Assembly (NCBI GenBank): GCA_025358085.1
Contig: JANYKT010000179.1
Location: 1 to 49,346 of the forward strand
Reading direction: 5' to 3'
Origin: Deltaproteobacteria bacterium
GTDB taxonomy: Bacteria; Myxococcota; Myxococcia; Myxococcales; 40CM-4-68-19
DNA length: 49,346 nt
Shown: in pieces, positions 1 through 49,346 of the stretch
Layout of the letters: every line of letters begins with the position of its first letter
Position numbering within the stretch: position 1 is the stretch's first letter
Notes under the pieces: generated by a model
What the model saw: the letters and a program-made list of their open reading frames with translations, nothing else
Database searches by the model: none
Told to the model about the DNA's origin: nothing
Program-made: the position numbers and the translations under genes

Positions 1-1
1 T

Positions 2-136
2 GTGCTGCGCAGCCGCGGGGTCGAGAAGGCAGTGCTGGCCACCTCCAGCGGGTCGCCGGCGGGAATGCTTGACGTGCAGGAGGGGAAGATCTACGGCCTG
101 CCCAAGGCCGGGAACTCGCGCAAGTCCGCCCGCTAG
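2..136 (+). CDS. C-terminal end of a truncated CDS, function unknown
   Basis: An open frame enters from the left edge and stops at TAG 134-136, giving the last 44 residues (begins VLRSRGVEKAVLATSSG, ends GNSRKSAR). The pattern of a hydrophobic strand followed by a small Gly-rich turn resembles the second half of a CBS motif or a similar small beta-alpha fold, but too little is visible to assign a family. It converges on the pilin gene, with only 1 bp between the two stop codons. Confidence 0.45.
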   Translation: MLRSRGVEKAVLATSSGSPAGMLDVQEGKIYGLPKAGNSRKSAR

Positions 137-137
137 C

Positions 138-674
138 CTACATCGATGGAATGTCGAAAGGGCTGCCCGCGATCTGTGATGCGCCTCTGTAATGCTCGAC
201 GTAGGTGTAGTTCGCCGAGTTTCCGAGATCCCCGCAGGGCAGCCTGGGAGAGCCAAAGCCGGGGAAATTGCCGCAGGCCCAAACCTCCATCTCATCAATG
301 GCGAGCACCTTGTAAAAATAGCGCATCTTGACGGGCCCCTCGGGCGGGAAAGTCAGATCCTTCCATTGGGACGTGCTTGAGTCCCAGGTGCCGGCCTGGC
401 CCATAACGGGGCCAGCGGCGGGCGGGTTGGTCAAAACCACGTCACCGATCTTGGCGGCCGCGGACTCGTAGGTGCCGGTGCTCTCATAGAGACTGACGAA
501 GTAGACGCGCATCTTGCCCACCACCACGTGCGCCTCGCTGCGGTTCGCACGAGCGGTAATGCCTTGGAAGATTGGAATGGCAAGGCTGCTGAGGATGCCG
601 ATGATCAGCACCACCAGCATGATTTCAATCAGTGTGAAGCCGCGTTGTCTGACTCGCATGGCCCAGATTGTCAC
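138..674 (-). CDS. Type IV pilin-like / pseudopilin protein
   Basis: Secreted fibre subunit with a class III (prepilin peptidase) signal: a short basic leader ending RQRG, then FTLIEIMLVVLIIGILSSLA, the classic N-methyl-Phe start, Glu at +5 and a hydrophobic helix. The globular part is about 145 residues and carries two Cys near the C-terminus (WACGNF and LPCGDL), probably forming the D-loop disulphide. Two starts are possible: ATG 659 (7-residue leader) and GTG 674. GTG is preferred because GGAGG lies 8 nt upstream of it and 23 nt upstream of the ATG. It is 22 bp downstream of dinB on the same strand and stands alone, with no pil or gsp assembly genes in the window, so it may be a minor pilin. 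PilA-like and GspG-like assignments cannot be separated from sequence alone. Confidence 0.85.
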   Translation of the reverse strand: MTIWAMRVRQRGFTLIEIMLVVLIIGILSSLAIPIFQGITARANRSEAHVVVGKMRVYFVSLYESTGTYESAAAKIGDVVLTNPPAAGPVMGQAGTWDSSTSQWKDLTFPPEGPVKMRYFYKVLAIDEMEVWACGNFPGFGSPRLPCGDLGNSANYTYVEHYRGASQIAGSPFDIPSM

Positions 675-696
675 AGGCTCCGCCTCCCCATGCAAG

Positions 697-1875
697 TTAG
701 CGCTTTTTGTGTAACAAATCTGCGTGCTGCACCGCATCCTTGCCGAACTTTTCGACGATCGCGTCCAGGGATTTGTTGAGCCGCGTCCGCCTCTCGTCCC
801 GGGGCCGGTCGAACAATCCAAGCTGTGGCGGCGCCTCGCCCAGGTCTCCCGCGTGCACCCCCGTCAGCCGCACCGGCCGGTCGGCGTCCATCTTCTGCAG
901 CAGCCGCAGCGCGGTCCGGTAGAGTTCGGCGCCGTCGTCGGTGGGGGAAAGGAGCGTCTCCTGCCTCGTGGCGATTTGAAAGTCAGCATATTTGACTTTC
1001 AAATGCACCGAGCGCGCCTTCGCTCCCGAACGCCGCAGCCGCGCGGCCACCCTCAGCGCCTGCTCATGAATGAACGGGTGCAGGTCCTCGCCCAGCAGAT
1101 CGTCTTCAAAAGTTTCCTCAGCGCCGATGCTCTTCGCCGCCAGATCCGGCTCCACCTGCCGCGGGTCAATGCCGTTCGCCAGGTCGTGCAGCCACAGTCC
1201 GGTCGAACCCAGCTGCAGCTCGAGGAAGGATCGGTCCGCGCGGGCGACGTCCGCGATCTTGCGCAGCCCCATCCGCTTGAGTTGCTCGTCGGTCTTGGGC
1301 CCCACTCCCCACAACCTGGACACGGGCAGCGGCGCGAGGAATTCCCGCACTTGCCCCGCCGGCACCACCAGCAGTCCGTCGGGCTTGCAGAGATCAGAGG
1401 CGATCTTGGCGGCGAATTTTACCTCGGCGATGCCCACGCTCGCGGTCAGTTGGGTGCGCTCGCGGATCCGCGCGCGGATGGCACGGGCCTGTTCCACCGG
1501 CGTTCCCAGCAGCGTGACCGAGCGGGTTACATCGAGGAATGCCTCGTCGAGCGAGAGCCCCTCCACCTCCGGCGTGAACGAGTGGAAGACCTCGAACACC
1601 TGGTCGCTCACGGCGCTGTACACATCGAACCGCGGCGGCACGACCATCAGCTGCGGACAGAGCTTGATCGCCCGCGCCATCGGAATGGCTGACCGTACCC
1701 CGAACGGCCGCGCCTCGTAGCTTGCCGCGCAGACCACGCCGCGCCGCGAAGCGCCGCCCACCGCCACCGGCTTGCCGCGCAGCCGCGGGTCGTCCCGTTG
1801 CTCGACCGACGAATAGAAGGCGTCCATATCGACATGAAGGATGGCGCTCACCGTCGCATGATATGTCGCAACCAT
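697..1875 (-). CDS. dinB: DNA polymerase IV (Y-family, translesion)
   Basis: Error-prone translesion polymerase. Visible motifs: HVDMDAFYSSVEQ (metal ligands Asp16 and Asp18), the YEARPFGVRSAMP-type motif at about 53-66 (here ASYEARPFGVRSAIPM), and SLDEAFLDVT with Asp110 and Glu111, the catalytic acidic pair. Helix-hairpin-helix DNA contacts follow at LWGVGPKTDEQLKRMG, then the little-finger domain. 392 aa from ATG 1875, slightly longer than most DinB. Family members usually start only about 4 residues before the first motif, which would fit GTG 1851 (V9) better. The ATG overlaps the start of the divergent deacetylase gene, so the true start could be internal. No clear Shine-Dalgarno site at either start. 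Confidence 0.93.
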   Translation of the reverse strand: MVATYHATVSAILHVDMDAFYSSVEQRDDPRLRGKPVAVGGASRRGVVCAASYEARPFGVRSAIPMARAIKLCPQLMVVPPRFDVYSAVSDQVFEVFHSFTPEVEGLSLDEAFLDVTRSVTLLGTPVEQARAIRARIRERTQLTASVGIAEVKFAAKIASDLCKPDGLLVVPAGQVREFLAPLPVSRLWGVGPKTDEQLKRMGLRKIADVARADRSFLELQLGSTGLWLHDLANGIDPRQVEPDLAAKSIGAEETFEDDLLGEDLHPFIHEQALRVAARLRRSGAKARSVHLKVKYADFQIATRQETLLSPTDDGAELYRTALRLLQKMDADRPVRLTGVHAGDLGEAPPQLGLFDRPRDERRTRLNKSLDAIVEKFGKDAVQHADLLHKKR

Positions 1876-3604
1876 GCTGCGAGGATTGCAGAATCGCGTG
1901 CGCCGCTGGCTCTACGGCGGCGGCCTCGCAGTCTATCACCACGATGCCTACCGGCTCCCGCTCTCTGCGGTCGAGTCACGCAACGGCTTCGAGCCGCGCC
2001 GCGCCGACTACGCCGCCTGGTATCTCCTCGACCGCCACGTGATCGCGGCGTCCAATCTGCGCACGCCCCGGCGCGCCGACTATGCCGAACTCGCCCGCGT
2101 CCACACGCCCGAGCTGTTGGATTCCCTCGTGCGGCCTGAGAAACTGGCCGACATTTTTGCCGTGGATGCGGCCGATATCCAGGTGGACGCGGTGCTGGCC
2201 ACCGTGCGCCTCGCCTGCGGTGGCACCATCGATGCGGCGCGCGAGTTGTTGCTCCCCAGCGCGCGCACGACGGGCCGAAGAGCGCTGAATCTATTTGGCG
2301 GCTTCCACCATGCGGGGCCAGGGCGCGCGGGCGGCTTCTGCGCCGTCAACGACGTCGCGATCGCGATCGCGGCTGTGCGCAGCGACGGCTTCACCGGCCG
2401 CGTGCTGGTCCTCGATCTGGATGCCCATCCGCCCGACGGCACGGCCGAATGCCTCGAGAATGATCCGGCTTGCTGGATTGGCTCTCTCTCAGGGTCCGAC
2501 TTCGGTCCTCTGCGCGGCAAGGTCGACGAGACGTTGTTGCCTTCCGGCACCGGCGACGCCGGGTATCTGCTTGCGCTCGATCACCTGCTCGAGCGAATGC
2601 CTCCCGGGGAATTGGCGTTCGTGCTCGCAGGTGGCGACGTTCTCGCAGGCGACGGCCTGGGACTGCTCGGCCTCACCCTCGGGGGCTGCCGCGAGCGCGA
2701 TCTGCGCGTGGCCGACGCGCTCTCCCGCATTCCCAGCGTCTGGTTGCCGGCGGGCGGTTACAGCCGCGATGCCTGGCGCGTGCTGGCCGGCACTGGCGTT
2801 GCGCTGAATACGCGTTCGCGCGCACCGATTCCGCACAGCTACGATCCACTCGAGTTCCGCTATCGCGCCATTGCCGCGTCCATCGCAGAGGACCAGCTGG
2901 GAGGAGTCGAAGAAGAGCTGGGCCTCTTGCGCTCCAATCGTTCTTTGCTGCTCGGCTTCTATAGTGTCGAAGGTATCGAGCACGCATTACATCGATATGG
3001 CTTGCTCGCCGAACTCAAGCGGCTTGGGTACGGCCCTTCATTCAAGTTCTCTGCCACGCGCGACGGCGTGGGTGAGGGCATCCGGGTGGCGGACGGGCCC
3101 TCCGGCGAGACCCTTATCGAAGTCATGCTCGAGAAGAAGCACGTCGCCGAAGCCGAGGTTCTCTACGTGCATTGGCTCACGCTGCGGCACCCGCGCGCGC
3201 GCTTCAGCGATCTGCGCGGACGGCTGCCGGGGCAGGAGGTTCCTGGCCTCGGGCTCGCGCGCGAGGTGGCGGCCCTGTTGGCGCGGATGGCCATGCGGCT
3301 GGGGCTCGAGGGCGTCGCTTTCCGGCCGGCCGCCTATCACACCGCCTATGCAGGCCGCGCTGCGCTGCGCTTTGTTGACCCGGCGCGGCAGGGCCGCTTC
3401 GAGGCCCTGGTGAGGGACCTCGGCGAGATGCCGCTCGGCGCCGCCACGCGCGCGCTCGCGGAGGGGCGCGTCATGCTGAATGGCGCGCCCTATGCCTGGG
3501 AGGCCGAGGAGATGATTGCCTGGCTCAAGCCGCGGGACACCGATCGTTCGCTGATCGATGCCGAGCGCGACCACTCGCATTTTACCTTCAGCCCCAGGGA
3601 TTAA
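1874..3604 (+). CDS. Histone deacetylase family (zinc amidohydrolase) with C-terminal extension
   Basis: Residues about 15-320 form an arginase/deacetylase fold. The His-His charge relay is in GGFHHAGPGRAGGF (145-146). Zinc ligands are Asp183 and His185 in LDLDAHPPDGT and Asp255 in LAGGDVLAGD, and the catalytic Tyr296 is in PAGGYS, so the centre looks complete. Prokaryotic relatives remove acyl groups from polyamines, small molecules or lysine; the substrate here is unknown. The last about 250 residues (from 325) are not part of the deacetylase domain and are not recognised. Its ATG at 1874 overlaps the dinB ATG on the other strand within one CATG, so at least one promoter must lie inside the opposite coding region unless a later start is used. 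Confidence 0.85.
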   Translation: MLRGLQNRVRRWLYGGGLAVYHHDAYRLPLSAVESRNGFEPRRADYAAWYLLDRHVIAASNLRTPRRADYAELARVHTPELLDSLVRPEKLADIFAVDAADIQVDAVLATVRLACGGTIDAARELLLPSARTTGRRALNLFGGFHHAGPGRAGGFCAVNDVAIAIAAVRSDGFTGRVLVLDLDAHPPDGTAECLENDPACWIGSLSGSDFGPLRGKVDETLLPSGTGDAGYLLALDHLLERMPPGELAFVLAGGDVLAGDGLGLLGLTLGGCRERDLRVADALSRIPSVWLPAGGYSRDAWRVLAGTGVALNTRSRAPIPHSYDPLEFRYRAIAASIAEDQLGGVEEELGLLRSNRSLLLGFYSVEGIEHALHRYGLLAELKRLGYGPSFKFSATRDGVGEGIRVADGPSGETLIEVMLEKKHVAEAEVLYVHWLTLRHPRARFSDLRGRLPGQEVPGLGLAREVAALLARMAMRLGLEGVAFRPAAYHTAYAGRAALRFVDPARQGRFEALVRDLGEMPLGAATRALAEGRVMLNGAPYAWEAEEMIAWLKPRDTDRSLIDAERDHSHFTFSPRD

Positions 3605-3683
3605 ATGGCTTCGACCAACGACGAGCGGCTGCGTGGCTTGCTGGAACCCCTCCTTGCTTCCCACCTGTGGCGAGGGCTTGCGA

Positions 3684-5618
3684 CTACTGCTTCGCGCCGC
3701 GGTCCTGCAAGTCTTGCCAGCGGGCATAGAGCTGCTCGGACTCGGCGCTGGCGTCGGTGAGCTGGCGCTGGATCAAAGGGACCAGGTGCGGGTCGCGCGT
3801 ATACGTCACCGGGTCTGCAAGCGTTGCCTCCGCGGCGGCCCTCCGTGATTCGGCCGCCTCGATCGCGGCCTCCATGCCATCGAGCTCGCGCTGCTCCTTG
3901 AAGGTCAGCTTCGGGCGCTGCACTTTCGGGGCGACCGGCTGCGGAGCCGCCTTCTCTTCCGCCGCCACCGGCTTGCGCCGCTGCGCCTCTCCCTGCGCTT
4001 TCAGGATCTTGTAGGTCTCGTAATTGCCTTCATATCGAATCACTTTTCCGCTGCCCTCGAAGGCGAGAATCGAAGTCGCCACCTTGTCGAGGAAGTAACG
4101 GTCGTGGGTCACCAGCAGGACCGAGCCGCGGAAGCCGAGCAGCAAGCCCTCGAGCACATTCAAAGTCACCAGATCGAGATCGTTTGTCGGCTCGTCCAGC
4201 ACCAGCACGTTCGCCCCCTGAAGGAAGAGTCGCGCCAGCAGCAGGCGATTGCGCTCGCCGCCCGAGAGCGCCTTCACCCGCATCTTCTGCATCGGAACCG
4301 GAAACAATAGATCATCGAGGTAGTCGCGCAGCGCCACGCGCTGGTCGCCCAGTTCAATGAAGTCTTCCGACCGGCGCACGTCGCCCGAAATCTGCTCGCC
4401 CAGCGCCGCCTCGTAGACCGTCCACTCGTCTTCCAGCGCCGCGCGCTGCTGGTCGTAATAGGCGACCCGCGTGGCCTTGCCGATGACAACGCTTCCCGAA
4501 TCGGGCGGCAGCTCTCCGAGCAGCAGGCGCAGGAAGGTGGTCTTGCCCACGCCATTCGGCCCGACGATGCCGATGCGCTCGCCTTTCTGCAGAATCATTG
4601 ATGCTTGATCGATGATCAAGCGCCCATCAAATGACTTGCTCACCTTCTCCGCTTCAATCACCTTCTGGCCCAGGCGCGGCACCGTCGCCGTGCGCAGCGC
4701 GGCCGTCTTCGGCCCCTGCAGGCCTTTCTCGGCCATCAGCTTCTGCGCCCGGACGATGCGCGCCTTGCTCTTGGTGCGCCGCGCCTCCACGCCCTGCCGC
4801 AACCAGGCCACTTCCTGTTTGATCCAGCGGTCGCGCTTGTGCCGCTGCACGACGTTCAACTCCGCCTCCTGGATCTTCTGCGCCAGATACGCCTCGTAAT
4901 TGCCTGGATACGAGACGACGCCGGCGCCGGGAATGATCTCGACGATGCGATCGACCAGATCGTCGAGGAAGTAACGATCGTGCGTGACCAGAAGCAGCGC
5001 GCCCCGCAGGCGATCGAGCTCTTCTTCCAGCCAGTCCACCGTGTCCGCGTCGAGGTGGTTCGTGGGCTCGTCGAGCAGCAACAGATCCGGCCGCGTCAAG
5101 AGAGCGCGCGCGATCGCCACCCGCTTGCGCGTGCCACCCGACAGCTGCGCGACCGGCTTCTCCCAGTCCTTCACTCCCAGCTTGTCCAGAAGCGTGCGCG
5201 CCTCGTGGCCGGTGTCCCAGCCGCCCAGGTGCTCGACGGTCTCCGCCGCCGCCGAGAGTTGATCCAGCACCCGCGGATCTTCCGAGCCGGCCTCCAATGC
5301 TGCCGAGGCCCGCGCATGCGCGTCGAGAGCGTCCCGCAGGGGGCCGTGCGTCACCGACAATTCCGACTCGACCGTGGCCCCTTCGGCAAACTCCGGCTCT
5401 TGCGGCAGGTAGGTCACGCTCGCGCCGCGCTGCATCTGCAATTCGCCCCGGTCGGGCTTCTGGGCGCCGGCCAGGATCTTCATCAACGTCGATTTGCCAG
5501 CCCCATTCACGCCCACCAGGCCGACTCGCTCGCCCGCCTCGATCACCAACTCGAGTTGATCGAAGACGGTCCGGCTGCCGAAGGCCAAAGCGAGATCTGC
5601 CGCGCGCAAGAGGGTCAC
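3684..5618 (-). CDS. uup: ABC-F family ATPase, Uup type
   Basis: Soluble twin-ATPase of the ABC-F family, which acts on ribosomes or nucleic acid rather than in transport. First ABC domain: Walker A GVNGAGKST, signature [16 protein letters not shown], Walker B LLLLDEPTNHLD, switch His in VTHDRYFLD. Second: GPNGVGKTT, LSGGERNRLLLARL, LVLDEPTNDLD, VTHDRYFLD. No membrane segments. The SGGTRKRVA signature and the Lys/Pro-rich linker followed by a charged coiled coil at the C-terminus (about 560-644, KLTFKEQRELDGME onward) are typical of Uup, which is linked to branched DNA and precise transposon excision in E. coli, rather than of EttA. 644 aa matches the family. Strongly converges with the deacetylase gene (79 bp gap). 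Confidence 0.92.
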   Translation of the reverse strand: MTLLRAADLALAFGSRTVFDQLELVIEAGERVGLVGVNGAGKSTLMKILAGAQKPDRGELQMQRGASVTYLPQEPEFAEGATVESELSVTHGPLRDALDAHARASAALEAGSEDPRVLDQLSAAAETVEHLGGWDTGHEARTLLDKLGVKDWEKPVAQLSGGTRKRVAIARALLTRPDLLLLDEPTNHLDADTVDWLEEELDRLRGALLLVTHDRYFLDDLVDRIVEIIPGAGVVSYPGNYEAYLAQKIQEAELNVVQRHKRDRWIKQEVAWLRQGVEARRTKSKARIVRAQKLMAEKGLQGPKTAALRTATVPRLGQKVIEAEKVSKSFDGRLIIDQASMILQKGERIGIVGPNGVGKTTFLRLLLGELPPDSGSVVIGKATRVAYYDQQRAALEDEWTVYEAALGEQISGDVRRSEDFIELGDQRVALRDYLDDLLFPVPMQKMRVKALSGGERNRLLLARLFLQGANVLVLDEPTNDLDLVTLNVLEGLLLGFRGSVLLVTHDRYFLDKVATSILAFEGSGKVIRYEGNYETYKILKAQGEAQRRKPVAAEEKAAPQPVAPKVQRPKLTFKEQRELDGMEAAIEAAESRRAAAEATLADPVTYTRDPHLVPLIQRQLTDASAESEQLYARWQDLQDRGAKQ

Positions 5619-5667
5619 GGCCGCGCCTTATAACAGCAACTCCACGCACCGCAGCCTGAACTTGACG

Positions 5668-6087
5668 TCAGCGGCCGTCGATATAAGTCTGCAATTGCTC
5701 GATGAGGAATTGCTTCTCGTCGAGCATCAGCCGGATCACGTCGCGCATCGATATGATGCCCACCACCGCGCCGTCGTGCTCGACCAATAGGTGGCGGGTG
5801 TAATGGTCGCGCATCAAATCGGAGCATTCTTTCTCGGAAGAGCCCGGCTTGATCGACGGCATGTCCGTGCGCATTGCCTCGCCGATGGGCATCCGTCCGC
5901 TGTCTCCGGTGGCGAGCACACGCGAGACCATGTCTCGCTCGGTGACGATGCCGACGATCTTGCCCCCCTCGCGCACCGCCACCGCGCCGATCTTCCGCTC
6001 CGCCATCACTTTCGCGGCGTCGCGGCACGGCGTTCCGGCGTCCAGCGCAACCAGCTCCCGGGTCACGTGCTTGTCGATGTTCGCCAT
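5668..6087 (-). CDS. CBS-pair domain protein
   Basis: Small soluble protein (139 aa) made of two CBS motifs (about 8-60 and 72-128), a Bateman module that usually binds adenosine nucleotides and senses energy state. Visible strands include GAVAVREGGKIVGIVTERD and RHLLVEHDGAVVGIISMRD, each ending in the typical (T/S)xxD. There is no attached enzyme domain, so it would act as a partner subunit. Start ATG 6087 has a strong AAAGGAGG 5 nt upstream. It is divergent from the helicase gene with 39 bp between the two starts, so the promoters must overlap. Confidence 0.92.
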   Translation of the reverse strand: MANIDKHVTRELVALDAGTPCRDAAKVMAERKIGAVAVREGGKIVGIVTERDMVSRVLATGDSGRMPIGEAMRTDMPSIKPGSSEKECSDLMRDHYTRHLLVEHDGAVVGIISMRDVIRLMLDEKQFLIEQLQTYIDGR

Positions 6088-6126
6088 GCGTGCCTCCTTT
6101 TGCAGACATGAGTATAGGAATTCGCA

Positions 6127-7965
6127 ATGGATCTCGAATCGCATTTCGCTCGGCTGCAGGTGCTGCTCAATCTCGAGAGCGCGGCGGAGAAGCAGCGATT
6201 CGACGACGCGCGGTCGAAGTTGTCCCTCGTCGAACGTGCCGCGCGGGGCTTCGTCGCGCTGGACGTCGAGGCGGTCGAGGAGGGCGGGCTCGCCGGGCGC
6301 TCGCTCATTACCTACGCACGCGAGGATGGCCTTGATCCGGGGGGCTCGCAGATCCACGTCGGTTCGCTCGTGCGCGTTACGCTCCGGCGCGAACAGCGCG
6401 ATGATGCCCCCACGGGCGTAGTGGCGCGGCGGACGCGGTCTCGCATCGCTGCGGCGTTCGACGAGCCGCCGCCCGATTGGGCGACCGACGGCCGCGTGGT
6501 GCTGGAGCTGCTGCCGTCGTCGGTGACGCACGAGCGGCTGACTGGCGCGGTCAGTCGCATGGGCGAAGCAAAGCGCTGGCATGAAGTGTTGTCGGGAGGC
6601 GCGCCGCGCTTCGACACGCCGCGGTCCGGAGCGCCGAACGCCCTCAATGCCGAGCAGCAGGCGGCGCTCGAGCTCGCCGACCGTGCGCAGGACTTCATGC
6701 TGGTCCACGGCCCGCCAGGCACCGGCAAGACCACGGTGCTGGTCGAGGTCATCCGGCGCGCCATCGCCCGCCGCGAAAAGGTCCTGGCCGCGGCGCCCTC
6801 GAACCTCGCCGTGGACAACCTGGTGGAGCGGCTGGCCGCGGCCGGAGTCGAGCCGCTTCGCATTGGTCATCCCGCGCGCGTGCTGCCCTCCGTTCTGGAG
6901 CACACACTCGATCAGCGCGTCCGCGACCACGAGAGCTCGCGCATCGCCAGGAAGCTCATTGACGATGCCTTGCAGCTCCGCGCGAGCGCTCGCAAACGCC
7001 AGCAGCGGCGCGGTCCGGGGCGCTTCAGCGAGGCCCGCGCCCACGAGCGCGAAGCGCGCGCTCTCTTTGCCGAAGCCCGGAAGCTCGAGTCGCGCGCACA
7101 GGCCGACGTGCTCGACCGCGCCCCGGTAGTGCTCGCGACGCTGACGGGTGTCGCGACCAAGCTGCTCGCGCACCGCGAGTTCGACCTGGCGGTGGTGGAC
7201 GAGGCCACGCAGTCGGTCGAGCCGGCGGTCTATCTCGCCCTCCTGAAAGCCGGCCGCGCGGTGCTCGCGGGGGACCACCTTCAGCTGCCGCCGACTCTTC
7301 TCTCACCCGATGCGGCCGAGCTGGGCATTTCGCTCTTCGAGAGGCTTGCGTCGGCCCGTCCCGAAGCGATGGTGACTCTTTATGAGCAGCACCGGATGAA
7401 TGAGCAGATCATGCGCTATCCGTCGGACGCGCTCTATGAAGGCAAGCTGCGCGCGCACCCTTCGGTCGCGCACCATCATATCGATTCAATGCCTCTGGTC
7501 TTCATCGACACGGCGGGCCGCGGCTTCGAGGACGAGACGCCCGAAGCGTCCGAGTCGAAGATGAATATTGGCGAGGCGGAACTGGCGGCCTCGGAGGCTC
7601 GCAAGCTGCTGGTCCTGCTTTCACCCGGGCAGATCGCGGTCATTACTCCCTATGAAGGCCAGGTGCAGCGTATCCGCGCCCTGTTGGCGGAGTTCGCCGA
7701 GCTCGAGGTCGATACCGTGGATGGCTTCCAGGGCCGCGAGAAAGAAGCGATTGTCCTGAGTCTGGTCCGCTCCAATGATTCTGGCGAGCTCGGGTTTCTG
7801 GAAGATATCCGCCGTATGAACGTCGCGCTCACGCGGGCGCGCAAAAAGCTGGTCGTCATCGGGGATGGCGCTACCATTGCCCGCCACCCGTTCTATGACG
7901 GCTTCATCCGATATGCGCAATCGATCGGCGCCTGGGTCTCCGCCTGGGACCGCGACAGCGCTTGA
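6127..7965 (+). CDS. SF1B DNA/RNA helicase (IGHMBP2/Dna2-like)
   Basis: Superfamily 1 ATP-dependent helicase, 612 aa. An N-terminal beta-barrel region (about 1-165) precedes the motor. Motifs in order: Q-motif region LNAEQQAALELA, Walker A GPPGTGKTT, motif Ia AAPSNLAVDNLVERL, Walker B VVDEATQ, motif III GDHLQLPPTLL, motif IV/V ITPYEGQVQRIR and VDTVDGFQGREKEAIVLS, motif VI RRMNVALTRARKKLVVIGD. This order and the VDxFQGRE motif are those of the UPF1-like group. It probably unwinds nucleic acid 5' to 3' in repair or RNA handling. The sequence TATAGG followed 8 nt later by ATG, and no clear Shine-Dalgarno site, suggests a leaderless or nearly leaderless transcript. Confidence 0.93.
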   Translation: MDLESHFARLQVLLNLESAAEKQRFDDARSKLSLVERAARGFVALDVEAVEEGGLAGRSLITYAREDGLDPGGSQIHVGSLVRVTLRREQRDDAPTGVVARRTRSRIAAAFDEPPPDWATDGRVVLELLPSSVTHERLTGAVSRMGEAKRWHEVLSGGAPRFDTPRSGAPNALNAEQQAALELADRAQDFMLVHGPPGTGKTTVLVEVIRRAIARREKVLAAAPSNLAVDNLVERLAAAGVEPLRIGHPARVLPSVLEHTLDQRVRDHESSRIARKLIDDALQLRASARKRQQRRGPGRFSEARAHEREARALFAEARKLESRAQADVLDRAPVVLATLTGVATKLLAHREFDLAVVDEATQSVEPAVYLALLKAGRAVLAGDHLQLPPTLLSPDAAELGISLFERLASARPEAMVTLYEQHRMNEQIMRYPSDALYEGKLRAHPSVAHHHIDSMPLVFIDTAGRGFEDETPEASESKMNIGEAELAASEARKLLVLLSPGQIAVITPYEGQVQRIRALLAEFAELEVDTVDGFQGREKEAIVLSLVRSNDSGELGFLEDIRRMNVALTRARKKLVVIGDGATIARHPFYDGFIRYAQSIGAWVSAWDRDSA

Positions 7966-8061
7966 AACAGAGCCTTTACCGGGGAGACTTACGCAGGCAA
8001 GTTCCCGGGCACGCTCTCTGCGACGGTGCCTGAGCGTAATCGCGTCACCAGCGAGTCCATT

Positions 8062-8148
8062 CACCTGCCACTGCTTCCACACCTGCTTGCCGATAGTGAG
8101 CACGAGGATGAATGAGCTGACCCAGCCGATGATTTCGGTCGCGTGCAC
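8062..8148 (-). pseudogene. Remnant of a PQ-loop / SemiSWEET-like membrane protein
   Basis: From GTG 8148 the minus strand encodes HATEIIGWVSSFILVLTIGK followed by QVWKQWQ, the first helix of small PQ-loop (SemiSWEET-type) proteins. After KQWQ the frame stays open to 7621 but runs antisense to the helicase with no family similarity, and helices 2 and 3 were not found in the other frames. The rest of the 7966-8280 intergenic stretch shows nothing else recognisable except the likely promoter of the kinase gene. Family assignment is by memory of the motif. Confidence 0.45.
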
Positions 8149-8280
8149 AGGCCTGAGCCTGCGCACCGCTCGCGCCGCGCGCACCTGCGGCCGGGCCCGT
8201 TCTGTGCGCGGCCAAGCGCACTGCCGCTTTCCGCGCAGGCTGCATTGTTAAACGACAGCGGCCGGAAGAATTACCTATAA

Positions 8281-9621
8281 ATGGCCGCTCGCGTGCTATT
8301 CGCCAAGAAGGTGTCCAGCGACCAACGAATCGCAGAACTGATTGCCACGCTCCCGCGCGACCCCGCCGTCGAGCGCTTCGTCGAGGTCTATGTCGAGGCG
8401 CGCCTCGAAGCCGAAGAGGCTTCCGAGCGCACCTTGCGCCTGCAGGCCGTGACCAGCGGGCTCGCCAGCGCGCTCGACCCGTCGCAGGTCGCCGCCGTGA
8501 TCCTCGGTGAAGGACTCAAAGCCATGGGCGCCGCGGGCGGGGGCGTGGCGGTCCTCCGCGACGGGGTCCTCAATGCCATTCAGACTGTCGGTTATGATCC
8601 GGTGGCCTCGACCCGCTATTTCAATGGCCTGCCTCTCGACATGAATGTTCCCATCGCCTGGGCCTGCAAGCACCAGGACCCAGTGTTGCTCGAAAGCGCG
8701 GGGCAGTGGTCGGCCCGCTTCTCCATTCCGCCCGCGGTCAGCGCAGGCCACAAGGCCTGGGCGGCTCTGCCGCTGATGCTTGACGGCGCCTGCATCGGAG
8801 GACTCGGCGCGAGCTTTGCCGAGGAAAAGCGCTTCACCGCGCGCGATCGCGAGTTTCTGCTGGGCCTCGCTTCCCAGTGCGCGCAGGCGCTGCACCGCGC
8901 GCAATTGTTTGCCGCCGAGCGCGCCGCCCGCGCCGCCGCGGAGGAAGCGGTCATCATGCGCGAGGATTTTTTGAGTATCGCCTCGCACGAGCTGCGGACG
9001 CCGCTCACGCCGCTCATGTTGCAGCTCGCGATCGTGCGCAAGGCGGTGGAAGGCACGGCGCTCGCGCCCAAGGTCGAGATGGCGCAGCGCCAGACCGAGC
9101 GGCTGGCGCGGTTGGTGAGCAATCTGCTCGATGTCGCGCGCATCGGCGCTGGCAAGCTGGAGATGAACAGGGAAAAACTCGACCTCGAGCCGCTGCTGAA
9201 CGCGGTGGTCGCCCGGCTCGAGGAGGAGGCGCGCAAACAGTGGTGCACGCTCGTCGTGCACGCGACGCCGATCGTCGGTCGCTTTGATGGCCTGCGCATC
9301 GGGCAATTGATTTTGAACCTGCTCAGCAATGCCATCAAGTACGGCGGCGGGCACCCGGTGGAAGTGCGGCTCCTGCAGCACGACGGGAGCGCGCGTCTCG
9401 AGGTGCGCGATCGAGGCATTGGCCTCGCCGCCGAGGCCCAGGCGCGCATCTTCCGGCGCTTCGAGCGCGCCGCCTCCCTGCGCCAGTTCGGCGGGCTCGG
9501 CCTGGGCCTTTACCTCTCTCAGCAAATCGCCGAGGCGCACGGCGGGACCATTGCTGTTGCGAGCGTGCCGGGGCAGGGCTCGCTATTCACTGTCGATCTG
9601 CCGCTCGACGCAAAAGCCTGA
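8281..9621 (+). CDS. GAF-domain sensor histidine kinase (soluble)
   Basis: Cytoplasmic two-component sensor, 446 aa, no transmembrane segments. Layout: N-terminal helical region (1-55), GAF sensor domain (about 55-205), coiled linker rich in Ala/Arg/Glu, HisKA with phospho-acceptor His in FLSIASHELRTPLTPLML (about 240), and HATPase_c with N box LLSNAIKYGGG, G1 VRDRGIGLA, F box IFRRFERA and G2 GGLGLGLYLSQQI. All catalytic boxes are present. No response regulator is adjacent, so it is an orphan kinase. The ATG follows ATTACCTATAA directly with no Shine-Dalgarno site, so the transcript may be leaderless. Confidence 0.92.
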   Translation: MAARVLFAKKVSSDQRIAELIATLPRDPAVERFVEVYVEARLEAEEASERTLRLQAVTSGLASALDPSQVAAVILGEGLKAMGAAGGGVAVLRDGVLNAIQTVGYDPVASTRYFNGLPLDMNVPIAWACKHQDPVLLESAGQWSARFSIPPAVSAGHKAWAALPLMLDGACIGGLGASFAEEKRFTARDREFLLGLASQCAQALHRAQLFAAERAARAAAEEAVIMREDFLSIASHELRTPLTPLMLQLAIVRKAVEGTALAPKVEMAQRQTERLARLVSNLLDVARIGAGKLEMNREKLDLEPLLNAVVARLEEEARKQWCTLVVHATPIVGRFDGLRIGQLILNLLSNAIKYGGGHPVEVRLLQHDGSARLEVRDRGIGLAAEAQARIFRRFERAASLRQFGGLGLGLYLSQQIAEAHGGTIAVASVPGQGSLFTVDLPLDAKA

Positions 9622-9693
9622 AGCCAGCGCGCGCGCGCGCGGCCCAGCTGCCGAGTCGGTCCGAAGAAACGCTGCGCACCGGCGCCTTCGCCA

Positions 9694-11073
9694 ATGCGCG
9701 GCGGCAAAGGCATTGCTGCGCGCCGAGGCAGACGACTTCTTCAGCGATGCCTTAAAGCTCGACGAGACCCGGCTGGGCGGCTGGTATCAAGTGATCATGC
9801 GGGCCTCGGGCGTGACCAACGCGCGTCTCGCCGACGATTACGCTGCGCAGGTCTATCGCGTCCTGCGCGACGGCGCGGTCAGCGTGACCGGGAGCGGCCC
9901 GGTGCGCCTCGTGCCGCAAGCCTTCCAGATCAACGGCGCGATCCGGGGCGACTCGAGCAGGACCTTGGCGGCGAGCACTGCCCGAACGGTGGCTGTGTCG
10001 CGTTCGTTCCCGCCGCGAGCTTGAAGTATACGGTCGGCCTGCCGATGACCACCATCGTCATTCACGATATGGAAGGCAGCTTTTCAGGGACCATCGGCTG
10101 GTTCCAGAACCCGTCATCGCAAGTGAGCGCGCATTACGACATCCGCTCGTCGGACGGGCAGGTGGCCCAGCAGGTGCGCGATGGCGACACCGCCTGGCAC
10201 GGCGGCAATTGGGACGTAAATCAGCACGCCATCGGTATCGAGCACGAGGGACACGCGCACACCGGATCGCAGTGGTACACGGAGGCAATGTACAAGTCCT
10301 CGGCGGCGCTGACGCGCTGGCTCTACGATACCTTCCATATCCCGCAGGACTGCACGCATATCATTGGTCACCAAGAGATCCCTGACCCGAATCACCCCGG
10401 CTGGTTCGGCGGCGCAGGCGGCCACCACGACCCCTGCGACAGCTGGGCCGGCAGCCCTACCTGGCACAACGTGAGCGCTTGCGAGTGGGACTGGAATCAT
10501 TACATGACGCTGGTGACCGGCGGCGGGCTTGCGGCAATTGGTACCCTGACCGGCTTTGTTGGCGACGCTTGCTGCGGGCTTGGCACAGGCTCGCGCAAGC
10601 CGCTGCCCTTTGCCACTGCGATGCTCGAGGGAACCACCTATTCCACCAATACTGACGCGAGCGGCACCTATAGCTTTACCATCGCGCCCGGCAGCTTTAA
10701 GCCGCAGACCGTCCACGTCAGCTACGCGCTTCCGCGGACGGGCAAGGGGGCAACGGTGACCAGCGCGATGGTCACCGTCTCGGGCGCTGCCGGGGTCAAG
10801 GGCCCGAAGTCGATATTGGTTGATCATGAATCGGTTGACTTCGATCCGGCGACCGGCGCCTTCTCGGTCCAGGTAATCTTGAAGCGGGGCGCCAATCGCA
10901 TCGTCATCGACGCCCTCCCGGCCGACGGGCAAATCCTGGAATCGATGGTCACCGTGACGTATGCCGACGCGTCAACTCCGTCTGCCATCTCGAAGACCGG
11001 CTGCGCCAGCGCGGGCCTCGCTGATCTGCTGGCTCTCGTGCCACTCGCCGCTTTCCTCCGCTGCCGCCGGTGA
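9694..11073 (+). CDS. Secreted N-acetylmuramoyl-L-alanine amidase (Amidase_2), N-terminus frameshifted
   Basis: Cuts the amide bond between MurNAc and the stem peptide. Amidase_2/PGRP core from about 10021: zinc His in IVIHDMEGSF, substrate strand SAHYDIRSSDG, GIEHEGHAH, second zinc His in IIGHQEIP and the HHDPCDSW...WDWNHYM end. Bacterial Ig-like or carboxypeptidase-regulatory-like segment follows (about 280-430), then a tail GCASAGLADLLALVPL ending RCRR, which looks like a MYXO-CTERM sorting signal. The N-terminal residues encoded before about 9955 in this frame look like noise; family-like sequence (WYQVIMRASGVTNARLADDY) sits in the +2 frame at about 9715-9955 instead. So the 5' part is broken by at least one indel and no secretion signal is visible. 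ATG 10045 is a possible internal start. Stop overlaps the next start as GTGA. Confidence 0.75.
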   Translation: MRGGKGIAARRGRRLLQRCLKARRDPAGRLVSSDHAGLGRDQRASRRRLRCAGLSRPARRRGQRDRERPGAPRAASLPDQRRDPGRLEQDLGGEHCPNGGCVAFVPAASLKYTVGLPMTTIVIHDMEGSFSGTIGWFQNPSSQVSAHYDIRSSDGQVAQQVRDGDTAWHGGNWDVNQHAIGIEHEGHAHTGSQWYTEAMYKSSAALTRWLYDTFHIPQDCTHIIGHQEIPDPNHPGWFGGAGGHHDPCDSWAGSPTWHNVSACEWDWNHYMTLVTGGGLAAIGTLTGFVGDACCGLGTGSRKPLPFATAMLEGTTYSTNTDASGTYSFTIAPGSFKPQTVHVSYALPRTGKGATVTSAMVTVSGAAGVKGPKSILVDHESVDFDPATGAFSVQVILKRGANRIVIDALPADGQILESMVTVTYADASTPSAISKTGCASAGLADLLALVPLAAFLRCRR

Positions 11074-11921
11074 GCGCTTTCGAGATCACGCACCGCACGC
11101 TGCAGACTGGCCAAGTGCGTCTGCACTGCGCTGAAGCCGGGCCGTCCAATGGTCCGGTGGTCTTGCTGCTGCATGGTTTCCCCGAGCACTGGGTGACCTG
11201 GCGCAAGCAAATTCCGGCGCTCGCCGAAGCGGGCTTTCACGTCGTCGCGCCAGACATGCGCGGCTACGGAAGCTCCGACCGGCCGGAGGGCGTCAGCGAA
11301 TACCGGATTGAAAAGCTTGCGGCCGATGTCGCGGGCTTGATTGACGCGCTCGGGGTCCGAAGTGCGCATGTGGTCGGCCACGATTGGGGCGGCGTGGTCG
11401 CCTGGCACTTTGCGATGTGGCATCCGGAGAGACTGCAAAAACTCGTGGTGCTGAATATGCCGCACCCGAAGCGTTTCAAGCGCGGCTTGCTAACGGTCAA
11501 GCAGCTACGAAAGAGTTGGTATGCGTTCTTCTTTCAGCTCCCGTTCCTGCCCGAGCAAGCTCTTTCGGTCAATGACTTCCGCCGGCTGCGCAATGTCTTT
11601 CGCTGGCAGCCGGTCGAGCCGTATCCGGCCGCCAGGGTCGAAGAAATCATCGCCGCTTTGAAGCAGCCCGGCGCCCTGACCGCTGCGCTCGATTTCTATC
11701 GCGCCGCCGCGCGACCGTTCGGACGGCGCAGCGAGCGCATCGAGAGACCTGCAATGGTCATCTGGGGCGAGCGCGACAAAGCTCTCGGCCGCGAGCTGGC
11801 TGCGCCCGACCCCCGGTGGGTCAAGGACGTCCGGCTCGAGCGCATCCCCGAGGCCACGCACTGGGTCCACTTTGATGCGCCCACCCGGGTCAATGCTTTG
11901 CTGCTCGATTTTCTCCGCTAG
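11070..11921 (+). CDS. Alpha/beta hydrolase, epoxide hydrolase-like
   Basis: Soluble 283-aa alpha/beta hydrolase. Oxyanion motif HGFPEHW (35-41), nucleophile elbow GHDWGG with Asp105 rather than Ser, acid in GERDKALG and catalytic His in ATHWVHFD near the C-terminus. Asp as nucleophile plus HGFPE is the pattern of epoxide hydrolases and haloalkane dehalogenases. The His of DHG-type dehalogenase motifs is absent, which favours epoxide hydrolase, but the lid tyrosines cannot be assigned with certainty. The GTG start overlaps the amidase TGA (GTGA), so translation is probably coupled and no separate Shine-Dalgarno site is needed. Confidence 0.88.
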   Translation: MSAFEITHRTLQTGQVRLHCAEAGPSNGPVVLLLHGFPEHWVTWRKQIPALAEAGFHVVAPDMRGYGSSDRPEGVSEYRIEKLAADVAGLIDALGVRSAHVVGHDWGGVVAWHFAMWHPERLQKLVVLNMPHPKRFKRGLLTVKQLRKSWYAFFFQLPFLPEQALSVNDFRRLRNVFRWQPVEPYPAARVEEIIAALKQPGALTAALDFYRAAARPFGRRSERIERPAMVIWGERDKALGRELAAPDPRWVKDVRLERIPEATHWVHFDAPTRVNALLLDFLR

Positions 11922-12064
11922 CGCGCGCGACTTCCGCACCGGCTCCGCCAGCCTTTTCGCGATGCTTGATTTCTGTCAATGCCGATCAAAGGCCCGATCA
12001 AAGGCCGCAGAGGCGTGACCACCCGCAAGCGCTCGGAGCCGCTGCACAAGCGGCTTCCGGACGG

Positions 12065-12760
12065 CGGGACTTTTCAATCACCAATCAGCCTCCGCCTGGC
12101 CCTGCCGCGGAGCATACGGTCCCCAGGTTCGTCGTGCACGTGGTCGTCGAGCGCCCCGAGTCAGTGATGAGCGGCCGCGTAACTACCCGAGCGGCAGGGC
12201 CAGCTCAAGTAGCGAAGGGAGCTGCAAGCGGATCCATCGAAAGACGCAATCGGGAGTCCGTGGCCGGCGATGCGCCGCGCCTGCGCGCCGCGTGCTGGGT
12301 CGAGCCGCGGCTGGTGGCGGAGATCCGCTTTACCGAATGGACGGCGAACGGAAAGCTGCGGCACCCGGCGTTCCAGGGATTGCGCGCGGACAAGGTCGCG
12401 CTCAGCAATCCCGGCCGCGTGCTTTACCCGAGGGACGGGCTCATCAAGCAGGATGTCGCCGACGGGCGGTCCCCCCTTCGCAGCGCCATCTGGTTGCCGA
12501 CCGGCCCGAAACGCTGCGCTGGCTCGGGCAGATGCCGGTGCTCGAACTGCACGCCTGACATTCCAGGATGGATTCATTGACCATGCCTGATTGGGTTCTC
12601 TTCGATCTGGACTCTGCAGACGGCGCTACGATTGAGCAATCGAGTGAAGTCGCGCAGCTTCTTCACGGCATGTGTGACCGCTTGAGCTTGCCCAGCGTGG
12701 TCAAGACTATGCCTGGCCGGCCGCGCAAAGTCGGCGATCGCTTCACTCCTGCGCTGGCGC
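12065..12760 (+). pseudogene. ligD: Decayed ligD (PE-ligase-polymerase), with deletions, frameshifts and a stop
   Basis: Pieces of an NHEJ ligase D remain in order. About 12065-12150: RDFSITNQPPPG...PRFVVH, the start of the 3'-phosphoesterase domain. About 12269-12400: WVEPRLVAEIRFTEWTANGK and LRHPAFQGLRADK, the very end of the ATP-dependent ligase OB fold. About 12405-12470: LSNPGRVLYPRDGLIKQDVA, the start of the polymerase/primase domain. About 12485-12555 in another frame: ADRPETLRWLGQMPVLELHA, then a stop. About 12586-12720: PDWVLFDLDSADGATIEQ...LHGMCDRLSLPSVVKT, the catalytic DLD region of the polymerase. Hundreds of codons between the pieces are gone (nearly all of PE and ligase), so it cannot work. 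The order PE-LIG-POL is that of Pseudomonas-type LigD. Confidence 0.82.
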
Positions 12761-12908
12761 AGGGCGTTCGGCTGCAGCGCCGCAAGAAGGAACAGGGACA
12801 CCCTGCGCATTTCCGGCCAAGGTCACGGCACAGGATCGTCTGCGCCATTGCTGATTCCCCAGGAAGCATACAATGGTCTAAGAAAACATCGATTCAAGGA
12901 GTGACGAG

Positions 12909-13817
12909 ATGCGCGGACTAGATGGACTTCTTCACCCCTGCACAGGCGAAGAGTTCCTGCGCGACAACTGGCCGGGGGTGCCTTACGCCGTTCACGGAGC
13001 AAAAGCTTCAGTGCGCGAATTGCTTGAGCTGCCGTTCCTCGCCTCACTGGACGCCCTGCTCGGCGCGTGGCCCACGCCGGTGCAGGCGCACTTGCCCGAT
13101 GCAGCCGACGAGTCGAGTTCGGTGGACGCGAGACCCTCCGACGCCCGCAAGCTGTTCCGCAATCATATGAGCCTGCTCTTCAATGATGCGCAAGACCTCT
13201 CACCCGTTCTGAAGAGTTGGCTCAACGCGGTGGGCACCGATCTTGGGCTCCCGGCGATGACCCACGCCCGCTGCATGGTGTACGCAACTCCGGACGGCCG
13301 GGGCACGGCCGCACACTTCGACCAGAACGTGAACTTCGTCCTGCAGCTTCACGGCACCAAGAGATGGCGGCTGGCCGCCAACGAACACGTACAGAACCCC
13401 ACGCAGCGGCACGCGATTGGCCAGCCGCTCGATGCGGAACTCGCTTCCTGTCTGACCGCCGGATTGCCGGATCGAATGCCGGCTGCAAGCATCGAAATCG
13501 AATTGAATCCAGGCTCGGTGCTGTTTGTTCCGCGAGGATTCTGGCACAGCACCGAAGCCTCGGGCGAAGCTCTCGCACTCAATTTCACCTTCAATCAACC
13601 AACCTGGATTGATCTTCTGGGTGCGGCATTGCGCAGCCGCCTGGCGCTCTCTCCCGAGTGGCGCGAACTGGCCGACGGCGTCTCGGCTCGCTCGCCCGAA
13701 CGTCGGGCCTTGGCCGCGAGCCGTTTTGATCAACTGCTGCAGGAGCTCACGTATGATCTCCCGAACTGGCGGGCGGAAGACATCCTTGCCGCCACGGAAG
13801 GAGATATTCTTTCTTAG
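12909..13817 (+). CDS. JmjC-like cupin (cupin_4 / ribosomal oxygenase type)
   Basis: Probable Fe(II)/2-oxoglutarate oxygenase of the cupin_4 (RoxA/YcfD-like) group, 302 aa. The HxD metal motif is in AAHFDQNVNFVLQLHGTKRW (His136, Asp138) and the distal His in FVPRGFWHSTEA (His213). Strand RWRLAAN follows the first motif as in ribosomal oxygenases, which hydroxylate ribosomal proteins; the actual target here is unknown. Start ATG 12909 has AAGGAG 9 nt upstream. It is a complete gene directly after the ligD ruin, with no operon partner. Confidence 0.82.
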   Translation: MRGLDGLLHPCTGEEFLRDNWPGVPYAVHGAKASVRELLELPFLASLDALLGAWPTPVQAHLPDAADESSSVDARPSDARKLFRNHMSLLFNDAQDLSPVLKSWLNAVGTDLGLPAMTHARCMVYATPDGRGTAAHFDQNVNFVLQLHGTKRWRLAANEHVQNPTQRHAIGQPLDAELASCLTAGLPDRMPAASIEIELNPGSVLFVPRGFWHSTEASGEALALNFTFNQPTWIDLLGAALRSRLALSPEWRELADGVSARSPERRALAASRFDQLLQELTYDLPNWRAEDILAATEGDILS

Positions 13818-13940
13818 GAGCTGGACTTCAATCACGCGGTCACTGGCCCCATGACTCCTCGGGGAACCACGCCAAATGACCACGTTGGTTTGGATCCAGC
13901 CCATTACTGCTCCGCGACACCCAGAGCAGCTTGGTGTGGG

Positions 13941-13960
13941 GACTCGTCCCGGGACGAGTC
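13941..13960. repeat. 20 bp perfect palindrome, copy A
   Basis: GACTCGTCCCGGGACGAGTC, every base paired. The same sequence with one symmetric pair changed occurs at 33415-33434. It lies in the 501 bp gene-free stretch 13818-14318, which otherwise holds the inverted repeats described at 14014-14101 and 14226-14262 and no convincing gene. Confidence 0.8.
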
Positions 13961-14013
13961 GAGTCCGCCGACCAGTGCGCTTGTGTGCATGGGCGCGTGT
14001 CGGTAAGGCAAAA

Positions 14014-14101
14014 CTTGAACCTTTCCGGTGAGCGGCGCGATGACGCGGCGGCAATCGTCCGGCCGCCGCAACGGACCAGACAAGGCTTATCGAGGTTCAA
14101 G
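14014..14101. repeat. 9 bp inverted repeat flanking a GC-rich hairpin; possible structured RNA
   Basis: CTTGAACCT at 14014-14022 and AGGTTCAAG at 14093-14101 are perfect complements. Between them GCGGCGG and CCGCCGC (about 14046-14080) can form an inner stem. The two nested stems could fold as one RNA of about 90 nt. No tRNA features (no T-loop with acceptor pairing, no CCA) were found. Confidence 0.4.
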
Positions 14102-14225
14102 AAAAATGAGCCTCAGTTGTGAGCATCGGGAGCCAAAGCAACCGCTGTGGGCCGCGCTGGTGCGGCCCGGCGTCGGCGCTCGGCGGGGGTTCGGCGATCG
14201 TCTCCCCGCGTGATTGATCTGCGGA

Positions 14226-14262
14226 CGAACTTGTTCGACTTGGTTTGGGGGAAAAGTTCCCC
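14226..14262. promoter_or_regulatory. Two short inverted repeats upstream of the aminotransferase gene
   Basis: CGAAC-TT-GTTCG (14226-14237) and GGGGAA-AAG-TTCCCC (14248-14262) lie 55-95 bp before GTG 14319. A -10-like TACTCT at 14307-14312 ends 6 nt before that start. The repeats sit where repressor or activator sites would be. No regulator gene is adjacent. Confidence 0.35.
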
Positions 14263-14318
14263 GGCCGTACTTCGCAGGAAGATCGCGCCCTTCTTCCCCT
14301 TTAAGCTACTCTCCGCGC

Positions 14319-15584
<1,266 letters not shown>

Positions 15585-15643
15585 CCACTTTTACATCGTG
15601 CAGCGCCGCCGGACCATCCATACGTTCCGGGGCGGAGGTGTAC

Positions 15644-18163
15644 ATGCGCTTTGTCCGATGGTTTGCCGAGGTGGGACTCGACGATGTGGCCCTGGTGGGC
15701 GGCAAGGTCTCTTCGCTCGGCGAGATGATCCGCGAGCTCGCTCCGCTGGGCATCAAGGTCCCCGACGGGTTCGCCGTCACCTCCGAAGCGTACCGTCACT
15801 TCATCACTGCCTCCGGTTTCGACGAGCGCATCCGCGGGCTGCTCGAGGGCATCCGCCCCGGGGACGTGCAGGGCCTGGTCGAGAGCAGCGCGAAGATCCG
15901 CGAGCTGATCGTCTCGGGTACATTGCCGAAGGAGATCTCCGAGGAAGCCGTTGCTGCGTATGAGGCGCTCTCGGCACGGTACGGCAGTGCCAACACCGAC
16001 GTCGCGGTGCGGTCCTCGGCGACCGCCGAAGACCTGCCCGGCGCGAGCTTTGCCGGCCAGCAGGATACCTATCTCAATATCTCGGGACCCGAGGCCCTGC
16101 TCGACGCCATTCGCCGCTGCTTCGCCAGTCTCTTTACCGCGCGCGCCATCAGCTACCGCGATGACATGGGCTTCGACCACCTGGAGGTCGCGCTTTGCGT
16201 CGCCGTCCAGAAGATGGTGCGCTCGGATCTGGCCTCCTCGGGAGTGCTCTTCACCCTCGATACCGAGAGCGGCCACCGCGGCGTCGTATTGATTACGTCC
16301 TCCTATGGTCTGGGCGAGGCCATCGTGCAGGGCCAGGTGGTCCCCGACCAGTACTACGTGCACAAGCCGACGCTGGCGAAAGGGTTCAAGTCGCTGGTCT
16401 GGAAGACCATCGGCAGCAAGGAACGCCGCATGGTCTATGCGCCGGGCGGCATTGCCATGGAGCCCGTACCGACCGAGCTGCGCGGCAAGAGCTCGCTCAC
16501 CGACGACGAGGTTCTCCAGCTCGCGCGCTGGGCGGTCCGCATCGAAGAGCATTACTCGCAGAAGCGCGGCACCGACTCGCCCATGGATATCGAATGGGGC
16601 AAGGACGGAGAGACCGGCGAGCTGTTCGTCCTGCAGGCCCGGCCGGAGACGATTCATTCCAATCGCAAAGGCGCTTCGCTGCGTTTCTACAAGCTGATTG
16701 GAAAGGGCGAGCTGTTGGCGCAGGGGCTGGCGGTGGGCGAGGGAATCGCGACTGGCCTTTCGCGCGTCATCCGCAGTGCAAAAGACTTCGACCAATTCCA
16801 GCGCGGCGAGATCCTGATCACCGAGAGCACCGACCCCGACTGGGAGCCCGTGATGAAGATGGCCGCCGGTATCGTCACCGAGCGCGGCGGGCGGACTTCC
16901 CATGCGGCCATCGTCGCTCGCGAGCTGGGCATCCCGGCCGTGCTGGGAACCGCGTCGGCCACCGCGACCGTTCCATCGGGCGAGCCCATTACGCTGTCCT
17001 GCGCCGAAGGCGAGCAGGGCAAAATCTACCGAGGCACGCTCGAATACGAGGTGGAGGAGATCGACCCCTCGCAGTTCGCACGGCCACGCACGCAGATGAT
17101 GCTGAATGTCGGCAATCCCGAGCAGGCATTCCACACTGCCATGCTACCCAACGACGGCGTCGGGCTGGCGCGCATGGAGTTCATCTTCGCCTCCTGGGTG
17201 AAGGTCCATCCGCTGGCATTGACTCGTTACCAGACGCTGCCCGCGGAGGTCCGCGCCGAGGTGGACAGAGTCACCGCGGGATATGAGGTCAAGACCGACT
17301 ACTTCGTCGATCGCCTGGCCCAGGGAATCGCCACCATCGCCGCGGCCTTCTATCCCAAGCCGGTGATCCTGCGACTCTCCGATTTCAAGTCCAATGAATA
17401 CGCCACACTGCTCGGCGGCAGGCAATTCGAGCCCTCCGAGGAGAACCCGATGCTGGGCTGGCGCGGCGCCTCGCGCTATTACCATCCGGAATACAAAGAA
17501 GGCTTTATGCTCGAGGTTGCGGCGGTGCGCCGCGTGCGCGAGCAGTTCGGCTTGACCAATCTCAAGATCATGGTGCCCTTCTGCCGAACGCCCGAAGAGG
17601 GGCAGCGCGTGCTCGCGGTGCTTCGCGAGGGGGGCCTGGTGCAGGGCCAGAACGGCCTTGAGGTCTACGTCATGGCCGAGCTGCCCTCAAATGTAATTCT
17701 CGCCGATCAATACGCAGCCATATTCGACGGCTTCTCCATCGGATCGAATGACCTGACGCAATTGGTGCTGGGCGTCGATCGCGACAGCGCGCTGGTGACG
17801 CCGCTCTTCGATGAGCGCAATCCCGCGGTTCTTCAGGCCTGCGCGATGATCATCGCGGCGGCGAAACGCGCGGGGAAGAAGGTCGGCATTTGCGGCCAGG
17901 CGCCCAGCGACTTCCCGGAGTTTGCCGCCTTCCTGGTCGAGCAGGGCATTGATTCAATCAGCTTGCTTCCGGACGCGCTGATGAAGGCAAGCGAGCGCAT
18001 CGCGCAGGCGGAGGAGGCGCCGAAGGCCTCGCTCAAGCGCCGCCGTCTGACCGACTTGAGCATTCCGGGAGCGTCGATGGTGGAAGAGCAAGTCGTGGCG
18101 AAACCCATCTCCGCCTGGGCCGATAGCGAGCCGACGTTCCCGGGGAGCAAATCAAAAGCCTAG
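15644..18163 (+). CDS. ppsA: Phosphoenolpyruvate synthase
   Basis: Makes PEP from pyruvate and ATP (giving AMP and phosphate), the entry step of gluconeogenesis. 839 aa. Domains: ATP-binding PPDK_N domain (about 8-345; GGKVSSLGEM, VRSSATAEDLPGASFAGQQDT), mobile phospho-His domain with GGRTSHAAIVAREL (His420, matching His421 of the E. coli enzyme), and the C-terminal TIM barrel with LRLSDFKSNEY, FSIGSNDLTQ and GICGQAPSD holding the catalytic Cys. The tail after about 790 is a little longer than usual. ATG 15644 is preferred to the upstream GTG 15638 because GGAGG ends 5 nt before the ATG. Probably co-transcribed with the aminotransferase. Confidence 0.95.
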   Translation: MRFVRWFAEVGLDDVALVGGKVSSLGEMIRELAPLGIKVPDGFAVTSEAYRHFITASGFDERIRGLLEGIRPGDVQGLVESSAKIRELIVSGTLPKEISEEAVAAYEALSARYGSANTDVAVRSSATAEDLPGASFAGQQDTYLNISGPEALLDAIRRCFASLFTARAISYRDDMGFDHLEVALCVAVQKMVRSDLASSGVLFTLDTESGHRGVVLITSSYGLGEAIVQGQVVPDQYYVHKPTLAKGFKSLVWKTIGSKERRMVYAPGGIAMEPVPTELRGKSSLTDDEVLQLARWAVRIEEHYSQKRGTDSPMDIEWGKDGETGELFVLQARPETIHSNRKGASLRFYKLIGKGELLAQGLAVGEGIATGLSRVIRSAKDFDQFQRGEILITESTDPDWEPVMKMAAGIVTERGGRTSHAAIVARELGIPAVLGTASATATVPSGEPITLSCAEGEQGKIYRGTLEYEVEEIDPSQFARPRTQMMLNVGNPEQAFHTAMLPNDGVGLARMEFIFASWVKVHPLALTRYQTLPAEVRAEVDRVTAGYEVKTDYFVDRLAQGIATIAAAFYPKPVILRLSDFKSNEYATLLGGRQFEPSEENPMLGWRGASRYYHPEYKEGFMLEVAAVRRVREQFGLTNLKIMVPFCRTPEEGQRVLAVLREGGLVQGQNGLEVYVMAELPSNVILADQYAAIFDGFSIGSNDLTQLVLGVDRDSALVTPLFDERNPAVLQACAMIIAAAKRAGKKVGICGQAPSDFPEFAAFLVEQGIDSISLLPDALMKASERIAQAEEAPKASLKRRRLTDLSIPGASMVEEQVVAKPISAWADSEPTFPGSKSKA

Positions 18164-18211
18164 ACAAGGCCCAATGCCACACAGTTGAAGCCTTTCACCT
18201 GGGCAACGAAC

Positions 18212-18340
18212 GCCGCAGGAGAAGCGTGGGGGTCGCCGCCCTCAAACATACGCGCCCCCCCTGACCGGTGTTGCGTTATCGACCTGGGTTGCGAGGGGTG
18301 TCGCGAACTCGTTCGTCGACCCCCACGCTCCTCCTGCGGC
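18212..18340. repeat. 24 bp near-perfect inverted repeat, 81 bp apart
   Basis: Left arm 18212-18235 and right arm 18317-18340 are complementary at 23 of 24 positions (arms read GCCGCAGGAG(A/G)AGCGTGGGG...). The arms enclose 81 bp with no gene; CGAAC-TC-GTTCG lies just inside the right arm. No target-site duplication was seen. It is in the 523 bp stretch 18164-18686, in which no coding sequence could be supported. Confidence 0.7.
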
Positions 18341-18395
18341 TCTCGCGCGCTGAAGCTCTTGCGCAAACGGTTCGCAAGCGCGCATCCGTTCCTCG

Positions 18396-18427
18396 CCCAG
18401 TCGACAGTCATCCCAGTCGACAGTCAT
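18396..18427. repeat. Tandem duplication of a 16 bp unit
   Basis: CCCAGTCGACAGTCAT occurs twice in direct succession (18396-18411 and 18412-18427), each with an internal GTCGAC. It is about 56 bp beyond the inverted repeat, in the same gene-free stretch. Confidence 0.8.
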
Positions 18428-18686
18428 CCGGCTTTCTCTCCTTCAGGCTGCGCTGACCTGGTTCGCCCTCGTTCAAGGGTGGTTGGCAACCTGTCCCATC
18501 GCCATACATCGCACGTGGCTCGGGGAGGTCGTTTGAGATCCTCCGCTTTCCGCGGTAGGCCAGCCGCGCGATGGAGACGGAGGTCTCTTGCGCGCTTGCG
18601 GGCTAGAACGGGGGGATCTTCAGCGCGGCGTTCCTTGCAGAGAGGAAGGCGCTGCTAACTGACCGGCATTGAGACAAGGCCCCGGT

Positions 18687-19055
18687 TCAGGCCCGCGCCA
18701 ACTGGGCCGCGATCGTCGCCAGGAATTCCTGATAGCGCATCGGCTTGGCAATATAGCCATCACACCCGGCGGCCCGAATCCGCTCCTCGTCGCCTTTCAT
18801 GGCCAGCGCAGTGAGCGCGATCACGGGAATGGCGCGCGTGGCCTGGTCTCCCTTGAGCAGGGCAGTTGCCTGCAGGCCGTCCATGCCGGGAAGCTGGATA
18901 TCCATCAAGATCAAGTCAGGCCGCTCGGCGTGCGCCAACGTCAGCCCGGCCTCGGCATCCGTCGCGCTGACCACGAGATGACCAGCTGACTGGAGCAGGA
19001 AGATTGCCAAGGTCATGTTCGTGGCGTTGTCTTCGATAATGAGGACTTTTGCCAT
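18687..19055 (-). CDS. Stand-alone receiver-domain response regulator (CheY/DivK-like)
   Basis: 122 aa, receiver domain only. Acidic pocket Glu8/Asp9 in IIEDN, phospho-acceptor Asp52 in LILMDIQLPGMDG, Thr/Ala in ALTALAM and Lys104 in YIAKPM. No output domain, so it passes a phosphate or acts by protein contact. It starts 1 bp after the stop of the hybrid kinase reading frame (TGA-T-ATG) and is the last gene of the three-gene signalling operon 23811 to 18687. Confidence 0.93.
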   Translation of the reverse strand: MAKVLIIEDNATNMTLAIFLLQSAGHLVVSATDAEAGLTLAHAERPDLILMDIQLPGMDGLQATALLKGDQATRAIPVIALTALAMKGDEERIRAAGCDGYIAKPMRYQEFLATIAAQLARA

Positions 19056-19056
19056 A

Positions 19057-19953
19057 TCAGGCCGCTCCCTGGCTGCCCGAGATCACGCGCCGGACTTCGT
19101 CCATGAAGCGGGCACGGTCGAAGGTGGTTTTTCCCATGATCGCCACACAGCTATCAAGCCTGGCCCGGTCCTCGGAAGTGATCTGCTTGGAACTCAGCAC
19201 GACGATCGGAGTGCGCGCCGTCTCGGGATGTTTGTTGAGCGCCTTCACCACTTCAAAGCCATTCACTCCCTGCATCATCAAATCGAGCTCCACCAGATCC
19301 GGCTGCTCTTTCCGCGCGACCACGATCGCTTCGCGGCCGCCGTACGCCCGCAGCACGGTCGCGGGCAATTCCATCAGGAACAGAGCGACCAGCTCCACTG
19401 CTTTGGGATCGTCATCGACCACCAGGACCTTGAGCCTCCGGCCCTGTGGGACGGGGATCAAACCGAGCCGAGCGAGCGCGTCGGACAGCTCCAGCCGGGA
19501 GATAGGCTTTTGCATGACCGCCGAGGCCCCGATGGCGAACCCCTTGTTGCGGTCGGCAACGATTGAAATGATCACCACCGGAACCCCCTCGAGCGTCGGC
19601 ATCTGCTTGAGTCGATGGAGGAGCTCCCAGCCGTCCATGCTGGGCAGCATGATATCGAGTGTAATCAAAGCGAATGTCTGCTGCGGCGCGAGCACCAGCG
19701 CCTCCTCGGCAGAGCCGGCCCGCACCACCTTGAAGCCCTCGGCCTCGAGCTGCAAGCGGATCACGTCAGCAGATTTAAGGTCATCTTCCACCACGAGCGC
19801 GGTGCGGCCAGAGCCCCAGCGCGTCTCGACAAAAGGAAGGGACGCTTTGACCTGGGCCACCACTCCCTCTCGCGGCGCCCGGAGCGGCAGCCAGACCGTG
19901 AAGCACGAACCCTCGCCCACGGAGCTCTCCACCGCCACGGTGCCGCCATGCAA
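19057..19953 (-). CDS. Tandem receiver domains: C-terminal part of a frameshifted hybrid kinase
   Basis: Begins in the last part of the ATPase domain (HGGTVAVESSVGEGSCFTVW) and continues into two receiver domains: first ALVVEDD...LDIMLPSMDGWELL...VMQKPI, second VLVVDDDPKAVEL...LDLMMQGVNGFEV...GKTTF (the conserved Lys region is altered, Asp is present). This frame connects to the kinase frame (19761-22418) by one missing base at about 19973-19976: the coding strand reads CTCGCCTGGTC where CTCGCCCTGGTC would restore GLGLALVKLLAELHGG. The listed start is only the first ATG in this frame; as a separate gene it has no plausible promoter or Shine-Dalgarno site. It should be read together with the upstream entry as one gene of about 1,120 codons. 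Confidence 0.8.
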   Translation of the reverse strand: MHGGTVAVESSVGEGSCFTVWLPLRAPREGVVAQVKASLPFVETRWGSGRTALVVEDDLKSADVIRLQLEAEGFKVVRAGSAEEALVLAPQQTFALITLDIMLPSMDGWELLHRLKQMPTLEGVPVVIISIVADRNKGFAIGASAVMQKPISRLELSDALARLGLIPVPQGRRLKVLVVDDDPKAVELVALFLMELPATVLRAYGGREAIVVARKEQPDLVELDLMMQGVNGFEVVKALNKHPETARTPIVVLSSKQITSEDRARLDSCVAIMGKTTFDRARFMDEVRRVISGSQGAA

Positions 19954-22418
19954 CTCGGCGAGGAGCTTGACCAGGCGAGCCCCAGTCCCGTGCCTTCGTA
20001 TTTCCGAGCCAGCCCGCTGTCGATTTGACTGAAAGGCTTGAACAGGTGTTCGAGCCCTTCTGGCGAGATACCAATGCCGTTGTCGGAAACGCTGACCTTG
20101 AGGAAGGCCGCGAAGTCATTGTCAGCCAGCGGGAAGGTCCGGCGCGGCCACGAGCCGGATGGCTGACCCACTTCGGCGCGGGAGACGCGGCCGACGCGCA
20201 GGGTCACCTTGCCGCCCTCGCCGGTGAATTTGACCGAATTGGAAAGCAGGTTGTAGGCGATTTGTTTGACCTTGCGCGCGTCCACCTGGATTGGCCCCAG
20301 CTCCTCGGCGGCCTCCATACCCAGGCGGATGCGGCGGGTCTCGGCCTTCTCCCGGATGATGGACAAGCTGTTGACGAACAATGAAGCCAGCTGCACCGGC
20401 TCCAGATCGAGCATCATCTTGCCGGCTTCCACCTTGGACAAGTCGAGGATGTCATTGATCAAGGCGAGCAGATGCTGGCCGCTGCTGAAGATATTGGCGA
20501 TGGACCCGCGCTGTTGATCGGTGATGGCGCCCATCAGACCGTCCCTGAGCACCTCGGAAAAACCGATGATGGCATTCAGTGGCGTCCTCAGCTCGTGGGA
20601 CATGTTGGCGAGGAATTCCGATTTCATGCGGCTCGCGTCTTCCAGCTCGGCGTTCTTCTGTTGCAGCGTTTGCTCGTAGCGCTTCAATTCCGTCACGTCG
20701 CGCGCGACGGCAACCACGCCCTGCAAGCTCCGGTCGCGATCATAGAAGTTCGTTGCGTTGTAAGACACGGTCGTCTGCTTGCCATCCCTGGCGCGCGCGG
20801 TGAGTTCGAGGTTCGTCACCTTGCCTTCGGCCAGCACCCGATTGATAACCGCCTCGGCCCGGCTTGGGTCGGTAAAGTAGTTCTTGAAGGGCGCGCCGAT
20901 CAGCTCGTCCCGCGTACATCCGGTCAAAGCCTCCGTCTGCTTGTTCACGTCGGTGATGATGCCGCGCGGGTCGGTGGTCATCAGCGCATCGACGTTCGAT
21001 TCAATCAGCGAGCGTGTGTAGAAATGCTGATCGCGCAGCCGTTGATCGAGCTTTCCTCGCTCCTCTTCCACCTGCTTGCGCGCGGTGTTGTCGGTGCCGA
21101 TCAGCAAATAACCGATGATGGTGTTCTGCGCGTCTCGCAGCGCCGTGACGGACACCACCGCCGGAAACCGGCTCCCGTCCTTGCGGAAGTAGGTCAGCTC
21201 GTAGATGTCCTCGATCCCGCGCGATGCTTTGAAAACCAGCGCTTCGAAGCCCGGGGCAATCGGAGTTCCAAGCTGGACGCTCAGGGCTTTGGCGCGAGCA
21301 ATCACTTCTTCCGGATCGGAGATATCAGCCGGCGTGATCTTGTTCATCACCTCGGCCGCCGTGTAACCCAGCATCCGCTCGGCGCCGACATTGAAGATCT
21401 GGATAACGCCCTTTGCGTCAGTGGCAATGCTCGAGAAGTTGGCGCTGTTGAAGATCGCGCGCTGCAAGGCACCCGCGTCGCGCAGCTCTGTCTCCGCCTT
21501 CTGGCGGGCCGTGTTGTCGGTGCCAATCAGCAGATAACCGATGATGGCGTCCTGGGCGTCGCGCAACGCCGTGACTGACACCACCGCTCCAAAGCGGCTG
21601 CGGTCCTTGCGGATATAGGTCAGCTCGTAGATGTCCTCGATTCCGCGCGCGGCCTTGAAGACCAGGGCCTCGAAGCCCGGCGTAATCGCGGTTCCCACCT
21701 CGGCGCTCAGCGCTTTGGCGCGGGCGATCAATTCTTCCGGATCGGAGATATCGGCCGGCGTGATCTTGTTCATCACCTCGGCAGCCGTATAGCCCAGCAT
21801 GCGCTCGGCGCCGACGTTGAAGATCTGGATGACGCCCTTCGCATCCGTCGCGATGCTCGAAAAGTTCGCGCTATTGAAAATGGCGCTCTGCAGGGCGCCC
21901 GCCTTGAGCAGCGCCTCTTCAGCCTGCTTGCGCGCGGTGTTGTCGGTGCCAATCAACAGGTAACCGATGATGGCGCCCTGGGCGTCGCGCAAGGCCGTCA
22001 CCGATACCACCGCCGGGAAGCGGCTCCTGTCCTTGCGGATATAGGTCAGCTCGTAGATGTCCTCGATTCCGCGAGCCGCCTTGAACACCAGGGCCTCGAA
22101 GCCCGGAGTAATCACGGTGCCGAGTTCGGCGCTCAGCTCTTTGGCCCGCGCGATGACCTCTTGCGGGTCGGAGATATCGGCCGGCGTGATCTTGTTCACC
22201 ACGTCGCCGGCCTTGTAGCCCAGCATCCGCTCGGCGCCGACGTTGAAAATCTGGATGACGCCCCTCGCATCCGTCGCAATGCTGGAGAAGTTGGCGCTGT
22301 TGAAAATGGCGCGCTGCAGCGCCCCCGCTTTCAGCAATGCTTCCGTGTGGCCTACGTCCAAAGTGGCATCCGCCTCTTCTCTTCTCTTATCGACCGCAAT
22401 CATTCGTTCAGGCTCCAT
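19761..22418 (-). CDS. Multi-PAS hybrid histidine kinase, kinase part (frameshifted near its end)
   Basis: Soluble sensor kinase. Three almost identical PAS domains (about 28-168, 170-310, 312-452; see repeat entry), a fourth, different PAS (about 470-595, NVDALMTTDPRGIITDVN...), coiled coil, HisKA with FLANMSHELRTPLNAIIGFS and HATPase_c (LLSNSVKFTGEGG, VSDNGIGISPEG, GTGLGLA). The frame is lost right after GTGLGLA; the remaining 80 or so residues to the listed stop (SSSPSCMAAPWRW...) are nonsense, and the true continuation with two receivers lies in the frame 19057-19953. The start ATG 22418 overlaps the upstream kinase gene by 11 bp. PAS domains with FxxxxNF-type cores often bind haem or flavin, but no ligand can be named here. 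Confidence 0.85.
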   Translation of the reverse strand: MEPERMIAVDKRREEADATLDVGHTEALLKAGALQRAIFNSANFSSIATDARGVIQIFNVGAERMLGYKAGDVVNKITPADISDPQEVIARAKELSAELGTVITPGFEALVFKAARGIEDIYELTYIRKDRSRFPAVVSVTALRDAQGAIIGYLLIGTDNTARKQAEEALLKAGALQSAIFNSANFSSIATDAKGVIQIFNVGAERMLGYTAAEVMNKITPADISDPEELIARAKALSAEVGTAITPGFEALVFKAARGIEDIYELTYIRKDRSRFGAVVSVTALRDAQDAIIGYLLIGTDNTARQKAETELRDAGALQRAIFNSANFSSIATDAKGVIQIFNVGAERMLGYTAAEVMNKITPADISDPEEVIARAKALSVQLGTPIAPGFEALVFKASRGIEDIYELTYFRKDGSRFPAVVSVTALRDAQNTIIGYLLIGTDNTARKQVEEERGKLDQRLRDQHFYTRSLIESNVDALMTTDPRGIITDVNKQTEALTGCTRDELIGAPFKNYFTDPSRAEAVINRVLAEGKVTNLELTARARDGKQTTVSYNATNFYDRDRSLQGVVAVARDVTELKRYEQTLQQKNAELEDASRMKSEFLANMSHELRTPLNAIIGFSEVLRDGLMGAITDQQRGSIANIFSSGQHLLALINDILDLSKVEAGKMMLDLEPVQLASLFVNSLSIIREKAETRRIRLGMEAAEELGPIQVDARKVKQIAYNLLSNSVKFTGEGGKVTLRVGRVSRAEVGQPSGSWPRRTFPLADNDFAAFLKVSVSDNGIGISPEGLEHLFKPFSQIDSGLARKYEGTGLGLAWSSSSPSCMAAPWRWRAPWARVRASRSGCRSGRREREWWPRSKRPFLLSRRAGALAAPRSWWKMTLNLLT
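21060..22337 (-). repeat. Three tandem 426 bp PAS-coding repeats
   Basis: Units 22337-21912, 21911-21486 and 21485-21060, each 142 codons, begin LLKAGALQ or LRDAGALQ and contain FNSANFSSIATDA, GVIQIFNVGAERMLGY, NKITPADISDP and GYLLIGTDNTAR. Differences are few and mostly conservative, so the copies are recent or kept alike by gene conversion. Confidence 0.9.
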
Positions 22419-23811
22419 TTGCCGGGCCGTTGTCCTTCACGCCCTGGGCTGGCGGCGGAGCCTCGAGCGCGGGGGCAGTGAAGAGCAGCGTCACATCCGC
22501 CGTGGGAATCGTAAAAAAGAAGGTCGCGCCGCGTCCAAGCTCGCTCTCCGCCCAGATCCGGCCGCCGTGCGCGCTGACAATCCCGCTCGCGATCGCAAGG
22601 CCGAGGCCAGTGCCTTTGTACCCGGAATCGTCGCTGCGCCAGTACCGCTCGAAGAGATGCTTGACGTCTTCTTCGCTGATTCCCGGCCCGGTGTCCGAGA
22701 CCACAAACAAGACTTCGTGACCTCGGCCCTCGACTCGAAGACTGATCTGCCCGCCCTCGGACATTACCTTGGTGGCGTTACCGACCAGGTTGGCGAAAAC
22801 CTGGATGATGCGATCGTAGTCGCAGAACACCTGCGGCAGGTGTGGCTCGACATTCGCCGTCAGTCGCAGCTCCTTCTCCTGTGCGACGCCCTCGAAACTC
22901 GCCAGCGTTTCCTGGATGAGCGAGCCGGGATCCTGCGGCTGGCGCCGGATCGCGAGGCGGCCGGCATTGATACTCGCGAAATCAAGTAGATCCTCAATCA
23001 ACCGATGCATTTGATTGGCCGCCCGCTGGATCCTGCCAACGGCCTGGGGAAGAGCCCCCTTTTTCGCCAGAGTGTCGGCGGTCATAAGAATCGTCCCGAG
23101 AGGGTTTCTCAGATCATGAGAGACAATGGCGAGGAGCTGTTCACGCACGCGCACCGCTTGCTGCGCTTCGCCATAGAGCTTGGCGTTTTCGTGGGCGAGC
23201 GCCTCGTATCTCTCGCTCGAACTTTCGGCGCTGCGACGGTCTCGCTCGGCATTTGCGCCCTTCGTTTCGGCGTGCTCCCGCCGGGTGATGTTTTGCCGGC
23301 AGACGCGGTCCCGGTCGAGCGCGACCGCGAGTTGATTGGCGATGGCGTTCACGAACATCAGATCGGTCTCGTCGAGGGGCTGGGTTCCTTCCACCTGGAG
23401 AGCGCCGAAGAGCGGGCGATGGGCCACCACCAGCGGAATGACGACGAACTTGTCCGTCGCGATCCCTCCGGTTGGCGCCGGGCGCGGCAGTGCGGTCATG
23501 ACGGCTTGTTCGCCGGTGGAATGATTCGCTGCAGTGGAGGCAGCTCCGAAGAGGGTTCGGTACGCCTTCCCCAGGTGCTCCGTGGCTGCTTGCAATTGCT
23601 CCGGGCTCTGGCCCTCGGCAGACCAGACGATCATCCGGGAGCGGCCGTCTTCGGTCTCGGCGAGGATCGCACTGCGGAGCGGCAATGCGGTCGCGGCGAT
23701 GCCAAGAGCCGCGTTGAAGGTGTGCTCGGCATTTTCGAAACTCGCGAAGAGCTTGCTGATTTCGTAGAGCTGCCCGAGGCCCCGGGAGGCCTGCGTAAGC
23801 AAGCCGCTCAT
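22408..23811 (-). CDS. GAF-domain sensor histidine kinase (soluble)
   Basis: 467 aa, first gene of the signalling operon. GAF domain about 25-175 (FNAALGIAATALPLRSAILAET...VVIPLVVAHRPLFGALQVEG), coiled coil 175-225, HisKA His in LLAIVSHDLRNPLGTILMTA (about 235), HATPase_c with N box VFANLVGNATKVMSEGGQ, G1 VSDTGPGISEED, F box LFERYWR and G2 GTGLGLAIASGIVSAHGG. No membrane segment; senses an internal or diffusible signal. The Ala/Pro-rich tail overlaps the start of the multi-PAS kinase by 11 bp, so both kinases are made together and may feed the same receivers. Confidence 0.92.
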   Translation of the reverse strand: MSGLLTQASRGLGQLYEISKLFASFENAEHTFNAALGIAATALPLRSAILAETEDGRSRMIVWSAEGQSPEQLQAATEHLGKAYRTLFGAASTAANHSTGEQAVMTALPRPAPTGGIATDKFVVIPLVVAHRPLFGALQVEGTQPLDETDLMFVNAIANQLAVALDRDRVCRQNITRREHAETKGANAERDRRSAESSSERYEALAHENAKLYGEAQQAVRVREQLLAIVSHDLRNPLGTILMTADTLAKKGALPQAVGRIQRAANQMHRLIEDLLDFASINAGRLAIRRQPQDPGSLIQETLASFEGVAQEKELRLTANVEPHLPQVFCDYDRIIQVFANLVGNATKVMSEGGQISLRVEGRGHEVLFVVSDTGPGISEEDVKHLFERYWRSDDSGYKGTGLGLAIASGIVSAHGGRIWAESELGRGATFFFTIPTADVTLLFTAPALEAPPPAQGVKDNGPANGA

Positions 23812-23848
23812 CCGAGCTTCTTTTCTATTCTGTGAGTGTGGCGGAGCA

Positions 23849-23861
23849 TTGCGTAACGCAA
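23849..23861. promoter_or_regulatory. Palindromic operator candidate before the signalling operon
   Basis: TTGCGT-A-ACGCAA is a perfect 13 bp dyad 38 bp upstream of the GAF kinase start (23811, minus strand), with an extra half-site TTACGCG next to it at 23864-23870. The remaining bases up to the MFS gene end at 24088 show no gene. Confidence 0.45.
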
Positions 23862-24087
23862 CTTACGCGAACCGCTCACCCGGCACACACGAAATTTGAA
23901 TGTTTTCCCGGCCAGTTCACCACTTCACATCCTGGCGCCAGCAGCCGCCCGTCGCGCCGGACTGGAAGCAGGGCAGTGCCATGGACGCGTCCGCATCTAA
24001 ACATTTGAGAGGTTGCCTTACCAGGGAGCGGGCAGGTTCCGCGTTGCCAGAGCAGCACCGCTGGCGGCACCAGTTCAGGTCACAGGA

Positions 24088-25329
24088 TCAATCCTGCAGC
24101 GCGGCGGCCGCCGCGCCGACGAGCAGCACGGCGACGGAAGTAGCGAGCCCCGCGAACAGGGTCCCGGTCGCGTCGGCGACGGCGCCGGCGAGGATGGGAC
24201 CAATGGGCTGGCCTGCGCCGAAGAGCACTGTATAGGTGGCGATTCCAGCGCCCCACGCCGCCCTGGGCAGGCGCGACCGCGACAGCGCGGTCACGGCGGA
24301 AGGGGGAATGAAGAAGGCGCCACCGAAAAATGCCGCTGAAAGGACCATCGCCCCTAAAGACGTGCTCAAAAGCGGGATGGCGGCGCCAACCGCGCAGGCG
24401 CTGAGTGCCGCCGCGAGCGGCCACCCGCCGCGCCAGCGCGTGAGGGGTCCGCGCCAGGGAAGGGGCGATATGATGATGGCCAGTCCGAGAATGCTCCACA
24501 CAACGCTGACTTCCAGCGGCGTCGCGCCGCGGTCGCGCATCCAGGCGACGATGAACGTCATATAGACGATGGCCCCGAGCGCAAAGCAGAGATAGGCAAA
24601 GAGCGAGGCGAACAGCGGGCCTTTCTTCCACGGCACGCGCTGGATGCTGCGTGGAAGCTCTGGTACGCGCGCCGCGGCGACGAGGCAAGGGACGCAGAAG
24701 ACGGCTGCGACCAGGCCGGTCGCGATCCAGGCTTCGTCCCAGGCGGGCGCCCCGCGGGCCTGGAGGAGCCAGGGTACGAAGAGGCCCGGGACCACGATAC
24801 CAATCCCCCCGCCGCTGAAGTAGACGGCGATCCCCGACGCCGCGTGCGATTGGTGATGCGCATAGAGTTCGGCGGCGAGCGCGCCACCAGCGATGAGCGC
24901 GAGTGCGCCGCCGCCGCCAGCGATGAAGCGCATCAGCAATAAAGGTGCGAAGCCGCGGAACAGCCCGGAGCCGACGATGGATGCGGCAGTCGAGAGCATT
25001 CCCCAGAAGAGCAGCCGGTGCGGGCCGGCTCGGCCGATCAGGCGCAGCGTCGCGACGGCGCCCGCGAAATAACCAAGCGCGTTGACGGTATTCACCCAGC
25101 CTGCTTGCGTATACGACCATTTCAAATCCGCGCGCATCGCCGGCAGGATGAGCGCGTAGGCGAATCGGCCGAGACCATTGGAGACAGCGGGCGCCAGCGA
25201 GAGGCCGACAGCGATCCACAGCGACGGCGCTTTATCAGGAGTGGCCACGGCCGGCACTCTATTCTTGTTGCGATTGGCGCGCTTCCATCGAGTCGCCGGC
25301 GGGGGATTGAGCCGGTCCCTGTAAATCAT
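24088..25329 (-). CDS. Major facilitator superfamily transporter (YbfB/YjiJ-like)
   Basis: 413 aa, about 12 hydrophobic helices after a polar N-terminus of 35 residues. GLGRFAYALILPAMRADLKWSYTQAGW at helix 1-2 is typical of the YbfB/YjiJ family of MFS proteins, whose substrates are mostly unknown. The long cytoplasmic loop around RVPELPRSIQRVPWKKG separates the two six-helix halves. ATG 25329 overlaps the TGA of the hydroxyacid dehydrogenase gene (ATGA), which supports this start and coupled translation. Shared operon suggests transport of a hydroxy- or keto-acid, which is inference. Confidence 0.87.
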   Translation of the reverse strand: MIYRDRLNPPPATRWKRANRNKNRVPAVATPDKAPSLWIAVGLSLAPAVSNGLGRFAYALILPAMRADLKWSYTQAGWVNTVNALGYFAGAVATLRLIGRAGPHRLLFWGMLSTAASIVGSGLFRGFAPLLLMRFIAGGGGALALIAGGALAAELYAHHQSHAASGIAVYFSGGGIGIVVPGLFVPWLLQARGAPAWDEAWIATGLVAAVFCVPCLVAAARVPELPRSIQRVPWKKGPLFASLFAYLCFALGAIVYMTFIVAWMRDRGATPLEVSVVWSILGLAIIISPLPWRGPLTRWRGGWPLAAALSACAVGAAIPLLSTSLGAMVLSAAFFGGAFFIPPSAVTALSRSRLPRAAWGAGIATYTVLFGAGQPIGPILAGAVADATGTLFAGLATSVAVLLVGAAAAALQD

Positions 25330-26261
25330 GCTCCTATCGAGTTGACCGGGTGCAGCGGCGGCTCGCCGCGCAGGACGCGCTCTATATCGGTGAGCGCCAG
25401 CGAGGCCATTCGCGCGCGCGTTGCTTCCGTGGCGCTGCCCAGGTGCGGCAGCAGCACCACGTCATTCCGATTCAAAAGGCCCGGATGGACCCGCGGCTCA
25501 TCCTCATAGACGTCCAGGCCGGCGCCCCCGAGGTGGCCTGTCTCGAGCGCGCGGACCAGGGCCGCCTCGTCCACCAGGGCCCCGCGAGCGGTATTGATCA
25601 AGATGGCGCCGCGCTTCATTTGCAGGAGCTGAACCGCGCCGAGGACGTGGCGAGTCTGGTCATTCAAAGGTACGTGCAGCGTCAAGAAGTCGGAGTCGCG
25701 CAAGAGGGCTTCGAACTCCACCCCTCCACCGCGGCTGGTAAAGAGCACGCGCATGCCGAAGCCTTCCGCGCGCCGCGCCACGGCCTTCCCGATGCGGCCG
25801 TAGCCGAGGATCCCCAGAGTCGCGCCGCGCAGCTCGCGGCCGAGCAGCATGGTGGGCGTCCAGCCGTGAAAGCCGCCGCCGCGCACCAGCGCCTCGCCTT
25901 CGTGAAGCCGGCGCGCCACGGCGAGCAGCAGCGCGAAAGTGAGGTCGGCGGTGGACTCGGTCAAGACATCAGGCGTGTTGGTGACCCAGATGCCGCGCCG
26001 GGTGCAAGCGAGAACGTCGATGTTGTCGGTGCCGACCGCGTTGTTGGCGACGATGCGCAGGCGCGGCGCCTGGTCGAGCAGCTCCTCGTCGACGCGTTCG
26101 GAGAGCATTGAAAGCAGCGCGGAGGCGCCGTGCACGCCCGCGAGCAATTCCTCGCGCGACAGCGTTTCAGCCGGATGGACCTCGACCTCGAGGCCAATTC
26201 CCAGGCGCTCGACCGGATCGACGGAGAGGCAGCGGGTGATGAATACGAGTGGCCGCTGCAT
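25326..26261 (-). CDS. D-isomer-specific 2-hydroxyacid dehydrogenase (glyoxylate/hydroxypyruvate reductase-like)
   Basis: NAD(P)H-dependent reduction of a 2-keto acid, 311 aa. Substrate strand ANNAVGTDNIDV, Rossmann motif GILGYGRIGKAVARRAEGFG, catalytic Arg in NTARGALVDE, Glu in DVYEDEP and His in LPHLGSATEATR. The pattern fits glyoxylate/hydroxypyruvate reductase (GhrB-like) better than lactate or phosphoglycerate dehydrogenase; there is no ACT domain. Start ATG 26261 is chosen from family alignment (MQRPLVFITR); no Shine-Dalgarno site is obvious. Divergent from the formate dehydrogenase operon with 132 bp between. Confidence 0.9.
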   Translation of the reverse strand: MQRPLVFITRCLSVDPVERLGIGLEVEVHPAETLSREELLAGVHGASALLSMLSERVDEELLDQAPRLRIVANNAVGTDNIDVLACTRRGIWVTNTPDVLTESTADLTFALLLAVARRLHEGEALVRGGGFHGWTPTMLLGRELRGATLGILGYGRIGKAVARRAEGFGMRVLFTSRGGGVEFEALLRDSDFLTLHVPLNDQTRHVLGAVQLLQMKRGAILINTARGALVDEAALVRALETGHLGGAGLDVYEDEPRVHPGLLNRNDVVLLPHLGSATEATRARMASLALTDIERVLRGEPPLHPVNSIGA

Positions 26262-26381
26262 CAAACAAAGGTGAGGTGGATGGAAGAGACCATGCTTTTG
26301 CATAGCACGGGCGAGCAGGCGGGCCCCTGGTGTCCGCCCGGCCTGTCCGCCCGCATCGTGTCGCGGGCGCCGTTCCGTGCG

Positions 26382-26387
26382 TAGGTT
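26382..26387 (+). promoter_or_regulatory. -10-like TAGGTT directly before fdhA (leaderless start)
   Basis: TAGGTT ends 6 nt before ATG 26394 and there is no Shine-Dalgarno site. The same hexamer occurs 8 nt before the metallo-hydrolase start (32654-32659). No good -35 box was found. Confidence 0.35.
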
Positions 26388-26393
26388 CAGGCG

Positions 26394-29300
26394 ATGGGCT
26401 TTCTCAAGATACTTGGCGACCATTGGCCATTGGCGAAGCAGATAGCGGAGCGCGACGTGACCGGGCTGGGTTCGCTCTCCTGGTCGGAGCGCAGCGTGGG
26501 ACTCAGGCCCCGCATCGACGGCGCCGAAGTTCATCAGTCGGTCTGTCCCTACTGCGCAGTTGGTTGCGGGCAAAAGGTCTACGTAAAGGACGGGAAGATC
26601 CTCGACATCGAGGGCGACGAAGACTCGCCCATCTCGCGCGGCCGGCTCTGTCCAAAGGGTTCGGCTACCTTTCAATTGGTCACCGGCACGCACCGCGTAC
26701 GGAATGTGCTCTATCGAAAGCCGTACGGCACTGCGTGGGAGAAGATTCCGCTCGAGCAGGCGATGGAAATGGTGGCCGCGCGCGTCAAGAAGACGCGCGA
26801 CGAGACCTGGGACGCGAAGGACGAGAAGGGCCACGATGTCCAGCGCACGCTCGGCATTGCGCACCTGGGTGGCGCCACGCTCGACAATGAAGAAAACTAT
26901 CTCCTGAAAAAGCTCTATACGTCGCTGGGAATCGTGCAAGTCGAGAATCAGGCAAGGATATGACACAGCTCCACTGTCCCCGGTCTGGGGATCTCCTTTG
27001 GCCGCGGCGGCGCCACCACCTTCCAGCAGGACCTGGCGAATGCCGACGTCATCGTCATCCAGGGCTCCAATATGGCCGAGTGTCACCCGGTCGGCTTTCA
27101 ATGGGTGATGGAGGCCAAGGCGCGCGGAGCGACCATCATCCACGTTGACCCGCGCTTCACCCGCACCAGTGCCATGGCGGATATCCACGCTCCCATCCGG
27201 GCCGGGAGCGATATCGTCTTCCTGGGCGGGATCGTGCGGTACATCCTGGAGAATGACAAAGCGTTCAAGGAATACATCATTCCCTATACGAACGCCGCCA
27301 ACATCATCAACAAAGAATTCAAGGATACAGAGGAACTGGCAGGCTTCTTCAGCGGCTGGGATCCGGTCAAAGGGGAATACGACGGTGCGAGTTGGGGATA
27401 TGAAGGCGTCGAAGAAACCATTCCTGCCGGAGGGCACCAGGAAGCAGTGCCGGGCGGGAGCACGCCGCACGTCCCTGGCAAGGCCGTCACCAGCGCCAGG
27501 CGCGACGAAACCCTGCAACATCCGCGCTGCGTCTACCAAATCATGCGGCGGCACTTTGCCCGCTATACGCCTGCCATGGTGGCCGATGTCTGCGGCGTGC
27601 CGGAAGAGCTTTTCCTCCGTATCGCCGAGGCGCTCTGCAAGAACTCGGGGCGCGATCGCACTGGAGCCTTTTGCTATGCGGTTGGCTGGACGCACCATAC
27701 GGTCGCCGTCCAATACATCCGCACCGCGGCCATCATTCAATTGCTGCTCGGCAACATGGGCCGGCCCGGAGGCGGCATCATGGCTCTTCGTGGCCACGCC
27801 TCCATTCAAGGCTCGACGGATATCCCGACACTGTTCAACTTGCTGCCGGGCTACATCCCGATGCGGCACCCGAAGTACAACGGTGTCGATGACTACCTGA
27901 AGAGCAATACCGCCAGCGCCGGGATCTGGTCTGCTTTTCCCGCTTACTTCATCTCGCTGATGAAGGCGTGGTTCGGCGATGCGGCGACGAAGGAAAATGG
28001 CTGGCGCTTCAACTGGCTGCCGGCCATCACCGGCGACCATTCGCACATGGCCACCGTCGCCGACATGGTCGACGGGAAGGTGAAGGGATATCTGGTCATG
28101 GGCGAGAACCCGGTGGTCGGGTCGATGAACGGCACTTTGCAGCGTAAAGGGATGGCGAAGCTCGACTGGATGGTCGTGCGCGACTTTGCGCTCACAGAGA
28201 CGGCCGACTTCTGGCGCACCGCGCCCGAGGTGGTGTCGGGCGAGGTCCCGTCCGGGCAGATCGGCACCGAGGTGTTCTTCTTTCCGGCCGCGGCCCACAC
28301 GGAGAAGGAGGGCACCTTCACCAATACCCAGCGTCTGCTGCAATGGCACCACAAGGCGGTCGAGCCTCCGGGCGCGGCGCGCAGTGAACTCGAGTTCACC
28401 TGGAAGCTGGGAAAGCGCTTGAAGGCCCTTTATGCCGCGTCGCGCGATAGCAAAGACGACGCCTTGCGCGCGTTGACCTGGGAGTATCCCGAGTCCAGCC
28501 CCGGCGAGCCGGACGCGGCCGCGGTCTTGCGCGAGATCAACGGGCAAGGGCTGCTCGATGGTCGATATATTAATGCTTATACGGAATTGAAAGACGATGG
28601 GACCACCGCCTGCGGCTGCTGGATCTATGCCGGCTGCACGGCAGGGGGCGTGAATCAGACCGCGCGTCGCAAGCCCGCCCGCGAGCAGAGCTATGTCGCG
28701 CCCGAGTGGGGATGGGCCTGGCCGAACAATCGCCGCATGCTCTACAATCGTGCCTCGGCCGACCCTGCAGGCAACCCGTGGTCCGAGCGCAAACGCTATG
28801 TCTGGTGGGACGCGGCTCTGGGAAAGTGGACCGGAGTGGACGTGCCTGATTTCATCGCGGACCGGGCGCCCACGTATCGGCCGGTGCCGGGCGCGACCGG
28901 CCTGGACGCCATCAGCGGGACCGATCCATTCATCATGCAGACCGACGGGAAGGGATGGCTTTTCGCACCTTCCGGAATCGTCGATGGCCCATTGCCGGCT
29001 CATTACGAGCCACAGGAATCGGTGGTCGAGAACGCGCTCTATCCGCAGCAGTGCAATCCGATGCGGATGGAGTGGCACCGGAGGGACAATCCATATCACC
29101 TGGCCTATCGCGACCCGCGTTATCCATTCCTGATTACGACCTATCGGCTGACCGAGCACCACACCGCGGGCGGCATGTCGCGCTGGCTGTCCTGGCTGGG
29201 CGAACTCATGCCGGAAATGTTTTGCGAGATCTCCCCGGAGCTCGCCGCGGAGCGGGGCCTCGAGCACACCGGTTGGGCCACGGTGAGCACCGCGCGCGGA

Positions 29301-29651
29301 GAGGTGCAATGTCGCGTGGTGGTGACGCAGCGAATGCGCCCGCTGCGCATCCGCGGAAAAATGGTGCACCAGATAGGGATGCCTTACCACTGGAGCTGGA
29401 TTGGCCGGGTCCGCGGCGATGCAGCCAATGATCTGATCGGCTTCGTCGCCGACCCGAACGTGCATATCCAGGAGTCCAAAGTGCTGACGGGCAACATTGT
29501 TCCGGGCCGCCGCGCCACAGCCCGGAGGGCGACCCTGGGCGGTTCGCCCGGGAATGCAATTGAACTGCCAGAGCCGGGCCCCTTGCGCAATCTTCCCGGA
29601 ATGGTCCCTTTCAAGAGGCAGCCCCTGCAGAATGATCCGGAGAAAGAATAA
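26394..29651 (+). CDS. fdhA: Selenocysteine formate dehydrogenase, catalytic (alpha) subunit
   Basis: Oxidises formate to CO2 at a molybdenum/tungsten bis-MGD centre. 1,085 residues when TGA 26961-26963 is read as Sec190. Both halves are in the same frame, and the junction reads ENQARI-U-HSSTVPGLG, matching the ARxUHGPTV motif of E. coli FdnG/FdoG, Sec next to the catalytic His. Upstream [4Fe-4S] motif CPYCAVGCGQ with C51, C54, C58 and C86 (LCPKG). MGD motifs follow: VIVIQGSNMAECHPVGFQW, IHVDPRFTRTSAMAD, GNMGRPGGGIMALRGHAS, GENPVVGSMNGT, and the C-terminal LTEHHTAGGMSRW and YHWSWIGR region. There is no twin-Arg signal, so it stays in the cytoplasm, unlike FdnG. First gene of fdhA-fdhB-nrfD. 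A routine gene caller would split it at the TGA. Confidence 0.95.
26961..27000 (+). promoter_or_regulatory. Bacterial SECIS element of fdhA
   Basis: After the TGA come 18 nt, then GGTCT as apical loop closed by a perfect 5 bp stem TCCCC/GGGGA (26977-26981 and 26987-26991). In E. coli fdhF the same GGUCU loop also follows the UGA by 18 nt. The loop G/U residues are the SelB contacts. Confidence 0.88.
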
Positions 29652-30425
29652 ATGCCGCAAGGATTCTTCACCGACACCACTCTCTGTATCGGTTGCAAAG
29701 CCTGTGAGGTCGCGTGCAAGCAGTGGAACCAGCTGCCCGACGATGGATTCGACTTCACCGGCTTTTCTTACGACAACACAGCACAACTTGGCGCCTCGAC
29801 CTGGCGGCATGTGGCCTTCGTCGAGCGGCCGGTTCCATTGGGCGGCACGCAGCTGGGCAACTTCTCCTGGCTGATGATGTCCGACGTTTGCAAGCACTGC
29901 GCTCGCGCCGGCTGTCTGGAAGCGTGCCCGACCGGCGCCATTGTCCGCACCGAGTTCGGGACCGTCTATATCCAGCCCGAGATCTGCAATGGCTGCGGCT
30001 ATTGCATCTCGGCCTGTCCATTCGGGGTGGTGGACCGGCGCGAGGATGACGGCCGCGCCTGGAAGTGCACGCTCTGTTACGATCGATTGAAGGCCGATAT
30101 GACGCCGGCCTGCGCCAAGGCCTGCCCGACAGCCTCCATTCAATATGGTGATCTGGTTCAATTGCGGGTGAAGGCGAAGGAGCGCGTGGTCGAGCTGCAA
30201 TCGCGCGGTCTTGCCGAGGCTTACCTGTATGGCGTCGATGCCGAGAACCAGCCCGGCACGGGTGGATTGAATGCCTTCTTCCTGCTGGTCGACAAGCCGG
30301 AAGCGTACAACCTGCCGCCCGATCCGGTGGTGCCGACCAAGTTGATGAAGCGCAGCTGGTTGACCATGGCAGGGGCCGCGCTGGGGCTCGGTGTGCTCGC
30401 CGTCTCCGCGGTGGTGGCGCCGTGA
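29652..30425 (+). CDS. fdhB: Formate dehydrogenase iron-sulfur (beta) subunit
   Basis: Electron-transfer subunit with four [4Fe-4S] binding motifs: CIGCKACEVACKQWN (C12, C15, C18, C22), CKHCARAGCLEACPTG, CNGCGYCISACPFGV and CTLCYDRLKADMTPACAKACPT. 257 aa, like FdnH/FdoH. The C-terminal helix WLTMAGAALGLGVLAVSAVV (about 235-255) anchors it in the membrane, as in FdnH. It begins right after the fdhA stop (TAA then ATG), and its own TGA overlaps the next start (GTGA). It carries electrons from the alpha subunit to the NrfD-like membrane protein. Confidence 0.95.
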   Translation: MPQGFFTDTTLCIGCKACEVACKQWNQLPDDGFDFTGFSYDNTAQLGASTWRHVAFVERPVPLGGTQLGNFSWLMMSDVCKHCARAGCLEACPTGAIVRTEFGTVYIQPEICNGCGYCISACPFGVVDRREDDGRAWKCTLCYDRLKADMTPACAKACPTASIQYGDLVQLRVKAKERVVELQSRGLAEAYLYGVDAENQPGTGGLNAFFLLVDKPEAYNLPPDPVVPTKLMKRSWLTMAGAALGLGVLAVSAVVAP

Positions 30426-31468
30426 TTGCGGATCCTGAAACCGACGTCAGCCGGCCGGTGGAAGACGGCCGCAACATCGATCCGCGGCTCGGCACGCTCG
30501 CCGGCGAGGGCTCGCACCAGCAGGTCGAGCGCATCCAGGCGAGCCGCCCGACGCCGTCGAATGAGCTTGCGACAGGCACTACCTACTATGGATTGCCGCT
30601 GCTGAAAGAGACGCCCTGGAAGTGGGCCATTCCGGCTTACCTCTATGTTGGCGGCTTGGCCGGCGCCTCTGCCGCGCTCGCGGCCTCGTCCCTGCTGAGG
30701 CGCGACTCGCTCGGGACCATCGGCCGGACCGGGCGCATCCTTGCCTTCGGGGGCTCGGTCGTCTCGGCGGCTTTCCTGATCCAGGACCTCGGCCGGCCTT
30801 CGCGATTCATCTATATGCTGCGCGTCTTCCGGCCCTCCTCCCCGATGAACGTTGGCACCTGGATACTCTCGGCCTTCGGCGGCTTTGCGTTCGGAGCGAT
30901 TGCGCTGCCGGGCCGGCTGGGAGACGCCGCATGCCTCGGCGCCGGCATCTTTGGCCTGCCTTTGACGAGCTATACGGCGGTCCTGCTCGCCAACACCGCG
31001 GTGCCGCTCTGGCAGGGAACACGCAATGCGCTGCCTCTGCTCTTTGTCTCCTCCGCTGCGTCCAGCGCGGCGTCCGCATTGGAGTTGTTCGACCTCCCTG
31101 CCGACGAGGCGCGCGTGGTCCGGCGCTTTTCAATCGCAGCAAAGCTCGCCGATATCCTCTGCGCAATTGCAGTGCAGCGGGAGGCCAATGTAGTCGAGCG
31201 CGTGGGGCGGCCATTGCGCAAGAACCCGCTCTGGAAGGCGGCGAAAGTCTGCGTGCTTGCGAGTCTGGTGGTCAGTGTGGTGCCGCGGAAGTCGCGCTGG
31301 CTGCGGATTGCCGGGGGCGTTCTAGGTACGCTCGGCGCAGCGGCGACGCGCTTCGGCGTCTTCGAAGCAGGGCGTCACTCCTCCCGAGACCCGCAAGCGA
31401 GCTTCGAGCAGCAGCGCGCGGGGATGAGCCTGGCCTCGAGCGTCACGACGAGCCTTACGCCGGCGTGA
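30422..31468 (+). CDS. NrfD-family membrane subunit of formate dehydrogenase
   Basis: 348 aa. A polar N-terminus (1-65) precedes GLPLLKETPWKWAIPAYLYVGGLAG, the usual NrfD/PsrC opening, then several hydrophobic helices (about 70-90, 100-125, 145-165, 175-200, 280-295). NrfD proteins pass electrons to or from the quinone pool without haem. Here it takes the place of the cytochrome b gamma subunit (FdnI). GTG 30422 overlaps the fdhB TGA, so the three subunits are translated together. The last 35 residues are polar. The exact number of helices is uncertain, because the middle part is only weakly hydrophobic. Confidence 0.85.
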   Translation: MIADPETDVSRPVEDGRNIDPRLGTLAGEGSHQQVERIQASRPTPSNELATGTTYYGLPLLKETPWKWAIPAYLYVGGLAGASAALAASSLLRRDSLGTIGRTGRILAFGGSVVSAAFLIQDLGRPSRFIYMLRVFRPSSPMNVGTWILSAFGGFAFGAIALPGRLGDAACLGAGIFGLPLTSYTAVLLANTAVPLWQGTRNALPLLFVSSAASSAASALELFDLPADEARVVRRFSIAAKLADILCAIAVQREANVVERVGRPLRKNPLWKAAKVCVLASLVVSVVPRKSRWLRIAGGVLGTLGAAATRFGVFEAGRHSSRDPQASFEQQRAGMSLASSVTTSLTPA

Positions 31469-31589
31469 CAAGCCTGACGCCGGCTTGCTGAAGAGCAGGC
31501 TCTGAGGACTCCGCGCGGGAGAGCGCATCGCGCGCGGCGATGAACTCCGCGGGGGGGACGGCGTAGAGCGCGAGTTCGCGTTCAATCAT
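31455..31589 (-). pseudogene. Short remnant of a conserved hypothetical gene
   Basis: ATG 31589 gives 44 residues, ERELALYAVPPAEFIAARDA and so on, ending VRLVTPA. The opening resembles the start of a hypothetical family (ELYxLPxxEFxAARDAxAKxLR) normally several times longer, so this is probably the broken first exon-like piece of it. A promoter-like GGCTATACAC lies 3 nt upstream of the ATG. It overlaps the 3' end of the NrfD gene. Confidence 0.35.
31459..31484. terminator. Stem-loop after the fdh operon
   Basis: GCCGGCGT (31459-31466) pairs with ACGCCGGC (31477-31484) over a 10 nt loop, straddling the NrfD stop codon. The same bases are part of a direct repeat AGCCT(T/G)ACGCCGGC. There is no T-run, so termination is only possible. 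Confidence 0.4.
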
Positions 31590-31616
31590 GATGTGTATAG
31601 CCTTATACAACCCAGT

Positions 31617-31691
31617 GGGGACACCATAGAAGAATGGTGTCCCCCGCATTTGGTGTCCCCTGCATTCCCACCATGGAGACATGGTGTCCCC
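31617..31691. repeat. REP-like palindromic element (TGGTGTCCCC units)
   Basis: GGGGACACCAT (31617-31627) and ATGGTGTCCCC (31634-31644) form a perfect 11 bp hairpin with a 6 nt loop. Two more direct copies of TGGTGTCCCC follow at 31651-31660 and 31682-31691. GGTGTCCCC palindromes are common intergenic REP elements mobilised by RAYT transposases in other bacteria; no such transposase is in the window. Confidence 0.75.
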
Positions 31692-31739
31692 GGCAGTCCG
31701 CGAAGTTCGCCCCTGGAGGCGGGACAGGCTTGGGCGTTT

Positions 31740-32645
31740 TCACAGCGACTCGCCGATGGCGGGGATATGCAGCGCGGCCGGGGCCAACTCTCGCCGCACC
31801 CACTCCGCGTGTAGCCTGTGCGGCGGCTCGTCGAGCGGCTCGTCCGTAAGCTTGAAAGTCCCCCAATGCATGGCGACAAAAGCGCGCGCACCCAGGTCGA
31901 TGAACGCCTGCACCGCCTGCTCTGGATTCATATGCTGCTTTTCCATGAACCAGGCTGGGTCGTAGGCACCGATGGGCAACAGCGCGCTGTCGATGGCGCC
32001 GCAGCGCTTGCCAATCTCTTTGAATCCTTCAAAGTAAGCGGTATCCCCTGAATGATAGATGCACACCGTTTTTCCCTGGATGACGAAGCCGCCCCACAGC
32101 GTCTCGTTTTTATCGAGCAGCCCCCGGCGGCTCCAGTGCTGCGACGGCACGAAAGTGACTCGGACGCTCTTTGAGATCCATTCCGAGTCCCACCAACCCA
32201 GCTCGGTGACCGGCACTCCCTTTATGGAACGCGAAAGTCCAGTTCCGCAGATGGCGCGCGCCCCGGCACTGCGTACGGACTTCTTGTCGAGGTGATCGTA
32301 GTGGCCGTGCGTAATCAGTGTCGCGTCGATGCGCGGGAGCTGCGCCGGCTGCAGCGCCGCCGGTACATTGCGCGAGATGATGCCTGAAATGCGCCGGCTG
32401 AAGACCGGGTCGATCAGCAGCGAGGTGCCATCGAGCTGGATTAGAAAGCTGGCGTGCCCGATCCAGGTGATGCGCGCGCCTTCGGCTGGCGGAGTCGCGA
32501 GCAGCGCCAGGTCGGGCACGACAAAAGGCATTGTCGCACCGGACGGGCTCTTGCGTCGGCGGCCCGCCAGCTTGTCGAGCACGGCCCAGCGAAAGACAGC
32601 ATTGCCAGGGTTGGGTCCGGAACCATCCAGATTTAGAAAACGCAT
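31740..32645 (-). CDS. MBL-fold metal-dependent hydrolase (UlaG / NAPE-PLD-like)
   Basis: 301 aa metallo-beta-lactamase fold enzyme. GARITWIGHASFLIQLDG begins the fold; metal motifs are THGHYDHLD (HxHxDH), the bridging Asp in YHSGDTAYF and the last His in AMHWGTF. The pattern with GHAS, SQHWSRRG and MHWGTF is that of the NAPE-phospholipase D / UlaG-like subgroup, acting on phosphodiester or lactone bonds. No signal peptide. TAGGTT ends 8 nt before ATG 32645 without a Shine-Dalgarno site, so the mRNA is probably leaderless. It is the only intact gene between the fdh and efflux operons. Confidence 0.92.
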   Translation of the reverse strand: MRFLNLDGSGPNPGNAVFRWAVLDKLAGRRRKSPSGATMPFVVPDLALLATPPAEGARITWIGHASFLIQLDGTSLLIDPVFSRRISGIISRNVPAALQPAQLPRIDATLITHGHYDHLDKKSVRSAGARAICGTGLSRSIKGVPVTELGWWDSEWISKSVRVTFVPSQHWSRRGLLDKNETLWGGFVIQGKTVCIYHSGDTAYFEGFKEIGKRCGAIDSALLPIGAYDPAWFMEKQHMNPEQAVQAFIDLGARAFVAMHWGTFKLTDEPLDEPPHRLHAEWVRRELAPAALHIPAIGESL

Positions 32646-32653
32646 CGCGCGGC

Positions 32654-32659
32654 AACCTA
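32654..32659 (-). promoter_or_regulatory. -10-like TAGGTT of the metallo-hydrolase gene
   Basis: On the minus strand TAGGTT is followed by 8 nt and ATG 32645. It is identical to the hexamer in front of fdhA. Confidence 0.35.
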
Positions 32660-32681
32660 CTGCAGCGCGCGCTCGCGAAGC

Positions 32682-32774
32682 TTAAGCTTCGACCTGGGTG
32701 ACCTTCTTGCGGTGCTGGGTCAGCTGCTGGCCTTCATCCACGAAATGGAAGCCGGCCCGCAGGAAAGCGGCGTA
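32682..32774 (-). pseudogene. C-terminal remnant of an unknown protein
   Basis: Thirty codons, YAAFLRAGFHFVDEGQQLTQ then HRKKVTQVEA and TAA, look like the end of a real protein (charged, balanced codon use). An in-frame TAA lies directly before the first codon and no start is available. AAGCTTAAGCTT at its stop is a 12 bp palindrome. Family unknown. Confidence 0.35.
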
Positions 32775-32967
32775 TTACCTTGAAAGGTGTCGAGACGCGC
32801 TCCGGTGGAAGTCGCCGGGTATTGCAGCGAGGGCCATTCATTGACCACTGGGGATGCGCTCCGCTGCGCGAGCGCGCTCGTTTGGCTGGCGAATGACCTG
32901 AATCGATGGCCGCGCTCTGCGAGCGGCTGCGGGCGTATGAATGTGCAATGATAGAACTGCTTTATGA

Positions 32968-33469
32968 TTGAGACTATGGGCAGCCGTCTTCGAGGCCGCG
33001 CTCAACTCGGTGATTCATTCAGTGAAAAAGGAGCGATTAGGTCTGGGCCGGAAGGCGAGGCCAGCCGCACAGGCAGGCCTTGGCGAGCCGGCGAACCCTG
33101 GCGCTCCGAAGGCAACGAACCTCCCTGTCGCGCGGCACATTCCCGACGGCATCAAGCGCGCCGTCTACGAGCGGGACGGCGGGCGCTGCACCTTCACCGA
33201 CGACAGGGGGCGCAGATGCGTTGAAATCGGTGCGCTCGAGTTTGACCACCTCGACGGCTTCGCCCGTTCCGCAGAGCCATTCCCTGGAACGAATCCGCCT
33301 CCTCGGTCGTCCGCACCACCAGTATGCAGCGGAGCTGATGTATGGACGGGCATTCATGAAGCGAACGCGGAGCCCGGCCTCACCCGACAACAATCCGGTT
33401 GGCGAGCCCGGCGCGACTTGTCCCGGGACAAGTCCTCAGTTTCAACTCTCCAGGCTCGATTCAAAGTGA
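32968..33469 (+). pseudogene. Frameshifted HNH endonuclease gene
   Basis: Frame 1 holds the end of the usual N-terminal domain (FEAALNSVIHSVKKERLG) and the HNH start RHIPDGIKRAVYERDGGRCT, then EFDHLDGFARSAE. Just after it the family sequence continues in frame 2 as RIRLLGRPHHQYAAELMYGR and AFMKRTRS to TGA 33467-33469. So one indel near 33280-33295 breaks the gene between the two metal-binding halves, and the stretch before 32968 has lost the rest of the N-terminal domain. Intact relatives are frequent in myxobacteria, often in many copies. The second copy of the 20 bp palindrome lies in its 3' part. Confidence 0.75.
33415..33434. repeat. 20 bp perfect palindrome, copy B
   Basis: GACTTGTCCCGGGACAAGTC. 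It differs from the copy at 13941-13960 at positions 5 and 16 only, and these two changes keep the pairing (C-G becomes T-A). It lies near the 3' end of the broken HNH gene. Confidence 0.8.
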
Positions 33470-33513
33470 CCGAATACGGCGCGTCGAAGCCTGTGGCGTA
33501 AAGGCTTGGGGTC

Positions 33514-33846
33514 GGCTGGAAGAGTTGGCCGCGCGTCGCAAACCCTCGGCCAGAGGGTTCCCGCGTTCGCGATGCTCCGGTTGGGCAAAGGAACTATCGG
33601 TCTGCTCGCCTTGGCGGAGGCCGAGAAGGAGGGCGTGATGCCGTCCAGCGACTCGCAGAAGCGAGCGATCCACGTCGAGCTCTCGACCGATGTTCTGGAT
33701 GAACTCTGCGAGGAGCTCAAAGCGAGGGGCGTCGTCTTTTCCCAGCCTCCTCACGATGAGCCGTGGAGCGCTCGATGACGGCCTTCGACCCTGACGGCTA
33801 CGCTGTCGAGTTTGCCCAGGGTCGACGAGGAAATAACAAGACGTAA
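33514..33846 (+). pseudogene. Frameshifted glyoxalase/VOC-family gene
   Basis: Pieces in three frames form one C-terminal VOC domain: GWKSWPRVANPRPE (from 33514), then VPAFAMLRLGKGTIGLLALA and IHVELSTDVLDELCEELKAR up to HDEPW, then ERSMTAFDPDGYAVEFAQGR ending TAA 33844-33846. The second break is one missing G after CCGTGG (33763), which would restore DEPWERSM. Metal-site residues seen are the His of AIHVEL and the Glu of YAVEFAQ. The N-terminal half is missing. VOC proteins are metal-dependent lyases, dioxygenases or resistance proteins. Confidence 0.72.
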
Positions 33847-33889
33847 AAGGAAAGGTTCCTCGCGCGGCACACCTTCCTCGATTGGCGAT

Positions 33890-35119
33890 CTACTCGAATC
33901 GCAGCGCCTCGATGGGGTCCAGCCGCGATGCGCGCAGCGCGGGATAGAATCCGGCCACCACGCCTGCAAGCCCCGCGAGCACCAACGTCCCGAGCATGAC
34001 TGTGGGCGACAGTAGAGCAGGCCAGTCGAATCGGCTCGCCATCCATTGAGAGAGCCCGACGCCGAGCAAGAGTCCGATGCCCCCGCCCACCGTGGCGAGC
34101 AGCGCGGCCTCGGTGAGGAACTGCACCAGCACGTCGCGGCCGCGCGCGCCGACAGCCATGCGAATGCCGATTTCGCGGGTGCGTTCGGTGACAGAGACCA
34201 GCATCACATTGGCAATGCCGATAGCGCCGACGAGAAGCGAGATCAATGCCACCGAGCCGAGCAGTACGGCGATGGTATTCGTATTCTCCCGCGCCGCACT
34301 CTGCATCTCCGCGAGATTGCGGATCTGGAAGTCAGGCTCGGCCCCCTCGCTGGAATGGTGCCGCTGGCGCAGCAAGGAAGTGACTTCCCGCTGCGCTTCC
34401 TCCACCAGTTCGGGCCGGCGCGCCGAGACCATCAATTGACCGACCGTATCGGCCTGCGAGCCAATCAATCGCCGGACCACCGTGGACCAAGGCATCAGGA
34501 TCACGTCGTCCTGGTCCTGGCCCCAACTGCTCTGGCCCTTGGCCGCGAGGATACCAATGACTTTGCAGGGTACGTGTTTGACGCGGATCTGCTGGCCGAT
34601 GACGGGCTGGTCCGGCAGGAACAACTTGTCCACCACGGTCTTTCCGAGCACGCAGACCTTGGCGGCGGCGGCGTCCTCCTCGCGGCCGAACATCTCGCCT
34701 GATTCGAGCGACCAGCCGCGGACCGCGAGATAGGCCGCGGTGGTGCCTTGCACCTGCGTGAACCAGTTCTGATCGCCATAAATGATCTGCGCGCCGGTGC
34801 GATTGATGGGTGCGAGCGCGCCGACCACGTTGCCCAATTCTTTTTCGATGGCGGCGCCGTCCTCGCGCGTGAGCGTCTGCGTGGCGCCTGCGCCAACCGA
34901 GACGCCGTGCATGTTCATCGAACCGGGCAGCACCATCAATAGATTGGACCCGAGCGAAGCCATTTGCGCGGCGACCTTGGCCTGCGCGCCCTGACCAATG
35001 GCGACGGTGGCAATCACCGCACCGACGGCGATGACGATTCCAAGCATTGCGAGGAAGGAGCGCAGCAGATTTTTCTGCAACGCGCGCAGGGCCGTTCGCA
35101 GCGAGGCGAGCAGGTTCAC
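33890..35119 (-). CDS. MacB-like ABC transporter permease (FtsX type)
   Basis: 409 aa membrane permease of the efflux operon. One helix at 20-45 ([20 protein letters not shown]), a large periplasmic domain (about 50-280, MacB_PCD) and three C-terminal helices (about 285-310, 335-360, 375-395) of the FtsX domain. [21 protein letters not shown] and [15 protein letters not shown] are typical. Unlike E. coli MacB, the ATPase is a separate protein, encoded directly upstream; ATG overlaps its stop (ATGA). Partner of the HlyD-type adaptor and probably of the divergent TolC-like channel. Confidence 0.93.
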
Positions 35120-35838
35120 GCGAGCTTCCGTTTCAGCACCGGAGTATCCGAGAGCACCAGGCCGTCCTTGAAGACGACCGTGCGCCGGGCGTGTTCGGCG
35201 ATATCGGGCTCGTGCGTGACCAGCAGCACCGTCAGGCCCGAAAGATTGAGTTCCTGAAAGATGCGCATCACTTCTTCGCTGGTTTGCGAGTCGAGGTTTC
35301 CGGTGGGCTCGTCGGCGAGCAGCAGGGTGGGCCGGTTGACCAGCGCGCGCGCGATAGCCACGCGCTGCTGCTGGCCGCCGGAGAGCTGCGCGGGAGTGTG
35401 GTCGAGCCGGTCGCCTAGTCCCACGCGCAGAAGGGCCTCGGCCGCGCGCTCGTGGCGTTCCTTGCTCTTGATGCCCTGATACAGCATGGGCAATTCAACG
35501 TTCTCGAGAGCGCTGGTGCGGGGCAATAGATTGAATCCCTGGAAAACGAAGCCAATCTTCTGGCCGCGCGCGCGGGCGAGTTCGTCACGCGAGAGGCGCG
35601 AGACGTCTTCGCCCGAGAGCAGGTAGCGGCCGCTGGTGGGTTTGTCGAGGCAGCCCACCAGGTTCATGAAGGTACTCTTGCCCGAGCCGGAGGCGCCCAT
35701 CACGGCAAGAAATTCTCCGCCCTCAATGCGCAGCGATATTCCGCGCAGCGCGTGCACTTTCTGCTCGCCCATGGTGTACGTCTTCTCCACGGCAAAGGTC
35801 TCCACGACCGGCGACGGCAGGTCTCTAGAAGGGGCCAT
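35116..35838 (-). CDS. MacB/LolD-like ABC transporter ATP-binding subunit
   Basis: 240 aa ATPase. Walker [11 protein letters not shown]-loop [11 protein letters not shown], signature [15 protein letters not shown], Walker [14 protein letters not shown] and switch His in [11 protein letters not shown]. The [11 protein letters not shown] motif marks the MacB/LolD/FtsE group. ATG 35838 is chosen because the family starts near here ([14 protein letters not shown]) and it overlaps the adaptor gene by 14 bp; codons further upstream in the open frame are antisense-like noise. It energises the FtsX-type permease encoded next. Confidence 0.95.
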
Positions 35839-37027
35839 GGCGCGGTCCCGCGGGCTTCCCGCCGCTGCCTGGCGCGTTGTCCCCGGTGATGACTTGATCC
35901 CCTTCGGCGAGGCCATCGAGGATCTCGGTGCGCTGGCCGTCCGAGATACCGACGTGCAGCGAGACCAGCACCGGCTTGCCGTTCTCGAGCTTGAACGCGC
36001 GTCCGCTGCGCCCAGAAACGTTGGTCCGGCCGCCTTCGTGCTGCGACCGGGCCTGCGGCTTTCCCTCCGCGCCCGGCTTCCCGACTGCATCCGGCGCGAA
36101 GTTTTCCGGCTTCCACCGCAGCGCCGCGTTGGCAATGCGCAGCGCATCGTCGCGCCGGCTCGCCGTCACGGTCACCGCCGCCGTCATTCCCTGCCGCAGC
36201 TTGCGCTCCGGGTTCGGCGCGTCGATGACAGCGGCATAGGTGACGACGTTCTGAATGGTATTGGGCGACTGGCGCACCTGGCTGATCTTTCCATTGAAGG
36301 TCTCGCCCGGATAAGCATCCACGGTAAAGCTCGCCAGGAGCCCCTCGTGCACCTTCCCGACGTCGGCCTCGTCGATGTTGGCGAGGATCTGCATCTTGGT
36401 CAGATCGTTCGCGATGGTGAAAAGGGTCGGCGCCTGAAACGCGGCTGCTACCGTCTGGCCGACGTCGATTGCGCGCGAGACCACCACTCCGTCGATGGGA
36501 CTTTGAATGCGCGTATAGGCGAGATTGGTCACCGCAAGCGTGCGCTGCGCCCTGGCCTGCAGCACCGAAGCCTTGTTGCCGGCGAGCGTTGCCTCGGCTC
36601 CTTCGCGGTTGGCCTGGGCCGTATCGACGTCGGACTGCGCCACCAGCCGCTGGGCGAGCAGCTCGCGAATGCGCTTCTCCTGGCGTCGCGCATCCAGCAG
36701 CGCGACGTTGGCCTTCTGGACGGTGGCGTCGGCGCTGGCGAGCGCGGCATTCGCGCCCTCGAGCTGTGCCTGGAAGAGCCGCGGGTCGAGCGTGGCGAGC
36801 AGCTGGCCCTTCGTCACCGGGCTGTTCCAGTCCACGTACAGCTTCGAGATGATGCCCGAGACCTGGCTGCCAATATTGACAATGATGATGGCCTGCACGT
36901 CGCCGGTGGCGGAGACGACCTCGCTCACCGGGCCGCGGGTCAGGGGCTCGGTACGAAAGCTCTGAGCCGCTTTCTTCGCGCAGCCCAGGGCGCAGGCGAC
37001 CACGATTGCGAGGAGAAGTGCGCGCAT
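35825..37027 (-). CDS. MacA/HlyD-like periplasmic adaptor of the efflux system
   Basis: Membrane-fusion protein, 400 aa. The N-terminal signal [18 protein letters not shown] has a lipobox (ALGC), so it is a lipoprotein anchored in the inner membrane. A biotinyl-lipoyl half ([20 protein letters not shown]), a long alpha hairpin with heptads (about 85-160) and the second half ([20 protein letters not shown]) give the standard order, followed by beta-barrel and membrane-proximal domains. Between 320 and 355 there is a Gly/Lys/Gln-rich insertion. ATG 37027 is used; a TTG 3 nt upstream is also in frame. It is 21 bp after the marR stop. Confidence 0.93.
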
Positions 37028-37048
37028 CAAAGGGTTAGAGCATGTCGG

Positions 37049-37507
37049 TCATCGCGACGGTCCATTCGGAAACATGCTTGCAACAGTGAGCAGCTTGGCG
37101 AGCAGGTCACGCAGGATCTCCCGCTCCTGGCGCGCCAGTGGAGCGAGTATCTGCTCATAGGCCGCCAGTACCGAGGGTCGTCCGGCCTCGAGGCGGGCGC
37201 GGCCTTTGCGGGTGAGCTCAACGACGTTGCGCCGCTTGTCGGCTGCGCTGCGGTCCCGTCGCACGCACGCCGCGGCCTCCAGTTCTTCGAGCACGCGCGA
37301 GAGCCCCGTGGGGTGCTGGCCGGTTGCATTGCTGAGGGCGCTCTGCGAGGCAGCGCCCTCGCGGTCGAGACAATTGAGCACCTGCCACCGCAGGATCTGC
37401 TCGCCGCGCTCCTCCAATCGCCGCGCGGCATCGACGGCCGCGAGCCGCCGGACGCGCGTGAGGGACCGCCCGATCTCTTCAGCCAATGCCGTGCGTGACA
37501 GAGCCAT
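37049..37507 (-). CDS. MarR-family transcriptional regulator
   Basis: 152 aa winged-helix regulator. Helix-turn-helix and wing: QVLNCLDREGAASQSALSNA, GQHPTGLSRVLEELEAAACV and RRDRSAADKRRNVVELTRKG, flanked by dimerisation helices. MarR proteins usually repress efflux or stress genes until a phenolic or similar ligand binds. First gene of the operon marR-macA-ATPase-permease and divergent from tolC, so it most likely controls both through the dyad at 37540-37552. ATG 37507 has no Shine-Dalgarno site; it follows a TATACA box by 7 nt and is probably leaderless. Confidence 0.92.
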   Translation of the reverse strand: MALSRTALAEEIGRSLTRVRRLAAVDAARRLEERGEQILRWQVLNCLDREGAASQSALSNATGQHPTGLSRVLEELEAAACVRRDRSAADKRRNVVELTRKGRARLEAGRPSVLAAYEQILAPLARQEREILRDLLAKLLTVASMFPNGPSR

Positions 37508-37514
37508 CGAGCCG

Positions 37515-37544
37515 TGTATAGCCAATAATCCTTGCCGGACGCAA
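37515..37544 (-). promoter_or_regulatory. Promoter of the marR-efflux operon
   Basis: Minus strand: TTGCGT (37544-37539), an 18 nt spacer, TATACA (37520-37515), then 7 nt to ATG 37507. The spacing fits a sigma-70-type promoter with a leaderless transcript. Confidence 0.55.
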
Positions 37545-37552
37545 TCATTGCG
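37540..37552. promoter_or_regulatory. Palindromic MarR operator candidate
   Basis: CGCAAT-C-ATTGCG is a perfect 13 bp dyad between the divergent marR and tolC genes, overlapping the -35 box of the marR promoter, so a bound dimer would block that promoter and possibly tolC as well. A further GCGCACGC half-site lies beside it. Confidence 0.55.
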
Positions 37553-37585
37553 CACGCAAGCATTCTGCCTTAGAAGGCCACCCCT

Positions 37586-38827
37586 ATGGTCTGTCTCATT
37601 GCCTTGCTGCTCGCGGCCGCCCCCGCCGATCAAAAAATCTCGCTGGAGGAGGCAGTCAAGCGCGCTCTTCAACGCAGCCCGACGGTGCAGGTGGCGCAGG
37701 AAGAAATCAACCGCGCCGAAGGCCTCTTGCGCGAGGTGCGCTCAGCCTCGTTCCCTACGCTCTATGGCAACGGCGTCTATACACGGCTCGACAGCGCCCG
37801 CCTCTCGACGACCAATACAGTCGTGATTCCGCAAAACCAGCTGCAGGCGAACCTGTCGCTGTCGCTGCCGCTGCTGGCGCCGCAGCGGTGGGTGCAGTGG
37901 AAGCACGCGGGCGAGAACGTGGACGTAGCGCGCTTCTCGGCCGAGGACGTGCGCCGGTCGGTAGCGGTATCCACGGCGCGCGCCTATCTCGCGGTCTTCG
38001 CTCAGCATCGCCTGGTCGCCATCAATGAGCTGTCGGTCGCCAACGCGCGCGATCATCTCGAGTTCGCCAAGGCGCGATTCGAGGCCGGTTCCGGCAATCG
38101 GCTGGACGTGGTGCGCGCCGGGCAGGAGACCGCGACGGCCTCGTCGCAGGTTGCCAACGCCCAGCTGGGGCTGTCGCGCGCGAAGGAGGCGCTGGGGGTG
38201 CTGGTGGCCGACGAGGGACCGATCGATACGCTGGAGCAGGTGCCGCTGCCGGCGCCGCCCACGCCCGAGGCCGCGCTGCAGGAGGCCCAGGTGCAGCGCC
38301 GCGACGTGAAAGCGGCCGAGCGGCGGCTCGAAGCCGCCGGCAATGTCCTGCACGACAGCTATGCCGATTACCTGCCTCTCCTGACCGCCAACGTGTCGCC
38401 CTTCGTGCAGAGCACTGCCACGCTCACCTCGCCGACCAGCGGATGGCAGGCTTCATTGGTGCTCAGTATTCCGTTCTTTGACGGCGGGCTTCGTTATGGG
38501 CAAGAGCGTGAACGCTCGGCCCTGGCCGCGGAGGCAAAGTCCCAGCTCGACGGGCTCCTGCGGCAGGCGCGGTCCGAGGTGCGCATCGCTTTTGATGCGG
38601 TCCAGCGCGCAGACGAGGCGCTGGTCGCGGCGCAGGAAGCGTCCAGGCTTTCGCGCGAGGCGCTGGAGATCACGCAGCTTGCCTATAAGGAAGGCGCGAC
38701 CAATGACCTCGACGTGGTCGACGCCGAGCGCCGCGCGCGCGATGCCGACTCGCAGGCACTGGTCTCGGAGGACGCCGCACGGCAGGCGCGCATCGATCTA
38801 TTGACCGCCAGCGGCCGCTTTCCGTAG
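37586..38827 (+). CDS. TolC-family outer membrane efflux channel
   Basis: 413 aa. A short hydrophobic N-terminus (MVCLIALLLAAAPADQ) acts as signal peptide. Two OEP repeats follow: ISLEEAVKRALQRSPTVQVA...ARAYLAVFAQHRL...LEFAKARFEAGSGNRLDVVR and the second ending SREALEITQLAYKEGATNDLDVVDAE, the typical 'YxxGxxxxLDV' signatures. Long helices with high Ala/Glu/Arg content form the periplasmic tunnel. Divergent from the marR-macA-ATPase-permease operon, with which it would complete a tripartite pump. A weak GAAGG is 8 nt before ATG. Confidence 0.94.
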   Translation: MVCLIALLLAAAPADQKISLEEAVKRALQRSPTVQVAQEEINRAEGLLREVRSASFPTLYGNGVYTRLDSARLSTTNTVVIPQNQLQANLSLSLPLLAPQRWVQWKHAGENVDVARFSAEDVRRSVAVSTARAYLAVFAQHRLVAINELSVANARDHLEFAKARFEAGSGNRLDVVRAGQETATASSQVANAQLGLSRAKEALGVLVADEGPIDTLEQVPLPAPPTPEAALQEAQVQRRDVKAAERRLEAAGNVLHDSYADYLPLLTANVSPFVQSTATLTSPTSGWQASLVLSIPFFDGGLRYGQERERSALAAEAKSQLDGLLRQARSEVRIAFDAVQRADEALVAAQEASRLSREALEITQLAYKEGATNDLDVVDAERRARDADSQALVSEDAARQARIDLLTASGRFP

Positions 38828-38953
38828 TCGTGTTGAGCCGAGCGGGGTGCCCGGCCTGCCCTCCGGTCGGGCGCGCGCTCGCAAGAGCGCACGTCCCTCG
38901 TCGCGCCGCCGCTGCATTGACACTCTTCTTGGACCTCACCAAGGAGACGGAGC

Positions 38954-40096
38954 ATGCGCGCGCTGGCCTACCGTGGACCGAACAACGTCAAGGTGGAGAA
39001 GAAGCGGGATCCCGAGCTGCAGCACCCGAATGATGTGGTGCTCAAGGTAACGCGCGCAGCCATCTGCGGTTCGGACCTGCACCTGCTGCACGGGCTGATT
39101 CCTGATACACGAATCGGCTGCACCTTTGGTCACGAGTTTACTGGCACTGTTGAGGAGACCGGCCGTTCCGTCACTTCGCTGCGCGAGGGCGACCGGGTGG
39201 TGGTGCCCTTCAACATCGCCTGCGGCAGCTGCTTCTATTGCCTGCGCGGGCTCTCGGCCAATTGCGAGAACACCAACCCCAACAGCGATATGTCCTCCGG
39301 TGTCTATGGCTATTCGCATAGTACGGGCGGATATGAGGGCGGGCAGGCTGAGTATGTCCGCGTGCCGTTCGCGGACGTCGGGCCGATGAAGATTCCCGAC
39401 GACATGGAGGAAGAGGAAGTGCTCTTTCTCAGCGATATCTTTCCCACCGGATACCAGGCCGCCGAGATGGGCGAGATCAAGGGCGGAGAGACAGTGGTGG
39501 TCTTCGGCTGCGGGCCGGTGGGGCTGTTCGCCATGAAGTCGGCCTGGCTGCTGGGCGCCGCGCGGGTGATCGCGGTCGATCACGTCGAATACCGCCTGGA
39601 ATTCGCGCGCCGCTGGGCCGGTGTCGAGACCATCAATTTCAAGCAGCATGACAACATCGCCCTTTTCATCAAAGAGATGTTCAATGGCCGCGGGCCTGAT
39701 GTCTGCATCGACTGCGTCGGCATGGAGGCTGAGGGTTCGATGATGCACAGCGTGCCCGGCAAGTCGAACCTGGAATCGGGCTCGGCGACGGCGATCGCCT
39801 GGTGCATCGATACGGTCCGCAAGGGCGGCAACGTTTCCATAGTCGGTGTCTATGAGCCGCCGTGGAATCTGGTTCCGATCGGCACGGCGATGAACAAGGG
39901 CCTGACCCTGCGGATGAATCAATGCAACGTGAAGCGGTATATGCCACACCTCCTGAAGCACATCCGCGAGGGCCGCGTGGATGCCAAGGGAATCATCTCG
40001 CACCGCTTTCCGCTGTCCGACGCGCCCAAAGCCTATGACCTCTTTTCCGCGAAGAAAGACAACTGCGTGAAGTGCGTCCTTCTGCCCAACGCCTGA
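38954..40096 (+). CDS. Zinc-dependent alcohol dehydrogenase (formaldehyde dehydrogenase-like)
   Basis: Medium-chain dehydrogenase/reductase, 380 aa. Catalytic zinc ligands Cys38 (AAICGSDLHLLHG), His and Glu of FGHEFTGTV; structural zinc Cys set CGSCFYCLRGLSANC; Rossmann motif VFGCGPVGLFAM with NAD-specific Asp in VDHVEYRLEFAR. The insertion GVYGYSHSTGGYEGGQAEYV and the large C-terminal part place it near the glutathione-independent formaldehyde dehydrogenase / threonine dehydrogenase-like group. AAGGAG lies 8 nt before ATG. Followed 24 bp later by a small gene of unknown function. Whether it acts on formaldehyde, giving formate for the fdh operon, is speculation. Confidence 0.92.
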   Translation: MRALAYRGPNNVKVEKKRDPELQHPNDVVLKVTRAAICGSDLHLLHGLIPDTRIGCTFGHEFTGTVEETGRSVTSLREGDRVVVPFNIACGSCFYCLRGLSANCENTNPNSDMSSGVYGYSHSTGGYEGGQAEYVRVPFADVGPMKIPDDMEEEEVLFLSDIFPTGYQAAEMGEIKGGETVVVFGCGPVGLFAMKSAWLLGAARVIAVDHVEYRLEFARRWAGVETINFKQHDNIALFIKEMFNGRGPDVCIDCVGMEAEGSMMHSVPGKSNLESGSATAIAWCIDTVRKGGNVSIVGVYEPPWNLVPIGTAMNKGLTLRMNQCNVKRYMPHLLKHIREGRVDAKGIISHRFPLSDAPKAYDLFSAKKDNCVKCVLLPNA

Positions 40097-40120
40097 AAGT
40101 CGAATCAACGGAGATCCCGA

Positions 40121-40546
40121 ATGGACAAGACCCGGCAGCAAGCTGATCACAAGGATCGTCCCGCGCGCGGCGCGGACCTCAAGATGAGCGACCGGCCCGG
40201 CGTGCCGATGGAGCGGACAACGAATGACCCGCTCACTCCCGCGACCCACTGGCGCGAGCCCGAGCGCATGCGGAACGTGCCCGGCGTCACCCGGCGGATG
40301 GAGCTACGGCAAATGACACCGGTGTTCAGCACGGCCTATCCGCCTAAAGGGATCTCCGGAATGATCCGCCGGAGGGCCTATAACCTTCCGGAGACATACG
40401 CGCGCCATTGGGCGACGCTGCTGCTCGCCGATCGCGTGGAGCTGTGGGAGCACCGCCTCGCGCGGCTCCTGAAACTGTTGGCGGTCGTTCCGATGGGGTT
40501 CGCCGGCGCCTTCTTGGCCGCGCGGTTGCTCCGGGCGCGCCGGTAA
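40121..40546 (+). CDS. Hypothetical protein with C-terminal membrane helix
   Basis: 141 aa, not recognised. Residues 1-60 are very polar (many Arg, Asp, Pro). The middle has the compact motif VFSTAYPPKGISGMIRRRAY and LPETYARHWATLLLADRVEL. The C-terminal segment LLAVVPMGFAGAFLAARLL (about 118-136) is a likely transmembrane helix with Arg after it. GGAG lies 8 nt before ATG, so translation is well supported. It follows the alcohol dehydrogenase by 24 bp and is probably in its operon. Confidence 0.75.
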   Translation: MDKTRQQADHKDRPARGADLKMSDRPGVPMERTTNDPLTPATHWREPERMRNVPGVTRRMELRQMTPVFSTAYPPKGISGMIRRRAYNLPETYARHWATLLLADRVELWEHRLARLLKLLAVVPMGFAGAFLAARLLRARR

Positions 40547-40596
40547 GACAGGTTCGGCTGCTCTCCAGGCCATCGTCGTCACGACCCCGTGCTGCT

Positions 40597-40617
40597 CCCG
40601 CGGAGCCGGCCCGCGGG
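40597..40617. terminator. GC-rich stem-loop in the gap before the depolymerase
   Basis: CCCGCGG (40597-40603) pairs with CCGCGGG (40611-40617) over a 7 nt loop. It lacks a T-run, so rho-independent termination is doubtful, but it is 50 bp after the preceding stop codon. Confidence 0.35.
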
Positions 40618-40717
40618 GCTGACCTGGGAGCATCCCGGTATCTCACCCTGTTGCGCGCGCAGTGTAAGGGGCGCACACGGGAGGCGCCCGTCCCTGGCCA
40701 CACCCTCTGAGGTTCCC

Positions 40718-42196
40718 GTGAAAGTGCTCGTTCTCTCGCTGCTGCTCGCGGCCGGCGCCGCGCGTGCGCAGGTCGCGCTCGGCTCCTACGACGTTCGCCT
40801 CGACGAGACGACCGTCTCGGGCCTTTCGTCGGGCGCGTATATGGCGGTGCAGTTCGGGACCGCGTGGTCGTCCATCGTGCGCGGCGTCGGTGCATTCGCG
40901 GGCGGCCCGTATTACTGCTCGCAGGACAGCGTCTCCACCGCCACCGGAACCTGCCAGATCGGCACGCCTTCTCTCTCGCCGCTGTTCAGCGCCACCGACA
41001 GCTACGCAGCGTCCGGCGCGATCGACCCGACCGGAAACCTTTTGCGGCAGAAGGTCTGGATCTTCAGCGGCTACAACGACGGCGTGGTCAAGCGGTCGGT
41101 CGTGGACCAGCTCTTCAATTGGTACAATCACTACGACGCCGCCGCAGATATCGCTTACCAGACCCGGCTGAACGCCGGCCACGGTCAGATCACCCTGAAT
41201 TACGGCAACGCGTGCGGGTCGACGCAATCGAGCTTCATCAACAACTGCGGCTTCGACGGCGCCGGAATGCTGCTGCAGCACCTCTTCGGCCGGCTCAACG
41301 CGCGCCAGGGCGGCACGCTGTCGGGGCAATTGATCCAGTTCGACCAGACCGCGTTCAGCTCGACCGATCCGTACAATCTTTCGATGTCGCACTCGGGCTA
41401 TGCCTATGTCCCGGCCTCCTGCGCGGCGGGCGCTCATTGCCGCGTGCACGTGGCTTTCCACGGCTGCCTGCAGAACGCCGACGCGGTGGGCAGCGATTAC
41501 TACGCGCACGCCGGTTATAACGAGTGGGCCGATACCAACGGTCTGATCGTTCTCTATCCGCAGACCATCGCCTCGAGCGCCGGCCCGACCAACCCGAATG
41601 GCTGCTGGGACTGGTGGGGCTATAACGAGAGCGGATATGCGACGAAGAACGGCTCGCAGATCCAGATGGTGCGCGCGATGCTGACGCGGCTCGCGGCGAA
41701 GTACAGCGGCTGGAGCGCGGCGCCGGGCGGGAGCTTCGGCGTGCCGCAGGGGTTGGTCGCCCTGGACGCGAGCTCGTCGCGAGTGGCGCTGGCGTGGTCG
41801 CCGGTGGGCGGCGCGAAGTCCTACAACGTCTATCGCGCGTCTTGCGGGAGCTGCGCTTATGCGAAGGCCGGCAGCGTCGCCACTCCGAGCGCCTCCGACT
41901 CGGGGCTCGCCGCGAGCAGCACGTACTTCTACAAAGTCCGCGCGGTCTCGACAGCTACCGGCGGCGAGAGCGGCGACTCCGCGGTCGTGAGCCGCCCCAC
42001 CTCGGCGCCGCAGCCCTATTGCGACCCATACTATCGGGACAACTATACGCACACCGCCGAGGGCCGCGCTTATGCCTACTATGGATATGCCTATGCCTAT
42101 GGTTCGAACGACTCAATGGGACTTTGGAACATCTATTCGGAGACCAACCTGATCCAGACGAGCTCCGGATATTTCGCGGCGGCAACCTGCCCATAG
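40718..42196 (+). CDS. Extracellular PHB depolymerase (circularly permuted type) with Fn3 and C-terminal domain
   Basis: Degrades polyhydroxybutyrate outside the cell. 492 aa from GTG 40718. Signal peptide VLVLSLLLAAGAARAQ. Lipase box GLSSG at residues 35-39 (Ser37) sits near the N-terminus, and Asp121 (SGYNDG) and His155 (NAGHGQ) complete a triad spaced almost as in the permuted Penicillium funiculosum enzyme (Ser39, Asp121, His155). Oxyanion strand HVAFHGCLQN follows at about 245. Then an Fn3 domain (about 345-430, GLVALDASSSRVALAWSPVG) and a Tyr-rich, Cys-bounded C-terminal domain (GRAYAYYGYAYAYGSNDSMG...TCP), probably for polymer binding. GAGG lies 7 nt before the GTG; the upstream open codons lack coding character. 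Confidence 0.88.
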   Translation: MKVLVLSLLLAAGAARAQVALGSYDVRLDETTVSGLSSGAYMAVQFGTAWSSIVRGVGAFAGGPYYCSQDSVSTATGTCQIGTPSLSPLFSATDSYAASGAIDPTGNLLRQKVWIFSGYNDGVVKRSVVDQLFNWYNHYDAAADIAYQTRLNAGHGQITLNYGNACGSTQSSFINNCGFDGAGMLLQHLFGRLNARQGGTLSGQLIQFDQTAFSSTDPYNLSMSHSGYAYVPASCAAGAHCRVHVAFHGCLQNADAVGSDYYAHAGYNEWADTNGLIVLYPQTIASSAGPTNPNGCWDWWGYNESGYATKNGSQIQMVRAMLTRLAAKYSGWSAAPGGSFGVPQGLVALDASSSRVALAWSPVGGAKSYNVYRASCGSCAYAKAGSVATPSASDSGLAASSTYFYKVRAVSTATGGESGDSAVVSRPTSAPQPYCDPYYRDNYTHTAEGRAYAYYGYAYAYGSNDSMGLWNIYSETNLIQTSSGYFAAATCP

Positions 42197-42291
42197 ATAG
42201 CCTCGGCCGGCGGCGTGGCATCGATCGGTGTCGTCCAGGGCGACAGGATCGGTATTCGATGGCCCTCGCGAACAAGTCGACGAAGTCATGT

Positions 42292-42924
42292 TCAAGCGCA
42301 CAGTCGCTCGACCACTTCCAATAGCGTTGCCCCCTCGACTTCGGCGCGGTCGAAGGTTTCATTGAATTGCTTCTCGAGCCGGCTGCACCAGCCCGTGCGC
42401 AGGCCCGCCGCGCGCGCGCCGTGGACGTCCCACGAGTGCACGGCGATCAGCGCGACCTCGCCAGGCGCAAGGCCCAGCTGCTTGATCGCAGCGAGATAAG
42501 CGTCGCGGTGCGGCTTCCAGCGGCGCGCGTGGTCGATGCTCAGCACCGAGTCCACCTCGAGACCGTTGCGCTGCAACAGCCCGCGCGCGCCATCCTCCGA
42601 ACCATTCGAGAGCGAGCCCAGCCGGACACCAGCCCGGCGCACAGCCTCGAAGGCGGGCGCGGCGTCGGGATGCGCGTCAAGCTCCTTGAAGCTCTGCAGC
42701 ACGGCCGGGTCCTTGCGGCCGATCAGCCCCGCGAGCGCGTTGCCGGCCACCTCCGGAAACGGCTTGTGCTTCTCGCTGGCGGCGAGCGCGAAGCCGTCCC
42801 GCAGCGTGCGCGCGAACCAGAGCTCCAGGAGGTCCGGGTGGCCGGCCGTACGGAGGGCCGCGCGCACGGCCTCCAGCGAAAAAACGGTCTCGAAGAGGTC
42901 GAACAAGATCGCTTGAGGCTTCAT
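42292..42924 (-). CDS. HAD hydrolase, haloacid dehalogenase type II-like
   Basis: 210 aa. Motif I LFDLFETVF (nucleophile Asp), motif II SLSNGS (Ser), motif III Lys in RRWKPHRDAY and motif IV AVHSWDVHGARAAGLRTGW. The SWDVxGAxxAG motif is that of L-2-haloacid dehalogenases, but phosphatases of the same fold look alike. ATG 42924 is preferred to ATG 42930 because AGGAG stands 6 nt before it, while it would abut the other. Overlaps the ribokinase stop region, so the two genes form an operon. Confidence 0.88.
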   Translation of the reverse strand: MKPQAILFDLFETVFSLEAVRAALRTAGHPDLLELWFARTLRDGFALAASEKHKPFPEVAGNALAGLIGRKDPAVLQSFKELDAHPDAAPAFEAVRRAGVRLGSLSNGSEDGARGLLQRNGLEVDSVLSIDHARRWKPHRDAYLAAIKQLGLAPGEVALIAVHSWDVHGARAAGLRTGWCSRLEKQFNETFDRAEVEGATLLEVVERLCA

Positions 42925-42926
42925 GG

Positions 42927-43847
42927 TCATCTCCTCAGAAGAAGTTCCAGCACGGCCGCCCGCGTCGGCAGCGCTGCCTGCGCCCCCAGCACAGTGGTGG
43001 CGAGCGCGGCGGCAGCGCTGGCGAACGGTCCGCCCTCGGCGAGCGTTTTTCCCTCGGCGAGCGCAACCGCGAAGGCGCTGGCAAAGGCGTCGCCGGCGCC
43101 GGTCGCGTCCACCCGCTTGACTTCGAATCGCGGCAGCCAGACTTCGTGGCCGGGCCAGGCGAGCAGGTCGCCAAACTCGCCGGCCTGCACGGCCGCTGCC
43201 TTGGCGCCGCGGCGGATCAAGTCGGCAGCGGCCTCGCGCGCCGAGAGCCGGTCGCGGACGCGGATACCGGTGAGGATCTGCGCCTCGCTGGTGTTGGGCC
43301 GGATCAAGTCGAGCTGCGCGATCAGCTCGTCCGGAAGCGGCGCGGGCGGTCCCGGGTCAAGCACCACGATGGCTCCGGCAGCGCGGCCCAGGCGCACCGC
43401 TTCGGACACTGCCTCGAGCGGAACACCGAGCTGGCAGAGGACCACGCGGGCGCCTTCGAAGAGCGCTGCGGATGCCCGCACGTCGGCGGCGGTCAGGCGG
43501 GCGTTGGCGCCTGCGGCGGAGAGGATCTGCTTCTCGCCGCTGCCGCCCACCTGGCAGAGCGCGACGCCGGTAGCCGCCGAGGGGTCCTCGCGGACGTGCG
43601 TGACGTCGATGCCCTCCTTGCGCAATGCCTCGATCACCGCCGCGCCGCGAGCGTCCTTCCCGACGCGCGCGACCAGCGCCACCCGAGCGCCCAGTCGCGC
43701 CGCGCCGACGGCCTGATTTGCACCCTTGCCTCCGGGCGCTTCCTGAAAAGCGTCGCCATTCACCGACTGTCCGGGCGCGGGTAGCCGCGGGCCGCGCACC
43801 AGGTAATCCATGTTGGCTTTGCCAACGACGACGACGTCGAGGGGCAT
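42927..43847 (-). CDS. rbsK: Ribokinase (PfkB family)
   Basis: Phosphorylates a furanose sugar, most likely D-ribose to ribose-5-phosphate, with ATP. 306 aa. N-terminal VVVVGKANMDYLVRGPRLP, substrate motif APGGKGANQAVGAARLG, and the PfkB anion-hole signature DATGAGDAFASAFAVALAEG with catalytic Asp. Length and motif order match RbsK. No ABC transporter or rbsR gene is beside it. The end overlaps the dehalogenase-like gene by a few bases (TGA within ATGACCATG). Confidence 0.9.
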   Translation of the reverse strand: MPLDVVVVGKANMDYLVRGPRLPAPGQSVNGDAFQEAPGGKGANQAVGAARLGARVALVARVGKDARGAAVIEALRKEGIDVTHVREDPSAATGVALCQVGGSGEKQILSAAGANARLTAADVRASAALFEGARVVLCQLGVPLEAVSEAVRLGRAAGAIVVLDPGPPAPLPDELIAQLDLIRPNTSEAQILTGIRVRDRLSAREAAADLIRRGAKAAAVQAGEFGDLLAWPGHEVWLPRFEVKRVDATGAGDAFASAFAVALAEGKTLAEGGPFASAAAALATTVLGAQAALPTRAAVLELLLRR

Positions 43848-43895
43848 GGCGGAACTCTATTCCGTTCGGGCTCGGAGCGTCACTGCCAGAACCGC

Positions 43896-44273
43896 TCAGC
43901 GCGCACGGGCGGCAGCAATCCGTTCAATCAGCTCGAGGAGCTCTTCGGGGGCAACTGGTTTGACCAGATGCGCGTCGAACCCGGCTTCCAGCGACTTGGA
44001 GCGGTCTTCCGGCCGGCCGTATCCGGTGAGCGCGATCAAGATCAGCTGGCTGCATTCCTGGCTGGCCCGCAAACGGCGCGCGACCTCATAGCCATCGATG
44101 CCGGGCAAGCCGATGTCCACCAGCGCTGCGTGGGGCCGCGTGGCCAGCGCAAACGCAATGCCGCGCAGCCCGTCGTCCGTCCACTCGACGGTGTGCCCGA
44201 GAAGCTCCAGCAGGTCGCGCAAGGTCTCCCCGATGTCGGGGTTGTCCTCGATCAACAACAACTTCCGCTTCAT
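43896..44273 (-). CDS. Stand-alone receiver-domain response regulator
   Basis: 125 aa. Acidic pocket in LIEDNPD, phospho-acceptor Asp53 (ALVDIGLPGIDG), Thr in ALTGYG and Lys105 in HLVKPV; receiver domain only. It starts 3 nt after the stop of the Sec-peroxiredoxin gene, so the two are almost certainly translated from one mRNA. No kinase is in the vicinity (the nearest is about 20 kb away). Confidence 0.93.
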   Translation of the reverse strand: MKRKLLLIEDNPDIGETLRDLLELLGHTVEWTDDGLRGIAFALATRPHAALVDIGLPGIDGYEVARRLRASQECSQLILIALTGYGRPEDRSKSLEAGFDAHLVKPVAPEELLELIERIAAARAR

Positions 44274-44276
44274 GCG

Positions 44277-44723
44277 TTAGAGCCTCGCCAATACGTCCTC
44301 TGCAAACGTTTTCGTGTCGGCCTTGGGCCAAACAGCCTTGATCCGCCCGTCGGTGCCAATGAGATATCCGATTCTCTTCGCATAGCCGCCCTTCTCGGTG
44401 GACTCGGCCGCGCCGTACTGAACGCCCATGGCGCGAGTTGGATCCGACAACAGGGCGTAGGGGAAGCTCCACTTCTGCGCGAAGACATTGTTGTCTTCGG
44501 GCGAGTCGAAGCTGACGCCGAGCACCACCGCGTTCTTGTCCGTCATTTCACGGGCTCTATCCCGGAGCCCGCAGCCCTGCACGGTTCAACCGGGTGTGTT
44601 GGCCTTCGGGTAAAACCAGAGGACGACGTTCTTTCCCAGCAGTTCGCTCAGTTGCACGGTCCGGCCGTCGTGCGTGGCCAGGTTGAAGTCCGGAGCGGCA
44701 TCGCCGACGTTGAGCATTGGCAT
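44277..44723 (-). CDS. bcp: Selenocysteine peroxiredoxin (BCP / PrxQ type)
   Basis: Thiol-dependent peroxidase, 148 residues with TGA 44588-44586 read as Sec46. Both parts are in one frame: FNLATHDGRTVQLSELLGKN, VVLWFYPKANTPG-U-TVQGCGLRD, then VVLGVSFDSPEDNNVFAQKW and YLIGTDGRIKAVWPKADTKT. In PrxQ proteins the motif is YPKxxTPGCTxExCxFRD, so Sec replaces exactly the peroxidatic Cys, and Cys51 is the resolving Cys at +5. A stem-loop of SECIS type follows the TGA. No other frame or start gives a sensible protein, and both halves are fully conserved, so this is not a pseudogene by erosion. The start could also be ATG 44717. Operon with the receiver gene. Confidence 0.92.
44552..44588 (-). promoter_or_regulatory. 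SECIS-like element of the peroxiredoxin gene
   Basis: On the mRNA, TGA is followed by 15 nt, then GGGCTC (44570-44565), loop CGGGATA and GAGCCC (44557-44552), a perfect 6 bp stem. The loop starts 21 nt after the TGA and has G at its second position, as bacterial SECIS models require. Confidence 0.8.
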
Positions 44724-44839
44724 GCGGCAGGGGGTACCAAAGCTGGGCGCGCAAATCCAGCGCGTGCTATCGACGAGGGGTCGCTGCGCGACAGCTTTCA
44801 CCTCGCGCCGCGAGCAGTGTTGTCTTTCGCGGAGGCGTC

Positions 44840-45568
44840 ATGAACCGGATCGCTGTGCCCTGCCTGCTGCTCCTCGCCCTTCCCCTGCGCGCGCAGGACG
44901 GCCTGGCCATGACCGTCACTTTCGTCGAAGGCATCGCTACGGTGAAGCTAGCTGCTGGCGGGCCTGCCGGACCCATTGTCGAGGGCGACCCGCTTCACGA
45001 GGGCGAGACGGTGCAGACCCCGCCCGGCGGTCGCCTCGAGATCCGGGTCGCCAATGGCACGGTGATCCGGCTGGGCGAGAGCTCGCGTTTGCTGCTGGGC
45101 ACAGCCGCACCGGCGGGCCACGCCTTCAGCGCGAAGCTGTTTCTCGGCAATCTTTGGACCCGGGTCCACAAGCTCGTCTCCGGCGAGACCTTTCATATCG
45201 AGACCGAGAACGGCGTCGCCGGGGTGCGTGGCACCGAGTTCCGGATCGAGGCGGGCGGGCAGGGCGGGGACTTGCTTCGCGTCTACGAGGGCGCGGTCGA
45301 GGTCAAAGGTGCCGCGGGCTGGGCGCACCGCATCGAGCCGGGCCATGAGTTGTCGTTTCGCCGCGACCGTGCGCCAGCTGGCCCGCGGCCGTTCGACGCC
45401 GCGACTGAGCATTCAAACAAATTCATGAAGTGGGTGCGCGAGCGGCCGCACAAGACAGCCGTGCCGGGCCACGGCGTGCCGCCACAACACGAGAAAGGCC
45501 CGTCGCCCGAGCGCGAGAAGCCCCAGCACGAGAAGCCCCAGCACGAGAAGCCCGGGCGCGGCAAGTAG
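44840..45568 (+). CDS. FecR-domain exported protein
   Basis: 242 aa. Signal peptide MNRIAVPCLLLLALPLRAQ, then a FecR domain (about 30-170): VEGIATVKLAAGG...EGDPLHEGETVQTPPGGRLEI, RVANGTVIRLGESSRLLL, and HIETENGVAGVRGTEFRIEA. FecR domains occur in anti-sigma factors and, without a helix as here, in periplasmic or surface proteins of unknown role. The tail is a charged repeat region (EKPQHEKPQHEKPGRGK). GGAGG ends 4 nt before ATG 44840. Divergent from the peroxiredoxin gene with 116 bp between. Confidence 0.88.
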   Translation: MNRIAVPCLLLLALPLRAQDGLAMTVTFVEGIATVKLAAGGPAGPIVEGDPLHEGETVQTPPGGRLEIRVANGTVIRLGESSRLLLGTAAPAGHAFSAKLFLGNLWTRVHKLVSGETFHIETENGVAGVRGTEFRIEAGGQGGDLLRVYEGAVEVKGAAGWAHRIEPGHELSFRRDRAPAGPRPFDAATEHSNKFMKWVRERPHKTAVPGHGVPPQHEKGPSPEREKPQHEKPQHEKPGRGK

Positions 45569-45581
45569 CTTTCAGCCGCGC

Positions 45582-45989
45582 CTAGAAGCCCAGGTGCCGC
45601 TGCACCAGTAGAAGCGTCAGCTCGTCCACACTCGCCCGCGACAACACCGCTCGCGCGAACTCGAGGGTAGCGGCGTCGGGCAAAGGGTCGAGCAGCACGC
45701 GGCCTTGATCATTCAGCGGCGTCCGCGGGTTGAAGGCCACCAGGCGTCCCGTTCGCAAGCCTTCCGGGAAGGACCACTCGACCACGCGTTTCTCGAAGGT
45801 CAACTGCAATTGCGCCAAGCCCGTGGTCTCCTCATACCAGAGGAAGAGATCGCAGCCGTCGGGCCCCTGGAACCAGCGCTGCGTGGCGCCGGGCTGCTGG
45901 CGCAGCAGGTCTTTTCGTACCTCGCGCAGCCGTGATCCTTTCTCGGCGAGCCGCTGCAGGAGACCGCTTTGCGCTTTGGAGATGGTCAT
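45582..45989 (-). CDS. Conserved hypothetical protein
   Basis: 135 aa soluble protein, not recognised. It starts with a helical stretch (SGLLQRLAEKGSRLREVRKD), followed by a beta-rich part (RWFQGPDGCDLFLWYEETTG, LAQLQLTFEKRVVEWSFPEG, RTGRLVAFNPRTPLNDQGRV) and a helical end (ARAVLSRASVDELTLLLVQR). Coding character is good and the neighbours are well packed: it converges with the FecR gene (13 bp gap) and is divergent from the DUF1684 gene (79 bp). Confidence 0.7.
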   Translation of the reverse strand: MTISKAQSGLLQRLAEKGSRLREVRKDLLRQQPGATQRWFQGPDGCDLFLWYEETTGLAQLQLTFEKRVVEWSFPEGLRTGRLVAFNPRTPLNDQGRVLLDPLPDAATLEFARAVLSRASVDELTLLLVQRHLGF

Positions 45990-46068
45990 TCCGCGGCAAC
46001 TCTAATGGATCGAAAGCGCAAGCGGTGCCTAAGGAATCCTCGCGGCACTGTGGAGCATCGGAGCGGGC

Positions 46069-46854
46069 ATGGAGCCGGACTATGTGGAGAAGCTGCAGGC
46101 TGAGCGGGGCGCGCTGCTGCGCGACTTCAAGGATCCGCGCAAGAGTCCGCTCGCCGCGGTCGCGCGCGAAGATTTCCAGGGCGAGCGGCCGCTGCGCTTC
46201 GGCAGCGCCGCTGGTTGTGAGGTGCGGCTCGTGGGCCTGGAGCCGTACGCGCTCACCGTGCGCGTCGAAGGCGATCACTTCCTGGTGGATGAAAAACCGG
46301 TGCAGACGGGCGCCCGGATCGAGCTGGGCCGCTACACGCTGCGCCTGTCGCACCAAAACTTTCCCGCGGCGGTGGTGCTGGACGAGCAGAGCCCGGGGCT
46401 CGCGAGCGGGGTGCGGCCGCAATGGTTCGACGCCGACCCGGGGCTGCGCGTCCTTGCACGGCTGGTCCGGGTGGAACAGCCGCGCAAGGAGGTGGTGCTG
46501 TCGACGCGCGGCAACAAGCGGCATGCTTTGCACCTGGGCGCCTTCGAGTTCCAGCTCGACGGCAAGTCATTGCAGTTGTCGGCGCTGCGGCTCCTGGAGC
46601 CGGGCGTGGGCGAAGGCTCGCTTTCCATCTTCTTCCGCGACGCGACGACCGGCCTCGAGAGCTATCCGGTCGGCCGCTATCTCGAGCCCGAGCTGTTGAG
46701 TGGCGACGTCTGGGTGCTTGATTTCAATCGCGCCTACAATCCCGCGTGCGCCTTCTCGCTGCTGTATAATTGCCCCATCCCCTCGAGCAAGAATGTGCTG
46801 CCGATCGCCATACGGGCGGGAGAGAAATTCCCGCGGGGCATTGACCGCGATTGA
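46069..46854 (+). CDS. DUF1684 family protein
   Basis: 261 aa, no signal peptide. The C-terminal block is diagnostic for DUF1684: FFRDATTGLESYPVGRYLEP, DVWVLDFNRAYNPACAFSLL and YNCPIPSSKNVLPIAIRAGE. The N-terminus starts with a charged helix (RGALLRDFKDPRKSPLA) and an FHA-like beta region. Function of the family is not established. GGAGC is 5 nt before ATG. Followed 33 bp later by the 5'-nucleotidase gene. Confidence 0.88.
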   Translation: MEPDYVEKLQAERGALLRDFKDPRKSPLAAVAREDFQGERPLRFGSAAGCEVRLVGLEPYALTVRVEGDHFLVDEKPVQTGARIELGRYTLRLSHQNFPAAVVLDEQSPGLASGVRPQWFDADPGLRVLARLVRVEQPRKEVVLSTRGNKRHALHLGAFEFQLDGKSLQLSALRLLEPGVGEGSLSIFFRDATTGLESYPVGRYLEPELLSGDVWVLDFNRAYNPACAFSLLYNCPIPSSKNVLPIAIRAGEKFPRGIDRD

Positions 46855-46887
46855 CTTCCGCGTGGCATTCAATGCATTTCCCTTCGA

Positions 46888-48927
46888 ATGAAACAGACCC
46901 TCCTGATTGCCGTAGCCAGCGCGATCCTTTGCACCTGCGGGAGCAGCACGCCCGCGCCCCGCAAGCTCGTCCTCCTCCACACCAACGACGAGCACTCGCA
47001 CTTGCTGGGCCTCGCCCCCGAAGTGGACGACTTCCCGATCATTGCCAACGCGGCCGGCGACGGCAGCATCAAGGGCGGCGCGTCGCGGCGCTCGGTTGTG
47101 CTGCAGGCCGAGCGGGACGCGGCCACCGCCTCGGGGGCGAGCGTTCTCACCGTGTCGGCGGGCGACAACATCAGCGGGTCGCTCACGCAGTTGGCAACGC
47201 CCTTCACCGCACCGGATTATCGCGCGATGAAGCTCCTCAAGTACGACGTCACCACACTCGGCAACCATGAGTTCGACTTCGGCCCTGGCGGGCTGGCCGC
47301 CGGCATCAATGCGGCGCTGGGCAGCGCCGAAGGAATGCCCGCCGTAGTGGCGAGCAACATCCACTTCAGCGGCGGCAGCGGCGACGCCGCGCTGCAGGCC
47401 TACTACGACGCAGCCGGGACCGACGCCAGCAAGCCCATCCACAAGTCGCTGGTGCTGACGACCTCCAATGGAATCAAGGTGGGCTTCGTCGGCATCCTCG
47501 GCGCCGATGCCGCGTCGGTGGCGCCGCTGAAGGCGCCGGTCACCTTCTCGCGGGGCCCTTCAGGCAACGAGGCGAATACCATCGAAGTGTTGCAGGCCAT
47601 CTATGCCGACCTGCAGCCGGTGGTCGACGGCCTGCGCGCGCAGAGGGTGGACGTGATCGTGGCGCTCAGCCACAGCGGCTTGGACCCCGCGAACCTTTCG
47701 GGCAGCGAGGACGAGCTGATTGCCCGGAACGTCAGCGGCATCGACGTCATCATCAGCGGTCACACGCACACCGAGGCGAAGGACATGGTGGTCAATGCGC
47801 GCAGCGGCAGCACCGTCTTGCTGCAGCAGGCGGGGCGCTACGGCGACCACGTCGGCCGCATCGCGCTGAGCGTGGACTCGAAGGGAAAGGTGGCGTTCAA
47901 TGACGTCAATACCAAGCTGCTTCCGGTCGATTCAAAAACGTCCCCGTCGGACGCGACCATCAACAAGCTGATCGGCGAAACAGTGGCTCTGATCGAGAAG
48001 CAGCCTGTGGCGCCCGGGAAGCCTTCGTTCCTGCAGTTCACCCTGGCCGAGATCCTGGGCGTTTTGCCGCCGCTTCCGGCGACCACGGGCGAACTCTATT
48101 TCAAGTCGGTAGGCGGGCTCGATTACGAGATCGACAACAGTACGCCGCTGAAAGAGACTGAGCTACTGGACCTCATCGCCGACTCTGAGTTGGCCGCGGC
48201 CAAAGTCCAGGGCCCCACCGACCTCGCGGTGGTCGCCGCAGGTGCGGTGCGGGTGCCGAAGCTGTCTCCGGGGCGGGTAAACCAGCATAACCAGCTGGCC
48301 TTCGCCGACCTCTTCAGCGCGGTGTCGCTGGGCGCGTCTCCCGCGGGGACCCTCGGTTACCCGCTCTGCCGCTTCAGCGTCTATCTCGCGGAGGTGAAAG
48401 CGGCCTTCGAGGTCACCGCCGGCCTCGCCTACGCCGGTCACGCGGACTTCTACCTGGTGCCCTCGGGTTTCAAATTCGAATACGACACTGCGCGCGCGCC
48501 GTTCGACTCCGCGGGCAGCTCGATCGACCCCGGCAATGGCCGGGTGACGAAGATGTATCAGGCCACGACCGACAGCCCCGACGGTCCTTTCAAGGTGGTC
48601 TTCGACGCCACGCTAGGAGCCAAGGCCTGGGGCGATCAAGGGCCGCTCGCGCTGGTGAAGGTGGCCTCGAATCTTTTTGTCGCCTCGTTTGCCGCCGTCG
48701 CGGGCGTGACCCTGAAGGACGGCAGCGGCAACCCCATCCCGAACAACAACCCCGCCTCGACCATCCTCCACCGCGACGACACCTCGGAGATCAAGGACTG
48801 GGAGGCGCTCGGGGCGTTCGTCCACGCGCAGGCGGGCACCGGACTGTTTCCGCATCGCTACCTCGCGACCGACGCTTCGGGCACGATTCCGCGCCGCGCC
48901 GTCTGCGCGGGCCCCTCCTGCAAGTAG
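46888..48927 (+). CDS. Secreted 5'-nucleotidase / UDP-sugar hydrolase-like metallophosphatase
   Basis: 679 aa exported enzyme. N-terminal signal QTLLIAVASAILCTCGSSTP with Cys suggests a lipoprotein, although the lipobox (LCTC) is not classical. Metallophosphatase domain (about 28-330): LLHTNDEHSHLLG (metal Asp, His), SAGDNISGS, TTLGNHEFDFG, ALSHSG and IISGHTHTEA, all metal ligands present. C-terminal 5_nucleotid_C domain (about 370-640) with LVVVAAGAVRVP, the substrate-binding part. Hydrolyses nucleotides or UDP-sugars outside the cytoplasm. No Shine-Dalgarno site before ATG 46888; TTGACT at 46851-46856 could be the -35. Confidence 0.9.
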   Translation: MKQTLLIAVASAILCTCGSSTPAPRKLVLLHTNDEHSHLLGLAPEVDDFPIIANAAGDGSIKGGASRRSVVLQAERDAATASGASVLTVSAGDNISGSLTQLATPFTAPDYRAMKLLKYDVTTLGNHEFDFGPGGLAAGINAALGSAEGMPAVVASNIHFSGGSGDAALQAYYDAAGTDASKPIHKSLVLTTSNGIKVGFVGILGADAASVAPLKAPVTFSRGPSGNEANTIEVLQAIYADLQPVVDGLRAQRVDVIVALSHSGLDPANLSGSEDELIARNVSGIDVIISGHTHTEAKDMVVNARSGSTVLLQQAGRYGDHVGRIALSVDSKGKVAFNDVNTKLLPVDSKTSPSDATINKLIGETVALIEKQPVAPGKPSFLQFTLAEILGVLPPLPATTGELYFKSVGGLDYEIDNSTPLKETELLDLIADSELAAAKVQGPTDLAVVAAGAVRVPKLSPGRVNQHNQLAFADLFSAVSLGASPAGTLGYPLCRFSVYLAEVKAAFEVTAGLAYAGHADFYLVPSGFKFEYDTARAPFDSAGSSIDPGNGRVTKMYQATTDSPDGPFKVVFDATLGAKAWGDQGPLALVKVASNLFVASFAAVAGVTLKDGSGNPIPNNNPASTILHRDDTSEIKDWEALGAFVHAQAGTGLFPHRYLATDASGTIPRRAVCAGPSCK

Positions 48928-49087
48928 CGCCCACCCACGCAGGGTAAATGACGGAGGCCGTAGTCAATTGCTTTCGCCGGCGCGCTCGAGCGTATGAATC
49001 AACCTCGAAGCCCAGTGCCTCGCAGGAGGTGCTGGATTTCGCGCGGACTTAGGGTCGAGGAAGACAAGCGCTTGAAAGAGGGCGCGC

Positions 49088-49093
49088 TAGGAT
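49088..49093 (+). promoter_or_regulatory. -10-like TAGGAT before the last gene
   Basis: TAGGAT, 7 nt, then ATG 49101, without a Shine-Dalgarno site: the same leaderless arrangement as for fdhA, the metallo-hydrolase and marR. The gap 48928-49087 shows nothing else. Confidence 0.35.
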
Positions 49094-49100
49094 ATCCGCC

Positions 49101-49346
49101 ATGGAGCTGGCGAGGCCGTCTGTCATCGTCGGGCTGGTGGAGGGCGCGCAGGAGCGAGCGCGGCGGCGAGTGGCTTCACTGCGCACTGAATTCCTCGGCG
49201 AGGAGGACTTTGCCTTGGGCGAGCGGCTGGTGCGGTCGGCCGCCAATCGCGCCGGTCTCTGGGGCGCGGCCACCGGGACATTGGCGCTGATTGCCCTGCC
49301 GGTCGGGCTGCCCGCGGGCGTGGCGGTGTCTCTCGCCCTCGAGGCC
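49101..49346 (+). CDS. 5' part of an unknown gene, cut by the window end
   Basis: 82 codons open to the edge. Polar N-terminus VEGAQERARRRVASLRTEFL, then a hydrophobic segment LWGAATGTLALIALPVGLPA (about 52-74), possibly membrane-inserted. It somewhat resembles EcsC-type proteins with their LP(V/G)GLP segment, but this is a weak impression. Confidence 0.55.
   Translation, partial: MELARPSVIVGLVEGAQERARRRVASLRTEFLGEEDFALGERLVRSAANRAGLWGAATGTLALIALPVGLPAGVAVSLALEA

Follow-up and report, generated by a model that had tools for sequence, protein, structure and literature searches.

The alpha subunit of E. coli formate dehydrogenase-N, FdnG (PDB 1kqf), is a full-length homologue of the protein described here and has selenocysteine (Sec) at the aligned position; it carries a twin-arginine motif and has cytochrome b as its membrane partner. 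The fdh genes that RefSeq lists for Arthrobacter sp. YA7-1 (pYA7-1a, WP_264638076.1) and Thermomicrobium roseum (WP_143714751.1) belong to the same family (NF041513), and in both organisms the gene order fdh, 4Fe-4S subunit, NrfD, the in-frame TGA and the hairpin are all as in the locus analyzed here, at 52–58% identity of the FDH proteins. Among bacterial selenoprotein families, Sec-containing FdhA is the most frequent: 1276 members are known from 822 organisms (Peng et al. 2016, PMC5029168). FdhA and SelD have the widest distribution of all bacterial selenoproteins, and the conversion of Sec to Cys in FdhA is documented (PMC1794560, PMC5029168). For a myxobacterium, Anaeromyxobacter dehalogenans, three FdhA proteins and one SelD, all with Sec, have been described (Zhang et al. 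2006, PMC1794560); the genome studied here shares the predicted Sec SelD but holds only one close FDH match (E ≤1e-100). The combination of UGA and hairpin is well known for this enzyme and the gene is an ordinary one. Because Sec-containing FdhA is already the commonest family of its kind, the field is left unchanged; what is settled is the correct annotation of one gene, a predicted selenoprotein of 1085 residues with two partner subunits.

The formate dehydrogenase gene and its internal UGA

In the window, that is, the whole stretch of 49,346 nucleotides that was analyzed, a frame on the forward strand begins with ATG at 26394 and closes with a TAA ending at 29651, giving 1085 codons plus the stop. 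Its translation is broken only once, by TGA 26961–26963 at codon 190, and all 895 codons 3′ of this triplet are open. The protein matches the NCBIfam formate dehydrogenase model NF041513 over its full length with 1792.9 bits, above the cut-off of 1400, and its translated N-terminus shows the 4Fe-4S cysteine motif VCPYCAVGCGQ together with RLCPKG. When the protein is aligned with FdnG (1kqf, E 3e-224), codon 190 falls on the residue that is printed there as X, i.e., Sec. The context reads ENQARI-U-HSSTV, so that a His follows directly after the Sec position. The earlier note had already placed a TGA at the known Sec position of an otherwise open frame, and its coordinates and description are right. 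We annotate 26394–29651 (+) as an fdh/fdnG-like formate dehydrogenase alpha subunit on the basis of NF041513 and 1kqf, with a predicted Sec190 at 26961–26963 (+), the sole internal stop, which is assigned from the codons of the homologues and the alignment to the 1kqf Sec.

The earlier note also expected an automatic annotation to show the locus as two truncated genes. Naive ORF calling does split the gene into 26394–26963 and 27072–29651; for Arthrobacter and Thermomicrobium, however, RefSeq has one full-length fdh CDS that spans the in-frame TGA. Because the full-length gene is already called in these relatives, the expectation was too strong.

The nearest named relatives of this FDH are found in Myxococcus and Hyalangium; judged from these and from relatives whose loci are similar, the genome probably belongs in or close to the myxobacteria. 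Within the same family, a full-length FDH with a single TGA is present in G002 and G004, and the identity to full-length genes of same-family relatives reaches 72%. The match in a further relative, G001 (L142, G001:C86:9423-12484), lies in two frames, covering query residues 2–576 and 631–1074; this split is a frameshift or an assembly error in G001.

The hairpin downstream of the UGA

Behind the UGA we find a hairpin at 26976–26992 (+) with the stem GUCCCC/GGGGAU and the loop GGUCU. The loop (26982–26986) begins 18 nt past the UGA, and TCCCC 26977–26981 forms five Watson-Crick pairs with GGGGA 26987–26991, the sixth pair being G-U. The spacing had been equated with that of E. coli fdhF, and in the K-12 fdhF sequence (L170), which we read, the 18 nt distance and the GGUCU loop are indeed identical, whereas the stem sequence differs and 24 of 45 nt are shared. 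The hairpin is not thermodynamically exceptional: for short segments the shuffle z of the folding energy ranges from −0.5 to +0.6, and although the segment 26971–26997 folds into the hairpin, a 56-nt segment prefers another fold. In Rfam, SECIS_3 gives 24.7 bits (E 0.0075) over 26958–27016, in the correct register and as the sole match in a 1.2-kb stretch. This is less than the gathering score of 63 bits, which is the threshold of one narrow model and does not define all bacterial SECIS. The eukaryotic SECIS model RF00031, a wrong model type for this element, did not match. Of the "textbook SECIS" in the earlier note, the spacing, the loop and the 5-bp stem thus stand, while the folding energy and the Rfam score are weak when taken alone. 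We assign the element as a bacterial SECIS because of its covariation, and not because of the SECIS_3 score.

For the comparison we assembled 80 loci of named genomes and added relatives from the same order, which gave 99 rows that are readable at the Sec codon. In these rows, this gene included, the codon is TGA in 82, TAG in 10 and TGC in 7 cases. An in-frame stop and the hairpin occur together in 92 of the 99, a recurrence that excludes chance. The first six stem pairs are 99–100% paired in the TGA and TAG rows, and compensatory change is seen at two synonymous third positions of the stem. These are the two sides of pair 4, which joins the third base of a Val codon to that of a Gly codon. 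Among 71 distinct sequences this pair is CG in 39, GC in 13, TA in 8, TG in 8 and GT in 2, and a single sequence is mismatched. The observed pairing value was not attained in any of 5000 shuffles, in a test that ignores the kinship of the sequences. A control that, unlike the shuffles, retains relatedness compares the same base with other third positions: the mutual information is 0.91 within pair 4, against no more than 0.22 when that base is set against the other third positions tested. Moreover, in the TGC (Cys) homologues pair 3 is broken in six of seven and pair 4 likewise in six of seven. This loss of the hairpin provides a natural control for selection acting on the RNA.

The TAG rows with an intact hairpin come from Blastococcus, Geodermatophilus, Modestobacter and Klenkia (L051, L061, L064, L066, L067, L077, L086, L087, L089, L091). 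The use of UAG for Sec in the FDH of Geodermatophilaceae is already known (PMC5330540). A search of the sequences flanking these TAG homologues turned up no amber tRNA.

Selenocysteine machinery and alternative readings

The assembly of the genome comprises 5.42 Mb in 217 contigs and is 98% complete. The search for selA, selB and selD that the earlier note had called for returned all three, with 465 bits for selA, 298 bits along 656 aa for selB and 367 bits for selD. The selD gene has an in-frame TGA of its own in the motif HGAG-U-ACK (GUACK; L098:1531-1533, G000:C203), which is the known Sec position, and an 8-bp hairpin lies 3′ of this TGA. Judged from its sequence, selD is a second predicted selenoprotein gene of the genome.

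Searches of the 217 contigs with RF01852, two anticodon-loop patterns and BLAST did not find selC, the gene for tRNA-Sec. The best RF01852 matches in the genome were rejected as tRNA-Sec, as ARAGORN calls them tRNA-Leu and tRNA-Ser. One of the two patterns had no match in the assembly and the other only matches at chance level, and BLAST with the selC of a relative gave nothing below E 0.13. The earlier note had named a genome without selB and selC as the case against Sec; of this pair, selB is present, whereas the searches of the 217 contigs did not turn up selC. A clear tRNA-Sec (UCA) is found in 5 of 11 same-family relatives and in most of the wider order. In three of these five carriers (G001, G007, G010), selC lies about 2–4.5 kb past an M13 peptidase gene. 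In our genome the orthologous M13 genes lie on contig C193; they end at position 68,525, and the contig itself runs only to 70,759. Because the contig ends 2.2 kb beyond the gene near which three relatives carry selC, an assembly gap is likely and is the simplest reading of the absence. As a side observation, four same-family assemblies (G004, G005, G008, G009) have an FDH-type TGA gene and no tRNA-Sec above threshold; selC seems to be missing often from the fragmented assemblies of this family.

The missing selC could also point to a pseudogene in decay, or to a lineage that has lost Sec decoding, so that the UGA now terminates. We consider this very improbable, given that the 895 codons after the UGA remain open, that selA, selB and selD are intact, with a SelD that itself needs Sec, that five same-family relatives possess selC and that the contig with the M13 neighbourhood breaks off where it does. 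Equally far-fetched appears a genome that lacks a standard selC and in which a divergent tRNA, missed by the models, decodes UGA as Sec. An error in sequencing or assembly, with TGC or TGT as the true codon and an ordinary Cys formate dehydrogenase as the product, would fit the seven Cys homologues with TGC noted above. Yet TGA stands at the same codon in independent genomes of the same family and the same order, and the hairpin, which is lost in the Cys homologues, is intact and covarying here; such an error is extremely improbable.

From the computed frame, family, hairpin conservation and covariation and the Sec genes we infer, with very high confidence, that the gene encodes a Sec-containing FdnG-type formate dehydrogenase alpha subunit, in which UGA 26961 would be decoded as Sec via the hairpin. 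Several findings support the claim that the alpha subunit contains Sec: the family match, the alignment to the 1kqf Sec, a hairpin that covaries at synonymous sites and has been lost from Cys homologues, and the presence of selA, selB and a Sec-type selD in the genome. In the proposed mechanism, SelB with Sec-tRNA(Sec) would bind the hairpin 18 nt downstream, and the UGA would be read as Sec. Sec190 would then serve as a ligand of a Mo- or W-bis-MGD centre, beside the catalytic His.

Partner subunits and the opposite strand

Directly behind the alpha subunit lies the gene of a 4Fe-4S electron-transfer (beta) subunit (29652–30425, +; Pfam Fer4_11), which TIGR01582 FDH-beta matches with 189.5 bits, under its cut-off of 334.7. 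It is followed by an NrfD/PsrC-type membrane anchor subunit (30422–31468, +), for which Pfam NrfD_2 (54.4 bits) and NrfD (52.5 bits) each score above their cut-off. The three genes form an apparent operon, and electrons from formate may pass through the 4Fe-4S subunit into the membrane quinone pool. This arrangement differs from E. coli FdnG in its NrfD-type membrane partner, and by eye we saw no twin-arginine motif in the N-terminus of the protein.

On the minus strand, an ORF of 1624 aa (25326–30200) spans the entire FDH gene. The sense strand of the FDH gene is free of TTA, CTA and TCA codons, and we regard this antisense ORF as an artefact of codon usage in a GC-rich gene. The antisense frame over the FDH likewise has no stops in all eight same-order relatives examined, and contains one or two stops in three more distant ones.
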